Positions 1-64,000 of a stretch of DNA of 64,000 nt are shown one piece after another. Location of the stretch: positions 1 through 64,000 of the forward strand of contig JAZGGI010000028.1 in assembly GCA_036480375.1 (NCBI GenBank), read 5' to 3'. Position 1 is the first letter of the stretch, and the number at the start of each line of letters is the position of its first letter. The position numbers were made by a program, and so were the translations under genes. Under the pieces are notes generated by a model, which worked only from the letters and a program-made list of their open reading frames with translations, had not been told where the DNA came from and did no database searches. The stretch is from Candidatus Zixiibacteriota bacterium. Lineage in GTDB: Bacteria; Zixibacteria; MSB-5A5; GN15; JAAZOE01.

Positions 1-127
1 TGCCACCACCCTTACGATTCAAGATCATCGTCATCGCCGCCGTCAATGTCGTCTTGCCATGATCGACGTGACCGATCGTGCCGACATTCACGTGCGGCTT
101 CGTCCGCTTAAATTTCTCCTTGGCCAT
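1..127 (-). CDS. tuf: Elongation factor Tu, N-terminal part (3' end outside the window)
   Basis: GTPase that delivers aminoacyl-tRNA to the ribosome. Only the first ~42 codons are present. The protein opens [20 protein letters not shown] and continues into the G1 P-loop [13 protein letters not shown], which is diagnostic of EF-Tu. The ATG at 127 is preceded by a good Shine-Dalgarno (GGAGG) about 8 nt upstream. The gene runs off the left edge of the window. A tRNA-Thr lies just upstream on the same strand, the usual tRNA-tufB arrangement, so the two are probably co-transcribed. Confidence 0.97.
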
Positions 128-155
128 GGCCAATTCCTCCGCTAGTAACGCTTAA

Positions 156-228
156 AGCCCAGAACCGGATTCGAACCGGTGACCTCATCCTTACCAAGGA
201 TGTGCTCTACCTACTGAGCTATCTGGGC
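156..228 (-). tRNA. tRNA-Thr (anticodon GGT)
   Basis: A 73-nt cloverleaf on the minus strand. The acceptor stem GCCCAGA pairs with TCTGGGC, the anticodon loop TTGGTAA gives GGT, and the T-arm carries GGTTCGAATCC. CCA is not encoded. It lies 28 nt upstream of tuf on the same strand, which fits a joint transcript. Confidence 0.96.
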
Positions 229-282
229 CTAACTTTTTTCCCAGCACAAAAATAGGCGTAATCGCCTAAAGTAAAGACCAGT

Positions 283-310
283 AATTTACCTTTTTTGAAT
301 TGCTTGTCAA
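283..310 (-). promoter_or_regulatory. Sigma-70-like promoter for tRNA-Thr/tuf
   Basis: On the minus strand TTGACA (305-310) is followed after 16 nt by TAAATT (283-288), about 55 nt upstream of tRNA-Thr. The -35 is perfect and the -10 is partial. No start site has been measured. Confidence 0.5.
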
Positions 311-620
311 GTGAAAATTCACGACGGGAATTAATTTTCTTAAACTGAAAAGCTGTCCCGATTTACACCTGTCGCCATCCTCCTCACGACCCTCAAAAAA
401 AGCCTTCCGGGTTATTATCTTGGATATCGGCAAATCCGTTTCACAGTTTACGCAATTTGTGCACAATATATACAAATTTTAATTCTCGCCGCGAAACGAA
501 TTCAATAATGCTAAAGCCCCGTTTTGGGGCTGGCTTCTGAGCAATCGAAATATCCCGGCAATTGTTCCCCTATATATAATGTGTAAATCAAAAAATCAAC
601 TATCGATGGATATAATTTTG

Positions 621-660
621 GGGATAAAAAAATGGAGCGGGAGACGACGTGGCAATCTCT
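621..660 (-). repeat. Copy 1 of tRNA-Gly 3'-end repeat
   Basis: This 40-nt block is identical to 774-813. It contains the last 12 nt of the tRNA-Gly 3' end (GTCTCCCGCTCC on the minus strand) and the A-rich flank found beside the real tRNA at 841-854. It is fused to GACGTGGCAATCTC, the outer arm of the dispersed palindrome at 703-746. Confidence 0.75.
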
Positions 661-702
661 TGTTCCCCTCTTAATAATATATAAATCGAAAAAGCAAGAC
701 CA

Positions 703-746
703 GTCATTGCGAGGAGTTTTGCGAGGCGAAATGACGTGGCAATCTC
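703..746. repeat. REP-like palindromic dispersed repeat
   Basis: GTCATTGCGAGGAG near the left and GCGAGGCGAAATGACGTGGC near the right form an imperfect palindrome. It resembles the dispersed GTCATTGCGAGGAG...GCAATCTC elements of many bacterial genomes. The right arm (GACGTGGCAATCTCT) recurs at 646-660 and 799-813, fused to tRNA-Gly 3'-end copies. Confidence 0.65.
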
Positions 747-773
747 TAAATTTTAATTACTCCGGGTTTCGTG

Positions 774-813
774 GGGATAAAAAAATGGAGCGGGAGACGA
801 CGTGGCAATCTCT
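774..813 (-). repeat. Copy 2 of tRNA-Gly 3'-end repeat
   Basis: Identical over 40 nt to 621-660. It lies 41 nt from the genuine tRNA-Gly 3' end and carries the same A-rich flank plus the tRNA 3' tail. The copies are in tandem and in the same orientation as the tRNA. Confidence 0.75.
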
Positions 814-854
814 AATTTCCAAGTATTCCGGGTTTTCGAAAGATAAAAAAATGG

Positions 855-927
855 AGCGGGAGACGGGGGTCGAACCCGCGACAGTTAGCTTGGAAGGCTA
901 ATACTCTACCAGCTGAGTTACTCCCGC
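855..927 (-). tRNA. tRNA-Gly (anticodon TCC)
   Basis: A 73-nt minus-strand cloverleaf. Acceptor GCGGGAG pairs with CTCCCGC, the anticodon loop CTTCCAA gives TCC, and the T-arm contains GGTTCGACCCC. Its 3' tail is duplicated twice downstream (621-660, 774-813), as at genes repeatedly used as integration or recombination sites. Confidence 0.96.
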
Positions 928-940
928 TCGAGCGACCATA

Positions 941-969
941 TATATATAGTGGAAACTTCGGATTGGCAA
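941..969 (-). promoter_or_regulatory. Promoter of tRNA-Gly
   Basis: TTGCCA (964-969 read on minus), 17-nt spacer, TATATA (941-946). The -10 ends 14 nt before the mature tRNA 5' end, a typical stable-RNA promoter distance. Confidence 0.7.
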
Positions 970-985
970 GAAAATTCTTGACTGA

Positions 986-1105
986 TTATGGGGATTCGGT
1001 CGGTTCCTTACCGTTATCTTTTTCTCCCTCGCTTTTATCCTCGTCATCATCCGGCTTAGTCAACTCAATAAAATCCGGATCATCCCAGTCTTGTAGGTCG
1101 AAACC
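986..1105 (-). pseudogene. Remnant 3' end of a second TPR gene
   Basis: The minus-strand reading ends DDPDFIELTKPDDDEDKSEG and then a short acidic tail. It aligns residue for residue with the C-terminus of the neighbouring TPR protein (DDPDFLKLTEPDDEDDKEKG). Similarity stops about 40 codons in, and no TPR body precedes it. The open frame runs upstream to 1282 only through unrelated low-complexity sequence. I read it as the broken end of a tandem duplicate, not a functional protein. Confidence 0.6.
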
Positions 1106-1119
1106 CCTGCGGTTTCGAC
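1097..1119. repeat. Perfect hairpin repeat
   Basis: A 9-bp inverted repeat, GTCGAAACC / GGTTTCGAC, around a 5-nt loop. It lies between the TPR remnant and the TPR gene. The architecture matches the hairpin at 3020-3047 (9-11-bp stem, CCTG-containing loop), so both may belong to one intergenic repeat class. Confidence 0.6.
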
Positions 1120-1223
1120 ATTCCAATTGTTCCCCTACCAGGCCTTTGCCTGTCTCGAGAATTGTGCCCGAAGCAAAATTCATTTGCGCGGGGCGGGGTG
1201 TGTTTGGTTTTGGAATTATTAAC

Positions 1224-2738
1224 CTATTCCAAATCGTCCTCATCTTCCCCCTTTTCCCCTTTTTCCTTATCATCCTCATCATCCGGCTCGGTCAACTTAA
1301 GAAAGTCGGGATCATCCAAATAGGCTTTTAAATCTTTGTCTTTACGAGCGACGAATTTATACTTGGAATTCAATTGTATTGCCTTATCCAAATTAATCAG
1401 CATTTTAATTTTATCATTCAAATGAGCAAACGTACATGCCATATTAAAAATGGCTTTGTCATTATTGGGTTTTATTTCAATACATATCTTAAACTTATCA
1501 ATCGCCTTATGGAAATATTCAGCCTTGTTTTTCAATTTTCCAATTTCAGCCAGCGTAACGCCCCAATTGTTATAGATTGCATCCCTTTCAGGATTAACCT
1601 CTACCGCCGTCCTGTATTTCTCTATTGCATGGTGGAAATATTCGGGTTTGTTTTCGGCTTTTGCAATACTGAACAGTGCGACGCCCCAATTCATAATAGC
1701 CTTATCATTTTTCGGATTTATCTCAACCGCTTCACTGTATTTATCAATTCCATCTTGAAAATAAGTAGAGCTATTGGTTATTTCGCCAATTTGGCACAGA
1801 GCGGTTCCCCAATCCATAAATGCATCATCCTTTTTGGGAGCTATCTTTATCGCTTTTTTGAATTTCTCAATTGCTGTATGGAAATATTCGATCTTATTTT
1901 TGGATTCGCCAATTTCAAATAGTGAAAGACCCCAATTATAATAGGCTGCATCGTTATCAAGATTTATCTTTGTTACTTTTTCAAAATATCCCATAGAAGA
2001 TTTAAAGTTCTTTTCACCATAAGTTATATTTCCTAACATAAAATTAGCTTCTTCATCATCTGGCTTTACTTTAAGACAGGCAAGCATCCCATCCTTTGCT
2101 TTATTAAATTGCTCAAGCCTAAAATAATGACGCGCTATTAATTTATGTGTATCTGCAGGAATTTTAGATAAATCTATGTTTTGTATTTTCATCCAACCCA
2201 ATAGGGCCTCATAATAGGAGACAGCCTCTATCGCGTCATCCTTCGGAATATTATCAAGTTTTTTCTTAAAATCAGTTGTTTCGTCTGTTTCAATTTCCGC
2301 TTTTTGTTCGAATACTTCCAAATGATTTTGCAGTTGCTCAGTTATTGATCCAGCCTTTCCAACATGTTCTTCCATCCTTTGTCTTAATCGTCTAACTTCT
2401 TTCATTTCCACACGGGCTTCACTTCTTGCCTTATTACCCTGATAAACCGCAAAAACTGCAGCCAAAGAGATAACTGCAACCAATATCCCAACGGCCGTCA
2501 ACATAATATTTATCCATACTTTATTCGATTCCATAAGATCAAGCGCTTTTTCGACGTACATGGCATCGTTTGAAGTGAGAGCAACATAAACCGTATCGGA
2601 AGTCTCTACAGTATCCACATCATGAACTATAATCGTATCTGTTTTTTGCGCTTGTGTAGAATCAGATTGACCAAGGCAAACAGCATAGCCAATAGTCATA
2701 ATCGCTATCATCATCACTAAAATTATTTTTCTTCGCAT
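1224..2738 (-). CDS. Membrane-anchored TPR-repeat protein
   Basis: A protein of 504 aa with no assigned reaction; TPR arrays usually form protein-binding scaffolds. Residues 1-24 form an N-terminal hydrophobic segment or signal peptide, ~74-99 a transmembrane helix, ~103-150 a charged coiled coil, and ~190-490 a row of TPR-like units. The units have a long ~46-aa spacing (NWGVALFSIAKAENKPEYFH type) and are nearly tandem copies. The tail is very acidic. I chose the ATG at 2738 because it precedes the hydrophobic segment MRRKIILVMM and has a G-rich SD; the frame opens 19 codons earlier. A broken copy of its 3' end lies downstream at 986-1105. Confidence 0.85.
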   Translation of the reverse strand: MRRKIILVMMIAIMTIGYAVCLGQSDSTQAQKTDTIIVHDVDTVETSDTVYVALTSNDAMYVEKALDLMESNKVWINIMLTAVGILVAVISLAAVFAVYQGNKARSEARVEMKEVRRLRQRMEEHVGKAGSITEQLQNHLEVFEQKAEIETDETTDFKKKLDNIPKDDAIEAVSYYEALLGWMKIQNIDLSKIPADTHKLIARHYFRLEQFNKAKDGMLACLKVKPDDEEANFMLGNITYGEKNFKSSMGYFEKVTKINLDNDAAYYNWGLSLFEIGESKNKIEYFHTAIEKFKKAIKIAPKKDDAFMDWGTALCQIGEITNSSTYFQDGIDKYSEAVEINPKNDKAIMNWGVALFSIAKAENKPEYFHHAIEKYRTAVEVNPERDAIYNNWGVTLAEIGKLKNKAEYFHKAIDKFKICIEIKPNNDKAIFNMACTFAHLNDKIKMLINLDKAIQLNSKYKFVARKDKDLKAYLDDPDFLKLTEPDDEDDKEKGEKGEDEDDLE

Positions 2739-3019
2739 GGGGGAATCCCCTTTTATTTTTTTATTGGCAAAAGAACTTTCGCCTGATTCGCGCAAGAGCC
2801 TTATCTTTCAATTTAATATACGAATAATAGTGTTATTTATTCATGTTTGCAAGCGGTATTTGAGGTTTATTCGGGATAATTTAGTAGGGCATCCCTGCCA
2901 AAGGTTTCAAGCGAAAACTCAAAAGGGTCGAAGCGAGAAAGATCCCGCCAAAAAAATTTGCAGGATCGCGGGGATCGCTGCCCTGCTGGCTGCACCGCAC
3001 AAGGACAATTTGGTATTGC

Positions 3020-3047
3020 GTAGCGACAACCCTGGGGTTGTCGTTAC
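3020..3047. repeat. 11-bp hairpin repeat
   Basis: GTAGCGACAAC pairs with GTTGTCGTTAC (one G-T pair) around CCTGGG. A related palindrome followed by a T-run ends the nfnAB transcript at 26910-26938, so the element type may double as a terminator. Confidence 0.65.
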
Positions 3048-3087
3048 ACATCAAGGCCCCCCAACATTTTCCCCACCAACCCACCAT

Positions 3088-3266
3088 TATTTCCGAGATT
3101 ATCCGCGTTTATAGAGTGAAATTTGTATGCGACTGTTTGAAAATTATATGGAGGAGAAGTCTTTTACGAAGTACGAAAAAGGACAAAACGAACCCAATTC
3201 TCCGCAATCAAAGACACAACAATAAATTACAAGGAATTTTCAAAAATCAAAATGTGGATAACTCAT
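3088..3266 (+). repeat. Dispersed intergenic repeat, copy A
   Basis: Aligns over most of its length with the reverse complement of ~27100-27275 and in part with 59624-59715. Shared blocks include ATCCGCxTTTATAGAxTGAAAT, AAAAAGGACAAAACGAACCC and TGTGGATAACTC. No coding pattern is kept between copies. Confidence 0.75.
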
Positions 3267-3398
3267 GATTTTTGCATAATTTTGCAGGATGAAGCCTAAC
3301 GGGCTTCAACCAAAAATACTCATGGTATCCCCGCCAGGTTGGGGATGGCAGGAGCCCTGCGAGCTCCTTCCCGACTGTTCAAGAGGTCCCTTGTGCAC

Positions 3399-3434
3399 AA
3401 AAAAAAAACCGGGAATCATGTCGCGAATTCCCGG
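3399..3434 (-). terminator. Rho-independent terminator of the sorting-domain protein gene
   Basis: On the minus strand an 8-bp stem (CCGGGAAT / ATTCCCGG) is followed directly by a run of ten T (3399-3408). It lies 28 nt after the stop of the 3463-4503 gene. Confidence 0.85.
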
Positions 3435-3462
3435 CCCATATATATTAAATCGAATTTGTCTG

Positions 3463-4503
3463 TTAGCGCAAAAGAAGCATCTTTTTGCTGTCGGTGAATT
3501 CACCGGAGGTGATCCGGTAATAATATATTCCCGATGCCGCTTCCTGGCCGTTCTCGTTTTTGCTGTCCCACATAACCGAATGAGGCCCAGCTGTCATATC
3601 TTTGGAAATCAGAGTCTGCACTTTCTCGCCCAGGATATTATATATATCGAGCGTTACGAACGACGCTTTAGGAATATTAAAGTCAATCCGGGTGAAGGGA
3701 TTAAACGGATTGGGATAATTCTGCCGCAGGCTGTAAATCATCGGATTCAATTCCGCCCAGTTGTCAACGTCGGTCGGGAGACGATGCATAATAAGAGCGA
3801 AAGTACCGGTGTCGTTGATTTGCGCGTCGCTGGCCAGAATGGAATATTCCCCGGCGACCGATACGGAATTAATTATCGCCACGGCTTCGAAGGGATCAAC
3901 GCTCGCCTTTAATAAAATGCCATTAGGTTTAAAAAGCTCTAACCGTGGATGAATCCCACCACTTAATCGTATCATTTGAACAATAAAGGCATCACCTTCA
4001 TTTACACTAAATTTATATGGCTTTAATTGTGCGAAGGAGGTTAAAGAATCTATGATAGTCGCCTCGTAACTCAATTTCCTTGCTCCAATCGGATCGTTGG
4101 TTCGCTGAACGGTAAAGGCGTATCCCCCTCGTCCGGGTCCGTCATAATCATAACATAAAAGCCTGCAATATCCGTTTTGGTACATTCTCTTATCAACAAT
4201 TTCAGCAAAACCCGATCCGGTACCAGAGACGTCCAGCAGATTATTATTGGGACCCCAGAGTTCAATTCGAGGTTGAAACGTTCCTCCCGTTCGCGCCATT
4301 CGAATCATTATATTATCCCCGTCCCGGACACTAAACCGATAGGAATGAATTTCAAGCGAAGAATTAATAGTATTGGTTTTTAACGCACCCATAGATAAGG
4401 TTCCGCAATGATCATATTCGCATCCGTAAGCATGGGAACCAATCAATATAACCACCGCAGAAAATATCCCGCGCAGGACATATTTTGAAAGATTTGATTT
4501 CAT
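3463..4503 (-). CDS. Secreted protein with type IX-style C-terminal sorting domain
   Basis: 346 aa, probably exported and surface-attached or released; function of the body is unknown. Residues 1-27 form a signal peptide. Two related ~110-aa beta-rich domains follow (YRFSVRDGDNIMIRM and YKFSVNEGDAFIVQM mark equivalent strands). They resemble the pre-peptidase/bacterial C-terminal type that often accompanies secreted enzymes. The last ~80 residues carry NYPNPFNPFTRIDF, then a FlgD-like Ig fold ending KKMLLLR, the classic FCB-group sorting signal. Start taken at the second Met, just before the signal peptide. Monocistronic, with a strong terminator. Confidence 0.85.
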   Translation of the reverse strand: MKSNLSKYVLRGIFSAVVILIGSHAYGCEYDHCGTLSMGALKTNTINSSLEIHSYRFSVRDGDNIMIRMARTGGTFQPRIELWGPNNNLLDVSGTGSGFAEIVDKRMYQNGYCRLLCYDYDGPGRGGYAFTVQRTNDPIGARKLSYEATIIDSLTSFAQLKPYKFSVNEGDAFIVQMIRLSGGIHPRLELFKPNGILLKASVDPFEAVAIINSVSVAGEYSILASDAQINDTGTFALIMHRLPTDVDNWAELNPMIYSLRQNYPNPFNPFTRIDFNIPKASFVTLDIYNILGEKVQTLISKDMTAGPHSVMWDSKNENGQEAASGIYYYRITSGEFTDSKKMLLLR

Positions 4504-4654
4504 ACCCAAACCTTTTTCAAATTTAACAGACGTTTTCATTATCTTAATGACGTAAAAACACCATTAAATGTCAAAATTTCTTTCGCTTGCAGAAAGATTC
4601 AACCTTACATTCGACACAATAATATACGAATTATTTTAGCTTTGGCTACAAAAA

Positions 4655-5539
4655 TCAATAATATTTCGGTAAATCGGGTTCTGCTTCGGGGAGAAGTCCC
4701 CAATGCAATTTATTCCTTAAAACATCGTAAAATGTATTATTTCGAAAGACTACGAAATTAATGAAATAATCGGCTTTTCGTACAATAAAACTCGATTCAC
4801 GGGAGAGACTGCAGGATACCTGTCCATCCAGAGTCAATACCGGATCGCTATGCTTGCTACGGGTTACGACCCGCAATTCGTTCGAATCGGAAAAAATAAT
4901 AGGCCGGGTTGTTAATGAAAAGGCGGATATTGGGGAGACAATAAAAGCATTCATAAGGGGATTTAATATCGGTCCCCCGACCGCCAGAGAATATGCGGTC
5001 GAACCGGTTGGTGTAGAAATAATCAATCCGTCGGCGGCATACGAGCAGATAAAGTAATCGTCAGCGTACAAATCGAGATTGATAATACGGGAAATCGAAC
5101 CTCGATCGACGACTATGTCATTCAGAGCAAAAGGTGATTCTAATTTCTGGCCATTTTCGAGTTCGACTTCTGCGACCATTCTCTTTTCCAACAAATATTT
5201 GCCTTCGAGAACCAATAACAAAGTCTGTTCCAACGCCTTGGGAGTTAATTGTGTTAAAAATCCAAGGGAGCCCAAATTAATGCCAAGGATCGGAATGCCG
5301 GTTGATTTCACTGCCCTGGCCGAAGACAGTAAAGTGCCGTCGCCGCCCAGAGATACTATCATATCAGATTTGTTGGGAAGTTCATCGACGGGAACTCGTT
5401 CGATATTTAATTTTAATTCATCCGTCATCGGCGAGGCAAATATCAACGAGACGTCTTTTTTATCACCCCAGGAGATAATCCGCCGGATGACATTTTCGGC
5501 ATCGGGGCGATTCATATTGGGCACAATTCCAAAGCGCAT
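4655..5539 (-). CDS. nadK: NAD kinase
   Basis: Phosphorylates NAD+ to NADP+ using ATP or polyphosphate, in the cytosol. The GGDGT motif lies at residues 65-69, followed by GINLGSLGFLTQL. The substrate site includes the conserved ND pair (NDIVVDRG) and SYAADGLIISTPTGSTAYS. At 294 aa the length is normal. Its ATG overlaps the Dxs stop by one base (TAATG), so it is the last gene of an xseA-xseB-prenyl synthase-dxs-nadK operon and translationally coupled. NADPH supply fits the isoprenoid genes upstream. Confidence 0.96.
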   Translation of the reverse strand: MRFGIVPNMNRPDAENVIRRIISWGDKKDVSLIFASPMTDELKLNIERVPVDELPNKSDMIVSLGGDGTLLSSARAVKSTGIPILGINLGSLGFLTQLTPKALEQTLLLVLEGKYLLEKRMVAEVELENGQKLESPFALNDIVVDRGSISRIINLDLYADDYFICSYAADGLIISTPTGSTAYSLAVGGPILNPLMNAFIVSPISAFSLTTRPIIFSDSNELRVVTRSKHSDPVLTLDGQVSCSLSRESSFIVRKADYFINFVVFRNNTFYDVLRNKLHWGLLPEAEPDLPKYY

Positions 5540-7530
5540 TATTTGTTTTTTTCCATTTCAGATTTTTGGGAAATTGTTTTTTCCGCTTTAATATCCGTTT
5601 TTAACTTCCCGCTCTCTCCCGCAGTTCGTTTACCATTTCCAATCTGAAAAACGTTAAGAAAAGACCGTTTATTCTTGAACACCGAACTGACACTGCGGAA
5701 AATACCGTCTTCATCGAGTCCTATTTCCTTGAGCAACAAATCGCGGCTGCCATGCTGAACGAATCTATCGGGGATTCCAAGTTTTATTATTCTGCCGCGA
5801 TAATCAATCGAATCCAGATAGTCATGGACGGCTGAACCAAAACCGCCAAAGAGACTATTCTCCTCAACCGTTACGATCCGTTTGAATCTTTCGGAAATTT
5901 CTTTTAAGGCTTCAGAATCGAGAGGCTTAATAAACCGGGCATTTATCAGCGACGCGTTGATCCCGGCAATTCGCAATCGCTCAACCACCGGATAACACTG
6001 CGACACCATTGACCCGGTGGCAATGATCGCCACATCCGAACCTCCTACGGAAACATCCCATTGTCCCCATTCGATGTTTTTAATATTTCTGCCGAGTTCA
6101 TAAGGCACCGTCCCGCGCGGATAACGAATCGCTACCGGCCCGATTTTATTTTTGACCGCATATTCGAGCATTTGGCATAACTCATCGCCATCAGCGGGCG
6201 CGGCAATAATCATATTGGGAACCGCCCTCAAGTAACTGATATCAAAAGCGCCGTGATGCGTCGGGCCGTCTTCACCGACTAAACCGGCCCGATCAATACA
6301 AAAAACGACCGGTAATTTTTGCAGAGCGACGTCATGTATAATTTGATCGTAAGCCCGTTGCAGGAACGTAGAATAAATGGCGACCACGGGACGCAATCCA
6401 CCAGCGGCCAATCCGGCGGCATAACAAACCGCATGCTGTTCGGCAATCCCCACATCATAAAATCGATCGGGTAGTTTTTCCGCGAATTCAGTCAATCCAG
6501 TTCCGGGAGCCATGGCGGCGGTAATTGCAATAACTTTAGAATCACTTTCAGCGATTTCGGTTATCTTTTTTCCAAAAACAGAAGTGTAGGAAGGTAGTCT
6601 GGATGTCTTATTGGTCTGACCGGTTACCTTGTTGAAGGCCGATATCCCATGAAATTTGGTCGCGTTCTTTTCGGCCGGTTCATAGCCTCTCCCTTTTTGC
6701 GTAATAACATGCAGTAATCTCGGACCGTTAAGTTCCTTAATTTGCTTAAGAGTTTTTAATAGAACGGGTAAATCATGGCCGTCAATCGGACCGAAATATC
6801 TGAATCCTAACCGTTCAAAGATAATTCCCGGCACCAGGATACCTTTAATTTGTTTTTCAAAATTCCGAACCGTTGCCTTAATTTTATCAGCTTTTTTAAG
6901 TCGTCCGATAAACCGCCAGATATCGTCCCGTAATTTATTATAGGATTCATCGGCGAGGATATGAGTCAGGTACCTTGACATCGCCCCAACGTTCTCCGAA
7001 ATCGACATGGAATTATCATTTAGGATTACCAAAAGATTTGTCTTTTGCGCTCCGGCGTTATTCAATCCTTCAAAGGACAATCCCCCGGTAAGAGCTCCAT
7101 CGCCAATGACCGCGATAACATCATTGTCAATTTCATTCAGACGATTAGCTTCGGCCAAACCGAGAGCCGCTGAAATAGAAGTCGAAGCGTGCCCCGCTCC
7201 AAAAGCGTCGGATTCAGATTCACTCCGTTTGGTAAATCCTGAAAGACCTCCATATTGTCTGATTGTATTAAATCGATCTTTGCGGCCGGTCAAAAGCTTA
7301 TGAACATAAGATTGGTGAGCGACATCCCACACGATTTGATCAGCAGGACAATTATATAGATAATGTAACGCGATGGTCAATTCCACGACGCCCAGGTTGG
7401 ATGCCAGGTGTCCGCCAGTCTGACTAATAGTAGAAATTATGTTGGCGCGAATTTCTTCGGTCAGTTGATTTAAATCATCCGTTGACAGCTTCTTGAGGTC
7501 CTGCACCGATAATATCTTCTCTAAAAACAT
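5539..7530 (-). CDS. dxs: 1-deoxy-D-xylulose-5-phosphate synthase
   Basis: First enzyme of the MEP pathway: pyruvate plus glyceraldehyde-3-phosphate gives DXP with thiamine diphosphate. 663 aa. The ThDP motif GDGALTGGLSFEGLNNAG and the substrate region VGIAEQHAVCYAAGLA are intact, as are DVAHQSYVHKLLTGR and the DRAGLVGEDGPTHHG loop. The start is the ATG at 7530, behind GGAG at proper spacing and 11 nt after the prenyl synthase stop; the open frame reaches 7551. The C-terminus carries a ~35-residue Lys/Glu-rich extension beyond the usual Dxs end. Confidence 0.97.
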   Translation of the reverse strand: MFLEKILSVQDLKKLSTDDLNQLTEEIRANIISTISQTGGHLASNLGVVELTIALHYLYNCPADQIVWDVAHQSYVHKLLTGRKDRFNTIRQYGGLSGFTKRSESESDAFGAGHASTSISAALGLAEANRLNEIDNDVIAVIGDGALTGGLSFEGLNNAGAQKTNLLVILNDNSMSISENVGAMSRYLTHILADESYNKLRDDIWRFIGRLKKADKIKATVRNFEKQIKGILVPGIIFERLGFRYFGPIDGHDLPVLLKTLKQIKELNGPRLLHVITQKGRGYEPAEKNATKFHGISAFNKVTGQTNKTSRLPSYTSVFGKKITEIAESDSKVIAITAAMAPGTGLTEFAEKLPDRFYDVGIAEQHAVCYAAGLAAGGLRPVVAIYSTFLQRAYDQIIHDVALQKLPVVFCIDRAGLVGEDGPTHHGAFDISYLRAVPNMIIAAPADGDELCQMLEYAVKNKIGPVAIRYPRGTVPYELGRNIKNIEWGQWDVSVGGSDVAIIATGSMVSQCYPVVERLRIAGINASLINARFIKPLDSEALKEISERFKRIVTVEENSLFGGFGSAVHDYLDSIDYRGRIIKLGIPDRFVQHGSRDLLLKEIGLDEDGIFRSVSSVFKNKRSFLNVFQIGNGKRTAGESGKLKTDIKAEKTISQKSEMEKNK

Positions 7531-7541
7531 AATTCTCCATA

Positions 7542-8423
7542 CTAATGCCACCGTCCCCCAATAAAACGGCCGATGGTTACGAAATTCCCGCTTTTCGGTA
7601 TCGTGCTTTCCACCAGGTCAATCGCTTCTTCAATCAATTGTCCTGCTTTTTCATGTGATTTATCGAGCCCGATCACGGAAGGGTAAGTTGCCTTATTATT
7701 TTTTGAATCGGATCCAATCGGTTTGCCCAACAATTCAGCATCCCCCTCAATATCAAGTATATCATCAATGATTTGAAAGGCCAATCCGATTTTTTCACCG
7801 TATTGTGTGATAGCCTGAAGCTTCTCATTATCGGCATTTGCCAGAATCGAACCAATGCGAACGGCGCCCCGAATGAGTTTTCCGGTTTTATGATTATGGA
7901 TAAATTCCACTTCATCCAAATTTAAATTACGCCCCTCGGCTTCCAGATCGGCCATCTGACCACCTAACATCCCGCCGGTGCCAATCGCCTTAGCGAGTTC
8001 CAATACCACTTCGGCATTCCCGGTTTCGGCCATCAATCTAAATGCGAAATCATGGAGGGCGTCACCTGCCAAAAGCGCTATAGCCTCATTGTATTTTTTG
8101 TGAAGCGTGGGTTTGCCTCGCCTAAAATCATCGTCATCCATGCAGGGCAAATCATCGTGAATCAAAGAATATGTATGCACTAATTCCAACGCCACGGCCG
8201 CTTTATAAATTTCCTGACCGGTTCCATCGCAGGCTTCATACGCGGCCAAAGCCAAAACGGGACGAAGTCTTTTCCCGCCGGCCATTACCGAATATCGAAT
8301 CGCTTTATGTAAAACATGAGGATATACGTCGGGCGCAGGTAGAAATTTCAACAAATATTCATTGATGAGTTTCGCCTTTTCAATCAAATACGCGGGAGCG
8401 GTTACTTTTATGTTCTCAGTCAT
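7542..8423 (-). CDS. ispA: Polyprenyl (farnesyl/geranylgeranyl) diphosphate synthase
   Basis: Trans-prenyltransferase that condenses IPP with allylic diphosphates. The first aspartate-rich motif is DDLPCMDDDDFRRG and the second DDILDIEGD; GGKRLRP binds IPP. 293 aa, as expected for IspA. The ATG at 8423 has an SD (GGAG) and overlaps xseB by 8 nt. Product chain length cannot be read safely from sequence alone, so farnesyl is the default. It feeds UppS and UbiA encoded further along on the same strand. Confidence 0.93.
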   Translation of the reverse strand: MTENIKVTAPAYLIEKAKLINEYLLKFLPAPDVYPHVLHKAIRYSVMAGGKRLRPVLALAAYEACDGTGQEIYKAAVALELVHTYSLIHDDLPCMDDDDFRRGKPTLHKKYNEAIALLAGDALHDFAFRLMAETGNAEVVLELAKAIGTGGMLGGQMADLEAEGRNLNLDEVEFIHNHKTGKLIRGAVRIGSILANADNEKLQAITQYGEKIGLAFQIIDDILDIEGDAELLGKPIGSDSKNNKATYPSVIGLDKSHEKAGQLIEEAIDLVESTIPKSGNFVTIGRFIGGRWH

Positions 8424-8664
8424 CGTCTCCCCCGGCAAAATCATCAAGGTTGAATTTATCGGCGATTTTCGTCAATTTGGCGATTTTCCCCTCGGCCTCA
8501 GTTAGCTTTTTATTGCAAATTCCGGCGATTTCTACCCCCTCGGTATATAACTCAATGGAATCCTCAAGACTCAACTCACCCGATTCCAATTGTTCCGTAA
8601 TTTCATCGAGCCGATTTATCGCGCTCTCAAAATCCTTATACTCTTTCTTGGCCGACATATTCAA
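8416..8664 (-). CDS. xseB: Exodeoxyribonuclease VII small subunit
   Basis: 82 aa. Helical protein with the family pattern FESAINRLDEITEQLESGEL followed by SLEDSIELYTEG. It binds XseA to form the single-strand-specific exonuclease VII. The ATG overlaps the xseA stop by 4 nt (ATGA). The acidic C-terminus (DDFAGGDDD) is common in this family. Confidence 0.94.
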   Translation of the reverse strand: MNMSAKKEYKDFESAINRLDEITEQLESGELSLEDSIELYTEGVEIAGICNKKLTEAEGKIAKLTKIADKFNLDDFAGGDDD

Positions 8665-9875
8665 TTTTTCTTTTCTTTTTTTTCAACCTTCGAAAAAATC
8701 GATCCGTCGCTGACGATAGTCTCCATAATACCTTTAACCGGAATATCTTCCACCGATTTTACAACCTCTTTCTTTGGGGCAGTTCGGGCAACAGAATACC
8801 CTCGCGCCAAAACCGCCAGAGGCGACAGCGCTTCCAGGCGCGAAATCTGTATCGCGGCCGATTGCCGAAAGGTATCAAACCGACTTTGGGATAGCAAGTT
8901 CAAAAGTCTAATTTGTTGATCAAGCTGCTGATATCTCGATTCGAGTATGATCTCGGGATTGGCGAATATTCTTGACGTGATTGAATCGGTAAATCGGCGA
9001 AATTGCTCTCTATATAAGGTATTAACGGCGCTGTCCATATCCCGCAAGATATGTGAAATGCGATCCGAGAATCCCTCCAGCGGCCAGGCAATCATCTCCG
9101 CCGCCATGGAAGGCGTCGCCGCCGAATAATCGGCGACCAAATCCGTCAGAGTAATATCGACTTCATGTCCGATGGCCGAAATAACCGGAATTTCAGAATC
9201 GAAAACCGCCCGGATAACTCGTTCATCATTGAAAGCCCATAAATCCTCAAGCGACCCTCCTCCCCGCCCGATTAGAATCACATCGACTCGCCCGTACCGA
9301 TTCAGTTCCTGTATTCCTTCGGCAAGTTGCGGGGCGGCGATATCGCCCTGCACTTCCGAGGGCCATAAGATTATATCTAATTTCGGATTATGCCTTCTGA
9401 CAACGCGGCAAATATCATGTATGACGGCTCCGGTTGGCGAAGTCACGACTCCGATTCTCATCGGAAACGGAGGCAGTTCTTTTTTATATTGAGGCGAAAA
9501 CAAACCTTCCTTTTCCAGTTTTTCCTTTAATTGCCGAAACGCCAGTTCAAGCTCACCCATCCCAGCCGGTAACAGCCTCTTGACGATTAATTGATAAGAA
9601 CCACCGCGTTCATAAATGGTCAAGTTGCCGTGGGCCAGAACTTTTAGACCATCTTTGGGCTCGAATTTGAGACCCGCTCCACTCGAACGCCACATGGCAC
9701 AGCGGAGTTGAGAATCGTCATCCTTCAGAGAGAAATAGCGATGCCCCGAACCATGATGATGATAATTTGATATTTCACCTTCGACCCATAAAGAAGGAAA
9801 CGATTCTTCAAGGGTAAACCGGGCCATTTTATTAACAGCCGAAACGGAATAGATTTCTTCCTGAATATTTTGCAT
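8661..9875 (-). CDS. xseA: Exodeoxyribonuclease VII large subunit
   Basis: 404 aa. N-terminal OB-fold (YSVSAVNKMARFTLEESFPSLWVEGEIS) followed by the catalytic domain with TSPTGAVIHDI, GRGGGSLEDLWAFNDE and PVISAIGHEVD, all XseA signatures. It degrades single-stranded DNA with XseB. I start at the ATG at 9875 (MQNIQEEIYSVS), which matches family N-termini; a TTG start 12 codons upstream is possible, since no SD is obvious at either. First gene of the operon down to nadK. Confidence 0.94.
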   Translation of the reverse strand: MQNIQEEIYSVSAVNKMARFTLEESFPSLWVEGEISNYHHHGSGHRYFSLKDDDSQLRCAMWRSSGAGLKFEPKDGLKVLAHGNLTIYERGGSYQLIVKRLLPAGMGELELAFRQLKEKLEKEGLFSPQYKKELPPFPMRIGVVTSPTGAVIHDICRVVRRHNPKLDIILWPSEVQGDIAAPQLAEGIQELNRYGRVDVILIGRGGGSLEDLWAFNDERVIRAVFDSEIPVISAIGHEVDITLTDLVADYSAATPSMAAEMIAWPLEGFSDRISHILRDMDSAVNTLYREQFRRFTDSITSRIFANPEIILESRYQQLDQQIRLLNLLSQSRFDTFRQSAAIQISRLEALSPLAVLARGYSVARTAPKKEVVKSVEDIPVKGIMETIVSDGSIFSKVEKKEKKN

Positions 9876-9991
9876 GAAACTGAAGATAGTTTTTTGTACT
9901 ATAAAAGACAATCACTTTGTTGGTTGCGTAAGAAGATGAATTCATTTATCATTAAAATTGTATACGCCGTGTGCTGAGGTTTAATAAATTT

Positions 9992-10567
9992 ATGTCAAAA
10001 AGGAATAAAAATACTGCAACTCAAAACAAACCGGGGCGGCGAATTTTATGGCTGATAATTGCCGTATTAGCGGTTGCGATAGGATTTTTGATAACGATAA
10101 AACAAAATGACAATCCTGTGAAATCCTTAACCCCGCCTGCTTCGAAGACGATCTTTTCCGCTCCCGAATTTCAAAAACACGGCACTCTGACATTTTTCAA
10201 AAACGATGGTGATAAAGTCGTTACGATTGATATTGAGATCAAAGACAGCGGCTACGAGCAAGCCGATGGAATGATGCGCCGTGATACGATGGAAGAGCTG
10301 CAGGGGATGCTATTTATTTTTGCCGATGAAACCGAACGATCATTCTGGATGAAAAATACGATTCTTTCACTGGATTTATTATTTGTCAATAGCCGGAATG
10401 AAATTGTGACAATTCACAAAAACGCGGTCCCGTTTGATAAGAGTAATTATAAGTCGGACGCACCCGCCAAATATGTCGTCGAAGTTCTCTCCGGTTTTAC
10501 GGATAAATATAACATTGTCGTTGGCGATAAAATCGAATGGACCAAAATCGAAAGCTTCGGACAATAA
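9992..10567 (+). CDS. DUF192 membrane-anchored protein
   Basis: 191 aa with an N-terminal transmembrane anchor (residues ~18-38, WLIIAVLAVAIGFLI) and a periplasmic DUF192 domain. Domain hallmarks are the QADGMMRR and LQGMLFIF strands, FWMKNTILSLDLLFV, and the conserved VVEVLSG near the end. The biochemical role of DUF192 is unknown. A GTG at 9971 is an alternative start; ATG 9992 is chosen as it begins right before the positively charged anchor. It converges with uvrC, with only 5 nt between stops. Confidence 0.85.
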   Translation: MSKRNKNTATQNKPGRRILWLIIAVLAVAIGFLITIKQNDNPVKSLTPPASKTIFSAPEFQKHGTLTFFKNDGDKVVTIDIEIKDSGYEQADGMMRRDTMEELQGMLFIFADETERSFWMKNTILSLDLLFVNSRNEIVTIHKNAVPFDKSNYKSDAPAKYVVEVLSGFTDKYNIVVGDKIEWTKIESFGQ

Positions 10568-10572
10568 TCGAT

Positions 10573-12405
10573 CTATTTATTTTTCTCAGAATGAAAATGA
10601 TTATAAATGTTCTGAGCCAGCTTCAATGGAATGCCCTTTAACGATGCCACTTCTTCAATTGACGCCGTCTTGATCTTTTTAACAGAACCAAAGTGTTTTA
10701 ATAACACTTTCCGGCGCGACGGTCCCACCCCGGGGATATCATCAAGTTCTGATTTTATTGTTCGTTTTTTGCGGAGTTTGCGATGATATGTAATCGCGAA
10801 ACGATGCGCCTCGTCTCTGACTCGTTTTAGCAGATTTAACGCCGGAGAATTTCTGGGAATATACACAGGCGCGGATTTATGGGGGATAAAAACTTCTTCC
10901 AGTTTTTTAGCCAGTCCGATTATCGGCTGATTTTCTAATTTATGCTGCCTTAAGACCTCAACCGCAATCGAAAGCTGCCCCTTTCCCCCGTCAACCATCA
11001 TCAAATCAGGAAGCGGTTTGTTCTCTTCCTTTCTTCGTACGACATATCGAATGAAAACCTCCCGCATGGCGGCAAAATCATCCTGACCCTTGACGCTTTT
11101 AATTTTGAAATGCCGGTATTCTGATTTCCTGGGTTTGCCCTTTTCAAAATAAACCAGCGAGGCGACCTTATCGGAACGACCCAGGTTGGAAATATCAAAA
11201 CAACTGATTGACTGAGGTGCTTTGTCAAGCCTGAGTACTTTTCGCAGCGCCGCTGCCGAGGCCGGGATTCGTTCATTATATTTTTTCTTCTGCAACAACA
11301 TCTCATCAAGAACCAACCGGGCGTTCGTTTCGGCCATCGATACCAGTTTTACTTTTTCTCCTCTTTGCGGGGTAAGTATTTTTATCTTCATTCTTTTGGA
11401 CTTTGACAGCCACTTCTCGATCAGTTTTTCTTCTGCGATTTTCAATGGTAAGAATATTTCTTCGGGTAAATTCTCGGCATGATTATAAAACTGTTTCAAA
11501 AATCCGGACAACAAATCTTCTTCGGAAATATCGGGACTGACTTTAAGCTGTATATCCTGGCGCCCGATGAGAATTCCCTCGCGAATCTGCATGACCGCCG
11601 CGACCGCGTCCTTGTCTTCCCTGGCATAGGCGATCACATCCCGATTGATATTTTGAGCCACATCAACCTTCTGTCTTCTCCAAACCGACTCCATTGCCTC
11701 GATGGTATCGCGCAACCGGGCGGCCTCTTCGAATCGAGTGTCATTTGATGCCTTATTCATTCTTTGATTGAGACTGCCGATTAAATCCGATTGACGACCG
11801 GAGAGAAACATGATAACAGCATCAACATGCTTTTTATACTCCTCCGGGGTTTCCTCGTCAACGCATGCTCCGGCGCAGCGCCCGATATGATAATCGAGGC
11901 AAATTTTGTATTTGCGTCCCGTCGGCGAAGGTATCTCATAGTTGCACGAACGAATTCCAAAATGCCGCATCAGAAATTTCAAAGTTCTCCGCATCCCGGC
12001 GGAATTGGTATATGGTCCGAAATACCGCGCCCCATCGCGCAGAACGCGGCGCGTAACCAGTAGTCTTGGGAAAGGTTCGTTGATAGTTAATTTAAGATAC
12101 GGGAATCGTTTATCGTCTTTGAGATTCACATTGTAGCGCGGCTTATGTTCCTTGACAAGATTAGCTTCCAGTATCAAAGCTTCGATTTCCGAATCGGTCA
12201 CGAGAAGCTCAATATCATCGACTTGTGTGACCAGAACCGCCGTTTTGAAATCAGCCGAGCCGCGGCTTTGAAAATAGGATTTGACCCTATTTTTTAGATT
12301 TTTGGCTTTACCGATATAAATGATTTTCCCCCGGCTGTTTTTCATCATATAGACGCCGGGCTCTTTCGGCAGGTTTTTCAGTTTTATTTTCAGCTTTTTA
12401 TTCAT
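10573..12405 (-). CDS. uvrC: Excinuclease ABC subunit C
   Basis: 610 aa. Makes both incisions in nucleotide excision repair with UvrB. The N-terminal GIY-YIG nuclease is seen as GVYMMKNSRG...IIYIGKAKNLKNRV, followed by the zinc-type cysteine cluster (CLDYHIGRCAGAC), a UVR motif (~200-240), an RNase H-like domain (CFDISNLG, MMVDGGKGQLS) and a C-terminal helix-hairpin-helix (DDIPGVGPSRRKVLLKHFGS). Start at ATG 12405, which gives the canonical KIKLKNLPKEPGVY opening. Confidence 0.97.
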   Translation of the reverse strand: MNKKLKIKLKNLPKEPGVYMMKNSRGKIIYIGKAKNLKNRVKSYFQSRGSADFKTAVLVTQVDDIELLVTDSEIEALILEANLVKEHKPRYNVNLKDDKRFPYLKLTINEPFPRLLVTRRVLRDGARYFGPYTNSAGMRRTLKFLMRHFGIRSCNYEIPSPTGRKYKICLDYHIGRCAGACVDEETPEEYKKHVDAVIMFLSGRQSDLIGSLNQRMNKASNDTRFEEAARLRDTIEAMESVWRRQKVDVAQNINRDVIAYAREDKDAVAAVMQIREGILIGRQDIQLKVSPDISEEDLLSGFLKQFYNHAENLPEEIFLPLKIAEEKLIEKWLSKSKRMKIKILTPQRGEKVKLVSMAETNARLVLDEMLLQKKKYNERIPASAAALRKVLRLDKAPQSISCFDISNLGRSDKVASLVYFEKGKPRKSEYRHFKIKSVKGQDDFAAMREVFIRYVVRRKEENKPLPDLMMVDGGKGQLSIAVEVLRQHKLENQPIIGLAKKLEEVFIPHKSAPVYIPRNSPALNLLKRVRDEAHRFAITYHRKLRKKRTIKSELDDIPGVGPSRRKVLLKHFGSVKKIKTASIEEVASLKGIPLKLAQNIYNHFHSEKNK

Positions 12406-12750
12406 GCCGCAATTAATAACGAAAATATTCGAAACGAGTGCCACAGTTTTTTAATTGTCACATTCGAGTAATAAAATAAGCCCGGCTAGGTGGGTTTTTA
12501 GCCGGGCTACTTCAAAGGGAAGAGCAACATGGACATAGCTCTTGGAAAGCTAAACTTCCTGTTACCTGTACGATGTGTTTCAATCACTAAACTTATCGGA
12601 CAAAACTGTTGAAAATTTAGACAATGTGAGCATTTTTTTCACATTTTTTTCGCATACACGCAATTCACTCACATTGGGGAAGTTAATCGGATATCAATGC
12701 GTGATAATTAAATGTCACTTAATTATGCGAGGAAATGTTTCCGTAGAAAT
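12406..12750. other. Intergenic region with a strong hairpin
   Basis: A spacer of 345 nt. It holds a 10-bp stem at 12479-12508 and, next to it (about 12515-12560), sequence that can form weaker stems (GGAAG with CTTCC, AGAGC with GCTCT). I see no open frame with start context. A small RNA is possible but unsupported. Confidence 0.4.
12479..12508 (-). terminator. Possible terminator hairpin
   Basis: AGCCCGGCTA pairs perfectly with TAGCCGGGCT; on the minus strand the stem is followed by a T-rich stretch (TTATTTTATT). It would end transcripts of the 12751-13854 gene after a long 3' UTR. The broken T-run makes this less certain. Confidence 0.45.
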
Positions 12751-13854
12751 TTATTCTACTTTTAGCGCAGTCAAAGCTTCTTCAAGTTTTATTTTTAGAT
12801 CATCATATTCATCGTAGAATATTGTGTCAAAATGTTCATAATCAAATGCGAGCTTTCGTTTACTCTTGAAGTGCTTCTTATCGCAAACCGGTATAATGTC
12901 TTTTCCCAATGCCAGAGCCATCCCAAATTCCAGAACCACATTTCTGTTTTCTGTTGATAATTCAGCAATGACAATTTCTGATTTTACGATGAGAGAAAAG
13001 ATCTTACTCTCTATGTAATTTTTCCTTTTATCAGTATCTGATCTATGACAAGTATAATCAAAGACATCTTTTACCGCAGGTTGAAAAACCTCTGGCAAGA
13101 TATCTTGAGGAAATTCATCTTCGTTAAGGGGCATAATAACAAATGCAAATTTGCCGGATTTTTCCGCCTGCGTTTCAACCAAATGAAAAATCGGATGGTT
13201 TGAAGGATCGATTAATTCAATTAGTTTATCGTCTAAATCTTCTATTCCCAATTCCTTTTTAACATCCTCTATTTTTTCAGGATTAATTTTGAAAGGCTGT
13301 GTATTGACTTGACCCCGATTCATCCTGAATAATTCTGATCTTCTTTTTCTTACTAAAAATTTCCGTTCTTCATAGAAACGAAGCCATGAATTAATTTCTT
13401 TATCCGTGTTGGAATAATTATCCATCAAATCGTAATGACTAATGCCTTCGTCAGGATGATTTGAATTTATTGTGTAAATAAATCTCAATATCTCATGTTT
13501 TAATTTATCACTCTCTATTAACAGAATTTTATTTAATCCATCATGCTTTTCTGAATCAAATACAAATTCTTTCTGATTTGGATTATTCCGTATTGAGTAC
13601 AATCCGAATTTAATCGCATTATTGTGCATATCCATCTGATTATTGAATCCAGTTTCAGCTAAAACATCTTTCACCCTAACAACAAACTCTAATGTTTCCT
13701 GTTCTTGAGTATTTTTTGCATCCCTGAATATGTAATTAAATGGATAACTGTCCACCGGATCTTTTAAATCTTCTTTAGATTCAGAACATCCCACAGTTAA
13801 TAATTTAGGCTGATTATCGATAATTGTCTTGACTATCCCCAGCCAGATGCTCAT
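12751..13854 (-). CDS. Winged-helix protein with TIR-like/nucleoside deoxyribosyltransferase-like domain
   Basis: 367 aa, soluble. The C-terminal ~120 residues carry the pattern FAFVIMPL...IVIAELSTENRNVVLEFGMALALGK...FDTIFY, the Rossmann-like NDT/TIR-like fold often annotated as a nucleotide-binding stress or immune effector. The Glu in VVLEFG is where the family has its catalytic Glu. The middle (~125-190) reads like a winged helix (HEILRFIYTIN...DKEINSWLRFYEERKFLVRK). The ATG at 13854 follows the NlpC stop by 4 nt, so it ends the UppS-CdsA-UbiA-NlpC operon. It is AT-rich relative to those genes, which suggests later acquisition. Enzymatic activity is inferred only. Confidence 0.65.
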   Translation of the reverse strand: MSIWLGIVKTIIDNQPKLLTVGCSESKEDLKDPVDSYPFNYIFRDAKNTQEQETLEFVVRVKDVLAETGFNNQMDMHNNAIKFGLYSIRNNPNQKEFVFDSEKHDGLNKILLIESDKLKHEILRFIYTINSNHPDEGISHYDLMDNYSNTDKEINSWLRFYEERKFLVRKRRSELFRMNRGQVNTQPFKINPEKIEDVKKELGIEDLDDKLIELIDPSNHPIFHLVETQAEKSGKFAFVIMPLNEDEFPQDILPEVFQPAVKDVFDYTCHRSDTDKRKNYIESKIFSLIVKSEIVIAELSTENRNVVLEFGMALALGKDIIPVCDKKHFKSKRKLAFDYEHFDTIFYDEYDDLKIKLEEALTALKVE

Positions 13855-13858
13855 TGAC

Positions 13859-14365
13859 TTACTCAATCACCCGGCGGGCGCCGAGGAAGCGTTTCTTCCA
13901 ATATTTTTCGGACATGTTCGATATAATAATGCCGTTGGAACTCGAAGCGTGGACAAATTCGTCAAAACCGATATAGATGCCAGCATGCGATACGCCTTTT
14001 CCTCCGGTATCAAAAAAGACCAGATCGCCGAAGAAAAAATCGCCGCGTTCCACGATGCGGCCGGTTTTCCATAATTTTTCGGTTGTTCGAGGCAGATGGA
14101 CTGAATTGTAATCGAGATAAATCGCTCCGATAAATTCCGAGCAGTCGTATCCCCGTTCGCTTTCACTGCGGCCGGCATACGGTTTACCCAGGTAACGGTC
14201 GATGATATTTCCCATGACAATCGGATCGACGGCGTAATTCTTGGCTTTGGTCTGTTTGACCTTAGCCTTCCCTTCGGTAGTATGTATGCCGCCGCCGTAA
14301 CGAGGCGTCCCCTGGCATCCGATTAGAATCGGAAGAATAAGAATTAAAAATGACAGACGTTTCAT
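13859..14365 (-). CDS. NlpC/P60 family lipoprotein (peptidoglycan endopeptidase)
   Basis: 168 aa. The lipobox LIGC places the lipidated Cys at residue 17. The papain-like catalytic triad is visible: Cys75 in YDCSEF, His127 in SHAGIYIG, and His139 in VHASS as third polar residue. Such enzymes cleave the gamma-D-Glu-diaminopimelate bond or related bonds in stem peptides. It lies 4 nt downstream of ubiA in the envelope-lipid operon, consistent with a cell-wall role. Confidence 0.88.
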   Translation of the reverse strand: MKRLSFLILILPILIGCQGTPRYGGGIHTTEGKAKVKQTKAKNYAVDPIVMGNIIDRYLGKPYAGRSESERGYDCSEFIGAIYLDYNSVHLPRTTEKLWKTGRIVERGDFFFGDLVFFDTGGKGVSHAGIYIGFDEFVHASSSNGIIISNMSEKYWKKRFLGARRVIE

Positions 14366-14369
14366 ATTA

Positions 14370-15275
14370 TCAACTCAGTTTCGGATAAATGACACCAAAT
14401 CTTTTCTTATAATAGATTTTTGTTAAAACGATTGTCAACAAAAGAAACGCCAGGTATAACGGATAATGCGCACCCGCCAAAAGCGTTAAAAGCAATATTG
14501 GAAATTTGCAGGCGAATAACAGCACCGATTTATTCGGTTTGATAAGAAGAATAACGACCAACAACATAGTTATCCCGGCGACAATCATCATTTCATAATT
14601 ACTGATGACAAATGAAATCACGGCTGTTGCGATAGCCGACAATAACGCCAATATCAAGGCTCCCCTTTTTCCCAACACAACCGCGACTGTCAATTTATTC
14701 GATACCATATCGCCGTCGTAATCGGGCAGTGTCGTCAAAATATATCCGGTCGCGATGGCGAGGAAATACGGAATACTCGATATGGCAGGCAATCTTCCGG
14801 CGCAAAACAACCCTATCATAAATGGAATAAAAAATCCGTAGGCGACAGCGTTAGCCAGAAGACCTCCGAAAAGATTATCTTTCAGCCTGATGGGTGGAGC
14901 TGAGTACATGACTCCCAGAATCACTATATAAAGAGTCACATAAAATGTATGACGCGATATTAAAAAGGCCAAAGCCAAACCGATCGCCGTTAATAATCCA
15001 TAATAAACCCAGGCTGCTTTTACCGAAATAATTCCGCGCGGAAGGAAAAACAGTTTATCGTTTACTCGATCCGATTCGATATCGAAAATCTGATTGATGA
15101 TATACGTTCCGGCGAAAACAAGAGTCAGGACAACTAACTGCCAGATAAATTGTAAATTAATCGAGATATTTCCGTACCCGGAAACGGTGCAGTCGGAAAG
15201 ATAATGGAGGTAAACCGTCCAAACCGGAATCAGGAGCATGGGACGGCTCATGAATATGAAATCAAGAATCTTCAC
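14370..15275 (-). CDS. UbiA-family prenyltransferase
   Basis: 301 aa with about nine membrane helices. The first prenyl-diphosphate motif is NQIFDIESDRVND and the second DYDGDMVSNK, both bearing the Asp residues that hold Mg2+. It attaches a polyprenyl chain to an acceptor (quinone, heme or lipid headgroup); the acceptor cannot be told from sequence. Its start overlaps the cdsA stop by 4 nt. Neighbouring uppS and cdsA make a lipid or quinone role natural. Confidence 0.85.
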   Translation of the reverse strand: MKILDFIFMSRPMLLIPVWTVYLHYLSDCTVSGYGNISINLQFIWQLVVLTLVFAGTYIINQIFDIESDRVNDKLFFLPRGIISVKAAWVYYGLLTAIGLALAFLISRHTFYVTLYIVILGVMYSAPPIRLKDNLFGGLLANAVAYGFFIPFMIGLFCAGRLPAISSIPYFLAIATGYILTTLPDYDGDMVSNKLTVAVVLGKRGALILALLSAIATAVISFVISNYEMMIVAGITMLLVVILLIKPNKSVLLFACKFPILLLTLLAGAHYPLYLAFLLLTIVLTKIYYKKRFGVIYPKLS

Positions 15276-16111
15276 AACCAGTATAGATTCATGACATATT
15301 TAAGATATAAATAAACCACCGGAGCGGCAAACAGCAGTGAATCAAAACGGTCCAGAACACCGCCATGACCGGGTATTATCGCCGAAGAGTCTTTAATATT
15401 TATGGAGCGTTTCCAGAGAGATTCAACCAAATCGCCCAACTGGCCAAACGTTCCGATCAACACTGACAGCAATATAAAATGAATAATCTCGATTTCTCTG
15501 AGCCAGAAAATCTTAAAAATAGCGGCAACTATGAATACTCCGATATATCCCCCGACAAATCCTTCGATTGTTTTATTGGGCGACACCGCCGGGGCGAGTT
15601 GATGTTTCCCGAATTGTTTCCCGAAAAACATGGCGGCCGTATCCCCGACCCATAAAGAACCCATCAGAAAAAACAACCACCAGCGCCCGTGTGACGGTTC
15701 TAACCAGGCGGCGTTGCCGCGAATCAAATAAATATATGGATAGAGCAATCCGATATAAAAACTGCCCCAAACGATATAAGTAAGCCGATAATGCAGAGTT
15801 TTTATCGGATCTTTTCCGGTTGCCAGGATGATTCCAATTACCAGAAAAATACCCAAAAGGCAATACAATCCGAATGCGGCCTGACCGGTGGCGGTCAAAT
15901 AAACCGAAACAATAACACCCAAAAAGGGAAGAAAAAAACAGGGCGAACCGACCGGGATTTCAGCACCGCGCAGGTACTCAATTATCCCGATTCCCGACAA
16001 TAGCAAAACAAAATAGAGAAACCCTTCACCGCCTCGAAAGATAAGAAATAAAATTATTGGGATCGCTATGGCTGCGACGATTAACCGCTGGGTCAAATTT
16101 ATGGAAATCAT
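15272..16111 (-). CDS. cdsA: Phosphatidate cytidylyltransferase
   Basis: 279 aa, ~8 transmembrane helices. Makes CDP-diacylglycerol from phosphatidate and CTP. The signature SPNKTIEGFVGG and the C-terminal GQLGDLVESLWKRSINIKDS...IIPGHGGVLDRFDSL are intact. It overlaps uppS by 4 nt (ATGA), the uppS-cdsA order being widespread in bacteria. Confidence 0.95.
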   Translation of the reverse strand: MISINLTQRLIVAAIAIPIILFLIFRGGEGFLYFVLLLSGIGIIEYLRGAEIPVGSPCFFLPFLGVIVSVYLTATGQAAFGLYCLLGIFLVIGIILATGKDPIKTLHYRLTYIVWGSFYIGLLYPYIYLIRGNAAWLEPSHGRWWLFFLMGSLWVGDTAAMFFGKQFGKHQLAPAVSPNKTIEGFVGGYIGVFIVAAIFKIFWLREIEIIHFILLSVLIGTFGQLGDLVESLWKRSINIKDSSAIIPGHGGVLDRFDSLLFAAPVVYLYLKYVMNLYWL

Positions 16112-16860
16112 TTAGAATTAACCCGACCGAAACGCCGGTCCCTCTTAATATATTCCTTGACTGCGGTCAGGAAATCGATCTTGTTAAAATCGGGCCAGAG
16201 TGTGTCGGTAATATATATCTCCGTATATGACGTCTGCCAGATGAGGAAATTGGATAGTCTCATTTCTCCCGAAGTCCTGATTAGCAAATCAGGATCGGGC
16301 AAATCGGCGGTGTAAAGATACGAGGCGAACAATTTTTCATCGATATCATCGGAGACTACTTTTCCGGATTTGATATCTTCGGTCAGAGCCCTGATGGCAT
16401 CAATAATTTCGGTGCGGCCGCCGTAGTTAAGAGCCAGATTGAGAGTCAATCCCGTATTTTTTGACGTTTTGCGAAATGCTGATTTGAGGACCTTCCTCTT
16501 TGCCACAGGTAATTCATCTATGCGTCCGGTTGCCATCAATCGGACATTGTTTTTCATTAAATCATCAAGCTCCTGCAGGGTCGTCCGGGATAATAACTGC
16601 ATCAGCGAAGCGACTTCGTCTTTGGGCCGATTCCAATTTTCTACCGAAAATGTATACAGCGTCAAAAAGTCAATACCTATTTCCGAGGCGATTTCGACTA
16701 CCTTCCGAACCGCCTTTACTCCAGCCACGTGGCCTTCGGTGCGTTTCAATCCCCGTTGATTAGCCCAGCGCCCATTACCGTCCATAATAATGGCTACATG
16801 ACCGGGACATTTCCCGCTTGACTGGATTTCCTCAATTAGATGTTTTATATCCTCTGGCAT
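16108..16860 (-). CDS. uppS: Undecaprenyl diphosphate synthase
   Basis: 250 aa cis-prenyltransferase producing the C55 carrier for peptidoglycan and other glycans. HVAIIMDGNGRWANQRG (catalytic Asp), GHVAGVKAVRKVVEIA, LTLYTFSVENWNRP and DLLIRTSGEMRLSNFLIWQ are all present. First gene of a tight operon uppS-cdsA-ubiA-nlpC-TIR-like gene. Confidence 0.97.
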   Translation of the reverse strand: MPEDIKHLIEEIQSSGKCPGHVAIIMDGNGRWANQRGLKRTEGHVAGVKAVRKVVEIASEIGIDFLTLYTFSVENWNRPKDEVASLMQLLSRTTLQELDDLMKNNVRLMATGRIDELPVAKRKVLKSAFRKTSKNTGLTLNLALNYGGRTEIIDAIRALTEDIKSGKVVSDDIDEKLFASYLYTADLPDPDLLIRTSGEMRLSNFLIWQTSYTEIYITDTLWPDFNKIDFLTAVKEYIKRDRRFGRVNSK

Positions 16861-17010
16861 GAGCCTATTCTACAACTCGAACTCGATTTGGGCAAGATTA
16901 AATTCTCATCTTTCCATTTTTTGTCCGGTTATTGTTCTTCTCATTTTCTCTCGTAGGAACATTTTAACGTGCGTATATGTTATACACCTCAAAAGTAATT
17001 AGGAGGTTTC

Positions 17011-17466
17011 ATGCAGGTAAAAGATGTTTTGGATGACTTTCATAAACATCCCATTACGATAAATGAAAATCTGACCATAGGCGAGGCGATGAAAGCCCTC
17101 AATAAGCACAAAATCGGGTCGCTCATAGTTTTGGATAATTCCAAATCTTTGGCAGGCATAATAACCGAACGTGATGTATTCAGAATGATGAATAAATTCA
17201 ACTGCGATATTGAGGAAAAGTTAATTAAAGATTACATGTCCACCGATTTAATTATTGGGGTTCCCGAAGATGATTTGGAATATATCGCCGGATTAATTAC
17301 CCAGAACCGCATCCGCCATATTCCTGTCATAAACAGGGATGGCAACCTGTGCGGAATAATATCCATTGGAGATATCGTCAAGGCCCGCCTGAATGAAGCC
17401 GAAGTTGAAAACAGATACCTGCGTGAGTATATTTCCGGTCGGGCTCATTTAATTTCAGAAGAATAA
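17011..17466 (+). CDS. CBS-domain pair protein
   Basis: 151 aa made of two CBS motifs (residues ~8-58 with HKIGSLIVLD...GIITERDVFR, and ~72-125 with RHIPVINRDGNLCGIISIGDIV). CBS pairs bind adenosine nucleotides and act as regulatory sensors. Perfect AGGAGG SD 5 nt before the ATG. Stand-alone gene with its own terminator; the target is unknown. Confidence 0.9.
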   Translation: MQVKDVLDDFHKHPITINENLTIGEAMKALNKHKIGSLIVLDNSKSLAGIITERDVFRMMNKFNCDIEEKLIKDYMSTDLIIGVPEDDLEYIAGLITQNRIRHIPVINRDGNLCGIISIGDIVKARLNEAEVENRYLREYISGRAHLISEE

Positions 17467-17489
17467 TATCAGGTATAAATCACAAAAAA

Positions 17490-17516
17490 TCCGCCTGTTC
17501 AAGCGGGTTTTTTTCA
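17490..17516 (+). terminator. Rho-independent terminator
   Basis: A short stem (CCGC...GCGG, loop about 8 nt) followed by T8 after the CBS gene. The A-run on the other side means it could also serve the minus-strand protease gene, whose stop lies 1-3 nt away. Confidence 0.75.
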
Positions 17517-19259
17517 TTAGTTACAGGCCTCTTCCGGTGAAAGACCGTCTTTAAAAACATGATTAATTAGAAATACAGCATCGCCAACATTACAATCACC
17601 ATCGCAATTGGCGTCACCACATTCTAACCGATCCGGACCAGGACCGTTTTTGAAAACGTAGTTTATTATGTAAACAGCATCACCAACGTTTACATTATCA
17701 TCGCTATTGGCATCTCCCCGCTTATAATCGCACGCATCTCCAATATTATCACCGTCGGAATCGATTTGATCGGAGTTATAAGTATCCGGGCAATTATCCA
17801 GATCACACTGATTACCCCAATAATCAGGATCGCCAAATCCATCGCCGTCAGAATCAATACAAGGTACATTAGAGTACCTCAATCTAATTCCAACATCCGC
17901 ATGGCGGAGCAACCCGGCGTCAAACCACAACTCGCCATCGGCACTAACAAAAGTATATCCCGTCTCCTGCGGGCCATCGCCATCGCCCATAATGGGGTAA
18001 ACATGTTGTTCGTTGGTGACATTGGTAACAACATAAATATCATCTCCAATCGATACCGCAAGAGGCTCAGGCAATATTATGGAAAAGTAACCATATTCCA
18101 CAAAGCTATGATCAAGACTGCTACTCAATAGATTACTGGGTACACTTCCGTCAAAGTCATCATAAATATAAATATCAATATCGGTTGTCGGATCATTTGT
18201 CCAAAATTCTACTCGTGTGATGTAAGTTTCATTTTCAATGACATATTTACACATTCCCCAGGCTGTATTACTACTAAAACCGAGTTCTCTTGTGGGGCCG
18301 GCTTCATCATAAAACAAAATTCCACCATTGTGATCATAAGGCTGCCAATCGGACATATATTCAGGAAAGATTCCAATATAGGCAACTCCATAACCGATAG
18401 TGGCATATCCGCCTTCCGTTCCGGAACCACACGGACCTCCCCATGATGTGCCCATGCTATTTTTTATAATCCATCCGCCGGTTCCACCTTCATGGATTAG
18501 ATCATCATCCCAACCTACGATTAAAACTGAATGTCCGATTCCCCAAATCAATTCGGAATAGTATAAAGTATATGAACCGTCGTATGCCATAAGCTCATCA
18601 TACCATTCCGTATCAAAATCTCCCAGCCCCATCCCAACCTCCATAGGGCCATAAGTATAAAGATAATTCTTAATCAATTCCGGATCGGGAATTAGCTCAT
18701 CTGTAACTGTTCGGAGCCCTAAAAGTGTATGTTGAAAATCACAATCGGTTTTGCAGGAAACATTTGCAGGAATATAGGGATCGCAAGATTCTAATACGGT
18801 TCCATTTTCGGATAGCACGCATGATACCCAACTAAAACCGCCCCCGTCACAACTTAAATCGTGCCAATTACATTCCTTGATATGATTTTCAGACAGATTC
18901 CAGACTCCGGCACCATCCATTTGAAGCATCGATTCTACATTTGCCAATGCCCCGAACGAATAACAGGACCCGCAGGTTGGCCAATCCTGATCCTGTACAG
19001 CCGTTATAATACCCTTTTCCCGCCAATCCCAGCGAAAAGGAAGAGTAGTATTTTTAAATTTCTCTGGGATTTTGCGAACTGCTGCTTTGGCATCAATAGA
19101 TTTAATATCTTTTTGCAGTAACGTTGGGTCAGGAATACCCGGTTTAATGGTTATCATTTTGGGAAGATTTAAATCAGGAGATTCAATTTCATTTCCCAGT
19201 ATTATGCTGTTGAATATCAACTGTAGGATAAGAATTATATAAGCATTTCGGATAATCAT
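17517..19259 (-). CDS. Secreted papain-family (C1A) protease with TSP3 and dockerin repeats
   Basis: 580 aa. Signal peptide (residues 1-22); peptidase with QDWPTCGSCYSFGAL (Cys99), GHSVLIVGW (His ~246) and IIKNSMGTSWGG (Asn ~266), a full C1 triad. A ~110-aa beta domain follows. A thrombospondin-3-like Ca2+ stretch (DSDGDGFGDPDYWGNQCD) and two dockerin-type repeats (GDANSDDNVNVGDAVYIINY, GDANCDGDCNVGDAVFLINH) end the chain. Start at ATG 19259, which follows GGGGGCAGGT and sits directly before the signal peptide. The dockerin pair is shared with three other secreted proteins in the window. Confidence 0.9.
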   Translation of the reverse strand: MIIRNAYIILILQLIFNSIILGNEIESPDLNLPKMITIKPGIPDPTLLQKDIKSIDAKAAVRKIPEKFKNTTLPFRWDWREKGIITAVQDQDWPTCGSCYSFGALANVESMLQMDGAGVWNLSENHIKECNWHDLSCDGGGFSWVSCVLSENGTVLESCDPYIPANVSCKTDCDFQHTLLGLRTVTDELIPDPELIKNYLYTYGPMEVGMGLGDFDTEWYDELMAYDGSYTLYYSELIWGIGHSVLIVGWDDDLIHEGGTGGWIIKNSMGTSWGGPCGSGTEGGYATIGYGVAYIGIFPEYMSDWQPYDHNGGILFYDEAGPTRELGFSSNTAWGMCKYVIENETYITRVEFWTNDPTTDIDIYIYDDFDGSVPSNLLSSSLDHSFVEYGYFSIILPEPLAVSIGDDIYVVTNVTNEQHVYPIMGDGDGPQETGYTFVSADGELWFDAGLLRHADVGIRLRYSNVPCIDSDGDGFGDPDYWGNQCDLDNCPDTYNSDQIDSDGDNIGDACDYKRGDANSDDNVNVGDAVYIINYVFKNGPGPDRLECGDANCDGDCNVGDAVFLINHVFKDGLSPEEACN

Positions 19260-19396
19260 ACCTGCCCCCTTTCGAACCAAACATTGACCACTCTTAAGAG
19301 TCCCAATTGGGTCAATATACGTATAGCTGACCAGCGCGAATTTATTTTTCAGAAATTAAAGATAAAATCAGTCCTAATTTCCTATCGATTAATATA

Positions 19397-20373
19397 GTGT
19401 ATTATTTACTGCTGTCAATTCAAATAAACCAATGGGCTAAAATAAAAACCATTTTGGTAATTGTGTCAATCGCTCTGTTGTTCAGTGCGTATCTTATCGC
19501 GAACGATAAACCCGAAAATGAAAATACGATAAGTGACGCGCAACAGATATTAAAGAAGACCAACAAGATTTTCAAATCGAGAAAATACGAAGAATCACGG
19601 GATATTTATATGCAGGCCCTCAAAGCGGCCGAAAAATCAAATAATTTATCCGACCAAACTGAAGCCTTATCAATGATCGCCCGGACCCATTTGATTAATG
19701 ATGATATTAATACCGGATATATCTGGCTGGAAAAAGCCAAAAAGACCGCTGATTTCGATGAGCCCCTGGGTTGGTCCCGGTACATGGGTGTCAAGGGTAG
19801 ATTCCTATGGAAAGAAGAAAGCCTTAACGAAAATTACATAACCGCACTATCGACGCGGCCCACATGTTCGCCATCACCGGCGATTTGGAGACTCAGGTAG
19901 CCTGGGCATATAAGGCTATAGATGAAGCTGAAGCTGGCGATTTGGAATCATGGCTGGGACCTCTCTGGAATAATCGGGGCGCGATCCTGGAAGACATGGA
20001 ACGATATTATGAATCTCTCGAAGCCTGCTTGAAAGCCCGCGAATATCATCATAAGCATGGCAACGACTTTACCAGAGCGGTGTCGGATCGGGCCGTCGGT
20101 CATGCATACATTAATATCGGAGATATAGAAAACGCCGCCAAATGGATTAATCCTGTGCCGGACAAATTTAAAGAAATGGGGGAAGGCGAATTTATCGGAT
20201 TAACATTCCGGGAAATGGGCGAAATCGAATTGGCCAGGAAAAACTTTACCAAGACCCACAAATATTTTATTCGCGCCGAGGAAAAATTAAAAGAAGCCAA
20301 AATGCCCGAATGGGATCCTGATGGATACCAAAAAATCCTCAATCGTATTGACGAAACCGGAAAAAACGAATAA
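19397..20373 (+). pseudogene. TPR-repeat protein, interrupted by a frameshift
   Basis: Two overlapping plus-strand frames make one TPR protein of ~325 aa. The 5' frame (19397 to ~19835) encodes a signal/anchor (IKTILVIVSIALLFSAYLIA) and TPR helices. The 3' frame, open from 19828, continues with TIDAAHMFAITGDLETQVAW and more TPR helices up to ELARKNFTKTHKYF. The switch falls around 19828-19845, in an A-rich run (CGAAAATTAC). Either a true indel or a sequencing error fits; I see no slippery-site structure for programmed shifting. The start codon appears to be GTG 19397. TauE/SafE follows 12 nt later. Confidence 0.7.
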
Positions 20374-20385
20374 ATTCCTTCCATT

Positions 20386-21279
20386 ATGATTGAATTTCCT
20401 GTTAGCGGAGTCGAAACCTACTGGTGGCTCCCCATACTTTTTGCTTTCGTAGTCTCATGCCTGACCTCAACCGCCGGAATATCGGGCGCGTTTCTATTAC
20501 TTCCTTTTCAAGTAAGCATTCTCGGTTTCACCTCTCCCGGAGTAACCCCCACTAATTTGCTATATAACACCGTTGCTATACCAAGCGGCATTTATCGCAA
20601 CTACCGGGAAAAGCGGATGGTCTGGCCCCTGGTCAAAGTCATATCCACCGGAACTATTCCCGGGCTTGTACTGGGAGTATTTATCCGTGTCAGATACCTG
20701 CCCGATCCGGTCGCATTTAAATTTTTTGTCGGACTTGTTTTGGTCTATATCGCGATTCGATTGCTCATGAATACTTTGAAAAAGCAGGAATCGGCCGTCA
20801 ATTCATTTGAAGCATTCGAAGTATCGTCGGCTTCATTGACATTTAGAAAAATTTCATTCGTATTCAACGGCCAACAATTTTCCCTTTCGACGCCGGTTCT
20901 TTTTACATTGAGCATTATTGTTGGAGCCATTGGCGGCATCTATGGAATCGGCGGCGGCGCCATACTCGCTCCGATTCTTGTGATCATGTTTCGCCTACCG
21001 ATTTATACCATTTCCGGAGCAACTCTGTTTGGGACATTTTTATCTTCGACGGTAGGAGTCCTTTTCTATATCGTGCTGGCTCCCCTCTTTGCGGCCGACA
21101 AAATATCTGCGCAACCTGACTGGATGCTGGGTCTGATGTTCGGTATCGGAGGATCGCTCGGTATTTATCTGGGAACTCGAATTCAGAAATACATTCCCGC
21201 CCGCCTCATAAAAATTCTTTTACTATTGATCATGCTCTACGTTGCGATCCGATATATAATCGGATTTTTCGCGCAATAG
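20386..21279 (+). CDS. TauE/SafE family membrane permease
   Basis: 297 aa with about eight membrane helices in two halves. Each half starts with the family motif: GISGAFLLLPFQ in the first and GIYGIGGGAILAPILV in the second. Family members export sulfite, sulfoacetate or other anions; the substrate here is open. Starts 12 nt after the TPR gene and may share its transcript. A terminator follows immediately. Confidence 0.88.
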   Translation: MIEFPVSGVETYWWLPILFAFVVSCLTSTAGISGAFLLLPFQVSILGFTSPGVTPTNLLYNTVAIPSGIYRNYREKRMVWPLVKVISTGTIPGLVLGVFIRVRYLPDPVAFKFFVGLVLVYIAIRLLMNTLKKQESAVNSFEAFEVSSASLTFRKISFVFNGQQFSLSTPVLFTLSIIVGAIGGIYGIGGGAILAPILVIMFRLPIYTISGATLFGTFLSSTVGVLFYIVLAPLFAADKISAQPDWMLGLMFGIGGSLGIYLGTRIQKYIPARLIKILLLLIMLYVAIRYIIGFFAQ

Positions 21280-21281
21280 AA

Positions 21282-21314
21282 ATGCCGGTCTTTCGAAACC
21301 GGCATCGGGATTTT
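21282..21314 (+). terminator. Terminator after the TauE/SafE gene
   Basis: ATGCCGGT pairs with ACCGGCAT around an 8-nt loop, 3 nt after the stop codon, followed by CGGGATTTT. A perfect 8-bp stem with a modest T-tract. Confidence 0.65.
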
Positions 21315-21339
21315 AAGCAGATAATGAGTGTATTTCCAA

Positions 21340-21774
21340 TTAGGAAATTTTGATTTCGATTTTTTTTGGCTTCTTTTCTTCAGCTTTGGCGGCGGTAACA
21401 ATCAAAATACCGTTTTTATAGTCGGCCGTAATTGAATCCGGATTAACCGTCTTGGGCAGGCCGAATGATCGATTGAATTTTCCACTACGAATCTCGGTGC
21501 GGAGATATCCATTATCTTTATTTTCCGAGCGGATGTCGCGCTCACCCGAAACGGACAGGATGCCAGCCTTCACCCAAACCTTAATGTCGCCCTTATCCAT
21601 GCCGGGAAGCTCAAATATGAATTTTACATCATCATCAGCCTCCCGAATGTCAACTGCGGGATTGAAATTGGGCGAGGCCGTATTGCCAAATGCGATGCCA
21701 AATACGTCGTCATACAGGTTATCTATGCTGTTTGAAAATCCAAAATGCCTGGGTCTTACTATTAAATTTCTCAT
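21340..21774 (-). CDS. Hsp20/alpha-crystallin small heat-shock protein
   Basis: 144 aa holdase chaperone. Alpha-crystallin core at ~residues 40-135, ending in YKNGILIVTAAKAEEKKPKKIEI with the conserved NGxL. ATP-independent binding of unfolding proteins in the cytosol. AGGAGG SD at good spacing. No CIRCE (TTAGCACTC...GAGTGCTAA) element is seen upstream; two direct copies of TTGGCAG(A/T)ATG lie at about 21890-21925 and are of unknown meaning. Confidence 0.93.
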   Translation of the reverse strand: MRNLIVRPRHFGFSNSIDNLYDDVFGIAFGNTASPNFNPAVDIREADDDVKFIFELPGMDKGDIKVWVKAGILSVSGERDIRSENKDNGYLRTEIRSGKFNRSFGLPKTVNPDSITADYKNGILIVTAAKAEEKKPKKIEIKIS

Positions 21775-22140
21775 TTTATCCTCCTATGTTTATTTATCTT
21801 CTGGGAATTCTTTGAGCATGTACCGTGCCAAAAACTATAAGTCATTATTAAACAACATATTAATCCAATCTATAAATTAGCGCAAATAACCATTCTGCCA
21901 ATTATGCATATCATACTGCCAATATGACGACTTTCGTTTGTCAAATTGGCTCAATCATTACAAATACTATTAATCTCTCCTTAGATGCCGACATTTCAAA
22001 TAGGATAAAACAGGGGATAATTAAAAGGTTTCTATGAACAAAAAGCGCTTGCCTCCGGGACGCAAATCAATATATTTGAACGAATAAACCGGAGGCGGTT
22101 GTAATAATTATCACAAATCGCCCAACCATAGAGGTGAAAT
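21775..22140. other. Divergent intergenic region between hsp20 and hbd
   Basis: A spacer of 366 nt that must hold two divergent promoters. Visible items are the TTGGCAG direct repeats near 21890-21925, and a 17-codon open frame (22034-22087) between the arms of a GC-rich stem just before hbd. No confident promoter boxes were assigned. Confidence 0.4.
22034..22096 (+). promoter_or_regulatory. Possible leader: short ORF enclosed in a stem upstream of hbd
   Basis: ATG at 22034 opens MNKKRLPPGRKSIYLNE then TAA at 22085-22087. GCCTCCGG (22051-22058) pairs perfectly with CCGGAGGC (22089-22096), so the stop codon lies next to the distal arm. This layout could couple translation to folding, but no attenuator T-run is present and chance is not excluded. 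Confidence 0.25.
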
Positions 22141-23040
22141 TTGGCATTTCAAAATATTTATATAGTCGGAGCCGGTGTGATGGGGTGCGGAATCGCCGAA
22201 ACCATCGGGTCAACCGGAACAGAAGTATATCTAATAGATAAGACCACTCGTCTGGCGGAAAAGGGTGTAAAAACAATTGAAGAAAATATTAACCGTGAAA
22301 TCGAGAAATGGGGATTAACTGAATCAGATAAGAGGGCCATACTTTCTCGTATTCATCCGTCCTCGGATCTGGATCTGGCCAGCGATGCCGAAATGGTAAT
22401 CGAAGCTATCCCCGATAGATTAGGACAAAAAAGAAAACTATTTGAAGAGCTTGATCATCTATGCAAACTGGAAACGATTTTCGTAACCAACACCTCAACG
22501 CTTTCAATATCAGAAATTGCTTCGGCTACGAGGCGCCCGGATAAAATTATCGGGATGCACTTTTTAAATCCGGTCACCAAGATTCAAATCGTGGAAGTTG
22601 TCAGGGGTTTAAAAACATCCGATGCGACCTACAATTACATCCGCGAATTCGCTGAGTTGATAAATAAGAAACCTATCCTGGTGCATGAATATCCCGGTTA
22701 TGTAACTACGAGAGTTATCGTGCCTCTCCTCAATGAAGCTATGCACGTATTGATGGAAGGCATCTCTACCGCCGACGACATTGATGAAGCGATGAAACTT
22801 GGTTTTGGTTTTAATGTTGGCCCCTTGGCTTTGGCCGACATGATGGGACTTGATGAAGTCATGGCCTGGATGGAGAATCTCATAAGCGAGTTATCCGAAC
22901 ATAAATATAATCCCTGTCCTCTGCTGAGAAAAATGGTGCGTGCCGGTCATCTTGGTGTAAAAACCGGCGAAGGATTTTTTAAATATGACAGTGAGGGCCA
23001 TCGCATTCGAGAGGATGAAACGGAGGAAAACGCGGTATGA
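22141..23040 (+). CDS. 3-hydroxyacyl-CoA dehydrogenase
   Basis: 299 aa. NAD(H)-linked interconversion of 3-hydroxyacyl-CoA and 3-ketoacyl-CoA. Rossmann motif VGAGVMGCGIAETIGS, catalytic HFLNPV (His), and the C-terminal helical domain GPLALADMMGLD are intact. Start is TTG at 22141, 7 nt after GAGG; no in-frame ATG fits. Its stop overlaps the ackA start (ATGA). Pairing with ackA suggests a role in fermentative acyl-CoA turnover. Confidence 0.93.
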   Translation: MAFQNIYIVGAGVMGCGIAETIGSTGTEVYLIDKTTRLAEKGVKTIEENINREIEKWGLTESDKRAILSRIHPSSDLDLASDAEMVIEAIPDRLGQKRKLFEELDHLCKLETIFVTNTSTLSISEIASATRRPDKIIGMHFLNPVTKIQIVEVVRGLKTSDATYNYIREFAELINKKPILVHEYPGYVTTRVIVPLLNEAMHVLMEGISTADDIDEAMKLGFGFNVGPLALADMMGLDEVMAWMENLISELSEHKYNPCPLLRKMVRAGHLGVKTGEGFFKYDSEGHRIREDETEENAV

Positions 23041-24239
23041 TGATCCTGGTTCTCAATTGCGGCTCGTCATCGGTTAAGTATCAACTTATCGATATGGAAA
23101 AAGAACTGGCCCTTGCAAAAGGTTCGGTCGAGCGCATCGGCATGTCGGCCTCGGTACTGACTCATATTCCCCATGACCGTCCGCAACGAAAAATATCAAG
23201 GGAAATTCTTGATCACATACAGGCTATTGATCAAGTAATAATCATGCTCCTCTCCGAAAAATACGGCGTCATCTCGGACAAAAGCGAAATCAACGCCGTT
23301 GGTCATCGGGTTGTCCATGGCGGCGAAAGGTTTACCGAACCGGTTCTCGTTACCCGTGATTTGATGGGAGAAATACGAAATCTTATTGAACTGGCCCCTC
23401 TGCACAATCCGCATAATATTCGAGGCATCAACGCCGCCAAGAAAAATCTGCCGGATATTCCTCAAGTCGCCGTTTTTGATACCGCCTTTCATCATCGTAT
23501 TCCTCCGCATGCACATATATACGGCATACCATATCAGCTCTATAAGAAATATGCTATACGAAGATATGGCTTCCACGGACCGTCCCATCAATTTGTTTCA
23601 CAAATAGCCGCGGAAAAATTAGGCAAACCGATTGAAGAACTCAAAATGATAACCTGCCATCTCGGTAATGGAGCCTCAATGGCCGCCGTTGATGGCGGTG
23701 TATCGATTGATACCACTATGGGTTTTACCCCTCTGGAAGGTCTTTTGATGGGAACCCGCTCCGGCGACGCCGATCCGGCCATAATTTTACATATCATGGC
23801 TCGTGAAGAATTAAGCCTGCACGAAGCCAATACGCTTTTGAATAAACATTCCGGCCTCATTGGCATTTCTGGATTATCATCTGACGTTCGCGAAATTCAG
23901 GAGGCTGCCGAAGAAGGACATCCCAACGCCAAACTCGCCCTGGACATTTATTGCTATCGAATTAAAAAATATATTGGCTCTTACGCCGCTGTAATGGGAG
24001 GACTGGACGCGGTCGTCTTTACCGGTGGAGTTGGACAAAATTCTTCGGTGGTCCGAAGCAAATGTTTGTCGAATCTGGGATTTCTTAATCTGAAAGTTGA
24101 TGACGAAAAGAATAAATCTCATAAAGAAGGTATCGGAAATATTTCGGCGGAGGATTCAAAAGTCAAAATCCTGGTTATACCCACTAACGAAGAACTGGTA
24201 ATTGCCCGGCAAACTAAACGAATAATTAGTAAAAGTTGA
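23037..24239 (+). CDS. ackA: Acetate kinase
   Basis: 400 aa. Acetyl-phosphate + ADP to acetate + ATP, reversible. NCGSSSVKYQLI at the N-terminus, HRVVHGG, CHLGNGAS, and GGLDAVVFTGGVGQNS are the ASKHA-fold signatures. Translationally coupled to the dehydrogenase by a 4-nt overlap. No phosphotransacetylase is in the window, so the source of acetyl-phosphate is encoded elsewhere. Confidence 0.97.
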   Translation: MMILVLNCGSSSVKYQLIDMEKELALAKGSVERIGMSASVLTHIPHDRPQRKISREILDHIQAIDQVIIMLLSEKYGVISDKSEINAVGHRVVHGGERFTEPVLVTRDLMGEIRNLIELAPLHNPHNIRGINAAKKNLPDIPQVAVFDTAFHHRIPPHAHIYGIPYQLYKKYAIRRYGFHGPSHQFVSQIAAEKLGKPIEELKMITCHLGNGASMAAVDGGVSIDTTMGFTPLEGLLMGTRSGDADPAIILHIMAREELSLHEANTLLNKHSGLIGISGLSSDVREIQEAAEEGHPNAKLALDIYCYRIKKYIGSYAAVMGGLDAVVFTGGVGQNSSVVRSKCLSNLGFLNLKVDDEKNKSHKEGIGNISAEDSKVKILVIPTNEELVIARQTKRIISKS

Positions 24240-24383
24240 ACTTGCGATAAGGTATCGCCGGTATAAAGGAAAGTATGAGATAGATTAATAGGTTACTCGC
24301 CTTGCCGGAGTTATTCATCACGAAGCCCCGCAACTCGCGAACGGTGACCACAAAACTGTGAGATAAGAGAGGTAAAAGAAAAA

Positions 24384-25241
24384 GTGTTCAAGATTCTGGA
24401 TAAAGATGAACTGTGCCCCAAAATATACCGCTTCCGCATCGAAGCGCACAAATTGGTCTCCAAAGCCAGGGCGGGTCAGTTTGTAATCCTGCGTAAGGAC
24501 GAACATGGGGAACGGGTTCCGATGTCTATCGGCGGCCTGGATAAGGAAAAAGGCATCCTGACGATTGTCATTCAGGAAGTCGGCAAAACATCGGGAGCAA
24601 TGAACGAGATGAAAGCGGGCGATCATTTTCTTGATGTCGTCGGCCCGTTGGGACTACCCAGCCATACCGAAAAATTCGGACGCTGCATCTGTATCGGCGG
24701 CGGCGTTGGCATCCCCCCGATTTACCCTATTGTCCAGGCTCTCAAAGATGCCGGTAACAAGGTTGAAACTATTATCGGCGCCCGGACTAAAGACTTGCTG
24801 ATTTTTCAGAAAGAGCTCGAAAGCACATCGGATAAACTTCATATCGCAACCGACGATGGTTCGTTTGGTACTCATGGATTTGTGACAACCGTTCTGGAAC
24901 AATTGATGCAGGATGGCACCCCTATTGATTTTGTCATCGCCATTGGTCCCGTTCCGATGATGCGAGCCGTTGCGGAGGCGACCCGCGAGGCAAAGATTAA
25001 TACCTGGGTGAGTCTCAATCCGATCATGGTGGACGGTACCGGCATGTGCGGCGCCTGCCGTGTTACCGTCGGCGGAAAAACCAAATTCGCCTGCGTCGAT
25101 GGTCCGGATTTTAACGCTCATGAAGTTGACTTTGATGAAATGACCAGCCGCCTGAAAATGTATCACAAACAAGAGAAGGTGGCCTACGATTTATTTTTGG
25201 AACACCATGGAAAATGTCTGGCTCAAGAGTCAGAATCGTAA
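24384..25241 (+). CDS. nfnA: NfnA: ferredoxin-NADP+ oxidoreductase small subunit
   Basis: 285 aa. FAD-binding ferredoxin reductase fold (residues ~1-100), NAD-binding half with CIGGGVGIPPIYPI, and a C-terminal [2Fe-2S] site formed by MCGACRVTVGGKTKFACVDG. With the large subunit it forms the bifurcating NADH-dependent reduced ferredoxin:NADP+ oxidoreductase. GTG start at 24384 behind GAGAGG. 12 nt before nfnB. About 140 nt of unremarkable spacer separates it from ackA. Confidence 0.93.
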   Translation: MFKILDKDELCPKIYRFRIEAHKLVSKARAGQFVILRKDEHGERVPMSIGGLDKEKGILTIVIQEVGKTSGAMNEMKAGDHFLDVVGPLGLPSHTEKFGRCICIGGGVGIPPIYPIVQALKDAGNKVETIIGARTKDLLIFQKELESTSDKLHIATDDGSFGTHGFVTTVLEQLMQDGTPIDFVIAIGPVPMMRAVAEATREAKINTWVSLNPIMVDGTGMCGACRVTVGGKTKFACVDGPDFNAHEVDFDEMTSRLKMYHKQEKVAYDLFLEHHGKCLAQESES

Positions 25242-25253
25242 GGAGTAATCGCT

Positions 25254-26756
25254 GTGGCTGAAAGAAAAAAACTTACCAATAAAGAACGGATGAAAATCCC
25301 TCGGGTTGATATGCTCGAGCAGAAGCCGGAAGAGCGAGTTACGAATTTCAATGAAGTTCCTTTCGGTCTAACTCCGGAACAGGCTATGCAGGAAGCCGAA
25401 CGCTGCCTGTTCTGCAAAAAGCCTAAATGTATCGCCGGTTGTCCGGTCGAAGTAAAAATTCCGGAATTTATCGAACTGGTCGCCGAAGGTAAATTCTCCG
25501 AGGCGGCCCGCAAGATTAAAGAGACCAATGCCCTCCCGGCCATCTGCGGCCGTGTCTGCCCGCAGGATGAGCAATGCGAAATAGTTTGCGTTCTTACTAA
25601 GAAACATACATCAGTCGGTGTCGGCATGCTCGAACGATTCGTAGCCGACTGGGAACGCGAACACAATGAAATCATTATTCCCAAATGCGCCCCGCCGACC
25701 GGTAAAAAAGCGGCTATCGTCGGGGCCGGTCCGGCCGGTCTGACCGTTGCAGCTGATTTGGCTCTTATGGGCCACAAAGTCACGATCTTCGAAGCCCTCC
25801 ATAAACCGGGCGGAGTTTTAATATACGGCATTCCCGAATTTCGTCTGCCCAAATCAATCGTCGCCGCGGAAGTAAATTATCTCGAACAGCTCGGCGTCGA
25901 AGTCAAAACAAGTTTCGTCATCGGTAAGCTCGATACCATTGACGAACTCCTGAATGAAGAAGGTTTTGATTCGGTCTTTATCGGAACCGGGGCAGGGCTT
26001 CCAAATTTCATGCGCATCCCCGGCGAAAACCTCAAAGGCGTTTATTCGGCCAATGAATATCTGACTCGTGCCAATCTGATGCGCGGATACGCTTTCCCCG
26101 ATTATGACACTCCTATCTTTTCCGGTAAAAATGTCGCCGTCCTTGGCGGAGGAAATACCGCCATGGATTCGGTTCGAATTTCCAAACGTCTCGGCGCCGA
26201 TAATTCTTATATCGTTTATCGCCGCAGTGAAACCGAAATGCCGGCCCGTACCGAGGAGCGCCATCACGCCAAACAGGAAGGTATTGAGTTCAGGCTTCTG
26301 ACCAATCCCGTCAAGTTCATCGGCGATGAAGACGGCTGGCTGACGCACATGGAATGCGTCAAGATGGAATTGGGCGAGCCTGATTCATCCGGCCGCCGCC
26401 GTCCGATTCCAATTGAAGGTTCGAATTATCTGATTCCGGTCGATACTGTCGTGGTCGCCATCGGCAACTCCTCCAATCCTCTTATTCCGCAAACTACTCC
26501 CGGTCTCGATACCAATCGCTGGGGCAACATCACCGTTGATGAAAAAACGATGATGTCTTCCCGGCCGGGCGTCTTTGCCGGAGGCGATATCGTCACCGGC
26601 GGCGCGACGGTTATCCTCGCGGCCGGAGCGGGCAAAGTCGCCGCTCGTGCCATGCACCGCTTCATGTTGGGCCTGCCCATGATCGAAGAACCACCGGAAG
26701 AAGAAAAAGACAAAAAAACCGACAAGAAAAAACCCAAAGCCGAGAAAAAAGCGTAG
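25254..26756 (+). CDS. nfnB: NfnB: bifurcating transhydrogenase large subunit (GltD-like)
   Basis: 500 aa. N-terminal cysteine motifs CLFCKKPKCIAGCPV and CGRVCPQDEQCEIVC ligate [4Fe-4S] clusters. FAD site VGAGPAGLTVAADLA and NADPH site VLGGGNTAMDSVRISKRLGA follow. This matches NfnL of the Nfn complex and the small subunit of glutamate synthase; the neighbouring NfnA decides for Nfn. GTG start with AAGGAG. The C-terminus has an added ~25-residue Glu/Lys tail ending KAEKKA. After the TAG the same frame continues with a repeated AEKKA and then TAA. Confidence 0.93.
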   Translation: MAERKKLTNKERMKIPRVDMLEQKPEERVTNFNEVPFGLTPEQAMQEAERCLFCKKPKCIAGCPVEVKIPEFIELVAEGKFSEAARKIKETNALPAICGRVCPQDEQCEIVCVLTKKHTSVGVGMLERFVADWEREHNEIIIPKCAPPTGKKAAIVGAGPAGLTVAADLALMGHKVTIFEALHKPGGVLIYGIPEFRLPKSIVAAEVNYLEQLGVEVKTSFVIGKLDTIDELLNEEGFDSVFIGTGAGLPNFMRIPGENLKGVYSANEYLTRANLMRGYAFPDYDTPIFSGKNVAVLGGGNTAMDSVRISKRLGADNSYIVYRRSETEMPARTEERHHAKQEGIEFRLLTNPVKFIGDEDGWLTHMECVKMELGEPDSSGRRRPIPIEGSNYLIPVDTVVVAIGNSSNPLIPQTTPGLDTNRWGNITVDEKTMMSSRPGVFAGGDIVTGGATVILAAGAGKVAARAMHRFMLGLPMIEEPPEEEKDKKTDKKKPKAEKKA

Positions 26757-26781
26757 GCCGAGAAAAAGGCATAACCGTTCA

Positions 26782-26862
26782 GTCAGGTCCTGATTTCGCA
26801 AAGCGAAATTGTGACCTGACAGCTTCCACTGTCGGTTCACCGCTACGCTAAGGAACCGACAG
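26782..26862. repeat. Two nested-hairpin elements after nfnB
   Basis: First, GTCAGGTC (26782-26789) pairs with GACCTGAC (26813-26820), with an inner ATTTCGC/GCGAAAT stem. Second, CTGTCGGTTC (26829-26838) pairs with GAACCGACAG (26853-26862). The first shares its outer stem with the element at 39102-39142, so it is a recurring post-gene hairpin. Confidence 0.7.
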
Positions 26863-26909
26863 AACATAACAAAAATCTCGACGCGATTTTTCATTTAGAT
26901 TATTGTGTA

Positions 26910-26938
26910 GTGACAACTCTCGAGTTGTCGCTTTTTTT
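26910..26938 (+). terminator. Terminator of the nfnAB transcript
   Basis: GTGACAACTC pairs with GAGTTGTCGC (one G-T pair) and is followed by T7. The stem core matches the intergenic hairpin at 3020-3047. Confidence 0.85.
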
Positions 26939-26940
26939 AT

Positions 26941-27275
26941 TCGTGCTTTTGATACACCGCGCGACAGCCAAAAACAGGCTTTTGCCTGCCAAAATGGGTT
27001 TGTTTCCTCAGATTAACGTTTTGGGTCATATCAACTCGGTGGTGATTCGGACAGGCGGGGGCCTGTTTTAATCTGTCAATCCGGCGAACGTTGGAATTTA
27101 TAAGAGTTATCCACAATCGCATTTTACAAAATTCCTTGTAATGGTAAACAACAGTTAAGCTTGCAGCGAATTGGGTTCGTTTTGTCCTTTTTCGTAGTTG
27201 TCAAAAGACTACTTTCCCATACAAAATTATCGCTCTACCGTAGATACATTTCATTCTATAAATGCGGATGATTTC
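26941..27275 (-). repeat. Dispersed intergenic repeat, copy B
   Basis: On the minus strand it matches copy A (3088-3266) through 27275-27100. It also matches copy C (59480-59715) through the block TTAATCTGAGGAAACAAACC (26991-27033 region) and the CACCGCGCGACAGC module (26950-26975). No gene is visible. Together with 27276-27360, which ends in an inverted-repeat-rich GCCTGCCACAACAAGTTGCG stretch, it fills the gap before the island. Confidence 0.75.
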
Positions 27276-27360
27276 GGAAAATACGTTATGTTGATATGAA
27301 AAATGTAAAGGCAACAATTGCAGAAGCCTGCCACAACAAGTTGCGGTGGCCGCCCGGCAA

Positions 27361-28092
27361 TTATATTCCCAAAATTGGCGGTAACGGCCAATCCTCTAGC
27401 ATTGCCTCTATTGATATCTCCATTAGCTGATCTTCAGTAATACCATATTTATTGCAAATATCTTGTTTATATTTTATCACTTGCCGATCATATTCAGATA
27501 CATTCTCTCCCTTTTCCTCAAATGCCTGGCGTTGAGCTTTGATATTATCCCAGTATATTTTTAATCTAGTTTCTTCAGATATACCATATTTGATTTCATC
27601 ACGGGAATTTAAATAATTTAACTGTTCGTAATTCACCCAGATATCACGCTCAATATTGTATATTAGGGAAGCTATTGCGCTGCCACCATCGAAATGCTCT
27701 TTTGATATGTAAGCAATTATCGAATAATAAATATTATGACCATTAGATTGTGTATAGTACTGTGTCATTATGTCCCGCTCAATTTCTGTTAATAGCTTCT
27801 TTAAACCTTCCTCACTGATGTTGCCAAAAACTAATATGTCCAAATGTAATCTAATCCCGCCGACAACATCTCCTAACTCTTTTTTTAAAATTGAATATTG
27901 CGGAGTAATGATAGAATCAATTAATCTATTATCAGCTAGACTATAGTTAGCCTTATCCCTTAAAACATTTTTTTCATTAGGGAAAAATACCATTAACAAA
28001 ATTAATATTCCAAACAAACCGAGCACAATAGGGACTAATATGATATTTTTTCTTTTTCGTCTTTCTATTTCATTAGGACCTAAATTCATCAT
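27361..28092 (-). CDS. Hypothetical single-pass membrane protein
   Basis: 243 aa, not recognised. An N-terminal positively charged stretch (NEIERRKRKN) precedes one transmembrane helix (~17-38, IILVPIVLGLFGILILLMVFF). The remainder is a soluble, helix-rich domain on the outside with no motif I know. It is AT-rich. Start at ATG 28092, which follows GGGCGAGG and overlaps the stop of a 7-codon leader peptide. First (leftmost) gene of the four-gene island with shared promoters. Confidence 0.7.
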   Translation of the reverse strand: MMNLGPNEIERRKRKNIILVPIVLGLFGILILLMVFFPNEKNVLRDKANYSLADNRLIDSIITPQYSILKKELGDVVGGIRLHLDILVFGNISEEGLKKLLTEIERDIMTQYYTQSNGHNIYYSIIAYISKEHFDGGSAIASLIYNIERDIWVNYEQLNYLNSRDEIKYGISEETRLKIYWDNIKAQRQAFEEKGENVSEYDRQVIKYKQDICNKYGITEDQLMEISIEAMLEDWPLPPILGI

Positions 28093-28145
28093 AATATTTG
28101 TACCTCGCCCATTGGGTGGTTTAAAACGATTCACTTGCTATGCTA

Positions 28146-28174
28146 ATAATACCCCGTTTATATCCTAACGGCAA
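28146..28174 (-). promoter_or_regulatory. Island promoter 1
   Basis: TTGCCG (28169-28174) - 17 nt - TATTAT (28146-28151) on the minus strand, identical in both boxes and spacing to three other promoters in the island. The leader after it contains an ACCCA/TGGGC-like inverted repeat and a leader peptide MGEVQIL whose TGA overlaps the gene start. Confidence 0.75.
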
Positions 28175-28247
28175 GATAAATTAGATTGAATTGTATTTAC
28201 ACAGTTTTGGAAACCCGCATGGCATATAAACAATAAAATTGGTTCCA

Positions 28248-28736
28248 TCATACTAAACCAAAGTAAAGCACTCCAGGTATTTTATTTTTAAAACAGAATT
28301 CTGTTTCTATCAGGTCTCGTAAATCCGGTTTAATTTTAGCCAAATGATTTTTCCATTTTTTATTATCAGCGGTACAGGGGAAAACAATGAATACTACTGC
28401 TTTATTCTTAGTCTTAATTCGCTTTAGCTTGTCAATGTCTGCAAGTATCCCTTCAATATTCTTGGTGATGGGCCTATTTTTATTTTTTACATTTTCATAC
28501 CCATAATTAGTATTAATAGTTTTTAATTCTATCGCCCAGTCCTCAAAGCAAACATCAATTCTGTTTTTTTCGGGAACCACACTATTAAAATTTACTCCTA
28601 GACTATCAATAATCTCTACTTTAAGCCAACCTTCGAATTTGGCTCTTTCTCGCGCGAATATAGACAATCCAAAATTCCCCTTTATTTTTTTAATAATAGC
28701 ATTAGCTATTAGAGCGTTAATTATCCCAAAGTCCAT
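28248..28736 (-). CDS. Hypothetical protein, PD-(D/E)XK nuclease-like
   Basis: 162 aa, AT-rich. The stretch RIDVCFEDWAIELKTINTNY has D-x9/10-E-x-K spacing, the core of PD-(D/E)XK nucleases. It is preceded by a helix with a possible Glu (FEGWLKVEIIDSL) and followed by a strand KAVVFIVFPC. Whether it cuts DNA is unknown; it may be a restriction-like or repair nuclease or an inactive relative. The ATG at 28736 has an ideal SD (GGTGAGG); a GTG lies 3 codons upstream. Single gene under island promoter 2. Confidence 0.55.
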   Translation of the reverse strand: MDFGIINALIANAIIKKIKGNFGLSIFARERAKFEGWLKVEIIDSLGVNFNSVVPEKNRIDVCFEDWAIELKTINTNYGYENVKNKNRPITKNIEGILADIDKLKRIKTKNKAVVFIVFPCTADNKKWKNHLAKIKPDLRDLIETEFCFKNKIPGVLYFGLV

Positions 28737-28801
28737 AAACCTCACCTATCACTTGCACCCCACCCATCGGCCGGGTTCAAAAATATTTACTTGTTGATTT
28801 A

Positions 28802-28830
28802 ATAATACCCCAATTATATCCCAACGGCAA
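28802..28830 (-). promoter_or_regulatory. Island promoter 2
   Basis: TTGCCG (28825-28830) - N17 - TATTAT (28802-28807). The leader holds CCGATGGGTGGGG and a leader reading frame beginning MGGVQVIGEV that runs across the start of the nuclease-like gene in another frame. Confidence 0.75.
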
Positions 28831-28856
28831 GATAAATTAGAATGCCAAGGTTCCAA

Positions 28857-29642
28857 CTACAAACCCTCTACATCAACCTCATCAATCAGCCCGTGAATTG
28901 AATTTAATCGAATTTTCATCGATCTAATGATCGGGTAAAGGGGTGTATCATCGAACATCAACTTGTTGCCCCACACACTTTCAGGCACTAAGTTTCTTGC
29001 ATAATTACGGACCGCGTTATCCCAGGATTGCGGATCCGGAAAGGGATTTGGCATTTCGTCTGCATTCAGAAACCCAAGATACACAAGTACAACCGGAATG
29101 CCGAGAGTCGCGAGCTTCCAACTCCACGCGAAGCGGTTACAGAGTTGGTAATGGCTTTTGTGTGACAAATTCCACCCATCCCGAATCTTATTAAGACCGT
29201 CATTGGCTTCGCCAACAGCTTCTCCGATTCGCTCAATATTTTTCTCATTTTTGGCTCCGATACAATCGTTCGGATTCAACTCCCCATGGTGCGCCTTGGC
29301 CTCAACCAGAAGTAAGCCAGGTTTGCCATCAATAGTGCAGGTGCTGGCGATATCCCAGTTTGGTGTTACCGGATTGCGCCTGGCAACGGCAAGCCACCAC
29401 GACTTGAGCGCCTGACCATACGGATTTACATCGAGCAAACGCTGCGCGTTGTGCAACTGGGCTTCTTTAACATCATCGAAGCCTTGCGGCATCCAGTTGT
29501 CGTTCGCAGAAACCAAACCCAACGGGGTGATCAACCTGGTCAACCGCTCGGCGACCTGTTCCGGAGCCCCGTGAGTTATCAGATGGCAACGAGGCTTACT
29601 GCCGGCTCTTTGATTTGACTTTAGATTTTGTAATAAGTTCAT
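28857..29642 (-). CDS. Hypothetical protein, possible PD-(D/E)XK fold
   Basis: 261 aa, unrecognised. NWDIASTCTIDGKPGLLLVEAKAHHGEL gives D-x15/16-E-x-K with strand-like surroundings, as in endonuclease-fold proteins. The rest is Trp-rich and helical. Noticeably richer in G+C than the two genes to its left, so the island is a mosaic. I start at ATG 29642; the frame opens at 29669, but that would place the promoter -10 inside the coding region. The chosen start lies only ~5 nt from the predicted transcription start, with no SD. Confidence 0.55.
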   Translation of the reverse strand: MNLLQNLKSNQRAGSKPRCHLITHGAPEQVAERLTRLITPLGLVSANDNWMPQGFDDVKEAQLHNAQRLLDVNPYGQALKSWWLAVARRNPVTPNWDIASTCTIDGKPGLLLVEAKAHHGELNPNDCIGAKNEKNIERIGEAVGEANDGLNKIRDGWNLSHKSHYQLCNRFAWSWKLATLGIPVVLVYLGFLNADEMPNPFPDPQSWDNAVRNYARNLVPESVWGNKLMFDDTPLYPIIRSMKIRLNSIHGLIDEVDVEGL

Positions 29643-29653
29643 AAGGTGAATTA

Positions 29654-29682
29654 ATAATACCAATATCATATCCTAACGGCAA
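29654..29682 (-). promoter_or_regulatory. Island promoter 3 (leader missing)
   Basis: TTGCCG (29677-29682) - N17 - TATTAT (29654-29659). Unlike the other three copies, no CCCACCCGATGGGTGAG leader follows. The ATG at 29642 falls within a few nt of the expected +1, so the mRNA would be almost leaderless. Confidence 0.7.
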
Positions 29683-29694
29683 GATATATTATAT

Positions 29695-29797
29695 TGTCAT
29701 ACCAGCGAAAGCTGGCATCCATGCGGACTAATCGCCAACTGACAAACACAACTATTCTCCAAACGCTGTATGGATTCCCGCTTTCGCGGGAATGACA
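29695..29797. repeat. MITE-like inverted-repeat element
   Basis: Ends TGTCATACCAGCGAAAGCTGG... and ...CCCGCTTTCGCGGGAATGACA are imperfect inverted repeats around a ~40-nt centre. The type resembles the widespread TGTCATxCCxGCGAAAGC elements seen in many genomes. A short stem with T-run (ACAGCC/GGCTGT, 29795-29814) follows. The left end abuts island promoter 3; a degenerate start of the same element (ATTGTCATGCCTGATTCCGC) abuts promoter 4 at ~30667. Confidence 0.7.
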
Positions 29798-29918
29798 GCC
29801 AGAAGGCTGTTTTTGGCTATCGCGTATATGATCCTAAATATGTAACATCACGGGTGACATCATTTGAAACACACTCCGTCTACCCCGCAGCGGAGCTGTA
29901 GGCCACCGGACGCCGGTG

Positions 29919-30539
29919 TCAGGCTGGTTTCTTCTGTATCAGAACAAAGAGGTGGCCCGGCCCAGGCGAAGTGGCATCTTCCACGATTCGCGACCAGATT
30001 ATCTCAAATCCACAGGCAGCGATCAGAGCCAGATTCGTCTCGAAGTCGTAATGACTCCAATACATCCGAACGCCCAGATAATCTTCGACGATGTCATTTT
30101 CCAGATCGTCTGCCCCAAGGCAAAGCAGTGCCAGACCGGACGGCTTAAGCATTCGAAAGAAGTGCTGAAAGATAGCTTCGTGTGCCTGTCGCGGAATGTG
30201 GATAATCGTATAATAGGAGCAGATTGCGTCGAAGGTGGCGTCGGGAAAGGTCAGATCAGTGATATCCTGGCAAATAAACAGCGCCTGAGGTACCATTTTG
30301 CGAGCAAGTTTAATCTGGGCCTCGGAGAAATCCACACCCACAACCTGGAAGTACTGACTCAACAACTGAGTTACCGGTACTCCGGCACCGCAACCGGCAT
30401 CGAGAACCGACGCGCCTTGAGGCAGCCGTTGTACCAAATCGTCAAGTAATTGCACATCTTCGGAGTCTTTAGTACGACTCGCAAGGTAAGCCTCGGAGAT
30501 ATTATTGTATCCGGCTTTGACGATTTCTTTGTTGTTCAT
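29919..30539 (-). CDS. Class I SAM-dependent methyltransferase
   Basis: 206 aa. SAM-binding motif I VLDAGCGAGVPVTQLL, motif II VVGVDFSEAQIKLAR, motif III-like DITDLTFPDATFDAICSY, then a Rossmann-type C-terminus. The substrate is not predictable; the family includes small-molecule methyltransferases. ATG 30539 overlaps the TGA of an upstream 11-codon leader frame (MTVERIALQAT), itself overlapping a 6-codon frame MGEIQV. Single gene under island promoter 4. Confidence 0.85.
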   Translation of the reverse strand: MNNKEIVKAGYNNISEAYLASRTKDSEDVQLLDDLVQRLPQGASVLDAGCGAGVPVTQLLSQYFQVVGVDFSEAQIKLARKMVPQALFICQDITDLTFPDATFDAICSYYTIIHIPRQAHEAIFQHFFRMLKPSGLALLCLGADDLENDIVEDYLGVRMYWSHYDFETNLALIAACGFEIIWSRIVEDATSPGPGHLFVLIQKKPA

Positions 30540-30627
30540 CACGTCGCTTGAAGAGCTATTCTCTCAACAGTCATTAAACCTGTATCTCACCCATCGGGTG
30601 GGTTTAAACGTTTAGTCCGATGATTTA

Positions 30628-30656
30628 ATAATACACCGATTATATCTAAACGGCAA
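30628..30656 (-). promoter_or_regulatory. Island promoter 4
   Basis: TTGCCG (30651-30656) - N17 - TATTAT (30628-30633). The leader contains ACCCACCCGATGGGTGAG (30585-30605 region) and two short overlapping peptides before the methyltransferase. Confidence 0.75.
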
Positions 30657-30745
30657 GATAATTTATATTGTCATGCCTGATTCCGCAGGAGCCTGATCAA
30701 AACATAACTCTTTCAAAACAAAATATTTTTGTCTTTATTAGTAAT

Positions 30746-31699
30746 ATGGACGTCATGCGAGACAAACCGATTCTCGTTATCGGCGGGACGGGGCATTACG
30801 GGAGCCATATTGTCCATAGTTTATTGGAAAAAGGCGCGAATGTCAGAGTCTTAACCCGAAATGCCGGTAAGGCCAGAAAAAAGCTGGGCGGCGGACCGGA
30901 AATAATCGAAGGCGATATCACATCGAAAGAATCGGTTATACAATCACTGGACGGCGCGGGCGGTGTTATTATAAGCATATCCGCCTTTTCTCCAAAATTG
31001 ATTCGCAAGATAGAACTTATCGAGCGGGATGCCGTCCTGATGGTTCTGGCCGAAGCCGAAAAACTCGGTGTTTCCCGAATCGTCTATATTTCCGTTTATG
31101 ACATCAAATTGGAACTGCCCGGAGATTTTGATTTTCCGCTCAGGCAAAAGCTGGCCCGGTTGAAACTCGATGTTGAAAACGCCCTGCGCGAATCAAAACT
31201 AAATTGTACTATTCTGGGCGCGCCGCCTTCGATGGAAATATTTTTCGCAATGATACGCGGTCGGACTATGCTCGTCCCCGGCGGAGGTCCCCCGGCCCTG
31301 TTTAATATCTCGCCGGTAGATATGGGAGAAATTGCCGCTCAGGCTGTTTTCCGAAATGATCTGAACGGCAAAAGATTTCGTATGACCGGTCCCGAAGCGT
31401 TGTCATTCAAAGAGGCTGCTATGCGCATAGGCCAAGCTTTCGCCAGGAAAATAAAATTCCGAAAAATCCCCATATTTTTTCCGAGACTGGTTCAAATAAT
31501 GACTTATCCAATTGCGCTCTTCAGCGACCGTTTTTATTTTATCAACCAAATGATCAATTTTATCCGGATCCTAAATCATTTCCCGAAGGATTTTATTGAC
31601 GATATCCCCAAAGAGCATCAAACTTTATTAGATACTTTTGATTATACTCCAACAACTCTGGAGCAGGAAACCAAAGGACGATTCGGGGATTCCATGTAA
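30746..31699 (+). CDS. NAD(P)-binding NmrA/atypical SDR family protein
   Basis: 317 aa. N-terminal Rossmann fold with GGTGHYGSHIVHSLLEKGANV, a strand-helix pattern ending IIEGDITSKESV, then VYISVYD. The usual YxxxK of classic SDRs is not evident, which fits the atypical NmrA-like or complex I NDUFA9-like branch (nucleotide sensor or oxidoreductase). The C-terminal third has a possible membrane-associating stretch (FPRLVQIMTYPIALF). ATG 30746 or 30755 are both plausible starts. Confidence 0.8.
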   Translation: MDVMRDKPILVIGGTGHYGSHIVHSLLEKGANVRVLTRNAGKARKKLGGGPEIIEGDITSKESVIQSLDGAGGVIISISAFSPKLIRKIELIERDAVLMVLAEAEKLGVSRIVYISVYDIKLELPGDFDFPLRQKLARLKLDVENALRESKLNCTILGAPPSMEIFFAMIRGRTMLVPGGGPPALFNISPVDMGEIAAQAVFRNDLNGKRFRMTGPEALSFKEAAMRIGQAFARKIKFRKIPIFFPRLVQIMTYPIALFSDRFYFINQMINFIRILNHFPKDFIDDIPKEHQTLLDTFDYTPTTLEQETKGRFGDSM

Positions 31700-31853
31700 A
31701 TTCCGGAACCGGTCGCTTCCCCCAAACAAATGCTTTGACACATTTGTAAAAATTGAATATCTTCAGGTGAGTACCGAATCGCCTCAACCCTGATTATTAT
31801 ATATTATCTTTGGCGACAATAGAATAACTGATTTTTTGCGGAAGGAGTTCATT

Positions 31854-33050
31854 ATGTCTAAGTCAAAATCACTCTCGATTATGATTATATGTCTTCTCAG
31901 CCTGATAATGAGCGGCTCGCTTCAGGCCCAGGAATATACCTGCGGCGATGCCAATAATGACGGGATTATAAATATTAAGGATATCGTCGCCGTTCTGGAC
32001 TACTTATTGAATAAATCGGGTCTTCCCGCCAATCCGGAAGCGGCTGACGTCGATCAAATTCCCGGTATTACGATGAATGATAATCAGGCCATTGTTGACG
32101 CTTTTGTTTACAAATTCGACTTAACCTGCCAGACGGTACCCGATACAACTATCGAAGTTACCGATGATAGTATCTTCGTGTTGGGCGGACTCGTTTTGCC
32201 CGGCGTGCGCGATATCGAAGTGGAGGTGAAAGTCAAAACTAATGAACATATTTATGGGATTTCGTTGCCTTTCGCGTTTTCGTGCGCAACTTCGGAAGTC
32301 GTATGCGACTCGGTGACATTCCCTCCCAGATTTTATTACTCTTTCGAAATTCAGCAGAGCGTAATCGACAATTCGGCTCATACAGTCCTGACGGCTCTGG
32401 GATCTATCGCACCCGGCGGCCTGACCGGTCCGGGAGAATTTCAAATAGCTTCGCTATGGCTCCACGTTGAGAGCGTTAACGAGACCGAGGAACAGGAAAT
32501 CGTATTTGATACGACCCAGGTTCCGCCCAACAATTACGTTCTCCTGACGAAAAATCAGCCCAATCATGAAGCCGCCATCCCCGGCATAAAATATATATCC
32601 GACATAGTGCTAAATCAGGATAGCGATGACGACGGCATTTATGACGCTTATGATAATTGTCCTTTTGTCCCCAATCCCGATCAGGCCAACGATGATGGTG
32701 ATTCTTACGGAAATCTGTGCGACAATTGTCCCTCTACACCCAGCGAAGATTTGACCGACAGCGACGGCGATGAACTGGGAGATGTTTGCGATGCCTGTCC
32801 CAATGACGCCGATAATGATATTGATGGTGATTCCGTCTGCGGCGATATCGATAATTGCCCCACGGTAGCTAATGCCGACCAGGCCGATCTAAACGGAAAT
32901 AATATCGGAGATGCCTGCGAATCAACCGGTGAATTTCAATGCGGCGATGTCAACGGTGATGGGTGGGTAAATGTCGGTGATCCGGTTTACCTGATAAATT
33001 TCCTGTTCAAATACGGTCCGCCGCCGTGCCAGCCGATTCAAAAGAAGTAA
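31854..33050 (+). CDS. Secreted protein with N- and C-terminal dockerin repeats and TSP3 repeats
   Basis: 398 aa. Signal peptide 1-25, then a dockerin-like pair (GDANNDGIINIKDIVAVLDY; second partner degenerate). A beta-sandwich resembling a cohesin/carbohydrate-binding fold follows (~100-250, VPDTTIEVTDDSIFVLGG...), then four thrombospondin-3-type calcium repeats (DSDDDGIYDAYDNCP and following). One dockerin-type repeat (GDVNGDGWVNVGDPVYLINF) ends the chain. Likely extracellular and calcium-stabilised; ligand unknown. Strong SD GGAAGGAG. The internal domain assignment is inference. Confidence 0.85.
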   Translation: MSKSKSLSIMIICLLSLIMSGSLQAQEYTCGDANNDGIINIKDIVAVLDYLLNKSGLPANPEAADVDQIPGITMNDNQAIVDAFVYKFDLTCQTVPDTTIEVTDDSIFVLGGLVLPGVRDIEVEVKVKTNEHIYGISLPFAFSCATSEVVCDSVTFPPRFYYSFEIQQSVIDNSAHTVLTALGSIAPGGLTGPGEFQIASLWLHVESVNETEEQEIVFDTTQVPPNNYVLLTKNQPNHEAAIPGIKYISDIVLNQDSDDDGIYDAYDNCPFVPNPDQANDDGDSYGNLCDNCPSTPSEDLTDSDGDELGDVCDACPNDADNDIDGDSVCGDIDNCPTVANADQADLNGNNIGDACESTGEFQCGDVNGDGWVNVGDPVYLINFLFKYGPPPCQPIQKK

Positions 33051-33192
33051 AATTTGTGTTAACCTGTGGGACGGGATCATCGGAATCCCGTCCTCAAAAG
33101 CAAAAGCACTAATATTTTATACTTGCCCCCAAAGTTTCAGATTCTGTACTGTATTTTCATAACAACAAACCTTTTCCATAGGAGCATCAATA

Positions 33193-33693
33193 ATGAATAG
33201 GCTTACCATTTTATCAATTATGGCGCTGTTTTTATTATCATCCTTAGCGCTCACCCCGTGCCTGGCCGATTCGGATAAGGGCCATAGTGAAGGCGATAAG
33301 GATAGTGGTCACGAACTCGGCGATAAGGATAGTGAACACGAATTCGGCCACAACGACAGCGATCATCTTGTCGTTCTCTGGACCAGCGGCGACAAAGATG
33401 TAGCCATGAAAATGGTTTTTATGTATGTCTATAACGCCAAAAAATACGGATGGTGGGAAGATATAACGTTGATCGTCTGGGGACCGTCTTCAAAACTGGC
33501 CTCGGAAGACGCCGATATTCAGGATTATATCAAGAAAATGATTGCCGATGGAATAACTATCAAAGCCTGCAAAGCATGCGCCGATTTGTATGAAGTTTCG
33601 GGAGCGTTGACCGCTTTTGGAATTGAGGTTAAATATATGGGCACGGATTTAACCGAATATATTAAAGCCGGCAAACATGTAATTACGTTTTGA
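33193..33693 (+). CDS. Exported DsrE-like protein with tandem GDKDSxHE repeats
   Basis: 166 aa. Signal peptide (1-24, FLLSSLALTPCLA) followed by about three copies of an acidic His-containing unit (GDKDSGHELGDKDSEHEFG), possibly metal-binding. The C-terminal ~110 residues resemble the DsrE/DsrF fold (VVLWTSGDKDVAMKMVFMYV, LIVWGPSSKLA, ACKACADLYEVSG), where the Cys pair CKAC sits at the usual sulfur-carrier position. An exported DsrE-like protein is somewhat unusual; activity is unknown. Confidence 0.7.
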   Translation: MNRLTILSIMALFLLSSLALTPCLADSDKGHSEGDKDSGHELGDKDSEHEFGHNDSDHLVVLWTSGDKDVAMKMVFMYVYNAKKYGWWEDITLIVWGPSSKLASEDADIQDYIKKMIADGITIKACKACADLYEVSGALTAFGIEVKYMGTDLTEYIKAGKHVITF

Positions 33694-33760
33694 TGATTAG
33701 AGGGAGAATAACACTCTTCCTCGTTATTAATTCCAATGATGGTTTAATGGATTTGTTACA

Positions 33761-34276
33761 TCAACCCACCCCGGGTTTGCCCAGCATCCGCATGATGAAA
33801 TATATCTGGCCGATATGATATGTCAAATGCCCAATAGTACCGGTTACCAAATCAAGCCGTGTTTTGAAATACTCGGCCAGCGTTTTGGGATGATCGCCGA
33901 CTAAAGATGAATACAGATCATCATCACTCAACGATTGAATTGTCTCGATGACATTATTAATCATATTTTTATAAACATTCATAATCTCAGCGATTGGAGG
34001 ATAGCCCTCAATATTGTCTTTTGGTGTTGTTCCGATGCCAAATAACTCGCGATATTTATCTGGCACATTTGATTCTCCGGCTGATATGTAGGTGACAATA
34101 TCACTGCCCACGATAATATGCCCAATACACCATAATATATGACTGCGTTTTCCGCCCGCTCGATATAAAAGCTCTTCACTTGACATTTCCTTCACTTGCT
34201 CGGGCATCCATGAAGATATCATTTTTAATTGTCGAACGAGCACACCGGCAGGTGTTCCATTAACTTGTTCACTCAT
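33761..34276 (-). CDS. DinB-family four-helix protein
   Basis: 171 aa. Helical bundle with putative metal-ligand His residues in LWCIGHIIVG and GHLTYHIGQIYF, typical of DinB/YfiT thiol-transferase or damage-inducible proteins. Function not predictable. Encoded just downstream of the exonuclease gene (21-nt gap), possibly co-transcribed. Confidence 0.82.
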   Translation of the reverse strand: MSEQVNGTPAGVLVRQLKMISSWMPEQVKEMSSEELLYRAGGKRSHILWCIGHIIVGSDIVTYISAGESNVPDKYRELFGIGTTPKDNIEGYPPIAEIMNVYKNMINNVIETIQSLSDDDLYSSLVGDHPKTLAEYFKTRLDLVTGTIGHLTYHIGQIYFIMRMLGKPGVG

Positions 34277-34297
34277 AATAACACCTTCGTTAGTCTT

Positions 34298-35119
34298 TTA
34301 TTTTACTATTTCACATTGTTTAATTCTATCGACGCGGAATTGCTTTTTGGTATTTGACACCAGACATTGCGCCGTTAAAAACATAACTCCGTCCCGATTA
34401 TACATTACGACGGGAATAATCTGCCGCGGCGTTTTACGCATTGAACCTCCGTCGTAGACGATTTCGAGTTTGGCGCCTTTATCCAGAGCGGTCTCGATTA
34501 TATCCAACAATCCTTGGTTGATTTTCACGATCATCGGTCCGCCGAAGGAGTAGTGATAAAGTTCATTCAGGATTAGCGCTTTATCGTCGATCGCTATCCA
34601 TTTTTTAAGGCAATGAAAAAACAGCCTTTTGACCAAAACGGCATCGGCCATGGCTCGATGTGTTTGAGTATCGACCAGATTAAACAGACGGCAGATTTTC
34701 TCCAGACTATAAGATATCAAATTGGGATGAGCTTTGCGGGTCAGGTCAATCTGGTCAAGGATTGTATTGCCCGGCAATTTTATATCGTTGCGCAACGCCT
34801 CATGATTTACAAAGCCGATATCAAATATGGCATTCTGCGCGATAAGAACCGATTTATCATTGCCGATAAAATCCAGAAATTTCGGCAGGATAATATCTAT
34901 CATCGGTTTATCGGCCACCTCTTCGTCGCTGATATGATGGACGTTCATAGCCGCCGTGGGAATTTTCATTCCCGGATTCACCAGTTCGGAAAACCTTGCG
35001 ATTTCGTTTTCATGGAAATCAAATTTGAGCGCGGCAATTTCGACGATCCTGCCGTCGGAAGCTGTTAAACCTGTCGTTTCGGTGTCAAAGGCTATGAAAA
35101 TAGTATCTTTGTCGATCAT
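34298..35119 (-). CDS. DnaQ-like 3'-5' exonuclease fused to a WYL-like domain
   Basis: 273 aa. Residues ~7-175 are a DEDDh exonuclease: FDTETTG (Exo I), NAIFDIGFVN (Exo II) and HRAMADAVLV (Exo III with His). The remaining ~70 residues (KLEIVYDGGSMRKTPRQIIP...VMFLTAQCLVSNTKKQFRVDRI) look like a WYL domain, a small SH3-like sensor that binds nucleic acid or nucleotides in defence and SOS regulators. The first part alone is like the epsilon proofreading subunit; the fusion suggests a regulated nuclease. Confidence 0.8.
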   Translation of the reverse strand: MIDKDTIFIAFDTETTGLTASDGRIVEIAALKFDFHENEIARFSELVNPGMKIPTAAMNVHHISDEEVADKPMIDIILPKFLDFIGNDKSVLIAQNAIFDIGFVNHEALRNDIKLPGNTILDQIDLTRKAHPNLISYSLEKICRLFNLVDTQTHRAMADAVLVKRLFFHCLKKWIAIDDKALILNELYHYSFGGPMIVKINQGLLDIIETALDKGAKLEIVYDGGSMRKTPRQIIPVVMYNRDGVMFLTAQCLVSNTKKQFRVDRIKQCEIVK

Positions 35120-35284
35120 TAAACCAAGATAGCTCCAGTCGGATTAATAGTCAATGATGCCTTTCGGGAAAACACTACTAATTTTGAATATTCTCTCGTC
35201 ATGGGTTGTCAAACCGGCTAAAACCTTCTTATATTACGCATCGTTTTATCGCTTTGACGTATATTTTTTATTTGAGAGGTTATT

Positions 35285-36808
35285 ATGGCAATTAAATTGA
35301 ATGGCTCTGGATTAACTATAGAAAAATTGATTGCGATTGCCCGTTATGGAGAGGCGGTTGAACTTCAAACGGAAGCAATCGAGCGCATAAAAAAGTGCCG
35401 AGCCATGCTCAATAAAAAAATTGAGGCGGGGGAAATTATGTACGGCGTCAATACCGGCATCGGCGAGTTTTCCGAAGTCGCCCTATCCAACGACCAGGTC
35501 AATCAATTCCAACGTTATCTTATTTATAATCACAGCGCCGGTATCGGCGATCCGGCCCCGATTGAATATGTCCGTGGCGCAATGGCATCTCGAATCAATG
35601 TCCATGCTCATGGCAATTCGGGTTGTCGATTGGAAATTACGCAAACCCTCGTAGACATGCTGAATAAAGGCGTTACGCCGTTTGTCTGCCAGAAAGGTTC
35701 CGTCGGCGCCTGCGGTGATCTGGCGCCCATGTCCCAGGTTGCTCTTTTGATGATGGGCGAAGGCGAGGCATATTACCGGGGCAAATTATATGACGGCAAA
35801 GAAGCAATGGATAAGGCCGGTATCCCTATCCCCGGTTTGAAAGCCCGCGATGGTCTGGCTATAATAAACGGCTCCAATGTTCTGACCGCTATGAGCGCGA
35901 TTTTTCTCTATGATGCCAACCGCTGGTTAAAACAATCCGAAATCGCCGCGGCGATGTCTCTGGAAGCGTTAAAAGCTAACATGAAACCATACGACGAACG
36001 GATTCACAAAATCCGCGGATTCAAAGGCGCCGTCCGCAGTTCCCGAGCGATAAATAAAGTCATAGCCGGGGGTGATCTTGTCGAAGGCAGAATCCCGTGC
36101 AAAGTGCAGGACGCTTATTCCATGCGTTCCACGCCGCAGGTAATCGGTGCCGCGCATGATGCTTTGGGATATGCCAAATCACAGGTTGAAATCGAGCTCA
36201 ACGGCGTCGGCGATAACCCAATATTTTTCCCCGATGAGGATATCCATTTATCCGGAGCGAATTTCCAGGGCTCGCCAGTATCGGTTCCGATGGATATGGC
36301 CGGTTTTTGTGTTACCATGATCAGCGTTTTGTCGGAAAGGCGCATGAATCGATTGAACAATCCGGCTCTGAGCGCCGGGTTGCCGCCGTTTTTGACCAAA
36401 GGCGCCGGGATGTTTTCCGGGATGATGCTTAGCCAGTACACGGCCGACACTCAAATCGTGGAGCAGAGAATTCTCTCGGCTCCGGCATCGATACAGTCTA
36501 TTCCGGCCGCAGCCGATCAGGAAGATTTTGTCTCGATGGGTATGAATACGGCCATCAAGAATTTTCAGATTCTCGACAATGCCTATGGAATTTTGGGTAT
36601 TGAACTCATGGCCGCCGCACAGGCTCTTGATTTTCGTGAATATAATTTTGGCAAAGGAACGACAAAAGCAAAAGAGATTATCCGGCGCCATGTTGATTTT
36701 ATCGATGAAGACCGCCCCTTGTATCCCGATCATACAAAGATGAAAGAACTGGTAAAATCATGTGAAATTCTGGAGGAAGTCGAAAAAGAAATCGGACCTC
36801 TGGAGTGA
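35285..36808 (+). CDS. hutH: Histidine ammonia-lyase-like aromatic amino acid lyase
   Basis: 507 aa. Removes ammonia from histidine (urocanate) or a related aromatic amino acid by an MIO electrophile. YGVNTGIGEFS (Tyr53), NGSNVLTAMSA and QDAYSMRSTPQVIG are the family's active-site segments. The MIO triad, normally Ala-Ser-Gly, reads Ala142-Cys143-Gly144 (codon TGC at 35711). A Ser-to-Cys change at this position in Pseudomonas HAL is known to keep activity, so the enzyme may work. No other hut genes are nearby, so substrate identity is uncertain. Confidence 0.88.
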   Translation: MAIKLNGSGLTIEKLIAIARYGEAVELQTEAIERIKKCRAMLNKKIEAGEIMYGVNTGIGEFSEVALSNDQVNQFQRYLIYNHSAGIGDPAPIEYVRGAMASRINVHAHGNSGCRLEITQTLVDMLNKGVTPFVCQKGSVGACGDLAPMSQVALLMMGEGEAYYRGKLYDGKEAMDKAGIPIPGLKARDGLAIINGSNVLTAMSAIFLYDANRWLKQSEIAAAMSLEALKANMKPYDERIHKIRGFKGAVRSSRAINKVIAGGDLVEGRIPCKVQDAYSMRSTPQVIGAAHDALGYAKSQVEIELNGVGDNPIFFPDEDIHLSGANFQGSPVSVPMDMAGFCVTMISVLSERRMNRLNNPALSAGLPPFLTKGAGMFSGMMLSQYTADTQIVEQRILSAPASIQSIPAAADQEDFVSMGMNTAIKNFQILDNAYGILGIELMAAAQALDFREYNFGKGTTKAKEIIRRHVDFIDEDRPLYPDHTKMKELVKSCEILEEVEKEIGPLE

Positions 36809-36877
36809 TTTATTTGCTTTTAAGAATTCAATATTGGCATCCTTTGACTATAATATGTACGCAGGATAAATGAAAAA

Positions 36878-37252
36878 CTACTGGGCGTACTTATCGAATT
36901 TCTCCCAGTACACCTTTGACAGCCGATAGGGAGTAAAACCGCGGGTCTTTTGATTTTCGGTATGCTCTTCGAGCGGAATTTCTTCCAGGATTTCCTTTCT
37001 GAGAGCGAAATCGAAAATTTGAGTAATATCCGGTCGAGTACTCAACTTGACGCTGGCTGGAGCGTCCTCGCCGAGAGCCCATTTATCGTCAATCCTGCCC
37101 AGCGAACCGATATTCACTTTGCACAGGATATGCAAATACTGCTGCACCGAATATTGTTCTTGCGGATAATAATCAATCGCCGGTTTGGGCATCTCGATCG
37201 GCTGATCGAGAGCGATTTCATATCTGAAATGTTTGAACGTTTCAAAACTCAT
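36878..37252 (-). CDS. Hypothetical protein
   Basis: 124 aa, not recognised. Soluble, mildly acidic, with no motif or membrane segment I can name. ATG 37252 is preferred because upstream codons are Phe/Asn-rich and show no protein-like pattern; no SD is visible, which is common in FCB bacteria. Convergent with hutH. Confidence 0.55.
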   Translation of the reverse strand: MSFETFKHFRYEIALDQPIEMPKPAIDYYPQEQYSVQQYLHILCKVNIGSLGRIDDKWALGEDAPASVKLSTRPDITQIFDFALRKEILEEIPLEEHTENQKTRGFTPYRLSKVYWEKFDKYAQ

Positions 37253-37457
37253 ATTATTGAATTCGGCAAAATTTATAAAAAATGAAAGAAAATTGAACGC
37301 TAAACGCAACAGGAAAATGGCCTTGAAAATTACCGAAAAGTTATAATGTCGAAAGTCCGGTTAGCTCTTATCGCAAAAAAACATTTGCAATCGCGTGGGA
37401 TGCAACATAGTTTTCAGGAACGGCCGTTATTATCATTAAACTGTCGGAGAGTAATTT

Positions 37458-39083
37458 ATGTTGAAGCGTGGATATATATCATTTTCATTTCTTATGTTGT
37501 TGGTACTTGTGTCATTTTTGCTAACGTCATGCGGCAAAGAAGATGAAGCGACCAATCCAATCGGCGACACGACGCCCCCGACAATAATATCAACTTCTCC
37601 GGCGAATAACGCGACCAACGTCCCCATTGACGCCGAAATACATGTAATATTTTCTGAGGCTATTGATACCTCGACTATTTCTTTTTCTACGATCAATATA
37701 TCTCCCGCAATTAATGGCACCTTTGGACAAAATGGCGACACCATAACCCTGACTCCAGCCGTTCAATTATCCTACTCGACCCAATATTCGATTGCAATAA
37801 CAACGGCCGTATCAGACATATCAGGGAATAAATTGGTCTCGAATTATATCTGGTCATTCCAAACCGAAACCGATCCCGCGACTCTGCCTCCGATAGTTAT
37901 CTCAACCGATCCCGCCGGTGGAGAAACAGAAGTTCCCGTCAATGCACAAATTTCCGCGACGTTTTCCAAAGAAATTGATATTACAACTTTGACACCTTCA
38001 TCTTTTACTATTGACAATGGATTTGGCGAAACGATTTCCTATTCGAATAAAACGGCGACGCTCTCATCCCGCGCAAATAAGGAATACAGTCAAACGTACA
38101 CCGCGACAATCACGACCGCTGTTGCCGACACCTTCGGAATAAATCTGGCAAGCGATTATATTTGGTCGTTCACTACCGAACCTAATCCATTGATTCCGGT
38201 AGTATCAATTATCTGGCCGTTTGATGAAACTATCCTCGGGGATACAGTAACCATTCAGGTCGCCGCTTCGCATCCCGTCGGAGTAACCAAAGTCGAGTTT
38301 TATATTGATGGCGCTCATATTGCCGATGATATGTCCATTCCATTTGAATATTTCTGGGATTTGTCGAGTTTTCCGATCGCGAGTGAGCATACTATCGTCG
38401 CCTGGGCGCATGAAGCGACCGGTTTGGTTGGAATATCCGATACGGTTACGGTCAATTATCTCTGGCGGGAATTGGCATCGGACAACAATGATTTCTGGCG
38501 CAGTGATTTGAGACGGGTATTTGCCCGAAGTACCGATACGATGCTGGAACTGCGCTATGAATGCTGGGAATCATGGTTTGACCCGTATGATACCATTCCC
38601 GATGATACCACTCTTGATCTGGGAATATTTTTTGATGTTGATCAGAACGCTTTCACAGGAGATACTGATTTCACCAACATTCCCCTCAATGATATCGGCG
38701 CGGAATATCGCGTCATTATCGGATTGCACGGAAATGAAGCTCTTGCTTCCTGGAATCCTCAAAGCAGTACCTGGAATGTAATCTACGACCCGACCGGATT
38801 TGCTTATTTGAATTTACCGCCCGATACGAATATCCTCGAATTCGGGATCTTGTGGAGTGATTTGGGTAATCCAACGGCAGTCAATATCGTCAGCATCAAT
38901 GTCTTTTTCCGGGATTTTGTACCCCTCTATGCCGACTGGATACCCGACCAGGGCAGCGGTTTTATTACCATAAGAAAAGAAAATCAGTTTGTTGGTGAAG
39001 GATATAAGGCCGCTATTCTCAATCATAACCGCCAACGGATGATAAAGCCAGCTCTTCCCCTCAATCCTTTCGGCAATAAATAG
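37458..39083 (+). CDS. Lipoprotein with two Big_5 (SbsA Ig-like) domains
   Basis: 541 aa. Lipobox FLLTSCG (Cys ~25) makes it a lipoprotein. Two Ig-like Big_5 domains follow: PPTIISTSPANNATNVPIDA...IWSFQTE and PIVISTDPAGGETEVPVNAQ...YIWSFTTE. Then an Ig-like VEFYIDGAHIAD region and a ~200-aa beta domain (WRSDLRRVFARSTDTMLELRYE...FDVDQNAFTGDTDF) like carbohydrate-binding or S-layer-associated modules. Probably a surface protein of the outer membrane. Confidence 0.85.
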   Translation: MLKRGYISFSFLMLLVLVSFLLTSCGKEDEATNPIGDTTPPTIISTSPANNATNVPIDAEIHVIFSEAIDTSTISFSTINISPAINGTFGQNGDTITLTPAVQLSYSTQYSIAITTAVSDISGNKLVSNYIWSFQTETDPATLPPIVISTDPAGGETEVPVNAQISATFSKEIDITTLTPSSFTIDNGFGETISYSNKTATLSSRANKEYSQTYTATITTAVADTFGINLASDYIWSFTTEPNPLIPVVSIIWPFDETILGDTVTIQVAASHPVGVTKVEFYIDGAHIADDMSIPFEYFWDLSSFPIASEHTIVAWAHEATGLVGISDTVTVNYLWRELASDNNDFWRSDLRRVFARSTDTMLELRYECWESWFDPYDTIPDDTTLDLGIFFDVDQNAFTGDTDFTNIPLNDIGAEYRVIIGLHGNEALASWNPQSSTWNVIYDPTGFAYLNLPPDTNILEFGILWSDLGNPTAVNIVSINVFFRDFVPLYADWIPDQGSGFITIRKENQFVGEGYKAAILNHNRQRMIKPALPLNPFGNK

Positions 39084-39101
39084 GCCATTGACAAAATTGT
39101 T

Positions 39102-39142
39102 CTGTCAGGTCTTGGACGCTGCAAGCGTGTGTGACCTGACAG
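39102..39142. repeat. Nested hairpin element after the Big_5 lipoprotein gene
   Basis: Outer 10-bp stem CTGTCAGGTC/GACCTGACAG and inner ACGC/GCGT stem. The outer stem is the same as in the element after nfnB (26782-26820), while the inner stem differs in sequence, which suggests conserved structure. Confidence 0.7.
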
Positions 39143-39164
39143 TATTTGTTAGAAACTATTTCGT

Positions 39165-39440
39165 TTAAATCGCTGCTTCGGTTTTCTTCCCACACTTCTC
39201 TGCGAGTGTATTATACAGCCATGCAAATATCGCTCCGCCGATAAGGCCATCAACCAGTCCCCACGCCAATCCGATAAAACTACCGGCGACAGTGACACAA
39301 TACCCGCGATAGACAATCCCGATGGGCAGAATATTCCCGGCCTGTCCTTCAAAAATCATCACCCACCAGGTGATAAAAAATAATCCCAATCCCCAAATAA
39401 TCCCGCACGTCAGTGCGAACGCTTTTACGTTTAATTTCAT
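39165..39440 (-). CDS. Small membrane protein, holin-like family
   Basis: 91 aa with two to three hydrophobic helices. It matches a small chromosomal family usually labelled bacteriophage holin by annotation pipelines (MKLNVKAFALTCGIIWGLGL, GSFIGLAWGLVDGLIGGAIF, AWLYN). No phage genes are nearby, so it is probably an ordinary membrane protein. GGGGAGG SD right before ATG 39440. Confidence 0.75.
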   Translation of the reverse strand: MKLNVKAFALTCGIIWGLGLFFITWWVMIFEGQAGNILPIGIVYRGYCVTVAGSFIGLAWGLVDGLIGGAIFAWLYNTLAEKCGKKTEAAI

Positions 39441-39823
39441 GATAATCCTCCCCTGTGATAGTTTTATTAATCCCTCAGATTTCCTGCACAAAATGAATAA
39501 AATTAATTGGTCCAACGCAAACATATAATTCGTCAACGGCTTTTCAAAAGCGGTGTGAATCTACGTCCCAAAACTCCACAATGTAAATACAAAGCAGGTG
39601 ATTTTTACCGTGCGAACCACTGATACGAGGCCAAAACGATTGAGATAATTGTTCCTCCCCGGAGTGGAATTATTTTCTTAGTGTGACTTTGGCTCTGATG
39701 CGACAGATTTTCATTATATGTATGGCCTTGATTTATAAGCATTTGCATCAAATAAAAAATTGACAATATTGGCACATTTTTTGAGATGGAAATGTCGGAT
39801 ATAAAACAATTGAGAGACCATTA

Positions 39824-40579
39824 ATGGATAGTATAACAATTCCCGGCAGTCGCATGACAAATATTTATCACAGCCATCCGGAATGCGATGACAATAAGTT
39901 GCCCGGATTAATTTTGGAATTTGGCGTACTTAATGGCTTTTCAATCAGGCAATTGGCCAAGAAATATCCGAATTCTCGCATATATGGATTCGACTCCTTT
40001 GGTGGAAATGAAGTCGAATGGTGCGGTTACAAAATGGGTGAAATGCGGGGCCGCCCGGAGCATCTCCCGGATAATGTGGAGATCATCGCAGGACGCATCG
40101 AAAATACTCTACCGGTATTTTTAGACAATTATTCAGGCGATATTAATTTTGCCCATTTCGATGTTGATACTTACGATATATCGAAATTCATTCTCTCTCA
40201 AATAAAGGACAGATTAACGGTTGGAAGTATAATCCTTTTTGATGAATATTGGAAATATCGGGATTGTGACGCCGGCGAATTTACCGCCTTTTCGGAATTT
40301 CAGAATGAAAATCCCGAGATGCTATTCTCGCAAGTCATGGATAAAAGACATTATATTGACCGGCGGTTGAGTCGGTTTGAACAAAAAGATTATCTGAGAA
40401 TCGCATTTAAATTTTGGAGAATTCCCGGACTAATCTTTAATCGAATAAAAAGAAAAAATCCATCGCAGGCGTTTAGGTTGTCGGCCTATGATACCCAGAC
40501 ATATCAAAGGGCACTGCCTGATAACCGCAAATTCGGGAAATTGATAATCAAAAACCAAAGATCAGAAGCATGCTCGTGA
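39824..40579 (+). CDS. TylF/macrocin-O-methyltransferase-like protein
   Basis: 251 aa. SAM-dependent methyltransferase-like fold: LPGLILEFGVLNGFSIRQLAK (motif I variant), IYGFDSFGG (motif II), FAHFDVDTYDISKFIL and IILFDEYWKYRDCDAGEF carry the TylF-type metal-binding Asp residues. Sugar or small-molecule O-methyltransferase is likely; substrate unknown. Confidence 0.75.
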   Translation: MDSITIPGSRMTNIYHSHPECDDNKLPGLILEFGVLNGFSIRQLAKKYPNSRIYGFDSFGGNEVEWCGYKMGEMRGRPEHLPDNVEIIAGRIENTLPVFLDNYSGDINFAHFDVDTYDISKFILSQIKDRLTVGSIILFDEYWKYRDCDAGEFTAFSEFQNENPEMLFSQVMDKRHYIDRRLSRFEQKDYLRIAFKFWRIPGLIFNRIKRKNPSQAFRLSAYDTQTYQRALPDNRKFGKLIIKNQRSEACS

Positions 40580-40648
40580 GTTTAATATCCATGAACTGCA
40601 GTGATCTTAAGCTGAGCTTCTTTAATATTAATTCGTTACAATAACAAA

Positions 40649-41209
40649 TTACTCCACACAACCGCACTGCGCCGGGGGTCCACCCTTGAAAACGTGGGCG
40701 ATCAAAAAGACCGCATCACCGACATTAACCGCACAATCAAAATTGGCATCACCTTCGTTCAATTCTTGCGGCGCCGGACCTCCTTTGAATACATGAGCAA
40801 TCAAATAAACAGCATCGCCGACATTGGTCGAACCATCATGATTGGCGTCGCCCGCGGTAGCACAACCACTGGCGCCAGCTTCAAAAGTCTGCAGGAAGCC
40901 ATGGTTCAGCACTTTGTCTCCACCGGTGCCCTCTCCAACGGCGGTCTGCCCAACCGTACTGCTCAATTTATAATTTGAAGATTCGCCTTCAATGGTGCCG
41001 CCGCCAGATATAACCTGCCAATTTATCTCTTCACCGGTCATAATGGCTTTTACAGCCAACTTTGCCAGCTCATTTTTATCCTGGGTGCTCTCTGTCGGCG
41101 AAACAGATTGTTTTACGTCAGCCACCTTTTTCTCAACTTCTGCCGCAAGGCCAATAGATGTTGTGAGAAGCAGTATAATGAGGCCAATCGTTGCCAATTT
41201 AGTTTTCAT
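40649..41209 (-). CDS. Small secreted dockerin-pair protein (module 1)
   Basis: 186 aa. Signal peptide (1-22), then a short domain INWQVISGGGTIEGESSNYK...VGQTAVGEG...LNHGFLQ, and two dockerin repeats (GDANHDGSTNVGDAVYLIAH, GDANFDCAVNVGDAVFLIAH). A paralogue with the same layout lies at 43626-44468. It follows the fibre-like gene (41276-43402) by 66 nt on the same strand, so the two form one transcription unit. Confidence 0.85.
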   Translation of the reverse strand: MKTKLATIGLIILLLTTSIGLAAEVEKKVADVKQSVSPTESTQDKNELAKLAVKAIMTGEEINWQVISGGGTIEGESSNYKLSSTVGQTAVGEGTGGDKVLNHGFLQTFEAGASGCATAGDANHDGSTNVGDAVYLIAHVFKGGPAPQELNEGDANFDCAVNVGDAVFLIAHVFKGGPPAQCGCVE

Positions 41210-41275
41210 AATCTATTCACTCCTAAATATCTCTCAAGAGGTCAACAGTGTACTGTTTTTGGTCTCCCGAAATAA

Positions 41276-43402
41276 TCATGGCAGCGGCCTGGCAATTGTA
41301 TACACAATCTCCGCACCATAAAGCCTCATATTGACTGGGTTTGAACTATATCCAAAGTCTGCTTTTAAAGAATAGTTATAGCCATCGTTACTTACTGTTT
41401 CGCTAACAATAGAGCCATCGGTTACCGTTGTATAACCCGGTGTACCGGTGGTTAGGGCACTTGCCATAATAATTTCGCCACCGCTGGCCATATAAGTTTT
41501 GACCAGTTGGATGTATCCATTATAATTCGCATCGTTATCATAATAGGTGACTTTGACCTGAGTAACGGTCGCTCCATCGGGCAAAGATACTTGAGCAAAA
41601 AAATCGTTTGCGCCAGTAGCAGTAAGTCTCAAGTATGAGGTGGCTCTGTAATATGTATGGAAACTGCTGCCCGGAACAAAAGCCGCGCTTGAAATCGCCA
41701 GTCTTCTTGTAGTCGTGCTAATATTTAAATCTTCAAAGGTTTTTGCTCCCGAAATTGTCTGAGCTTCGCTAATGTTGACGGCTGTGCCTCTTATCTTGGT
41801 GGGGTCAATATCAGCCGACGACCATATGTCATCATTTATAATAGCGCCATCCTTAATGAGACCCGTAGTGATAGCATCCAGCCCAATCCACAATGCGATA
41901 TCGCCCGATTCACCTCCCCCCAGCAATCCTCCGAGGGTAGGAGTAGTAACTGACGTAATATCACCGACAGTATTGGGCAGCCAGTTCTCTGCGCTTTCAC
42001 TCCATGTGATAGCCTGAGATTCAGTCGCGCCGGACTGAGCAATATTTGACATATTAACAGCACCCTCAGCCAGATCCGCTGAGGTAATTGTACCATCAAG
42101 GATTTTGGCGCTCGTGACAGCACCATATTCTAGCTTTTCGGTGAGAACCTCGCCGTTAGTAATATGGTAATTATTGATAGAGCTGCTGGCGATTTTATTG
42201 TGAGTAACGGCACCATTGGCGATTTTTGAGCCAGTCACTGCGTTATCATCCAGTTCAGCTGTGCCGACTTCGTTATCCATAATATGATCTGACCATACGG
42301 AATTATTTTGCATTTTAGCAGCACTAACGGAATTTTGGGCGAGTTGCAGATTTCCTACACCAAGATCGGCGATTGATAGCATAACGTCGCCTGATACACC
42401 GCCTCCATCCAATCCGGTGGAAGCAATAACTGCCGTAATATCGCCCCCTCCACCTGAGCCGGTTTCATCTGCGGCCGCAATCCAGTTGCCGCCCACCATC
42501 TTCATAACCTCGCCCTCGGCGGCTCCGTTTGAAGCAATATCATTGAATAGAATGGTGTTGTTTTGTATATGACCGGTTTCGACCGAATTACCTGCAATAT
42601 CATTTCCGGTAACGGAAAAATCTAAAATCTTACCACCATCAACAGAACTACCAGCGAGATGAGACGAAGTAATGCCATAAGGAGTAATTGACAGAGTGAC
42701 ATCCCCTGTTTCGCCACCGCCGCTCAGGCCTGAACCGGGATATACTGCAGTAATATCACCGCTGCCGCTACCCGAACTGGTTTCATCGGCCGCCGCTGTC
42801 CAGTTGCCGTAAACCATTTTCATAACCTCGCCTTCGGCGGCTCCGTTCGTGCCAATATCACCAAATCGAATTGTGCCATCCTGGATTTTGTCGGAATTAA
42901 CAGCGCCCGGAGCAATTTTGGCCGCGTTAATGCAGCCATCGTCAATGTCGGCTGTCGAAACGCAATGATAACAGGAAAGATCCTGAGCAAGAGTCGCCAC
43001 CCTGGCAACTCCGGCGGTATCGGAGGTATGCGAATGCCAGGAAAAAGCCGCCGATGTTATTCTCGTTCTCGGTGAAATCTCGGGATCGGATTCAATCGTA
43101 ACACCCAAGAACGGTTCACTACCGGGCCCGAAAAAATCGGACGGGAGCGGATTATTTGAACCGAGTTGATAGCTGAACAATCCATCCGTTACCTGAATTG
43201 ACTGTTGACCCGAAAACCAGAGAGTATCATCGGAGGCTTCGCCGCTATAAAGAACAAAATTGATCAGGTATGGACCGTCTGGAACCGGCTCTCCCCCGGT
43301 ATCGGTCAAGCGCCCTTGATAATTGATTATCTGCGGAATCTGAGCAAAACTCATAGATGCTAAAACAACCGCAAGGACTAAAATACTAATTGTGTTTTTC
43401 AT
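41276..43402 (-). CDS. Large secreted fibre-like protein with internal repeats (module 1)
   Basis: 708 aa. Signal peptide (1-20), then the domain IINYQGRLTDTGGEPVPDGP...FSYQLGS...PFLGVTIESD, also found in the paralogue at 44500-45687. The middle repeats a unit: GDITAVYPGSGLSGGGETGD, GDITAVIASTGLDGGGVSGD and GDITSVTTPTLGGLLGGGES, interleaved with GAAEGEVMKMVxGNWxAAAD and many short Ile-rich turns (NGxIxxxKI). Such GxGLxGGGxxGDVxL motifs occur in trimeric tail-fibre-like and adhesin proteins. The C-terminal ~120 aa form a beta domain. Function unknown; surface fibre is inference. Confidence 0.85.
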   Translation of the reverse strand: MKNTISILVLAVVLASMSFAQIPQIINYQGRLTDTGGEPVPDGPYLINFVLYSGEASDDTLWFSGQQSIQVTDGLFSYQLGSNNPLPSDFFGPGSEPFLGVTIESDPEISPRTRITSAAFSWHSHTSDTAGVARVATLAQDLSCYHCVSTADIDDGCINAAKIAPGAVNSDKIQDGTIRFGDIGTNGAAEGEVMKMVYGNWTAAADETSSGSGSGDITAVYPGSGLSGGGETGDVTLSITPYGITSSHLAGSSVDGGKILDFSVTGNDIAGNSVETGHIQNNTILFNDIASNGAAEGEVMKMVGGNWIAAADETGSGGGGDITAVIASTGLDGGGVSGDVMLSIADLGVGNLQLAQNSVSAAKMQNNSVWSDHIMDNEVGTAELDDNAVTGSKIANGAVTHNKIASSSINNYHITNGEVLTEKLEYGAVTSAKILDGTITSADLAEGAVNMSNIAQSGATESQAITWSESAENWLPNTVGDITSVTTPTLGGLLGGGESGDIALWIGLDAITTGLIKDGAIINDDIWSSADIDPTKIRGTAVNISEAQTISGAKTFEDLNISTTTRRLAISSAAFVPGSSFHTYYRATSYLRLTATGANDFFAQVSLPDGATVTQVKVTYYDNDANYNGYIQLVKTYMASGGEIIMASALTTGTPGYTTVTDGSIVSETVSNDGYNYSLKADFGYSSNPVNMRLYGAEIVYTIARPLP

Positions 43403-43583
43403 GTTTTCCTCCTATTTGCCCAATTTTATAGCCCATAAAATTTATATATTACAGTTTTTTCAACCGTGGTATGTAAAATCGAGTTGTCGGAAACGCTAAT
43501 CTAAATATAATGGATTTTCGTGATTTGGCAATGAAAATGGTAACTCGCAAAAGCGCATAAAATATACTGAAATGATATTAAAT

Positions 43584-43603
43584 TGGTGGAGCCGAGGGGA
43601 TTC
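43584..43603 (-). repeat. 20-nt tRNA-Ala 3'-end fragment (possible att site)
   Basis: Reads TGGTGGAGCCGAGGGG then one mismatch, equal to the 3' end of tRNA-Ala including its CCA (47335-47353). It lies between module 1 and module 2, in the same orientation as the tRNA. Confidence 0.7.
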
Positions 43604-43625
43604 CAATAAATAAAAAATATTCCAT

Positions 43626-44468
43626 TTATTTGCAGCTTTCGCACGGAGCCGGTCCGCCTTTGAAGACGTGATTTATTAAATATACTGCATCCCCGACGTT
43701 GCAGTCACTATCACAGTTGGCATCGCAAGTTTCAATCGGATCTGATGCGGGGCCGCCCTTGAATACGTGATTGATGATAAAGACCGCATCGCCGACATTA
43801 ATATCCTCATCGCCATTGGCATCTCCGCAGATATATTCCTTCTCTGCCAAACTAAAGCCGGAGAAAGAATCCGTGATTCCGCAAATCCGGTTTTCATCTA
43901 TATATACCGTATCCGTTATATCATTCCAACCGGGCGGGTCTTCATCGTTCCTATGCATAAGGCGTAAATTCGATTCGTTTCCCTGAATATCATTCTCATC
44001 ATAAGTGAAACATATCCTAATACTCCCATAAAAATCAGCAGTTGTTGTAATTTCATAATATATAGGGGGAGAGCTTGGGACTAGCTTGAACCCTTCTGGT
44101 GGAGTCAATTCACCCGGATTGCTTATAATGACGCTTGTAATTCCCGGTGAAATGACACTATCGAAAGTAATTATAAGACTATCCGTTATGGGTACTTCAA
44201 CGTTTGGCCCCGGTTCTGTATTGCCGCGGATTAAAACTCGTTGCCAAAACCCGTGACTTAATCCATTCTCAGCAAATAAGCTTGTTCCAATAGCGGTTTG
44301 TCCCACAGTTCCGCTGATTAAAAATGTGTCAATTGAAGTATTCATATGACCGCCTGAGGATATGGCCTGCCAGTTTATTCCTTCATCAGCTTTTTCATCG
44401 GCCAGACCGCCTGTACTGAAAAGTAGTATGGCAAATATGGCGATATGGCACATTGCTTTATTTTTCAT
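43626..44468 (-). CDS. Secreted dockerin-pair protein (module 2)
   Basis: 280 aa, paralogue of 40649-41209. Signal peptide, the INWQAISSGGHMNTS...VGQTAIGTSLFAENGLSHGF domain, a ~110-aa added beta domain absent from module 1 (PITDSLIITFDSVISPG...), and two dockerin repeats (GDANGDEDINVGDAVFIINH, CDANCDSDCNVGDAVYLINH). Lies 31 nt downstream of its fibre partner. Confidence 0.85.
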   Translation of the reverse strand: MKNKAMCHIAIFAILLFSTGGLADEKADEGINWQAISSGGHMNTSIDTFLISGTVGQTAIGTSLFAENGLSHGFWQRVLIRGNTEPGPNVEVPITDSLIITFDSVISPGITSVIISNPGELTPPEGFKLVPSSPPIYYEITTTADFYGSIRICFTYDENDIQGNESNLRLMHRNDEDPPGWNDITDTVYIDENRICGITDSFSGFSLAEKEYICGDANGDEDINVGDAVFIINHVFKGGPASDPIETCDANCDSDCNVGDAVYLINHVFKGGPAPCESCK

Positions 44469-44499
44469 AACCGCTACCTCTTATTTGCATTTCCCCCAC

Positions 44500-45687
44500 T
44501 TACTTAGAAACTGTTCCATAGGCAGTTGGGAAGAATAGCAATATAACCTGCACATTACTTACTTCAATCTCTGCCCCAGACGAGCTTTCAACGCAATTCA
44601 AATAATAAGTATAAGTATCACTTACTGAACAAGGAATAAAAGTGATATTATGCATTTGAATCCTGACCATACCAGTAGGATAATTCTCAGGTAACATAAA
44701 TTGAGACCGTGGCCGGTAGACATCTTGATTTGGAGCATGGGAGAATCCCATTAATGGATGGCGCCCTGTGCCATTCTCGTGCTCAATGGTTATTGTTGCA
44801 GAGCCTATTGCCAGAATATAGCCAGGGGTTGGGCAATTGATTGATTGCTGCCCAACCGTTGTCCATGCAAATGGCACGGTGTAGTTAGTAGTGTCATTAT
44901 AGTATCTTGCGATGCCCGGTTCATCGGTAATTTCGCCGCTTTCAATAGTCTGGCCCAATTTACTCACGTTGCTTGATAAGCGACTATTACTCAACATCCC
45001 ACTTCTTATATCCCCCGCGTTTACTGTCCCGGCTGAGTCAGCATAGTCCGCTTGTGAAGCACTATCCGCATAAATAACTGAATCAGGACCATGTCCAGCG
45101 CTGTCCGACCAGTTCCAGCCACCGAGGCCATTCGATGAGATTGAATCGTTAGCGAAAATCCAAGCGGTGTTTGCGGGATTCCGTTTAATGATTTGATTAG
45201 CCCCAGCTCCCGTACTGTCAATATCATTCAGACTAATGGAACTATTAAGAATCGTATTACTATCCACGACATTATCCGCGATTGTACCTGCAGCATCAGC
45301 GTACAACGCCTTAAAAGCATAGGATACGCTTGTTAAGTGTATCCGCTGTCCTATTTCACCGATATCGTCTATGGTTATATTCAACCATAATGACTCATAC
45401 TTGGCCAATGAATCCGGAAGGGGATTCGATGAACCCAAAATGTAATTATACAAGCCATTTGTGACTGCAATTGCATCAATCTCCGGTGCTGAAGTCCAAA
45501 GTTCATCTCCACCTGATTCTGCATCGTAGATTTGAAATCTAAAAGTATAAGTACTATCGTTTACGGGAAATCCTTCACTATTAGTCAGTCGCCCTTGATA
45601 ATTGATATAAGGCGGAACCCCGGCAAATGTGATAGCTGCTGTTATTGATAAGATGATAACCGTAATAAAAAGACGTGTGAATTTCAT
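44500..45687 (-). CDS. Secreted fibre-like protein (module 2)
   Basis: 395 aa. Signal peptide (1-22) and the same N-terminal domain as 41276-43402 (YINYQGRLTNSEGFPVNDST...YNYILGSSNPLPD...LNITIDDIG). Ser/Asp/Ala-rich repeats follow (YADSASQADYADSAG), then a C-terminal beta domain different from that of module 1. Good SD (CAGGAGG) 6 nt before the ATG. Confidence 0.85.
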   Translation of the reverse strand: MKFTRLFITVIILSITAAITFAGVPPYINYQGRLTNSEGFPVNDSTYTFRFQIYDAESGGDELWTSAPEIDAIAVTNGLYNYILGSSNPLPDSLAKYESLWLNITIDDIGEIGQRIHLTSVSYAFKALYADAAGTIADNVVDSNTILNSSISLNDIDSTGAGANQIIKRNPANTAWIFANDSISSNGLGGWNWSDSAGHGPDSVIYADSASQADYADSAGTVNAGDIRSGMLSNSRLSSNVSKLGQTIESGEITDEPGIARYYNDTTNYTVPFAWTTVGQQSINCPTPGYILAIGSATITIEHENGTGRHPLMGFSHAPNQDVYRPRSQFMLPENYPTGMVRIQMHNITFIPCSVSDTYTYYLNCVESSSGAEIEVSNVQVILLFFPTAYGTVSK

Positions 45688-45882
45688 GGCATTCCTCCTG
45701 GCAAAATATTAGTAAATATACCCTTGGTGTGTAGCGAAAATCGGTCTGATTATTCTAAGTTCAGATAAAAAAGATATATATTAATAAATACTATTATGTC
45801 CGGCTTGTCAAGTATTCACTCGCAATTTATGCAAATTTGATGGGAATTCGCTAATAACGAAATTAATGAGAAATGGTTTATC

Positions 45883-45958
45883 TGGTGGAGCCAAGGGAGT
45901 TCGAACCCCTGACCTCATGACTGCCAGTCATGCGTTCTCCTAACCGAACTACGGCTAC
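45883..45958 (-). tRNA. Second tRNA-Ala (GGC)-like copy, degenerate acceptor
   Basis: Nearly full copy of the 47335-47410 tRNA with anticodon GGC, intact D, anticodon and T arms and encoded CCA. The 5' strand is GTAGCCG, so pair 2-71 is a mismatch (T-C) and 1-72 relies on the new bases. It may be a decayed duplicate or an attachment-site copy; a working tRNA is not excluded. Confidence 0.55.
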
Positions 45959-46247
45959 ATAACACAACAACTTACGAGATTGCTTTGGATGTGATATCGG
46001 TCACGAATATCGATTTGTCGGGTGTTATCTCAAAGAACAAATAGAGGCTTTATTTGTGTGAGAAAAAGGCCGATGTTAGTCGGCCCTTTTGTTCTTAATG
46101 GTCGCGCTGATTTACGGACACACCTCACCGGTTCCATAAAAGAGTATGATGGCGGAAATGAGAAGCCAAGTCGGGAGTTAAAAGAATCGCCATGCATGGT
46201 CAATCATAAATGATAGGCCACCCATATTGTCTAATAAATTATAATTT
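45959..46247. other. Intergenic spacer with a hairpin
   Basis: Nearly 300 nt between the tRNA-like copy and the next gene. A stem at about 46060-46095 (AAAAAGGCCGAT...GTCGGCC CTTTT) could terminate plus-strand transcripts. No gene is supported; the 63-codon frame over this hairpin lacks start context. Confidence 0.35.
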
Positions 46248-46778
46248 CTACTCCCCAAGTGTAATCTCACCCTCCCAGTCGGCCGTAAGGGTCGTATTCG
46301 AAGTAAATTGGCCCGTGTAAGTACCACTTCCCTGAATATTTTCGAACTTGCCGGTCCCGCTAATGTATGAAAAACTACCCTCAAAACTCGTGACTTTTGT
46401 GCCGTCTGCCGCAAGAGTGGTGGTGATTTTGCCTTTCCATTTGGCAATTGTTGTACCATCATCTTTAGTGAATTCAACATACCCTTGATGAAATCCATTT
46501 CCTTGAACGATGTCAGAAAACGACGTGTTGCGTAACGTGGCGCCAGCCATAAACTCATTATCTCCCGTCTTGGCGTTGGTACCCTCATATACTTGCAGGA
46601 ACATGTGATGACCCTCGGTATCGGCAACGGCAAGTGTATCCGCCTTGACAATTTCCATGGTCATCTTGCCTGCAACTTTAGTCATCGGCTCGGCATAAAG
46701 ACTGCCTGCGAGCAGTACACAGGCTAAAACTATAAAGCCTGACATCGCAATTAATGCATTTGATTTGGAATTACACAT
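46248..46778 (-). CDS. Secreted beta-barrel-like protein of unknown function
   Basis: 176 aa. Signal peptide (to ~29, LLAGSLYAEP), then an all-beta domain ending in VTSFEGSFSYISGTGKFENIQGSGTYTGQF, a pattern like allene-oxide-cyclase/DUF3224-type barrels. Monocistronic, located in the tRNA-Ala-flanked island. Confidence 0.7.
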   Translation of the reverse strand: MCNSKSNALIAMSGFIVLACVLLAGSLYAEPMTKVAGKMTMEIVKADTLAVADTEGHHMFLQVYEGTNAKTGDNEFMAGATLRNTSFSDIVQGNGFHQGYVEFTKDDGTTIAKWKGKITTTLAADGTKVTSFEGSFSYISGTGKFENIQGSGTYTGQFTSNTTLTADWEGEITLGE

Positions 46779-47334
46779 GACTGATTTCTCCCTTCCTGGG
46801 TTAGATATTTATATCTTTAAAAACCGAATGACTGTATAAAGGGATTCCAAGAATAAAGATAATTGTCGCATAGCAGCCCCCGACGATAAAGATTGAATTT
46901 TCTATAAATGACCTTCCAAGAATGCACACCCAATATAATAAGACTGATGGATAAAGCAACCGATTTTAGAGTGCGGTAAAGATCAGTCCGTCTCCGCCCA
47001 ATGTTTTCATTAAAAAATCTTTGAAGATTCGTGGCATCTTTAATACTATCTTTTGCTCAATTAAATATTGAAATAGGGCGTTAAGCCTCTCAATATACCC
47101 TTCAATTGTGACTTGAGATAGATTTCTCAACGTGCAATCAAATTCGAAGGAATCGAAGTACTTTCAAATTCAAAACTTTGAAGATTTTTTCAATTTTCTT
47201 GATTCTATTGAGATTTGCCAAGATTCTCTCCTTTCGGAGGTCTCTTGACGAGCAAAAGGCACTAAAAAATCATGTGCCCTTTTTGATGTTTGGCTTTGAT
47301 TTGAAATCTTGTAAGTTATTGAAATATAAATTTT
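46779..47334. other. AT-rich spacer downstream of tRNA-Ala
   Basis: 556 nt between the secreted protein gene and tRNA-Ala, the position where an integrase gene would sit in a tRNA-targeting element. One possible decayed integrase frame (46966-47163) is seen; the rest is AT-rich without a clear signal. Confidence 0.4.
46966..47163 (-). pseudogene. Possible relic of a tyrosine-recombinase N-terminal domain
   Basis: A 65-codon minus frame closed at both ends reads KYFDSFEFDCTLRNLSQV then TIEGYIERLNALFQYLIEQK. The spacing (ending in LS, then TI..Y...L..F..YL) resembles the SAM-like core-binding domain at the N-terminus of phage/XerC integrases. It has no ATG or SD and no catalytic domain. The position directly downstream of tRNA-Ala supports the reading, but similarity is short. 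Confidence 0.35.
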
Positions 47335-47410
47335 TGGTGGAGCCGAGGGGGTTCGAACCCCTGACCTCATGACTGCCAGTCATGCGTTCTCCCAACTGAA
47401 CTACGGCCCC
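47335..47410 (-). tRNA. tRNA-Ala (anticodon GGC)
   Basis: Complete cloverleaf with encoded CCA. Acceptor GGGGCCG pairs with CGGCTCC (one G-T), anticodon loop CTGGCAG gives GGC, T-arm GGGGTTCGAACCCC. Its 3' end is repeated at 45883 and 43584. Confidence 0.96.
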
Positions 47411-47427
47411 ACACGGGTAAGATTGCC

Positions 47428-47455
47428 AATATATACCTCATTTCGGCTCTGTCAA
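47428..47455 (-). promoter_or_regulatory. Promoter of tRNA-Ala
   Basis: TTGACA (47450-47455) - N16 - TATATT (47428-47433), 17 nt before the mature 5' end. Close to consensus. Confidence 0.75.
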
Positions 47456-47486
47456 GAAATAAGTTAGACGGCAGGATAAAATAATC

Positions 47487-48911
47487 TTAATGGTCCAATT
47501 CTAGGTTCCGTTGGTCGATTCTGTTTTTTCTAAATGCCGATATTATAATCGCCAAAATTGATACAATCGCGAAAAGCATTACCACCCAGGTAAATGACTT
47601 CTCGTAGGCGGTCGCCTTATCCAGAATCTCGGATTGATTTTGGACCCGGTAAGTAAATATCGCCGTGGATATTGCTACCCCAAGAGCCAATCCCAGCGTC
47701 CGGGCAACAGCCAGCAGACTGGAGGCGATGGCCGAAATTCTCTTTGGAATAGCCGACATCATCGCCGATGAATTGGGCGCCTGAAACATCCCCCCGCCAA
47801 TCCCAATGACAATCAGACGAATGATAATCTCAAATCGAGTGGAGTTTTGATCTAATGTCGAAATCAAAAAAATACCAACAGTAGAGATGCAAAGTCCCAA
47901 AGTCGTCAATAATCGATACCCGATTTTGTCGGATATTCTGCCGGCCAGAGGCGCGACAAAGACCGTAACCAATGGTACCGTAACTAAAACCATCCCGACT
48001 TGACGCGGAGAATATCGCAGAATATCCTCGAGATAAAACGGAATCAAGATCATCCAGGCGGCGATACAGATAAACGATACCATCATCGAAGTTATGGCCA
48101 GTGAAAATTGCCTGTACCGAAATATGCCCAGACCAACCAGAGGAGAATCAACCCGGGTCTCGCGAATTATAAATAACGCGAATGAAAATATCCCAAGGGA
48201 AACCATCAAAATAAGGGTATTCGACGTCCAGATCGGGTCATTAAGACGATTGAGCGTTAAAAGGATCAGGATAATGGCAGCCGCCTGAAGCAATCCTCCC
48301 GGAATATCAAGCTTTGTATCGGGATCATCGGGCTTCATACCCCGCAAAGTACTCATTGAATAGATATATCCGAAAATGCCGATGGGGATATTGATGAAAA
48401 ATATCCATTTCCAGCCCAGGGTTGAAACAATCAACCCTCCAACCGGAGGCCCCGACATCAAACCAATTCCCACCACAGTGGCCAGAATCCCCATACTTTT
48501 TCCCCGTTCTTCAACCGGAAAGGCTCGCGTTATCAGGGCCGGGCCGGCGGCCATCATAAACGAAGCGCCTACGCCATGAATAATTCGAAAAGCTATTAAT
48601 TGCCATATAGTTACGGACATACCACAGAGACAGGATCCAATAGTAAACAGACCAAAACCAGTCAAATAGGTATATCGAAATCCTTTTTTAACGGCAATTC
48701 GGCCTACAAATAGGAGTGTCGAAGCAATTGTCAAAGAATAGGCTAAAACTACCCAAGCTACATAATCGATTGATATACCGAAACTTCGGGACAAAGTCGG
48801 GAGACTGATATTGACGATGGAAGCGTCCAGAGTGCCTATAAAGGCAGACAACGCCGTAACAAACAATAAACGGTATTTTCTTTTATTTGAAATATGTTCC
48901 AAATCGGCCAT
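47487..48911 (-). CDS. MFS drug exporter, DHA2 (EmrB/QacA) family
   Basis: 474 aa with 14 predicted helices. Motif C-like region GPPVGGLIVSTLGWKWIFFINIPIG and N-terminal ALSAFIGTLDASIVNISLPTLS (motif D1) are typical of 14-TMS H+-coupled multidrug exporters. Divergent from the ECF sigma gene; the shared 90-150-nt spacer likely carries both promoters. Confidence 0.92.
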   Translation of the reverse strand: MADLEHISNKRKYRLLFVTALSAFIGTLDASIVNISLPTLSRSFGISIDYVAWVVLAYSLTIASTLLFVGRIAVKKGFRYTYLTGFGLFTIGSCLCGMSVTIWQLIAFRIIHGVGASFMMAAGPALITRAFPVEERGKSMGILATVVGIGLMSGPPVGGLIVSTLGWKWIFFINIPIGIFGYIYSMSTLRGMKPDDPDTKLDIPGGLLQAAAIILILLTLNRLNDPIWTSNTLILMVSLGIFSFALFIIRETRVDSPLVGLGIFRYRQFSLAITSMMVSFICIAAWMILIPFYLEDILRYSPRQVGMVLVTVPLVTVFVAPLAGRISDKIGYRLLTTLGLCISTVGIFLISTLDQNSTRFEIIIRLIVIGIGGGMFQAPNSSAMMSAIPKRISAIASSLLAVARTLGLALGVAISTAIFTYRVQNQSEILDKATAYEKSFTWVVMLFAIVSILAIIISAFRKNRIDQRNLELDH

Positions 48912-48942
48912 TTATTTTCCCAACTTGTTGCATAAAAATAAA

Positions 48943-48971
48943 TTGACAAACGACCGATAGAATCATAACCT
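48943..48971 (+). promoter_or_regulatory. Candidate promoter before the ECF sigma gene
   Basis: TTGACA (48943-48948) - N17 - TAACCT (48966-48971). Perfect -35, weak -10. It would give a ~85-nt leader to the ATG at 49063. Confidence 0.35.
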
Positions 48972-49062
48972 AACGGTAAGTTAATGTCAATTGAATTAAT
49001 TTTTGATTGCACAAAAGACCGTCAAAATCGTCAAGCTTTTAGACGAAAGAGATATCAGCGGG

Positions 49063-49632
49063 ATGACAGATGAGACAACCCGTCTGGTGTTGCTTTTCCG
49101 AGAGGGTGACAGGCAGGCGTTTGCCGAGTTGGTCAAGGCGTTTCACAGTAGGGTTTATGCCTTGGCCTACAAGATACTAATGAATCACTCTGACGCCGAT
49201 GAAGTTGCCCAGGAAACTTTCGTCCGGGTCTATAGCCGGATTAGTCAATTGAAATCTCCGGTTAGGTTTGATTCGTTTTTATTCCGGATCGCCACAAATT
49301 ATGCAATTGATTTGTTGCGCAAAAGAAAAGGCAGGGTGGTGGCGATGGGGGATGAAGGTGAACTTCCGGGGAATATTCAAGTTTCCCTTTCCTTAAGGGT
49401 AACCGACCCGGAAAAGACCCTTGAAAATAAGCAGCTATTGGACGCGATTATTAAAGCAGCGGAGGAGCTTCCTCCAAGACAAAAGGTAACTCTGGTTTTG
49501 CATGATATAGAGGGCCGGTCGAAGGAAGAAATTGCCCGGATTCTCGAATGTCCGGAAGCTACGGTGAGGTCAAATTTGCATATTGCGCGTAACAAACTGA
49601 AACAAAAACTTTCTAAGTTTTTATCGATGTGA
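49063..49632 (+). CDS. ECF-type RNA polymerase sigma factor
   Basis: 189 aa. Region 2 (AFAELVKAFHSRVYALAYKILMNHSDADEVAQETFVRVY) and region 4 (LPPRQKVTLVLHDIEGRSKEEIARILECPEATVRSNLHIARNKLK) are complete; no region 3, so group IV. ATG 49063 (MTDETTRLV) chosen over the upstream TTG 49003. The anti-sigma gene follows at once, so activity is probably released by a signal acting on that membrane protein. Confidence 0.92.
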   Translation: MTDETTRLVLLFREGDRQAFAELVKAFHSRVYALAYKILMNHSDADEVAQETFVRVYSRISQLKSPVRFDSFLFRIATNYAIDLLRKRKGRVVAMGDEGELPGNIQVSLSLRVTDPEKTLENKQLLDAIIKAAEELPPRQKVTLVLHDIEGRSKEEIARILECPEATVRSNLHIARNKLKQKLSKFLSM

Positions 49633-49650
49633 TTGAATTGGAGATATAAA

Positions 49651-50166
49651 ATGTCAAACCGCCACATTTCTTATTTAATCGGAGATTTTCTTGACGGAGA
49701 ATTAACTCCGGAAAAACATCAGGAGGTTTTGGATCATTTCTCTCGCTGTCCCTCATGCGCGAGGGAATTGGAGCAGTACCAGCGGCTCAAATCAATAATG
49801 GGCCGGATCGAAACGCCCGATCCCGGTGAGGATTATTTCACGGCTTTATCCGATACTATATTAAATAGAACGGAGCATCTTCACCCGGTGCCTGAACCGG
49901 AAACAACCGTTCATCGGCAGAGTTTAACTCGCCAGCATATTTACAAACTGCTTATTCGAGTCGCGGCGGTGATAACGCTTCTTTTTGTTTCACTGTTCGC
50001 CACCGAATTTAAATCGCGCATGCACGTATCGCAAGCTGGTAATCGGGCCATAGAAATTAGAGCGGACGGGAAAAATATCGCCGGATGGACAGGAAATATT
50101 CCCCCTGGCGTAAGCAATCCCATAGATTTTTCAAATGAAACAACCGAGAAAATTAAGAATAAATAG
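49651..50166 (+). CDS. Membrane anti-sigma factor with zinc-binding (ZAS) domain
   Basis: 171 aa. N-terminal H-x3-C-x2-C motif (HFSRCPSCAREL) of the anti-sigma domain, a linker, then one transmembrane helix (~100-118, LLIRVAAVITLLFVSLFA) and a small outer domain. ATG 49651 has a GGAG SD; 18 nt after the sigma stop. Its partner is the ECF factor just upstream. Confidence 0.87.
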   Translation: MSNRHISYLIGDFLDGELTPEKHQEVLDHFSRCPSCARELEQYQRLKSIMGRIETPDPGEDYFTALSDTILNRTEHLHPVPEPETTVHRQSLTRQHIYKLLIRVAAVITLLFVSLFATEFKSRMHVSQAGNRAIEIRADGKNIAGWTGNIPPGVSNPIDFSNETTEKIKNK

Positions 50167-50210
50167 GACTATTTAGTATTTGGCATTCGTTGGTGATTCT
50201 GGAGAAAAAA

Positions 50211-51140
50211 ATGACAAACCCTTCTAACCATTTTTCACCAAAAGCTGTGGTGCTTATTGTTTTTATATCCGCGTTTTTAATCCAATCATGTTCAACGGAG
50301 CGGGAAAAGTATTTGTTTCGAAAAAACATGCCAATTGGTAAATCAATTAATATTACTACAACTGCGAATGAAAACGGCAATGTTTTTAGAAATAACAAAT
50401 GGCTTAGCAAAATTGACTGGTCATCAATCACAAATACTAAATTAACAATAAAAGAACGCCTTTATGATCACACCTATCTGGTGGGAATTTACTATATCTG
50501 GAAATCTCAAAGTAAATCTGAACTTGATTCAGGCAATGGTTCCCGTGACACAACTGAAGAATTAACCTATTTTATACATCTTTCAGATAGAGATTCTATT
50601 CTGAATCTCAATAACCCGGATGACAGTTTAACGGAAGACCAAGTACATTTCTATATGACAATTATGAGTCCCGTCTATGTCAGTTTTCCGGTCGAGCCGA
50701 TTTCCCCAGGGCACAAATGGGGCAGAATCATACCATCCATCATGCTGAACGGAGACACCTCTTTAACCAAAGTGGATTATCTTTTTAAGGGTTTCACCGG
50801 GAAAAACGGATACGATTGCGCATTGATAGAAATAAAAGCCCAAATCGCCGCGGCCTTATTTCCTGATCCAGCTGATTCTACTTTAACTCAACGAGAAGAA
50901 TGGCGCACCGTTAAAGGCCTGTTGTATTTTTCTTTGGAACACGGATGGCCTGTTCAAATTGATCTCTCATCGCATGTTGTCTCGCATCGTAAAAAACGAG
51001 ATGTGATGGAGTTTTATATAGATGATAATGGAAACAGGATCGATATTCCTAAAAATGAACAAAAAATAGTTGATATGTTTTTTAAACTAGAATTTGATGG
51101 AAATCGGAGCTTAGTTTTCTCCAACATTGAAAGCAATTAA
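50211..51140 (+). CDS. Hypothetical lipoprotein in the sigma/anti-sigma unit
   Basis: 309 aa, not recognised. Signal with lipobox FLIQSCS (Cys ~27), followed by a soluble beta-rich domain. It lies 44 nt downstream of the anti-sigma gene with a good SD, so it may be a regulon member or an envelope signal sensor. Function not inferred further. Confidence 0.75.
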   Translation: MTNPSNHFSPKAVVLIVFISAFLIQSCSTEREKYLFRKNMPIGKSINITTTANENGNVFRNNKWLSKIDWSSITNTKLTIKERLYDHTYLVGIYYIWKSQSKSELDSGNGSRDTTEELTYFIHLSDRDSILNLNNPDDSLTEDQVHFYMTIMSPVYVSFPVEPISPGHKWGRIIPSIMLNGDTSLTKVDYLFKGFTGKNGYDCALIEIKAQIAAALFPDPADSTLTQREEWRTVKGLLYFSLEHGWPVQIDLSSHVVSHRKKRDVMEFYIDDNGNRIDIPKNEQKIVDMFFKLEFDGNRSLVFSNIESN

Positions 51141-51180
51141 TATACTTTACATCTGTTTTTTTCTATCTTAAATTCGTCAA

Positions 51181-52356
51181 ATGAACGATATATTCCGAGT
51201 CATATTCATGGTTCTCGACGCCTGCGGTATCGGTGAATTGCCCGACGCCGACAAGTATGGCGACGAAGGCTCCGCCACTCTCCAGAATACGGCTGCAACC
51301 GTAGGCGGACTCAACCTGCCTATTCTCGAATCGTTCGGCTTGGGAAATATCGATACGATTCAGGGGTTAGATACGGTTAACGATTCACGGGCCTCGTTTG
51401 GAAAAATGGCCGAAAAGTCCGCGGGCAAAGATTCCACCTCCGGTCACTGGGAACATTTTGGAGTCATTCTTGAAAAGCCGTTTCCGACCTATCCCGACGG
51501 ATTCCCCGAATCTCTGATTAAGAAATTCTCCGAACAAAGCGGCTACAAAGTAGTTGGCAATGAACCGGCATCGGGAACGGAAATAATCGTGCGATTGGGG
51601 CAAACACATTTGGACACGCAAGCCCTTATAGTCTATACATCCGCAGATTCAGTTTTCCAAATTGCCGCCCATGAATCAATCGTGCCTCCTGATGAGCTAT
51701 ATAGAATATGCGGGATCGCGAGAAATTTACTTACCGGCGAACATAATGTTGGGCGCGTTATTGCCCGACCATTTGAGGGGCGGCCGGATGGCTTTGTGAG
51801 AACGCCTCGGCGAAAAGATTTTTCCGCCCTCCCCGCCTCCCCCTTTGTCAATCAGAAATTAGTCGAGGCGAATATTCCGGTTATCGCCATCGGCAAAATT
51901 TATGAAATTATGGCCGGACTGGGCATATCGGAAAAGATCACCGCCAGTGGCAATGACGACTGTATGGATAAAACGATTGCCGCCCTTGATTCTTATTCAT
52001 CCGGCCTGATTATGACAAACCTGGTTGATTTTGACATGCTCTGGGGACATCGTAATGATTATAAATCATTCGCAAACGGATTAGAGATATTTGATGCCCA
52101 ACTCGAGAATCTTATCGGTAAATTAAAGGACCGCGATCTTTTAATTATCACCGCCGATCACGGATGCGACCCGACCACGCCTTCAACCGATCACAGCCGT
52201 GAATACGTTCCTCTTTTGGTTTACCGGCCGGGTATGCCGAAAGGAATAAATCTCGGCATCAGGGAATCTTTTGCCGATACCGGGAAAACAATCGCGGATA
52301 TATTTAAAATTGATTATCCTTTTCCCGGAAAATCTTTTTTAGGAGAAATACAATGA
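51181..52356 (+). CDS. deoB: Phosphopentomutase
   Basis: 391 aa, alkaline phosphatase superfamily. Interconverts (deoxy)ribose-1-phosphate and -5-phosphate. MVLDACGIGELPDADKYGD at the start, DSTSGHWEHFG (phosphorylated Thr region), and the metal site ITADHGCDPTTPSTDHSRE are diagnostic. Its stop overlaps the deoC start by 4 nt. Confidence 0.96.
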   Translation: MNDIFRVIFMVLDACGIGELPDADKYGDEGSATLQNTAATVGGLNLPILESFGLGNIDTIQGLDTVNDSRASFGKMAEKSAGKDSTSGHWEHFGVILEKPFPTYPDGFPESLIKKFSEQSGYKVVGNEPASGTEIIVRLGQTHLDTQALIVYTSADSVFQIAAHESIVPPDELYRICGIARNLLTGEHNVGRVIARPFEGRPDGFVRTPRRKDFSALPASPFVNQKLVEANIPVIAIGKIYEIMAGLGISEKITASGNDDCMDKTIAALDSYSSGLIMTNLVDFDMLWGHRNDYKSFANGLEIFDAQLENLIGKLKDRDLLIITADHGCDPTTPSTDHSREYVPLLVYRPGMPKGINLGIRESFADTGKTIADIFKIDYPFPGKSFLGEIQ

Positions 52357-53006
52357 TCGATCTGGCCCGATTTTTTGACCATACTCTACTGAAGTCGGAT
52401 GCAACCGAAAATGATATCAGAAATCTGTGCCATGAAGCGGTAAAATTTAATTTCTATTCAGTTGTTGTTAATCCTGTCCGGGTTTCCGTTGCCGTTGAAG
52501 AAATTAAAAATTCAAATGTGAAAATCGGCGCCGTTTCCGGCTTTCCCCTGGGAACCAATACGACTCATATAAAAAAGGTCGAAGCGTTGCGGGCTGAACT
52601 GGACGGTGCTGATGAAATCGACGTCGTCGCTAATCTGGGTTGGTTCAAAAGTGGAGATTTTACGGCGGTTGAAAACGAATTGACCGAAATACGAAAGTCG
52701 CTTGCCAACTCGACTATTTTGAAAGTGATCATCGAAACCCCTATTCTGAATGCCGACATATGGCTTGACGCCTGCCGGGCGGTAATCAATTCCGGAGCGG
52801 ATTTTATCAAGAGCGCGACCGGTTTTGCCGGTCCTACCCCGGTTGAGCATATTCGTAAACTCAAGGAAATTTGCCGGGATCAGATTCACATCAAGGCGGC
52901 CGGGGGAATTAAATCGGCTGAAACCGCAAGAGAAATGATAATAGCCGGAGCCTCTCGCATTGGCTGCTCCTCATCGGTAGAAATTATGAACCAAATTTCG
53001 ACATAA
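52353..53006 (+). CDS. deoC: Deoxyribose-phosphate aldolase
   Basis: 217 aa. Splits 2-deoxyribose-5-phosphate into acetaldehyde and glyceraldehyde-3-phosphate, continuing from DeoB. Schiff-base Lys in FIKSATGFAG, plus DEIDVVANLGW and HIKAAGGIKSAETA. Coupled to deoB (ATGA). Confidence 0.96.
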   Translation: MIDLARFFDHTLLKSDATENDIRNLCHEAVKFNFYSVVVNPVRVSVAVEEIKNSNVKIGAVSGFPLGTNTTHIKKVEALRAELDGADEIDVVANLGWFKSGDFTAVENELTEIRKSLANSTILKVIIETPILNADIWLDACRAVINSGADFIKSATGFAGPTPVEHIRKLKEICRDQIHIKAAGGIKSAETAREMIIAGASRIGCSSSVEIMNQIST

Positions 53007-53107
53007 ATTTGTGATTGTCTTCTTCCGACTCAGCGATAAATTAAATTTCAATTAGGCCGCCAAAACTCTTGGATTGACTGACTCCAAATTTTATATTATC
53101 AAACGGT

Positions 53108-53302
53108 ATGGCGGAAGAAGGCAAAAAGAACAGAATGCGGCCTTCAGTCGGGATATTTTTCAAGTGTTGTCGGGTCTATTCCCGCATCTATTTGAATAAG
53201 AAAGGAAAGGCGTTTGTCGGCTGGTGCCCCAAATGCGCGAGCAGAATTGAAATGAAAGTTTCACCTGACGGCTCCACCAGCCAATTCTTTTATGCGGATT
53301 AA
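53108..53302 (+). CDS. Small zinc-ribbon-like conserved protein
   Basis: 64 aa. Cys pairs in FFKCCRVYSRIYLNKKGKAF and GWCPKC suggest a metal-binding knuckle. The pattern (CCxVYxRIYxNxxGxAxxGWCPxC) is one I associate with a small uncharacterised family. Two nt before the archaemetzincin-like gene, so one transcript with it and the helicase. Confidence 0.7.
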   Translation: MAEEGKKNRMRPSVGIFFKCCRVYSRIYLNKKGKAFVGWCPKCASRIEMKVSPDGSTSQFFYAD

Positions 53303-53304
53303 TT

Positions 53305-53853
53305 ATGAGTCTATTGCGGGCTAAAATCGTAATCGTTCCCCTCGGTGATGTTGACTTAACTCTGGTCAATCGCCTGGCCGGTTCTATCGGAGGCGTTTTC
53401 AATCGCGGCGTTGACATTCTCAAAGGCATGCGGATGCCGCAGGAAGCATTCAATGAAACCCGCAATCAATATTACGCCCGGATTATTTTATCCAAACTGG
53501 AACGGATCAAAGCCAACGCGCGTGAAACGATAGTCGGAATTTGCGAAGAGGACATATATTTGCCCAATCGCCATTTTGTTCTCGGCTATGCCGATAATTT
53601 GAGTTCTACCGGAGTTGTCTCGCTCTTTCATTTCCGCCAGGAATTCTACGGCCTCCCCGATGACGAAAAACAGATTTATCCTCGCCTATATAAAGAAACA
53701 ATTCACCAGATGGCGCATATTTATTCCATCCCTGCCTGTTCCAATCCCAGTTGTGTTCATTATGATTCCACGGAAATGCTCGACATCGACAACAAATCGG
53801 ATAAACTGTGCGATATCTGCGTCAGGAACCTGCAACAGGTACGCACCACATGA
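53305..53853 (+). CDS. Archaemetzincin-like protein with altered active site
   Basis: 182 aa. Typical archaemetzincin ends carry HExxHxxGxxHC followed by Cys pairs that bind a second zinc. Here the site reads H134-Q-M-A-H138-I-Y-S-I-P-A144-C145, so the catalytic Glu is Gln (CAG at 53707) and the third His is Ala. The Cys ligands C145, C150, C169 and C172 are kept, as is the rest of the fold (IVIVPLGDVD, NRHFVLGYAD). A pseudo-enzyme with retained structural zinc is the simplest reading. Its stop overlaps the helicase start. Confidence 0.8.
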   Translation: MSLLRAKIVIVPLGDVDLTLVNRLAGSIGGVFNRGVDILKGMRMPQEAFNETRNQYYARIILSKLERIKANARETIVGICEEDIYLPNRHFVLGYADNLSSTGVVSLFHFRQEFYGLPDDEKQIYPRLYKETIHQMAHIYSIPACSNPSCVHYDSTEMLDIDNKSDKLCDICVRNLQQVRTT

Positions 53854-56117
53854 ATCTGCCCCGGATTCTCGAGTCATTCCGGACCGATCCTGAAACGGTC
53901 AACGGCATCGCTCACTGGGAAACGATTTCATCAAGACCCGCCATAACCAAACCTTTCCCGAATTTCATTAACGAAAAACTAATCAACTGCCTCAAAACCC
54001 GCGGCATCGATTCATTATATTCGCATCAACTTGAGGCTATCGAACAAATCAATGAAGGCAAAAACGTCGTCGTCGTGACCCCGACCGCGTCGGGCAAAAC
54101 TCTTTGTTATAATATCCCCGTGATAAATCGCGTCATGCTCGAACCGGAAACTCGCGCTCTCTACCTCTTCCCGACCAAAGCTCTCGGAGCCGACCAGCTT
54201 GACGAACTGCATGGACTCGTAACCGACCTTAAAGTCGATATAAAAACCTATACCTTCGACGGCGACACCCCGCAGGAAGCTCGCCGCGCCGTCCGGTCGG
54301 CGGGCAATATCGTCATTACCAATCCTGATATGCTCCACGCCGGAATCCTCCCGCATCACACCAAATGGATAAAACTTTTTGAGAATCTCAAATACATAGT
54401 TATCGACGAGGTACACCAGTATCGGGGAATTTTTGGTTCGCATCTGGCGAATCTTATGAGAAGACTGAAACGAATTTGCAATTTCTATGACAGCCATCCG
54501 CAATTCATCTGCTGCTCGGCAACGATTGCCAATCCCGACGAATTGGCCTCGAAACTAATTGAACAGCCGGTCGTCAAAATTGACAAAAACGGAGCTCCCG
54601 CCGGAGAAAAACATTTCATCCTGTATAATCCGCCGGTCGTTAATGCCGAGTTGGGCATCCGCCGTTCGGCGGTAAACGAAACCGAACGGCTGGCGTCGAG
54701 ATTCATCCGGGAGAAAATTCAGACTATCGTCTTCGGCCGTTACCGCATGCAGGTCGAAATCATCCTGCGCTATCTTAAAGAAAAATTCAAACATGAATTC
54801 GGACGAGGAATAAAAATCGCCGGATACCGCGGCGGTTACCTGCCTAATGAACGGCGCAAGATCGAGCAGGGCGTCCGATCCGGCGAGATTACAGGAATTG
54901 TTTCGACCAATGCCCTTGAACTCGGCATCGATATCGGCTCACTTGATGTTTCTATCATGTGCGGTTTTCCCGGCTCCATCGCGTCAGTCTGGCAGCAGGC
55001 CGGACGGGCCGGACGCAAAGCCGGGGTATCGGCGGCGATCATGGTCGCGACCTCATCGGCCTTGCCGCAGTTTCTCATGTCGCACCCGGAATATTTCTTC
55101 AAACGCACCCCCGAAGAAGGCATCGTCGATCCCGATAACCTGATAATTCATTCCAGCCACATCAAATGCGCCGCCTTTGAATTGCCTGTCTGGATGGGTG
55201 AAAAAATCGGGCCCGAACCGGTCGATGATATCATGGAATATCTCGAAACCAAACGAGTCGTTCGTTCGGCGGGCGACAAGTACTACTGGTCATCCGATAT
55301 ATATCCCGCCAATGAAGTTTCCCTGCGTTCGGCTTCGCCCGAAAATTTCGTAATTTTGAATACTTCTGATAGTGATAGAGTTATCGGTGAGATCGATTAT
55401 TTTTCCGCGCCGGAATTTCTGCATCCCGAGGCGATTTATATTCACGGCGCCGAAACCTATCAGGTTAAAAAACTCGACTGGGACGGACGGCGCGCTTACG
55501 TCGAGGAAGCCGATGTTGATTATTACACCGATGCCGAAGAGAAGGCGGAACTCAAAATCCTCGAAGTTGATGAGAAAAAATACATCTCCCCCGGTACCAT
55601 CGGTCACGGCGATGTATCGTTGACGCGCGTTATCGTGCTCTTCAAAAAAGTTAAATTCCACACTCACGAAAATGTCGGTTCCGGGCCGGTCGCGCTTCCC
55701 GAGCAGGAGATGCACACGACTTCATTCTGGTATCAGTTCCCCAACGACCTCGCCATTTCGGCTAACCTGACCGAATCGAATTTGGGCGGAGGCCTGCGGG
55801 GCGTCGCCAATGTCCTGCAGAAAATCGCTCCGTTGTGGCTCATGTGCGACCCGCGCGATATCCGGTCATTGTCGCGCGTGAAGGATACTTTCACCGGTTG
55901 TCCGACGTTATATGTTTATGATAATATCCCCGCCGGAGTCGGATTCGCTGAAAAATTATACAACATGGTTCCCGACATCTTTCGTGCCTGCAAACAGCAC
56001 ATTATAAACTGCGGTTGCGCCGGAGGCTGCCCTTCCTGCACCGGCCCGCCGTTAGAGCTTGGCGAAAAAGGTAAGAATGCTACAGTTGATGTGTTGGATG
56101 TTATTCTGGATGAATGA
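53850..56117 (+). CDS. DEAD-box helicase with C-terminal DUF1998/MrfA-like zinc domain
   Basis: 755 aa. Walker A TPTASGKTLCY, DEVH box (IDEVHQYRG), SAT motif CSATI, and motif VI QQAGRAGRKAG, preceded by SHQLEAIEQINEGKNV (Q-motif region). The C-terminal part carries four clustered cysteines (CKQH...CGCAGGCPSC), the metal-binding DUF1998-type end of MrfA/YprA-like helicases, which act in DNA repair. ATG overlaps the previous stop (ATGA). Its 3' end is duplicated downstream at 56889-57020. Confidence 0.93.
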   Translation: MNLPRILESFRTDPETVNGIAHWETISSRPAITKPFPNFINEKLINCLKTRGIDSLYSHQLEAIEQINEGKNVVVVTPTASGKTLCYNIPVINRVMLEPETRALYLFPTKALGADQLDELHGLVTDLKVDIKTYTFDGDTPQEARRAVRSAGNIVITNPDMLHAGILPHHTKWIKLFENLKYIVIDEVHQYRGIFGSHLANLMRRLKRICNFYDSHPQFICCSATIANPDELASKLIEQPVVKIDKNGAPAGEKHFILYNPPVVNAELGIRRSAVNETERLASRFIREKIQTIVFGRYRMQVEIILRYLKEKFKHEFGRGIKIAGYRGGYLPNERRKIEQGVRSGEITGIVSTNALELGIDIGSLDVSIMCGFPGSIASVWQQAGRAGRKAGVSAAIMVATSSALPQFLMSHPEYFFKRTPEEGIVDPDNLIIHSSHIKCAAFELPVWMGEKIGPEPVDDIMEYLETKRVVRSAGDKYYWSSDIYPANEVSLRSASPENFVILNTSDSDRVIGEIDYFSAPEFLHPEAIYIHGAETYQVKKLDWDGRRAYVEEADVDYYTDAEEKAELKILEVDEKKYISPGTIGHGDVSLTRVIVLFKKVKFHTHENVGSGPVALPEQEMHTTSFWYQFPNDLAISANLTESNLGGGLRGVANVLQKIAPLWLMCDPRDIRSLSRVKDTFTGCPTLYVYDNIPAGVGFAEKLYNMVPDIFRACKQHIINCGCAGGCPSCTGPPLELGEKGKNATVDVLDVILDE

Positions 56118-56158
56118 ACTAAAAAAGCAAAATAATAGTCCGCACTTCTAACAGGCAG

Positions 56159-56374
56159 TTATAAACTTAAGAATAAGTCAACCGAAATCCCCGCCTGTGA
56201 ACAAATCGATTTTAATAGTATAGGACCAACATCTTGTGAACTATGGGAAAGGATTACAATTCTCCCGGAATCATTTTCCCAAATTTCATGTTTGCTTGAT
56301 CTAATTTGACAGAATCCTAATTTGCGGAGTTTTTTTCTTACTTGACGTAATGTTATTGTCGGTTTGTTTCCCAA
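56159..56374 (-). CDS. hicA: HicA-family mRNA interferase toxin
   Basis: 71 aa. Double-stranded-RBD-like toxin with catalytic His in SSKHEIWEND, then VILSHSSQDVGPILLKSICSQAGIS, matching HicA (GxHxxWxxxxGRxVxxPxH...RSIIKQAGI). TTG start immediately after the hicB stop (TAATTG). The usual order hicA-hicB is reversed. Cleaves mRNA when the antitoxin is lost. Confidence 0.85.
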   Translation of the reverse strand: MGNKPTITLRQVRKKLRKLGFCQIRSSKHEIWENDSGRIVILSHSSQDVGPILLKSICSQAGISVDLFLSL

Positions 56375-56719
56375 TTATATAACACACTCCTGTAATCCGG
56401 ATTCACCAAAATTAAAATTCATTAATTCTTTACTTCGTAATTTTGACGATGGATGTGAGATTTTTTTCATTATAATGGAGTGATATTCCTCGATAAATTC
56501 CTTCGGTGCCAGGCGGGGTATATAATTTGACAACTCATCGTGATGTTTGGCGGCAATATATTTAAGATATTCGCCTATTAAAATGCTGCATTCTTCTCTT
56601 GCGGCTTTTGGGGATGATCCCTGGGCTACTATATTCAGGTCGATACAAATAGCCACCCAATAATTGCCTTCTTTTTTGGTGTAACCTCTGAAAATCACTT
56701 GTTTATTTGGCGTTGCCAC
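56375..56719 (-). CDS. hicB: HicB-family antitoxin
   Basis: 114 aa. HicB hallmark YWVAICIDLNIVAQGSSPKAAREE, the partial RNase H-like fold, then a ~50-aa helical C-terminus. GTG start at 56719 behind GGAGGAATTT. Neutralises HicA by binding; forms a bicistronic unit with it. Confidence 0.85.
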   Translation of the reverse strand: MATPNKQVIFRGYTKKEGNYWVAICIDLNIVAQGSSPKAAREECSILIGEYLKYIAAKHHDELSNYIPRLAPKEFIEEYHSIIMKKISHPSSKLRSKELMNFNFGESGLQECVI

Positions 56720-56888
56720 AAATTCCTCCGAGTCACCACTATATTATATGTGTCGGATAACAATTACCACAATTTTAGCGGCAGTTTTATATTGATCTTT
56801 CCAAGCCTTATAAATTATACACAGAAACAAAAAAAAACAAGACATTTCTCGCTTGACTTAAGTGTCTGTTATAGCATACTATACGAGA
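56720..56888. other. Spacer between hicB and the helicase remnant
   Basis: AT-rich sequence that would carry the hicBA promoter on the minus strand. I see no strong boxes and no gene. Confidence 0.3.
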
Positions 56889-57020
56889 GTCAAACAGCAT
56901 ATATTGAGTTGCGGCTGCGCCGGAGGCTGTCCTTCCTGCACCGGCCCACCCCTCGAACTCGGCGAAAAAGGTAAGAATGCAACGGTGGATGTGTTGGATG
57001 TTATTTTGGACAATAATTAA
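56889..57020 (+). pseudogene. Displaced 3' end of the helicase gene
   Basis: Reads KQHILSCGCAGGCPSCTGPP then LELGEKGKNATVDVLDVILD, NN and TAA, almost identical in protein to the end of the intact helicase (55989-56117). About one base in ten differs, mostly silent sites. It has no upstream coding part. This pattern is typical when an element inserts into the 3' end of a gene and supplies a replacement end. Confidence 0.85.
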
Positions 57021-57052
57021 TATACACCATACAAACTCTAAAACAAGTTATT

Positions 57053-57850
57053 TCACAATAATTTCTTCTTAGCATTTATTTGACGGCACCACTTTGTATA
57101 CTGGACATCCACAAGCTTGATATTTTCTGAATTCAGAGGATTCATATGACATATTACGCATCTTGAATGATAAACTTCCTCAATCATGTTTTCTAGCCAA
57201 CCTCGCTTGGGCAATATTCCGTCCTTAACCAACTTATCATCAACTTTTTTCACCAATTTATTAAGCTCTTTCAAATCCAGATAACCAATTTCGCTTTTTG
57301 CCCTTTTTTGATGCCAAGGATTTTTATCTTCATTCTTTTTCCTGTCTTCTACATTCCTTTTTAAATCATCCAGTTTTGGCAACTTATTCCACCAATCATA
57401 CCCATATTTCTTTTCAAGTGCTATCTCTAGAAATTTCCGGATAGAATTTTCCAATAAATATAGTGTGGCAAAAGTCGTTAACATTTTGGCAGATTCTGAT
57501 ATTTGAGTGGCTGAAAGCAGCGGCTCCTTTGAAATTATTGAAGAATCAATCTTTATTATATGTTCCTTTACTGAGTTTCTTTTATTTGATTTTTTGGCTA
57601 ATTTCTTTCCTGTTTTTGCCATATTTCCATTCATTGTTGCCCATTTATTTTGATACTTCATAGTTTCTTGAAATTTCTCATCGTTTAGATATTTTTTGAT
57701 TTTAATACCTATTGAATGCGCAAGTATATAATAAGATACGTCGGTTGGCATCAATAACTTATCCCTTATCGCCGATGCCTTTTTTGATATAGCAGCCCCT
57801 GATACGTCAAGTCCTTTAATTAACTTTGACTTTAATTCGCGATTTATCAT
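57053..57850 (-). CDS. Swt1-like HEPN-domain protein (putative RNase toxin)
   Basis: 265 aa. The C-terminal half has the pattern LLENSIRKFLEIALEKKYGYDWW...EIGYLDLKELNKLV...WLENMIEEVYHSRCVICHMNPL. This matches Swt1-family HEPN domains, with the R-x4-H RNase motif as R230-CVIC-H235. HEPN proteins are metal-independent RNases common in toxin-antitoxin and abortive-infection systems. The N-terminal ~100 residues are Lys-rich and match no known domain. It ends an operon of three small HTH proteins (gap of 11 nt). Strongly AT-rich compared with the neighbouring core genes. RNase activity is inferred. Confidence 0.75.
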   Translation of the reverse strand: MINRELKSKLIKGLDVSGAAISKKASAIRDKLLMPTDVSYYILAHSIGIKIKKYLNDEKFQETMKYQNKWATMNGNMAKTGKKLAKKSNKRNSVKEHIIKIDSSIISKEPLLSATQISESAKMLTTFATLYLLENSIRKFLEIALEKKYGYDWWNKLPKLDDLKRNVEDRKKNEDKNPWHQKRAKSEIGYLDLKELNKLVKKVDDKLVKDGILPKRGWLENMIEEVYHSRCVICHMNPLNSENIKLVDVQYTKWCRQINAKKKLL

Positions 57851-57861
57851 TAATGTTATCC

Positions 57862-58086
57862 TTATTTAGATTTCTTTTTTCCCTTTTTTTTTGCCTTACT
57901 CAATTGAACCGAAACTGTTCCGGGGGTAGTACCAATTAGCTCTGATATTTCGGCAGGATTCAAACCAAATTTGGCCAAATGAATAATCTTATCATTTTTT
58001 GTCTCATATTTTTCGGTAGCAGTTATCGCCAAAATAGCCTTAATATTCTTTAATTCTTCCAACATCTCCTTGAGTACTTTTTCCAT
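57862..58086 (-). CDS. Small HTH protein 3 of a paralogous triplet
   Basis: 74 aa. N-terminal amphipathic helix (MEKVLKEMLEELKNIKAILA) then a sigma-region-4-like HTH (KIIHLAKFGLNPAEISELIGTTPGTVSVQLSKAKKK) and a Lys tail. Start at ATG 58086 behind TTAGGAGG; a much longer open frame upstream is unlikely. Second to last gene of the operon, 11 nt from the HEPN gene. Likely DNA- or complex-binding. Confidence 0.7.
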   Translation of the reverse strand: MEKVLKEMLEELKNIKAILAITATEKYETKNDKIIHLAKFGLNPAEISELIGTTPGTVSVQLSKAKKKGKKKSK

Positions 58087-58105
58087 CACGCCTCCTAATG
58101 AATGA

Positions 58106-58318
58106 TTATTTACGCTTCTTACTTTTCTTTTTAAGATTGGATAAATGAGCGGCAACAGCAGATCCGGATATGCCCATAACATCACCGATTTCTTTATTAC
58201 CCATACCGCTATATTTCAACATTGATACAGACTTTTCTTTCTCTAATCCGTTCGTGGCTTGTATTGCCAAGAGATTTATTATGACTGATAATTTCTTTGA
58301 TATTTCATCTTCATTCAT
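58106..58318 (-). CDS. Small HTH protein 2 of a paralogous triplet
   Basis: 70 aa. Same layout as its two neighbours: a helix (ISKKLSVIINLLAIQATNGL) then HTH (VSMLKYSGMGNKEIGDVMGI SGSAVAAHLSNL) and a KKKSKKRK tail. Strong SD AAAGGAG. 19 nt before the next gene. Confidence 0.7.
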   Translation of the reverse strand: MNEDEISKKLSVIINLLAIQATNGLEKEKSVSMLKYSGMGNKEIGDVMGISGSAVAAHLSNLKKKSKKRK

Positions 58319-58322
58319 TTTG

Positions 58323-58538
58323 TTAATCTCCTTTACTTTTTTTTAATTCCCTTGAAATAGTCGCCCTAATGATATTTGGCTTAATACCCAAAATATCAGA
58401 AATCTCATTATTCTCAAAACCACATCTGTGAAGACTCATAATTTTAACATTTTGCGTTTTATCGCCTAATACATTTAACGTTAGCAATTTACTTATCCTA
58501 TCAAGACGATTAATAACAATATCCAATTGTTTTTCCAT
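58323..58538 (-). CDS. Small HTH protein 1 of a paralogous triplet
   Basis: 71 aa. Helix (MEKQLDIVINRLDRISKLLT), HTH (IMSLHRCGFENNEISDILGI KPNIIRATISREL) and a KKSKGD tail. First gene of the operon, with SD GAGGAGG. 4 nt before the second gene. The three proteins align without gaps over ~55 residues, so they arose by tandem duplication. Confidence 0.7.
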   Translation of the reverse strand: MEKQLDIVINRLDRISKLLTLNVLGDKTQNVKIMSLHRCGFENNEISDILGIKPNIIRATISRELKKSKGD

Positions 58539-58557
58539 AATTCCTCCTCTATATATT

Positions 58558-58586
58558 AATATCTATACCATAAGGAACTATGTCAA
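58558..58586 (-). promoter_or_regulatory. Promoter of the HTH-HEPN operon
   Basis: TTGACA (58581-58586) - N17 - GATATT (58558-58563). The leader to the ATG is about 15 nt. An AT-rich palindromic TATATATTAATAT overlaps the -10 and could be an operator for the HTH proteins. Confidence 0.5.
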
Positions 58587-58789
58587 CAATAGTTTTTTAT
58601 ATTATTAAGTGTGACGGGTTCCCTCCCTGATACGCCACATTTTGCTATGGATTTTGGGAGTTTGCACTTTCGCCCGACAAAATGCTCCGATCTATGTCCA
58701 AAAATATTAATATATCAATATAATATCAAATCAACAAGAATTATTCTCGTATTATATTTCATAATCAACCTTAATTTGGGGAGTAACCC

Positions 58790-59221
58790 ATGATTTCCAG
58801 AATTACCAAAATCTCATTACTGGTTGCAGTCTGCCTGCTTTTTGGCGTTATCGCCTTCAGCGGCGAAGGGGAAGAAGAGGCGACTAAAGCATCGGGAAAT
58901 TTGGAACTTCAAAAGCTTCTTATGAGCCGGCAGGCGGAATTTACAAAACAAATGCAGGAAGTTGAAAAGCAATATCCTCTCGTTGCCCTGGCGTATAAAA
59001 TGCAGGAAGCAATTATTGTACAGCGCACCGAAGCAATCGAACACACCGAATTGGATTATTATCGTAGTTCATTGACCGGTCAGAATGTTGTTATTACAGA
59101 GCATTCTATTCAGATGAAAATATGCTTGGATAAGCTTAAAACAGGCTTGATGAGGGCCGAAACCGATGGGGACATATCAAACGCCTTCAATAGTTTCGGT
59201 GGCTGTATAAGGGGCGACTGA
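58790..59221 (+). CDS. Small exported protein of unknown function
   Basis: 143 aa. Signal peptide (1-24, VAVCLLFGVIAFSG), then a Glu-rich stretch and a helical domain with two Cys near the end (IQMKICLDKL, FGGCIRG). No family recognised. No good SD, but a clear start at the signal peptide. Confidence 0.6.
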   Translation: MISRITKISLLVAVCLLFGVIAFSGEGEEEATKASGNLELQKLLMSRQAEFTKQMQEVEKQYPLVALAYKMQEAIIVQRTEAIEHTELDYYRSSLTGQNVVITEHSIQMKICLDKLKTGLMRAETDGDISNAFNSFGGCIRGD

Positions 59222-59965
59222 CATAGTCCCGACAGAATTAATTCACATTCCGGACAGACATACCCGCCTGTCCGGAAACCACCCAATTTTTACCCAAATT
59301 GCCCTTAATTACGGACTTCCCTCTTTCGGTGAGGATAACTATTGGAATGACAAAAGAACATTAAGGAAGAATAAGATAAATGACAAAATTTTCTGTAAAA
59401 AGTTTAGCTAAGCTACGCGACAGCCGAAAAGGGATAACATCCCCAACAGCCAAAAAACAGGCATCCGCCTGTCGGAATCACCATCGATTTGATATGACCA
59501 AAAACGTTAATCTGAGGAAACAAACCCATTTTTACCGCGCAGGTGTGGACACCTGCACGGCACCAAATACTATTAACATGATGTGGATACACCGCGCGAC
59601 AGCTGAAAACAGGCTTTCGCCTGAAAAAGGACAAAACGAACCCAATTCGCTGTAACTCAAACAAAAACAAGAGATTACAGGGAATTTCCAAAAAAGAAAA
59701 TGTGAATAACTCGGTATCGTGGGTTGACTAATGTCACCGAACAATGTTTGATGACGGCGATTGCGATGAACATCAAGAAGATGGCGGGCCATCTTTATTA
59801 TTTGGTCATTTATTGGTTGAAAAAGCGCTTTTATTGGCAAATTATCATCCTGAAAGCCGGAAATCGTTTTTTCATAAATTCCTCCATTGCGTGGTTTATT
59901 AGACAAAATTCATACTTGTCTAATTCGTAACACAAGAATCTATTAAATGTTTTTTTGATTTTCGA
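59222..59965. other. Repeat-bearing intergenic region
   Basis: No gene found in 744 nt. It carries copy C of the dispersed repeat (59480-59715) and a GCAGGTGT...ACACCTGC hairpin around 59540-59560. The open frames in this stretch are repeat-derived and end with a QNEPNSL-type tail typical of such spurious frames. Confidence 0.55.
59480..59715 (+). repeat. Dispersed intergenic repeat, copy C
   Basis: Matches copy B (26941-27275, reverse) in the TTAATCTGAGGAAACAAACC block (59505-59525) and in AAAAAGGACAAAACGAACCC (59624-59643). It matches copy A in the last ~80 nt (TTACAxGGAATTTxCAAAAA...TGTGxATAACTC). A hairpin GCAGGTGTGGACACCTGC is inserted in this copy only. Confidence 0.75.
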
Positions 59966-62374
59966 CTATTCAATTTCCAGATCGTAAGGCATACGATAAT
60001 ATACGTGAGAACCGTAAGGGTTTTGGAAAATTTCCTGAACGATTGAGTCGCCTGCGAACATATCATATAATCGGGAAACAAATCCCGATAAATAAAACGG
60101 ATTCTTAAAGAAATAACGCTTCTGCGGCAGATAAACCAGTTCGACATCATCACGGTTTAACACGGCTTTTTTACATACTTCGGTTATGGCCGCGTCGATT
60201 CCCCCCAGATTGTCGGCAAGTCCGTTCTTTACGGCTTCCCGGCCGGTCCAGGTTTGCCCTCGTCCCAGAGTATTTACCGAATCGGTCGAAATCCCACGGG
60301 CAACCGATACTTTATCGAGAAAATTATCATACAAAGCCCGCAGGTGCTCTTTCATCGTCAATCGTTGTTCCGGAGTGAACGGTTTTGACAAAGAGAACAT
60401 TCCGGCGTTTTTGCCCCGTGTGATTGATTCCGAATATAAATCAAGTTTTTCGTATAAACCGGCAATATTGATTTTTCCTCCAAAGACACCGATTGATCCG
60501 GTAACGGTATTGCGGTTGATAAAAATGTCAGAGTTTACCGAGGCGATATAATAGCCTCCCGAAGCGGCCACATTGCTCATCGAAACTGCAATCGGCTTAC
60601 GCTTTGCCGTCTTCTCAATTTCATGCCATATCAAATCGGAGGCCAGGGCGTCTCCGCCGGGGGAATTGATACGTAGAACTACTCCCTTGATATCGTCATT
60701 TCCGGCGGCAAGACGAATGGCTTTGAGCATCTCATATTGTCCGATTTTACCTTCATTACCGGGCAGGATGTCTCCTTCGGCAATAATAATTCCTATTTGG
60801 GGACGTTGTCCCCAATAATCATCAACCCGGTCGCGGGTGACATAGTCATAAATCGAGATTCTTTCGGCGAGCAATTTACGATTCGACCCGGCGTATCTTT
60901 TCAAGGCTTCATCCGGATAGAGGCGTTCATCGCATAAACCGTATTCGACCGCTTCGATGGATGTCAGCGGCCCGGCGTCTATCAGGATTTTTACCGAATC
61001 CGAACTCAGGTCGCGATTGGCCGAGATTTCAGTTATCATCTCGCCGAATAAATTATCGAGAAGTCGATTCACCTGTTCACGGTATGGCTCGCTCGGTTTT
61101 TCGAACATATACACTTCGGGATACGTCTTGTACTCATCAATGCGTTCGAATTCCGCTTCGATGCCGAGTTTATCCATCAGGCCTTTATACATCATGATAT
61201 TGGCATGCAATCCCAGCAATCGCAGTTGTGATACCGGCGGCAAAATTATCGTGTCGGCCGCGCAGGCGAGTAAATACCCGGTATTATTCGGAGTGTGAAG
61301 AAATGAATAAACAGATTTTCCCGACTGACGAAAGTAATCGACCGCGTCTGATAATTCCTCGGTTTTCCCCAATCCGCATCGGAGATTTTTAATGTTTAAG
61401 AATAATCGCTCAATTTCTTCATCATCGGCCGCTGTGTAAATCGCGTCCACATAATCGATAAACTTCAGTGGCCGGCGCCCAAAAAAAGGTATTTGGGGAT
61501 TTTCCGGCAGGGTTCCGTCAAGGTTTACTACCAGAGTTTTTTTTTGAGATTTGATAAACGAGGGCTGCTGTCCGCGCACGGTGCCTATATATGTAGTCGC
61601 GTGAATATTCTTCGCGTCACGGTCGAAACTGCTGTAATGGCCGGCATAATTGGATCGAAGATTCATTCGAAAGCCGACGCTAAAATGTGAATGATTGTCG
61701 ACATCGGCATAAATATATAAACCCGGCTTAGGGCGGAACTCGATGCCGGTGCGAAAATCAGCTTGCCTGATACTTTCACGGCTTGTCATATCAACATCGA
61801 ATGAAACGGTGACAAGGTCCCGATAGGTGCGCGCAGCAATGCCATACACAAATCGCATATCACTTTTCTCGCCGTTTATTTTCCCCCGATTAATATTCTC
61901 AATGAGGGCTCCAAGACTGACATTTTTACTGCGTCGTATGAGCAAACCGAAATTCCAAAGATGACGTTTTCTTAAATGCTCGGCACCTTCGGATATATAG
62001 CGATATGAAAATCCGAACGAGGTTCTCCGCCCGCCTCCAAAAGCCAAAATATATTCCTTGTGATCCGGCAGAAGACCGCCTTTGATAAATCTATAAGCAA
62101 CTCCCATAGCCCGCGTGGTTGAAGCCACTCCCCAGTCTCTTATGATGCGATCTTCCCGATGGGAGAATAAATAAATAGCTCCCATTTGCCGGTTGCCCAA
62201 AGCGGCGGGATTTGACCATATGGAATTTTGACCTGACGTCGATGCCACCGGTGAGTAGAAAAACAATTCACTCGGCAAGATAATTTCCTGACCGATACAA
62301 ACCGAGGTGGTTGACAGACATATGAAAAATAAGATTAATAATATCCGTCCTTGGTAAGTCAGAATATTTTCCAT
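59966..62374 (-). CDS. sppA: Signal peptide peptidase SppA fused to an N-terminal outer-membrane-barrel-like domain
   Basis: About 802 aa, longer than the ~600 aa of protease IV. Residues 1-30 form a signal peptide. Residues ~30-270 look like a PorV-type beta-barrel (SPVASTSGQNSIWSNPAALG, then alternating aromatic strands such as FGFSYRYISEG and FSVGFRMNLRS). From ~285 come two S49 domains: the Lys-bearing EYKTYPEVY (~410) in the first, and NVAASGGYYIAS with catalytic Ser (~605) in the second. ATG 62374 overlaps the previous TGA; SD GGAGGAAATTG. The barrel assignment is inference. Confidence 0.8.
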   Translation of the reverse strand: MENILTYQGRILLILFFICLSTTSVCIGQEIILPSELFFYSPVASTSGQNSIWSNPAALGNRQMGAIYLFSHREDRIIRDWGVASTTRAMGVAYRFIKGGLLPDHKEYILAFGGGRRTSFGFSYRYISEGAEHLRKRHLWNFGLLIRRSKNVSLGALIENINRGKINGEKSDMRFVYGIAARTYRDLVTVSFDVDMTSRESIRQADFRTGIEFRPKPGLYIYADVDNHSHFSVGFRMNLRSNYAGHYSSFDRDAKNIHATTYIGTVRGQQPSFIKSQKKTLVVNLDGTLPENPQIPFFGRRPLKFIDYVDAIYTAADDEEIERLFLNIKNLRCGLGKTEELSDAVDYFRQSGKSVYSFLHTPNNTGYLLACAADTIILPPVSQLRLLGLHANIMMYKGLMDKLGIEAEFERIDEYKTYPEVYMFEKPSEPYREQVNRLLDNLFGEMITEISANRDLSSDSVKILIDAGPLTSIEAVEYGLCDERLYPDEALKRYAGSNRKLLAERISIYDYVTRDRVDDYWGQRPQIGIIIAEGDILPGNEGKIGQYEMLKAIRLAAGNDDIKGVVLRINSPGGDALASDLIWHEIEKTAKRKPIAVSMSNVAASGGYYIASVNSDIFINRNTVTGSIGVFGGKINIAGLYEKLDLYSESITRGKNAGMFSLSKPFTPEQRLTMKEHLRALYDNFLDKVSVARGISTDSVNTLGRGQTWTGREAVKNGLADNLGGIDAAITEVCKKAVLNRDDVELVYLPQKRYFFKNPFYLSGFVSRLYDMFAGDSIVQEIFQNPYGSHVYYRMPYDLEIE

Positions 62375-63441
62375 CAATTTCCTCCCGCATGATGTTCGCT
62401 ATCCGGACCGTTAATTATTATGTTGCCGTCCCCCTTGATTGACAACCGTGCTTCGGCTGCAGCTTCGCCGACATCAAATTCAAGCCGTTCATCGTACACC
62501 AGGGTTGGTTCAAATAGAAACCCTTCCGCTTTGACAAAACTATCGGAGCCGAATTTGCATATAAAGGATGCATCGACCCTACCGGCAATACCCAAAACTA
62601 TTTTACTATACCGATTGTTGACGCGAATTCTCCCAGAGGTAAGGGAATCCAATTCAAGAGCAATAGGCGCCGAAACGTTTTTCACCCGATTGCGATTTCC
62701 GACCAATGATATCCTTTTTCCGCTTATCAAGCCATAACTGGTTCCGACATCTATACTCCCGATAAATGAATCAATTGATATTTCTCCGTTTTCATTTCGA
62801 ATAAACGCGGTCTGTTGACCGGTTTTAATATTCTCGAGTTTTATTTTCTCATATTTATTTTTGGCTTTTAAATCGCCGCTGATATTCTTTAGAACTAACG
62901 GGCGGTTGGAAACATTTATGTCTGTCAATCCATTGACCTTGTTTACGGTAACCTTACTGAGCGATTCGGAAACGACGAATTCCTCAAACGGCCCCACGGC
63001 TTCAATATCAAAATAGGCTGTATTAATCTCAATCTGACACCCGACGGGAACATCGATGCGCACGTCGAGACTGGCGGAATTATTACTCCCGGACCAGGGT
63101 GCGTCGGCCGGGGCTCTTAGCCAGATAGTTATGGCGGTTTTTTGGTTATCAATTTCAACTGATATAAGATCGGCGTAAGCGGCGGCTTCAGCTTCATTGG
63201 GGGTCTTCATTTTTTTCTGGTAACTAATGCGGAAGTTTTTTCCTCCAGCACCGAGATACAGATTACCGCTCAATGAATTCGCCGAATTTATAATTACCTT
63301 TTTCTCACCGGGGAAGATGACGGTTATCAATTGGGATTCTCCGGAGAAGATGCCGCCCTTTTGCCTTTTCAGGTTTTCGGCCGAGATTATTGAACCCAGC
63401 ATAAAACAAATAAAACCGACGGAAATTATGGATCGAATCAT
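62374..63441 (-). CDS. Secreted DUF4097-like beta-repeat protein
   Basis: 355 aa. Signal peptide (1-21), then a series of short beta strands with a repeated turn (GDLKAKNKYEKIKLENIKTG, SGRIRVNNRYSKIVLGIAG), like DUF4097 (adhesin-like parallel beta structure). No enzymatic motif. ATG overlaps the methyltransferase stop (ATGA), and its stop overlaps the sppA start, so these three genes are co-translated. Confidence 0.72.
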   Translation of the reverse strand: MIRSIISVGFICFMLGSIISAENLKRQKGGIFSGESQLITVIFPGEKKVIINSANSLSGNLYLGAGGKNFRISYQKKMKTPNEAEAAAYADLISVEIDNQKTAITIWLRAPADAPWSGSNNSASLDVRIDVPVGCQIEINTAYFDIEAVGPFEEFVVSESLSKVTVNKVNGLTDINVSNRPLVLKNISGDLKAKNKYEKIKLENIKTGQQTAFIRNENGEISIDSFIGSIDVGTSYGLISGKRISLVGNRNRVKNVSAPIALELDSLTSGRIRVNNRYSKIVLGIAGRVDASFICKFGSDSFVKAEGFLFEPTLVYDERLEFDVGEAAAEARLSIKGDGNIIINGPDSEHHAGGN

Positions 63442-64000
63442 GATGACGTCCTTTCCGAATTATTCAGCCAGAACATTAAAGCCGTTCCGGCCATAGCGGC
63501 ATTTAGTGATTCAACATTTTTAGACATGGGAATCCTAACGGCATAATCAGCGTTATTTTCAAAAACGTCGTCCCCACCGACCGCTTCCGAACCGATAATT
63601 AAAGCCAGCTTTCCAGGAAGTGATTTTAGGTTATTCAGGTTTTCACCATTAATATCAGCTAATAACAACTTGTAACCGGATTCTTTTAACTTTTCCACAA
63701 TTAACTCAGGGGCAAGTTTTTCTATAAACGGCTGACTGAAACATGCGCCCATACTGGCCCGCATCGTCTTGGGATTATTAATTTCGACTGTTTTTGTGCT
63801 GGTAATTACCGGCGCCAAACCAAACGCCGCTGCCGATCTCATCAACGTCCCCAGATTACCAGGATCATTTATATTATCACACACAAGTAATCTACGCATC
63901 CCCCGATTCAAATGTTGCTCCAGATTATACTTTCGGGATTTAAATACTCCAACTATCCCCTGCGATGATTTGGTACTGACAATTCTTTCAATATCTTTAA
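63438..64000 (-). CDS. SpoU/TrmH-family RNA methyltransferase, 5' end outside window
   Basis: About 187 codons shown and open to the window's right edge. Upstream of the first Met the frame continues KDIERIVSTKSSQGIVGVFK, the N-terminal substrate-binding part of the family. SPOUT knot motifs DNINDPGNLGTLMRSAAAFG, LALIIGSEAVGG and IPMSKNVESLNAAMAGTALM are clear. It 2'-O-methylates rRNA or tRNA; the exact target cannot be told. Confidence 0.93.
   Translation of the reverse strand, partial: KDIERIVSTKSSQGIVGVFKSRKYNLEQHLNRGMRRLLVCDNINDPGNLGTLMRSAAAFGLAPVITSTKTVEINNPKTMRASMGACFSQPFIEKLAPELIVEKLKESGYKLLLADINGENLNNLKSLPGKLALIIGSEAVGGDDVFENNADYAVRIPMSKNVESLNAAMAGTALMFWLNNSERTSS

Follow-up and report, generated by a model that had tools for sequence, protein, structure and literature searches.

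A putative sigma-70-type promoter family before unrelated, mostly acquired genes in one Candidatus Zixiibacteriota genome

Four consecutive minus-strand genes in a 64,000-nucleotide stretch of Candidatus Zixiibacteriota DNA (GCA_036480375.1, JAZGGI010000028.1:1-64000; hereafter the window) are each preceded by the same short sequence, which raises the question of how one promoter-like repeat came to stand before several unrelated genes. A sequence-only reading of the locus had described four TTGCCG-N17-TATTAT sites with a common flank, and all four are present on the minus strand. The four repeats are 71-110 nt long, with 0 copies expected by chance, and a 36-nt pattern of their common bases matches the window four times, exactly at the four copies, and not once in 100 dinucleotide shuffles. 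On the plus strand the common flank reads CTAACGGCAAGATAA, with the variants CCCAACGGC.. in copy 2 and CTAAACGGC.. in copy 4. The features are listed below; models R1 and R2 were used for the core and R3 for the leader, and the E-values of cores and leaders are inflated because these models were built from hits of the same genome.

28133..28190, minus strand: copy 1, predicted promoter core TTGCCG-N17-TATTAT, spacer and 5' flank conserved (E 7e-16)
28094..28141, minus strand: copy 1, leader A with the REP-like CCACCCAATGGGCGAGGTAC within, part of the gene 1 5' UTR (E 1.6e-11)
27361..28092, minus strand: gene 1, membrane protein of no known family, G+C 32%
28789..28846, minus strand: copy 2, predicted promoter core (E 1.8e-16)
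28750..28800, minus strand: copy 2, leader A (E 4.7e-10)
28248..28736, minus strand: gene 2, 162 aa, outside known families, possible nuclease from its D..ELK motif, G+C 32%
29641..29698, minus strand: copy 3, predicted promoter core without leader A, start codon ~12 nt on (E 7.2e-15)
28857..29642, minus strand: gene 3, 261 aa, conserved WD...EAK motif, nuclease-like; paralogue on contig C33 85% identical, with the same promoter
29699..29805, no strand: REPIN/BIME-like inverted hairpin pair abutting copy 3 upstream; homologous pair upstream of the C33 copy
30615..30672, minus strand: copy 4, predicted promoter core (E 1.9e-15)
30576..30625, minus strand: copy 4, leader A (E 2.7e-10)
29919..30539, minus strand: gene 4, SAM-dependent methyltransferase (Methyltransf_25, E 2.7e-22)

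The window's four genes are thus four promoter-gene units in series, and the repeat block 5' of gene 4 extends to 30672. Compared among themselves, the four proteins are not significantly similar, as had been claimed. Their proposed identities stood only in part: the methyltransferase is confirmed, the nuclease-like label depends on motifs, and genes 1-3 match no family above cut-off in Pfam, NCBIfam or PADLOC. We call gene 3 nuclease-like on the basis of its WD...EAK motif, which is invariant in six homologues, and gene 2 a possible nuclease from the D..ELK motif read from its sequence, nothing more. A search of the PDB for relatives of gene 3 found none, and AlphaFold models of genes 2 and 3 made without an alignment reached a pLDDT of 33-34.

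Copies 1, 2 and 4 have a leader of ~50 nt in common, with CCCACCC[AG]ATGGGYGRG, which copy 3 does not carry, in agreement with the sequence-only reading; in copy 3 only about 12 nt separate the -10 from the start codon. That this leader codes for a peptide was not borne out. Its ATG has no Shine-Dalgarno sequence and is absent in the copy on contig C39, and the short frames (6-41 codons) appear to share only residues forced by the repeated DNA.

Searches of the genome assembly (3.59 Mb, 50 contigs), together with targeted stretches of it, gave about 23 copies of the repeat over 16 contigs; relatives with 83% protein identity are likewise named Candidatus Zixiibacteriota. The original observation is confirmed and larger than described, and its interpretation is partly supported: a promoter-leader unit does precede unrelated genes, about 20 of them, unlike a normal operon. 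In a gapless alignment on the -35, the core of the 23 copies is TTGCCATTATCATATAATnnnGGTATTATTAA, with a 17-bp spacer in all. By its sequence this core is a predicted sigma-70-type promoter (-35 TTGCCG, -10 TATTAT, spacer invariant at 17 bp), about 33 bp long, or about 100 bp with a leader attached. Over the 23 copies the mean information per position is 1.44 bits in the -35 and 1.46 bits in the -10. The first 12 bases of the spacer nearly match this conservation (positions 7-18, mean 1.10 bits; positions 19-23, 0.62), and the flanks fall to 0.15 bits per position upstream and 0.21 downstream. Pairs of copies have a mean identity of 0.74 over the core and of 0.29-0.30 over the flanks, which are unrelated between copies apart from two alternative leaders.

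The genome's general promoter consensus was rejected as the source of this likeness. The 352 kb of loci contain 25 TTGC..TATWAT pairs with spacing 17, compared to 4-6 for the spacings 15, 16, 18 and 19, and 21 of the 25 (all but 4) are members of the family. Model R2, with E-values inflated as stated, sets the family apart from the background with 20 hits at E < 0.001. Since the excess is limited to spacing 17 and R2 separates these copies, they form a family of their own, as opposed to the tail of a general consensus.

The genes behind the promoter (cargo) are about 20 in number and mutually unrelated. Of the 23 copies, 20 have an ORF of 130 aa or more behind them on the same strand within 250 nt, compared to 31% for intergenic positions (p = 4e-8); this orientation test, like the G+C test below, relied on simple ORF calls and a comparison pool that includes the cargo. 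The other three copies (C24, C23 and C49:66021) have no gene directly behind. In the window and on contig C33 the cargo comprises the membrane protein, nuclease-like gene 2, gene 3 (twice) and the methyltransferase. Further cargo includes a TIR protein, DUF4238/SEC-C, DUF4062, an ion channel, GNAT, SnoaL, a Big_5 lipoprotein and a beta-barrel protein, together with a DUF2971 protein that corresponds to PADLOC PDC-S31 (E 1e-72), PD-Lambda-5_A (E 4e-53) and a UDG-like protein whose match is below cut-off; several genes have no family at all. Cargo G+C spans 0.32 to 0.56: 11 of 20 genes are among the lowest ~6% and others reach 0.50-0.56, well above the mean, and these mixed values point to several origins. 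The cargo is mostly acquired or foreign-looking; the copies on C39 and C1 serve envelope proteins without clear foreign origin, and some cargo is not AT-rich.

Unrelated cargo, and the repeat-gene-repeat-gene order seen in the window and on contig C49, are what an integron-like or other site-specific cassette system would produce, with the repeat as the recombination site of each promoter-gene cassette. The sequence-only reading had proposed such gene capture, with the common flank as a possible recombination site. Our results make this highly improbable. No integron integrase is present, as the six full tyrosine recombinases score 46-152 bits against an integron-integrase cut-off of 265 (TIGR02249), and the best of them (152 bits) is XerD-like. 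Folding of both strands of the four window copies gave no consistent attC-like structure (mostly weak, z +0.6 to -2.3), and paired GTTRRRY/RYYYAAC cores were not seen at the cassette ends. Conservation runs out at the promoter, and its limit is not marked by a recombination core. In addition, copies are mostly single and dispersed, the distance from repeat to gene is variable, and the core is in none of 131 other Zixiibacteriota genomes. The comparison with chromosomal integrons thus holds for unrelated cargo genes that follow one another with a repeat in between, and fails for the integrase, for attC, for the dispersed single copies and for a repeat that bears a promoter before each gene.

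How the copies came to be alike is a question on which the core and its surroundings speak differently. The limits of the conserved block coincide almost exactly with the promoter edges, which fits selection or convergence as well as copying. An ordinary regulon would explain why conservation is limited to the promoter and includes the spacer: the accessory genes, though unrelated, would all have evolved or retained a binding site, overlapping the spacer, for a single regulator or special sigma factor, and the likeness would be functional and not copied. The best-scoring dyad position is indeed in the centre of the spacer (ATTAT-CAT-ATAAT, 5+5, mean 3.7 of 5 pairs), and the conserved spacer suggests a shared control signal, possibly this dyad, in the main subfamily, where it is best kept. 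However, the dyad is poor in the window's subfamily (2-3 of 5 pairs), a matching regulator was not found, and convergence would hardly yield leaders at a near-fixed distance, common flanks of 40-260 nt or a duplicated promoter-gene unit. We regard a regulon without copying as rather unlikely.

The leaders and flanks carry the argument for copying. Leader A is found in nine copies (window copies 1, 2 and 4, and contigs C1, C39, C49, C36, C26 and C14) and leader B in five (contigs C50, C24, C49, C8 and C20), both 3' of the -10 at a near-fixed distance. Subsets of copies have longer flanks of 40-260 nt in common, several of which end near the predicted transcription start. On C49, a 260-nt repeat that is 97% identical flanks a SnoaL-type gene and ends right at this start, and C20 and C8 have >100 nt in common at 94%, ending at the same point. 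The four window genes are also not bound to one another, as gene 3 recurs with its own promoter on C33: promoter, REPIN pair and gene are duplicated between window copy 3 and C33 (87% identity outside the coding sequence, 90% within the gene). Within this genome the repeat is thus neither confined to one place nor tied to four genes that always go together. Leaders common to several copies at a near-fixed distance and longer common flanks favour descent by copying over convergence, and the family was probably made in this way.

The sequence-only reading had named, as support for its view, the repeat before different genes in many genomes, and this search came out negative. The core pattern has 11 matches in its own genome and 0 in 131 other Zixiibacteriota genomes, model R2 found no strong match in 193 other genomes, and two exact degenerate core patterns had no match in viral contigs, on which basis a phage origin was rejected. 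Homologues of gene 3 (six genomes) and of the DUF2971 cargo (21 genomes) are patchily distributed, and those examined in other Zixiibacteriota genera have neither promoter nor leader. Where larger stretches around gene 3 homologues were read, genes 1, 2 and 4 were not nearby, and a search of plasmids for gene 3 did not find it. Together, these homologues and the missing core suggest that the promoter was gained in its own lineage. The nearest relatives offer no clean empty site; ackA-fnr-gltA upstream of the block is common to them and the other side differs. One locus in another genome (G003, L122), with TTATTATATAATCGT 5' of a leader A hairpin, was rejected as a cross-genome copy, being too weak and without any R2 hit.

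These data also bear on whether genes and promoter came together from one mobile pool, i.e., a phage, satellite or plasmid that used this promoter. The cargo is accessory and of defence type and often AT-rich, as such a pool would supply, but its G+C range of 0.32 to 0.56 is not that of one source, neither viral contigs (searched with exact patterns) nor the 131 genomes contain the core, and homologues elsewhere do without the promoter. A common mobile source is thus very unlikely.

The explanation we prefer, with a probability of roughly 60%, is a lineage-specific sigma-70-type promoter family that was spread by DNA copying before mostly acquired single genes and is kept by selection. Copying would be duplication or recombination between dispersed repeats; copies would arrive in front of about 20 single genes, unrelated and mostly acquired, where selection would retain the core. 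Each copy would act as an ordinary outward promoter, where RNA polymerase binds TTGCC-N17-TATTAT and transcription passes leader A, with REP-like hairpin sequence at its end, or leader B before reaching one gene, so that acquired genes are probably given common expression. The promoter sequences suggest that the copies are active. As for the direction of movement, promoters to genes or genes behind promoters, we can only infer it. A bolder version, that the host itself adopts foreign genes by installing a lineage-specific promoter-leader unit before single genes it has newly acquired, many of them defence-type, is distinctly unlikely; one promoter, and perhaps one regulator reading the spacer, would then form a dispersed counterpart of the integron common promoter without the integrase. 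It is still an open question how a new host comes to express foreign genes, and about 20 genes under near-identical lineage-specific promoters are a natural case of it. The family predicts which genes are co-expressed and, for an uncultured phylum, singles out candidate defence genes.

Repeated or mobile promoters are a known kind, and the family fits it, favouring acquired, defence-type single genes to a notable degree. Putative mobile promoters were reportedly described by Matus-Garcia, Nijveen and van Passel in 2012. Such promoters are cited in PMC9208149 and PMC8049555, and, as far as those papers describe them, the likeness is a short repeat upstream of unrelated genes in one genome, presumably a promoter and copied; the differences are a 33-bp core that includes the spacer, unrelated flanks, two leaders and cargo rich in foreign or defence-type genes. 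As in a mobile promoter, near-identical upstream sequence precedes about 20 non-homologous genes, with identity high in the core only, and homologues of two cargo genes lack it, the compared genomes being of other genera. Correia repeat enclosed elements of Neisseria are likewise small dispersed intergenic repeats supplying promoters to adjacent genes (PMC2649163); they contain inverted repeats, and promoters can arise at their ends. Unlike them, the present repeat is not bounded by inverted repeats, and its conserved block showed neither terminal inverted repeats nor a target duplication.

The resemblance to REP/REPIN sequences and RAYT (PMC8049555) concerns leader A. Its 3' half is a REP-like hairpin, CCCACCCAATGGGTGGGATAC, which also occurs as solo copies in the same genome, without preferred orientation relative to genes, and alone in 10 of 193 other genomes searched, other Zixiibacteriota among them. 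This half is thus a dispersed short palindromic repeat in a genome with RAYT genes, which score above cut-off. The promoter core, unlike a REP/REPIN, is not a REP, and most copies have no flanking paired REPs: paired inverted REPs around the promoter were not found, as there is one hairpin only, downstream, and upstream hairpins are of another type and present in some copies only. A selected RNA structure was rejected for the leader hairpin, whose pairing is broken in several promoter-linked copies and perfect in most solo copies, and an Rfam search with the leader returned no family. RAYT is a candidate mover of the promoter, one such gene adjoining the DUF4062 gene on C26.

Several repeats were observed alongside the promoter family. 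GTCATnCC-type REPIN/BIME-like inverted hairpins adjoin the promoter at copy 3 and on C33 and lie farther away on C49. At C49:65148-66072 (L224 9150-10080), a SnoaL-type gene sits between two 260-nt direct repeats, each ending at a promoter, and at C26:111923-112075 (L250), the DUF4062 cargo gene and the promoter copy before it are followed directly by a RAYT gene. A MITE-like element of ~150 nt (GTTGAAAAA...TTTTTCAAC) lies inside a solo leader hairpin at C36:21992-22182 (L095/L101), with CCCAATG on both sides, which resembles a target duplication; related copies are at C28:72465 and on C42. A dispersed intergenic repeat of ~250 nt with the core GAATTGGGTTCGTTTTGTCC occurs in both orientations (26944-27224, 59454-59712 and 3144-3264). 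One of its copies adjoins the accessory block, and similar stretches precede a RAYT gene (L248) and occur in G035 (L124). Finally, paired 78-nt repeats, 99 nt apart, at 17541-17717, 40676-40852 and 43650-43826 are, by resemblance only, dockerin-like repeats of secreted proteins.

Follow-up and report, generated by a model that had tools for sequence, protein, structure and literature searches.

Silently diverged second copies of gene 3' ends as probable scars of small gene acquisitions in a Candidatus Zixiibacteriota genome

The 3' end of a helicase gene occurs twice in a 64,000-nt stretch of a Candidatus Zixiibacteriota genome (GCA_036480375.1, contig JAZGGI010000028.1, positions 1 to 64,000; hereafter "the window"), once on the intact gene and again past a small toxin-antitoxin operon, in a copy that has diverged mainly at silent sites. 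Two other genes of the same genome show displaced ends of this kind, the same helicase carries an independent one in a relative from another genus, and no recombinase was found on the contig. We define a "scar" as a displaced second copy of a gene's 3' end that is separated from the intact gene by acquired cargo. On the best reading, the scars record small acquisitions of genes from related strains and do not mark the boundary of a dedicated mobile element. The genome comprises 3.6 Mb in 50 contigs, and the window lies on a contig of 279 kb with a GC content of 44% (C28).

The helicase is an intact, MrfA/YprA-like protein (Table 1). Its match to TIGR03817 falls below that model's cut-off, and its MZB domain is the C-terminal Zn-binding domain. 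The end of the gene forms a direct repeat of 120 nt (55991-56110 and 56891-57010, 85% identical, E 1e-31), and both tails remain in frame to their own stop codons, one ending in CGCAGGCPSCTGPPLELGEKGKNATVDVLDVILDE and the other in VILDNN. A preliminary description of this DNA had recorded the duplicated tail past HicBA, which the reading frames and the repeat score bear out, but its figures (~44 codons encoding the same protein, with ~10% silent changes) require revision: helicase codons ~715-755 (~41 codons) are present twice, the copies differ at 15% of nucleotides, two codons carry replacements, and the last residue or two differ. In the 39 codons compared there are 13 silent and 2 replacement differences (dS ~0.87, dN ~0.06). 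Exact identity between the tails extends over 20 nt at most, and no similarity to the helicase can be seen in the left flank of the displaced tail. The genome contains one full helicase of the MrfA/YprA family, and the second tail is therefore not part of a second gene, a possibility that the preliminary description had raised against its own reading. Direct copies of the target sequence, the helicase tail, flank the acquired genes, as they do in insertion with long target duplication and in homology-facilitated illegitimate recombination.

Because the differences are nearly all silent, the two helicase ends must, to judge from the substitutions, have diverged as working alleles in related strains or species before they were juxtaposed. 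This pattern supports the earlier suggestion of recombination with a related strain. The proposal to ask which 3' end is closer to relatives gave no signal for the native tail: the tails of 12 relatives resemble both window copies about equally. A diversity-generating retroelement was considered and rejected; the differences involve all bases, fall mostly at third positions and are not confined to template adenines, and no reverse transcriptase was found among the genes between and around the repeats.

Table 1. Features at and beyond the 3' end of the helicase gene, in window positions
Feature	Position	Strand	Evidence
MrfA/YprA-like DEXH helicase, intact, 755 aa	53850..56117	+	Pfam DEAD 2.8e-35, Helicase_C, MZB 1.4e-18
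Proximal, expressed copy of the helicase tail	55991..56110	+	Direct-repeat alignment
HicA-like toxin gene, 71 aa	56159..56374	-	Pfam HicA_toxin 1.8e-11; homologues beside HicB homologues in two other genomes
HicB-like antitoxin gene, 114 aa, upstream of the toxin gene	56375..56719	-	7 further genomes of the phylum carry homologues
Displaced helicase tail, from codon ~715 to its stop	56889..57020	+	85% nt identity over 120 nt, 95% aa identity, dS 0.87/dN 0.06
HEPN protein gene (Swt1-like HEPN), 265 aa, candidate phage-defence component	57053..57850	-	Pfam HEPN_Swt1 1.8e-7; PADLOC PDC-M34B 9.3e-31
Three small HTH genes (LuxR/sigma-r4 type), upstream of the HEPN gene	57862..58538	-	Pfam GerE / Sigma70_r4_2, some below curated cut-off

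The operon between the two tails, a HicA toxin domain with an adjoining HicB-like partner, is a predicted HicBA toxin-antitoxin module. The HicB-like protein has no match in Pfam; the HicB-HicA pair is also found in two other genomes of the phylum (G113 and G125). Beyond the displaced tail, the preliminary description had an HTH-HEPN operon starting 33 nt past the stop. It is the 3' end of the HEPN gene that lies there: the HTH-HTH-HTH-HEPN operon, on the minus strand, starts near 58538 and converges on the displaced tail, just as HicBA converges on the intact helicase. The three HTH genes stand in tandem and have a similar layout, a regulator-rich partner for one HEPN toxin-like protein.

Helicase orthologues are present in most of the Zixiibacteriota genomes searched. 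The best matches come from Candidatus Zixiibacteriota genomes, the closest of them from other genera of the same family. In the nearest relative compared (G001, another genus; contig JAGLON010000008.1), the helicase is followed by a gene for an 841-aa secreted beta-propeller protein and then by a displaced tail that corresponds to helicase codons ~736-753 (locus L032, 9193-9246; 54 nt, 93% identical) and has its own stop codon nearby. The two tails of this relative differ by 4 silent and 0 replacement codons. Because the cargo and the start codon of the tail (~736 versus ~715) differ from those in the window, the two scars record independent events. In G001, a stretch on the left side of the displaced tail (L032, 9088-9300) is similar to the C-terminal portion of the neighbouring 74-aa gene (EEAVKLITGKPP / EEAVKKIIGKPV); a remnant of this downstream gene was rejected, the protein score being barely above shuffles and the DNA score not above them.

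No displaced tail was found in 20 other order-level relatives, which were searched up to 19 kb downstream of the helicase (most of them 12-19 kb), or at the remaining helicase loci with 1 kb or more of downstream sequence. In most relatives the helicase tail is single, but the DNA downstream of it is different. At 33 of 41 loci an M54 gene is retained upstream of the helicase, and the 3 kb upstream of the window's helicase match 19 of 24 relatives, whereas its 4 kb downstream matches none of 32. Since the upstream side is shared by most relatives and the downstream side by none, the helicase 3' end appears to be the edge of a variable region. The earlier claim of an insertion hotspot is fair in a mild form, which the independent scar with different cargo in G001 also favours and the 20 order-level relatives lacking a displaced tail do not; a single fixed integration site is not indicated. 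Searches found no donor strain, congener or empty site, the nearest genomes compared being from other genera. One order-level relative without a full helicase match (G055) has a stand-alone match to the helicase C-terminus within an 82-aa frame (C1:676225-676338, L147).

The same kind of scar is present at other genes of this genome. In a self-comparison of the contig, the tail of a sirtuin gene (C28, 103045-103779) and the 12 nt past its stop recur at 104974-105082 (91% identical), with a DUF1295-family gene in between. A scan for displaced tails that covered ~1.03 Mb of the genome located a GGDEF-domain gene (contig C16, 25039-25980) whose tail occurs again at 26520-26579 (92% identical), beyond a glyoxalase-family gene. 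Both genes are single-copy; the tails differ by 6 silent and 2 replacement codons in the sirtuin gene and by 5 silent and 0 replacement codons in the GGDEF gene. No displaced tails were seen at the relatives of either gene (up to six genomes each).

When the four scars (helicase, sirtuin, GGDEF and the G001 helicase) are pooled, divergence between the copies amounts to 7-15% and falls mostly on silent sites, and 4 of the 32 changed codons are replacements (p ~4e-8 even if the displaced copy alone decayed freely), indicating that the copies diverged as functional alleles before displacement. In all four, the homology ends at the stop codon or within a few codons of it, which suggests that the alleles already had different downstream DNA. 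The scars begin at different codons, and their cargo is unrelated and measures 0.5-2.7 kb in each case. No displaced 5' ends of comparable clarity were found, against about four clear cases at 3' ends, and these numbers are small. A 300-kb sample of E. coli K-12, too small for a comparison of rates, contained no such scar. Several candidates were rejected: the repeated ends of a 960-aa and a 1220-aa gene look like T9SS sorting domains, a 1709-aa gene is dockerin-repeat-like, a 158-aa open reading frame has mostly replacement changes and is possibly spurious, a 375-aa gene in G044 has just 43 nt repeated, and a candidate in G008 consists of tyrosine-recombinase-like paralogues.

We think it probable that the locus now holds two of its alleles, derived from related strains or species and joined end to end in an event of the kind termed homology-facilitated illegitimate recombination, or alternatively "insertion with long target duplication". 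One allele would have consisted of the helicase followed by HicBA, and the other of the helicase followed by the HTH-HEPN operon. DNA arriving from a related strain would have paired by homology with the resident helicase gene on one side, so that the donor helicase tail and its adjoining operon were added and replaced the resident tail. On the other side, a joint without homology would have formed within the resident helicase, at codon ~715. The result would have been an intact chimeric helicase, with the resident tail left as a scar past the new cargo. Single-crossover integration of a small circularised fragment would be a topologically equivalent variant, for which the homology at hand is just 54-120 nt and diverged. 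We infer the strain-to-strain origin from the silent divergence, and likewise infer the direction (which tail was resident) and the exact recombination route. ComEC and DprA, both widespread, are present in the genome, and Ku is absent from it. In its classic form, homology-facilitated illegitimate recombination is usually accompanied by some loss of recipient DNA, and no such loss is visible at the helicase scar, which counts against this explanation. A symmetric process acting without selection would also not predict clear cases at 3' ends only (about four versus none at 5' ends), a comparison in which the numbers are too small to weigh.

The preliminary description had taken the displaced tail to define an element boundary. 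A site-specific integrative element that used the helicase 3' end as its attachment site, carried a replacement tail and has since lost its integrase would account for the order of intact gene, cargo and displaced 3' end, which is the classic anatomy of such elements. The cargo, whether HicBA or HicBA together with the HEPN operon, would suit this explanation: a toxin-antitoxin pair and a candidate defence operon, both AT-rich (35% and 32% GC, respectively, versus 44% for the contig). The helicase has, moreover, been affected twice within the family. Site-specific integration is nonetheless disfavoured, because C28 carries no integrase or resolvase, the tails start at different codons and they lack an identical core, and we regard an integrative element as unlikely. 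No match to the tyrosine integrase (PF00589) or serine recombinase (PF00239) families was found on the 279-kb contig, those of the genome being on other contigs. The tails start at codons ~715 and ~736, and no constant attachment core is identical in both flanks; the copies are 85% and 93% alike throughout, with mismatches spread through both repeats. The sirtuin and GGDEF genes bear the same scar, the cargo is just 0.5-2.7 kb, no close relatives of the HEPN protein or the helicase tail were found encoded on viral contigs, and the cargo DNA had no match to phage records. If a dedicated, cassette-like mobility system placed small modules at the 3' ends of genes and left displaced tails behind, it would agree with the position of the clear cases, which are at 3' ends only, and with their number and size: three loci within the ~1.03 Mb of this genome that were scanned and a fourth in the relative, each with 0.5-2.7 kb of cargo. 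The cases, however, share no recombinase or cargo family, their breakpoints differ, and a generic recombination route is enough to explain them; we consider such a system extremely unlikely.

The order of helicase, cargo and tail is also compatible with a local duplication of the helicase tail, by slippage or unequal exchange, after which HicBA inserted and the extra tail decayed, a history for which one genome suffices. A decaying tail should, however, gain replacements and indels, and the pooled replacement count given above is far from free decay; HicBA is not repeated after the second tail, nor the HEPN operon after the first. Local duplication therefore seems very unlikely. Another explanation is that two strain haplotypes of one locus were laid end to end during metagenome assembly. 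The nearest relatives are metagenome-assembled genomes and this genome probably is too, and strain mixtures hold just such pairs of diverged alleles of one gene end. We nevertheless judge an assembly artefact to be quite unlikely: there is no N at the junctions or anywhere in the 279-kb contig, the longest exact shared word, 20 nt, would not suffice to bridge a de Bruijn graph at the usual k, and the same scar appears in the independent assembly of a relative and at further loci of this genome.

The end-to-end joining of alleles has counterparts in known systems. Homology-facilitated illegitimate recombination has been reported in E. coli conjugation (PMC3240628) and discussed for small variable segments (PMC2884548). 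As in the cases from Acinetobacter, S. pneumoniae, P. stutzeri and E. coli, homology here would lie in a conserved gene on one side and be lacking on the other, with foreign cargo gained and no recombinase needed; experimental events of this kind usually delete recipient DNA, whereas here the recipient tail would be kept as a duplicate. The process has also been invoked for the displacement of T6SS effector-immunity modules in Vibrio cholerae (PMC5361080). In that system, and in rhs C-terminal displacement (PMC2935791), an incoming module is anchored in a conserved gene and shifts the old 3' end and its neighbour downstream, as is proposed here, giving stacked remnants. There the gene 3' end is itself the variable cargo, whereas here the tail is conserved housekeeping sequence and the cargo an unrelated neighbouring operon. 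"Insertion with long target duplication" was described in Helicobacter pylori (Nobusato et al. 2000, as cited in PMC1643837). According to that citing account, small mobile genes lie between long direct target copies, as in the window; the H. pylori genes are restriction-modification genes where ours are toxin-antitoxin genes. Measured against the same account, the copies described here are 7-15% diverged, mostly at silent sites, which points to former alleles and not to fresh duplicates. Integrative elements at the 3' ends of tRNA and other genes likewise leave cargo flanked by an intact gene and a displaced 3' fragment; the scars differ from them in having no integrase, no constant core, differing start points and several unrelated target genes.

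This class of event is already known, and the point of note, which we find mildly interesting, is its recurrent footprint. Because there are three scars in ~1.03 Mb and the helicase bears a further, independent one in another genus, the data suggest that toxin-antitoxin and other small modules regularly enter such genomes without integrases. Silently diverged spare gene ends would thereby show the sites of recent acquisitions from related strains in a single genome of an uncultured phylum, with no second strain needed. A broader proposal, that Zixiibacteriota of this family repeatedly gain modules of one or two genes by a route that needs no recombinase, acts specifically behind gene 3' ends and leaves displaced, silently diverged tails as its footprint, is doubtful and seems unlikely to hold. 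If it were true, such tails could be used to map recent acquisitions from single genomes.

Two further pairs of repeats were observed near single genes. Two copies of tRNA-Ala(GGC), 94.5% alike, flank a 176-aa gene in the window (45884-45959 and 47335-47410, minus strand), and the comparable stretch upstream of the helicase in G001 has a single tRNA-Ala(GGC); the pair is possibly another acquisition scar. Elsewhere on C28, 87-nt direct repeats that are 98% alike (73869-73955 and 74688-74774, L153) closely flank a single 230-aa gene.
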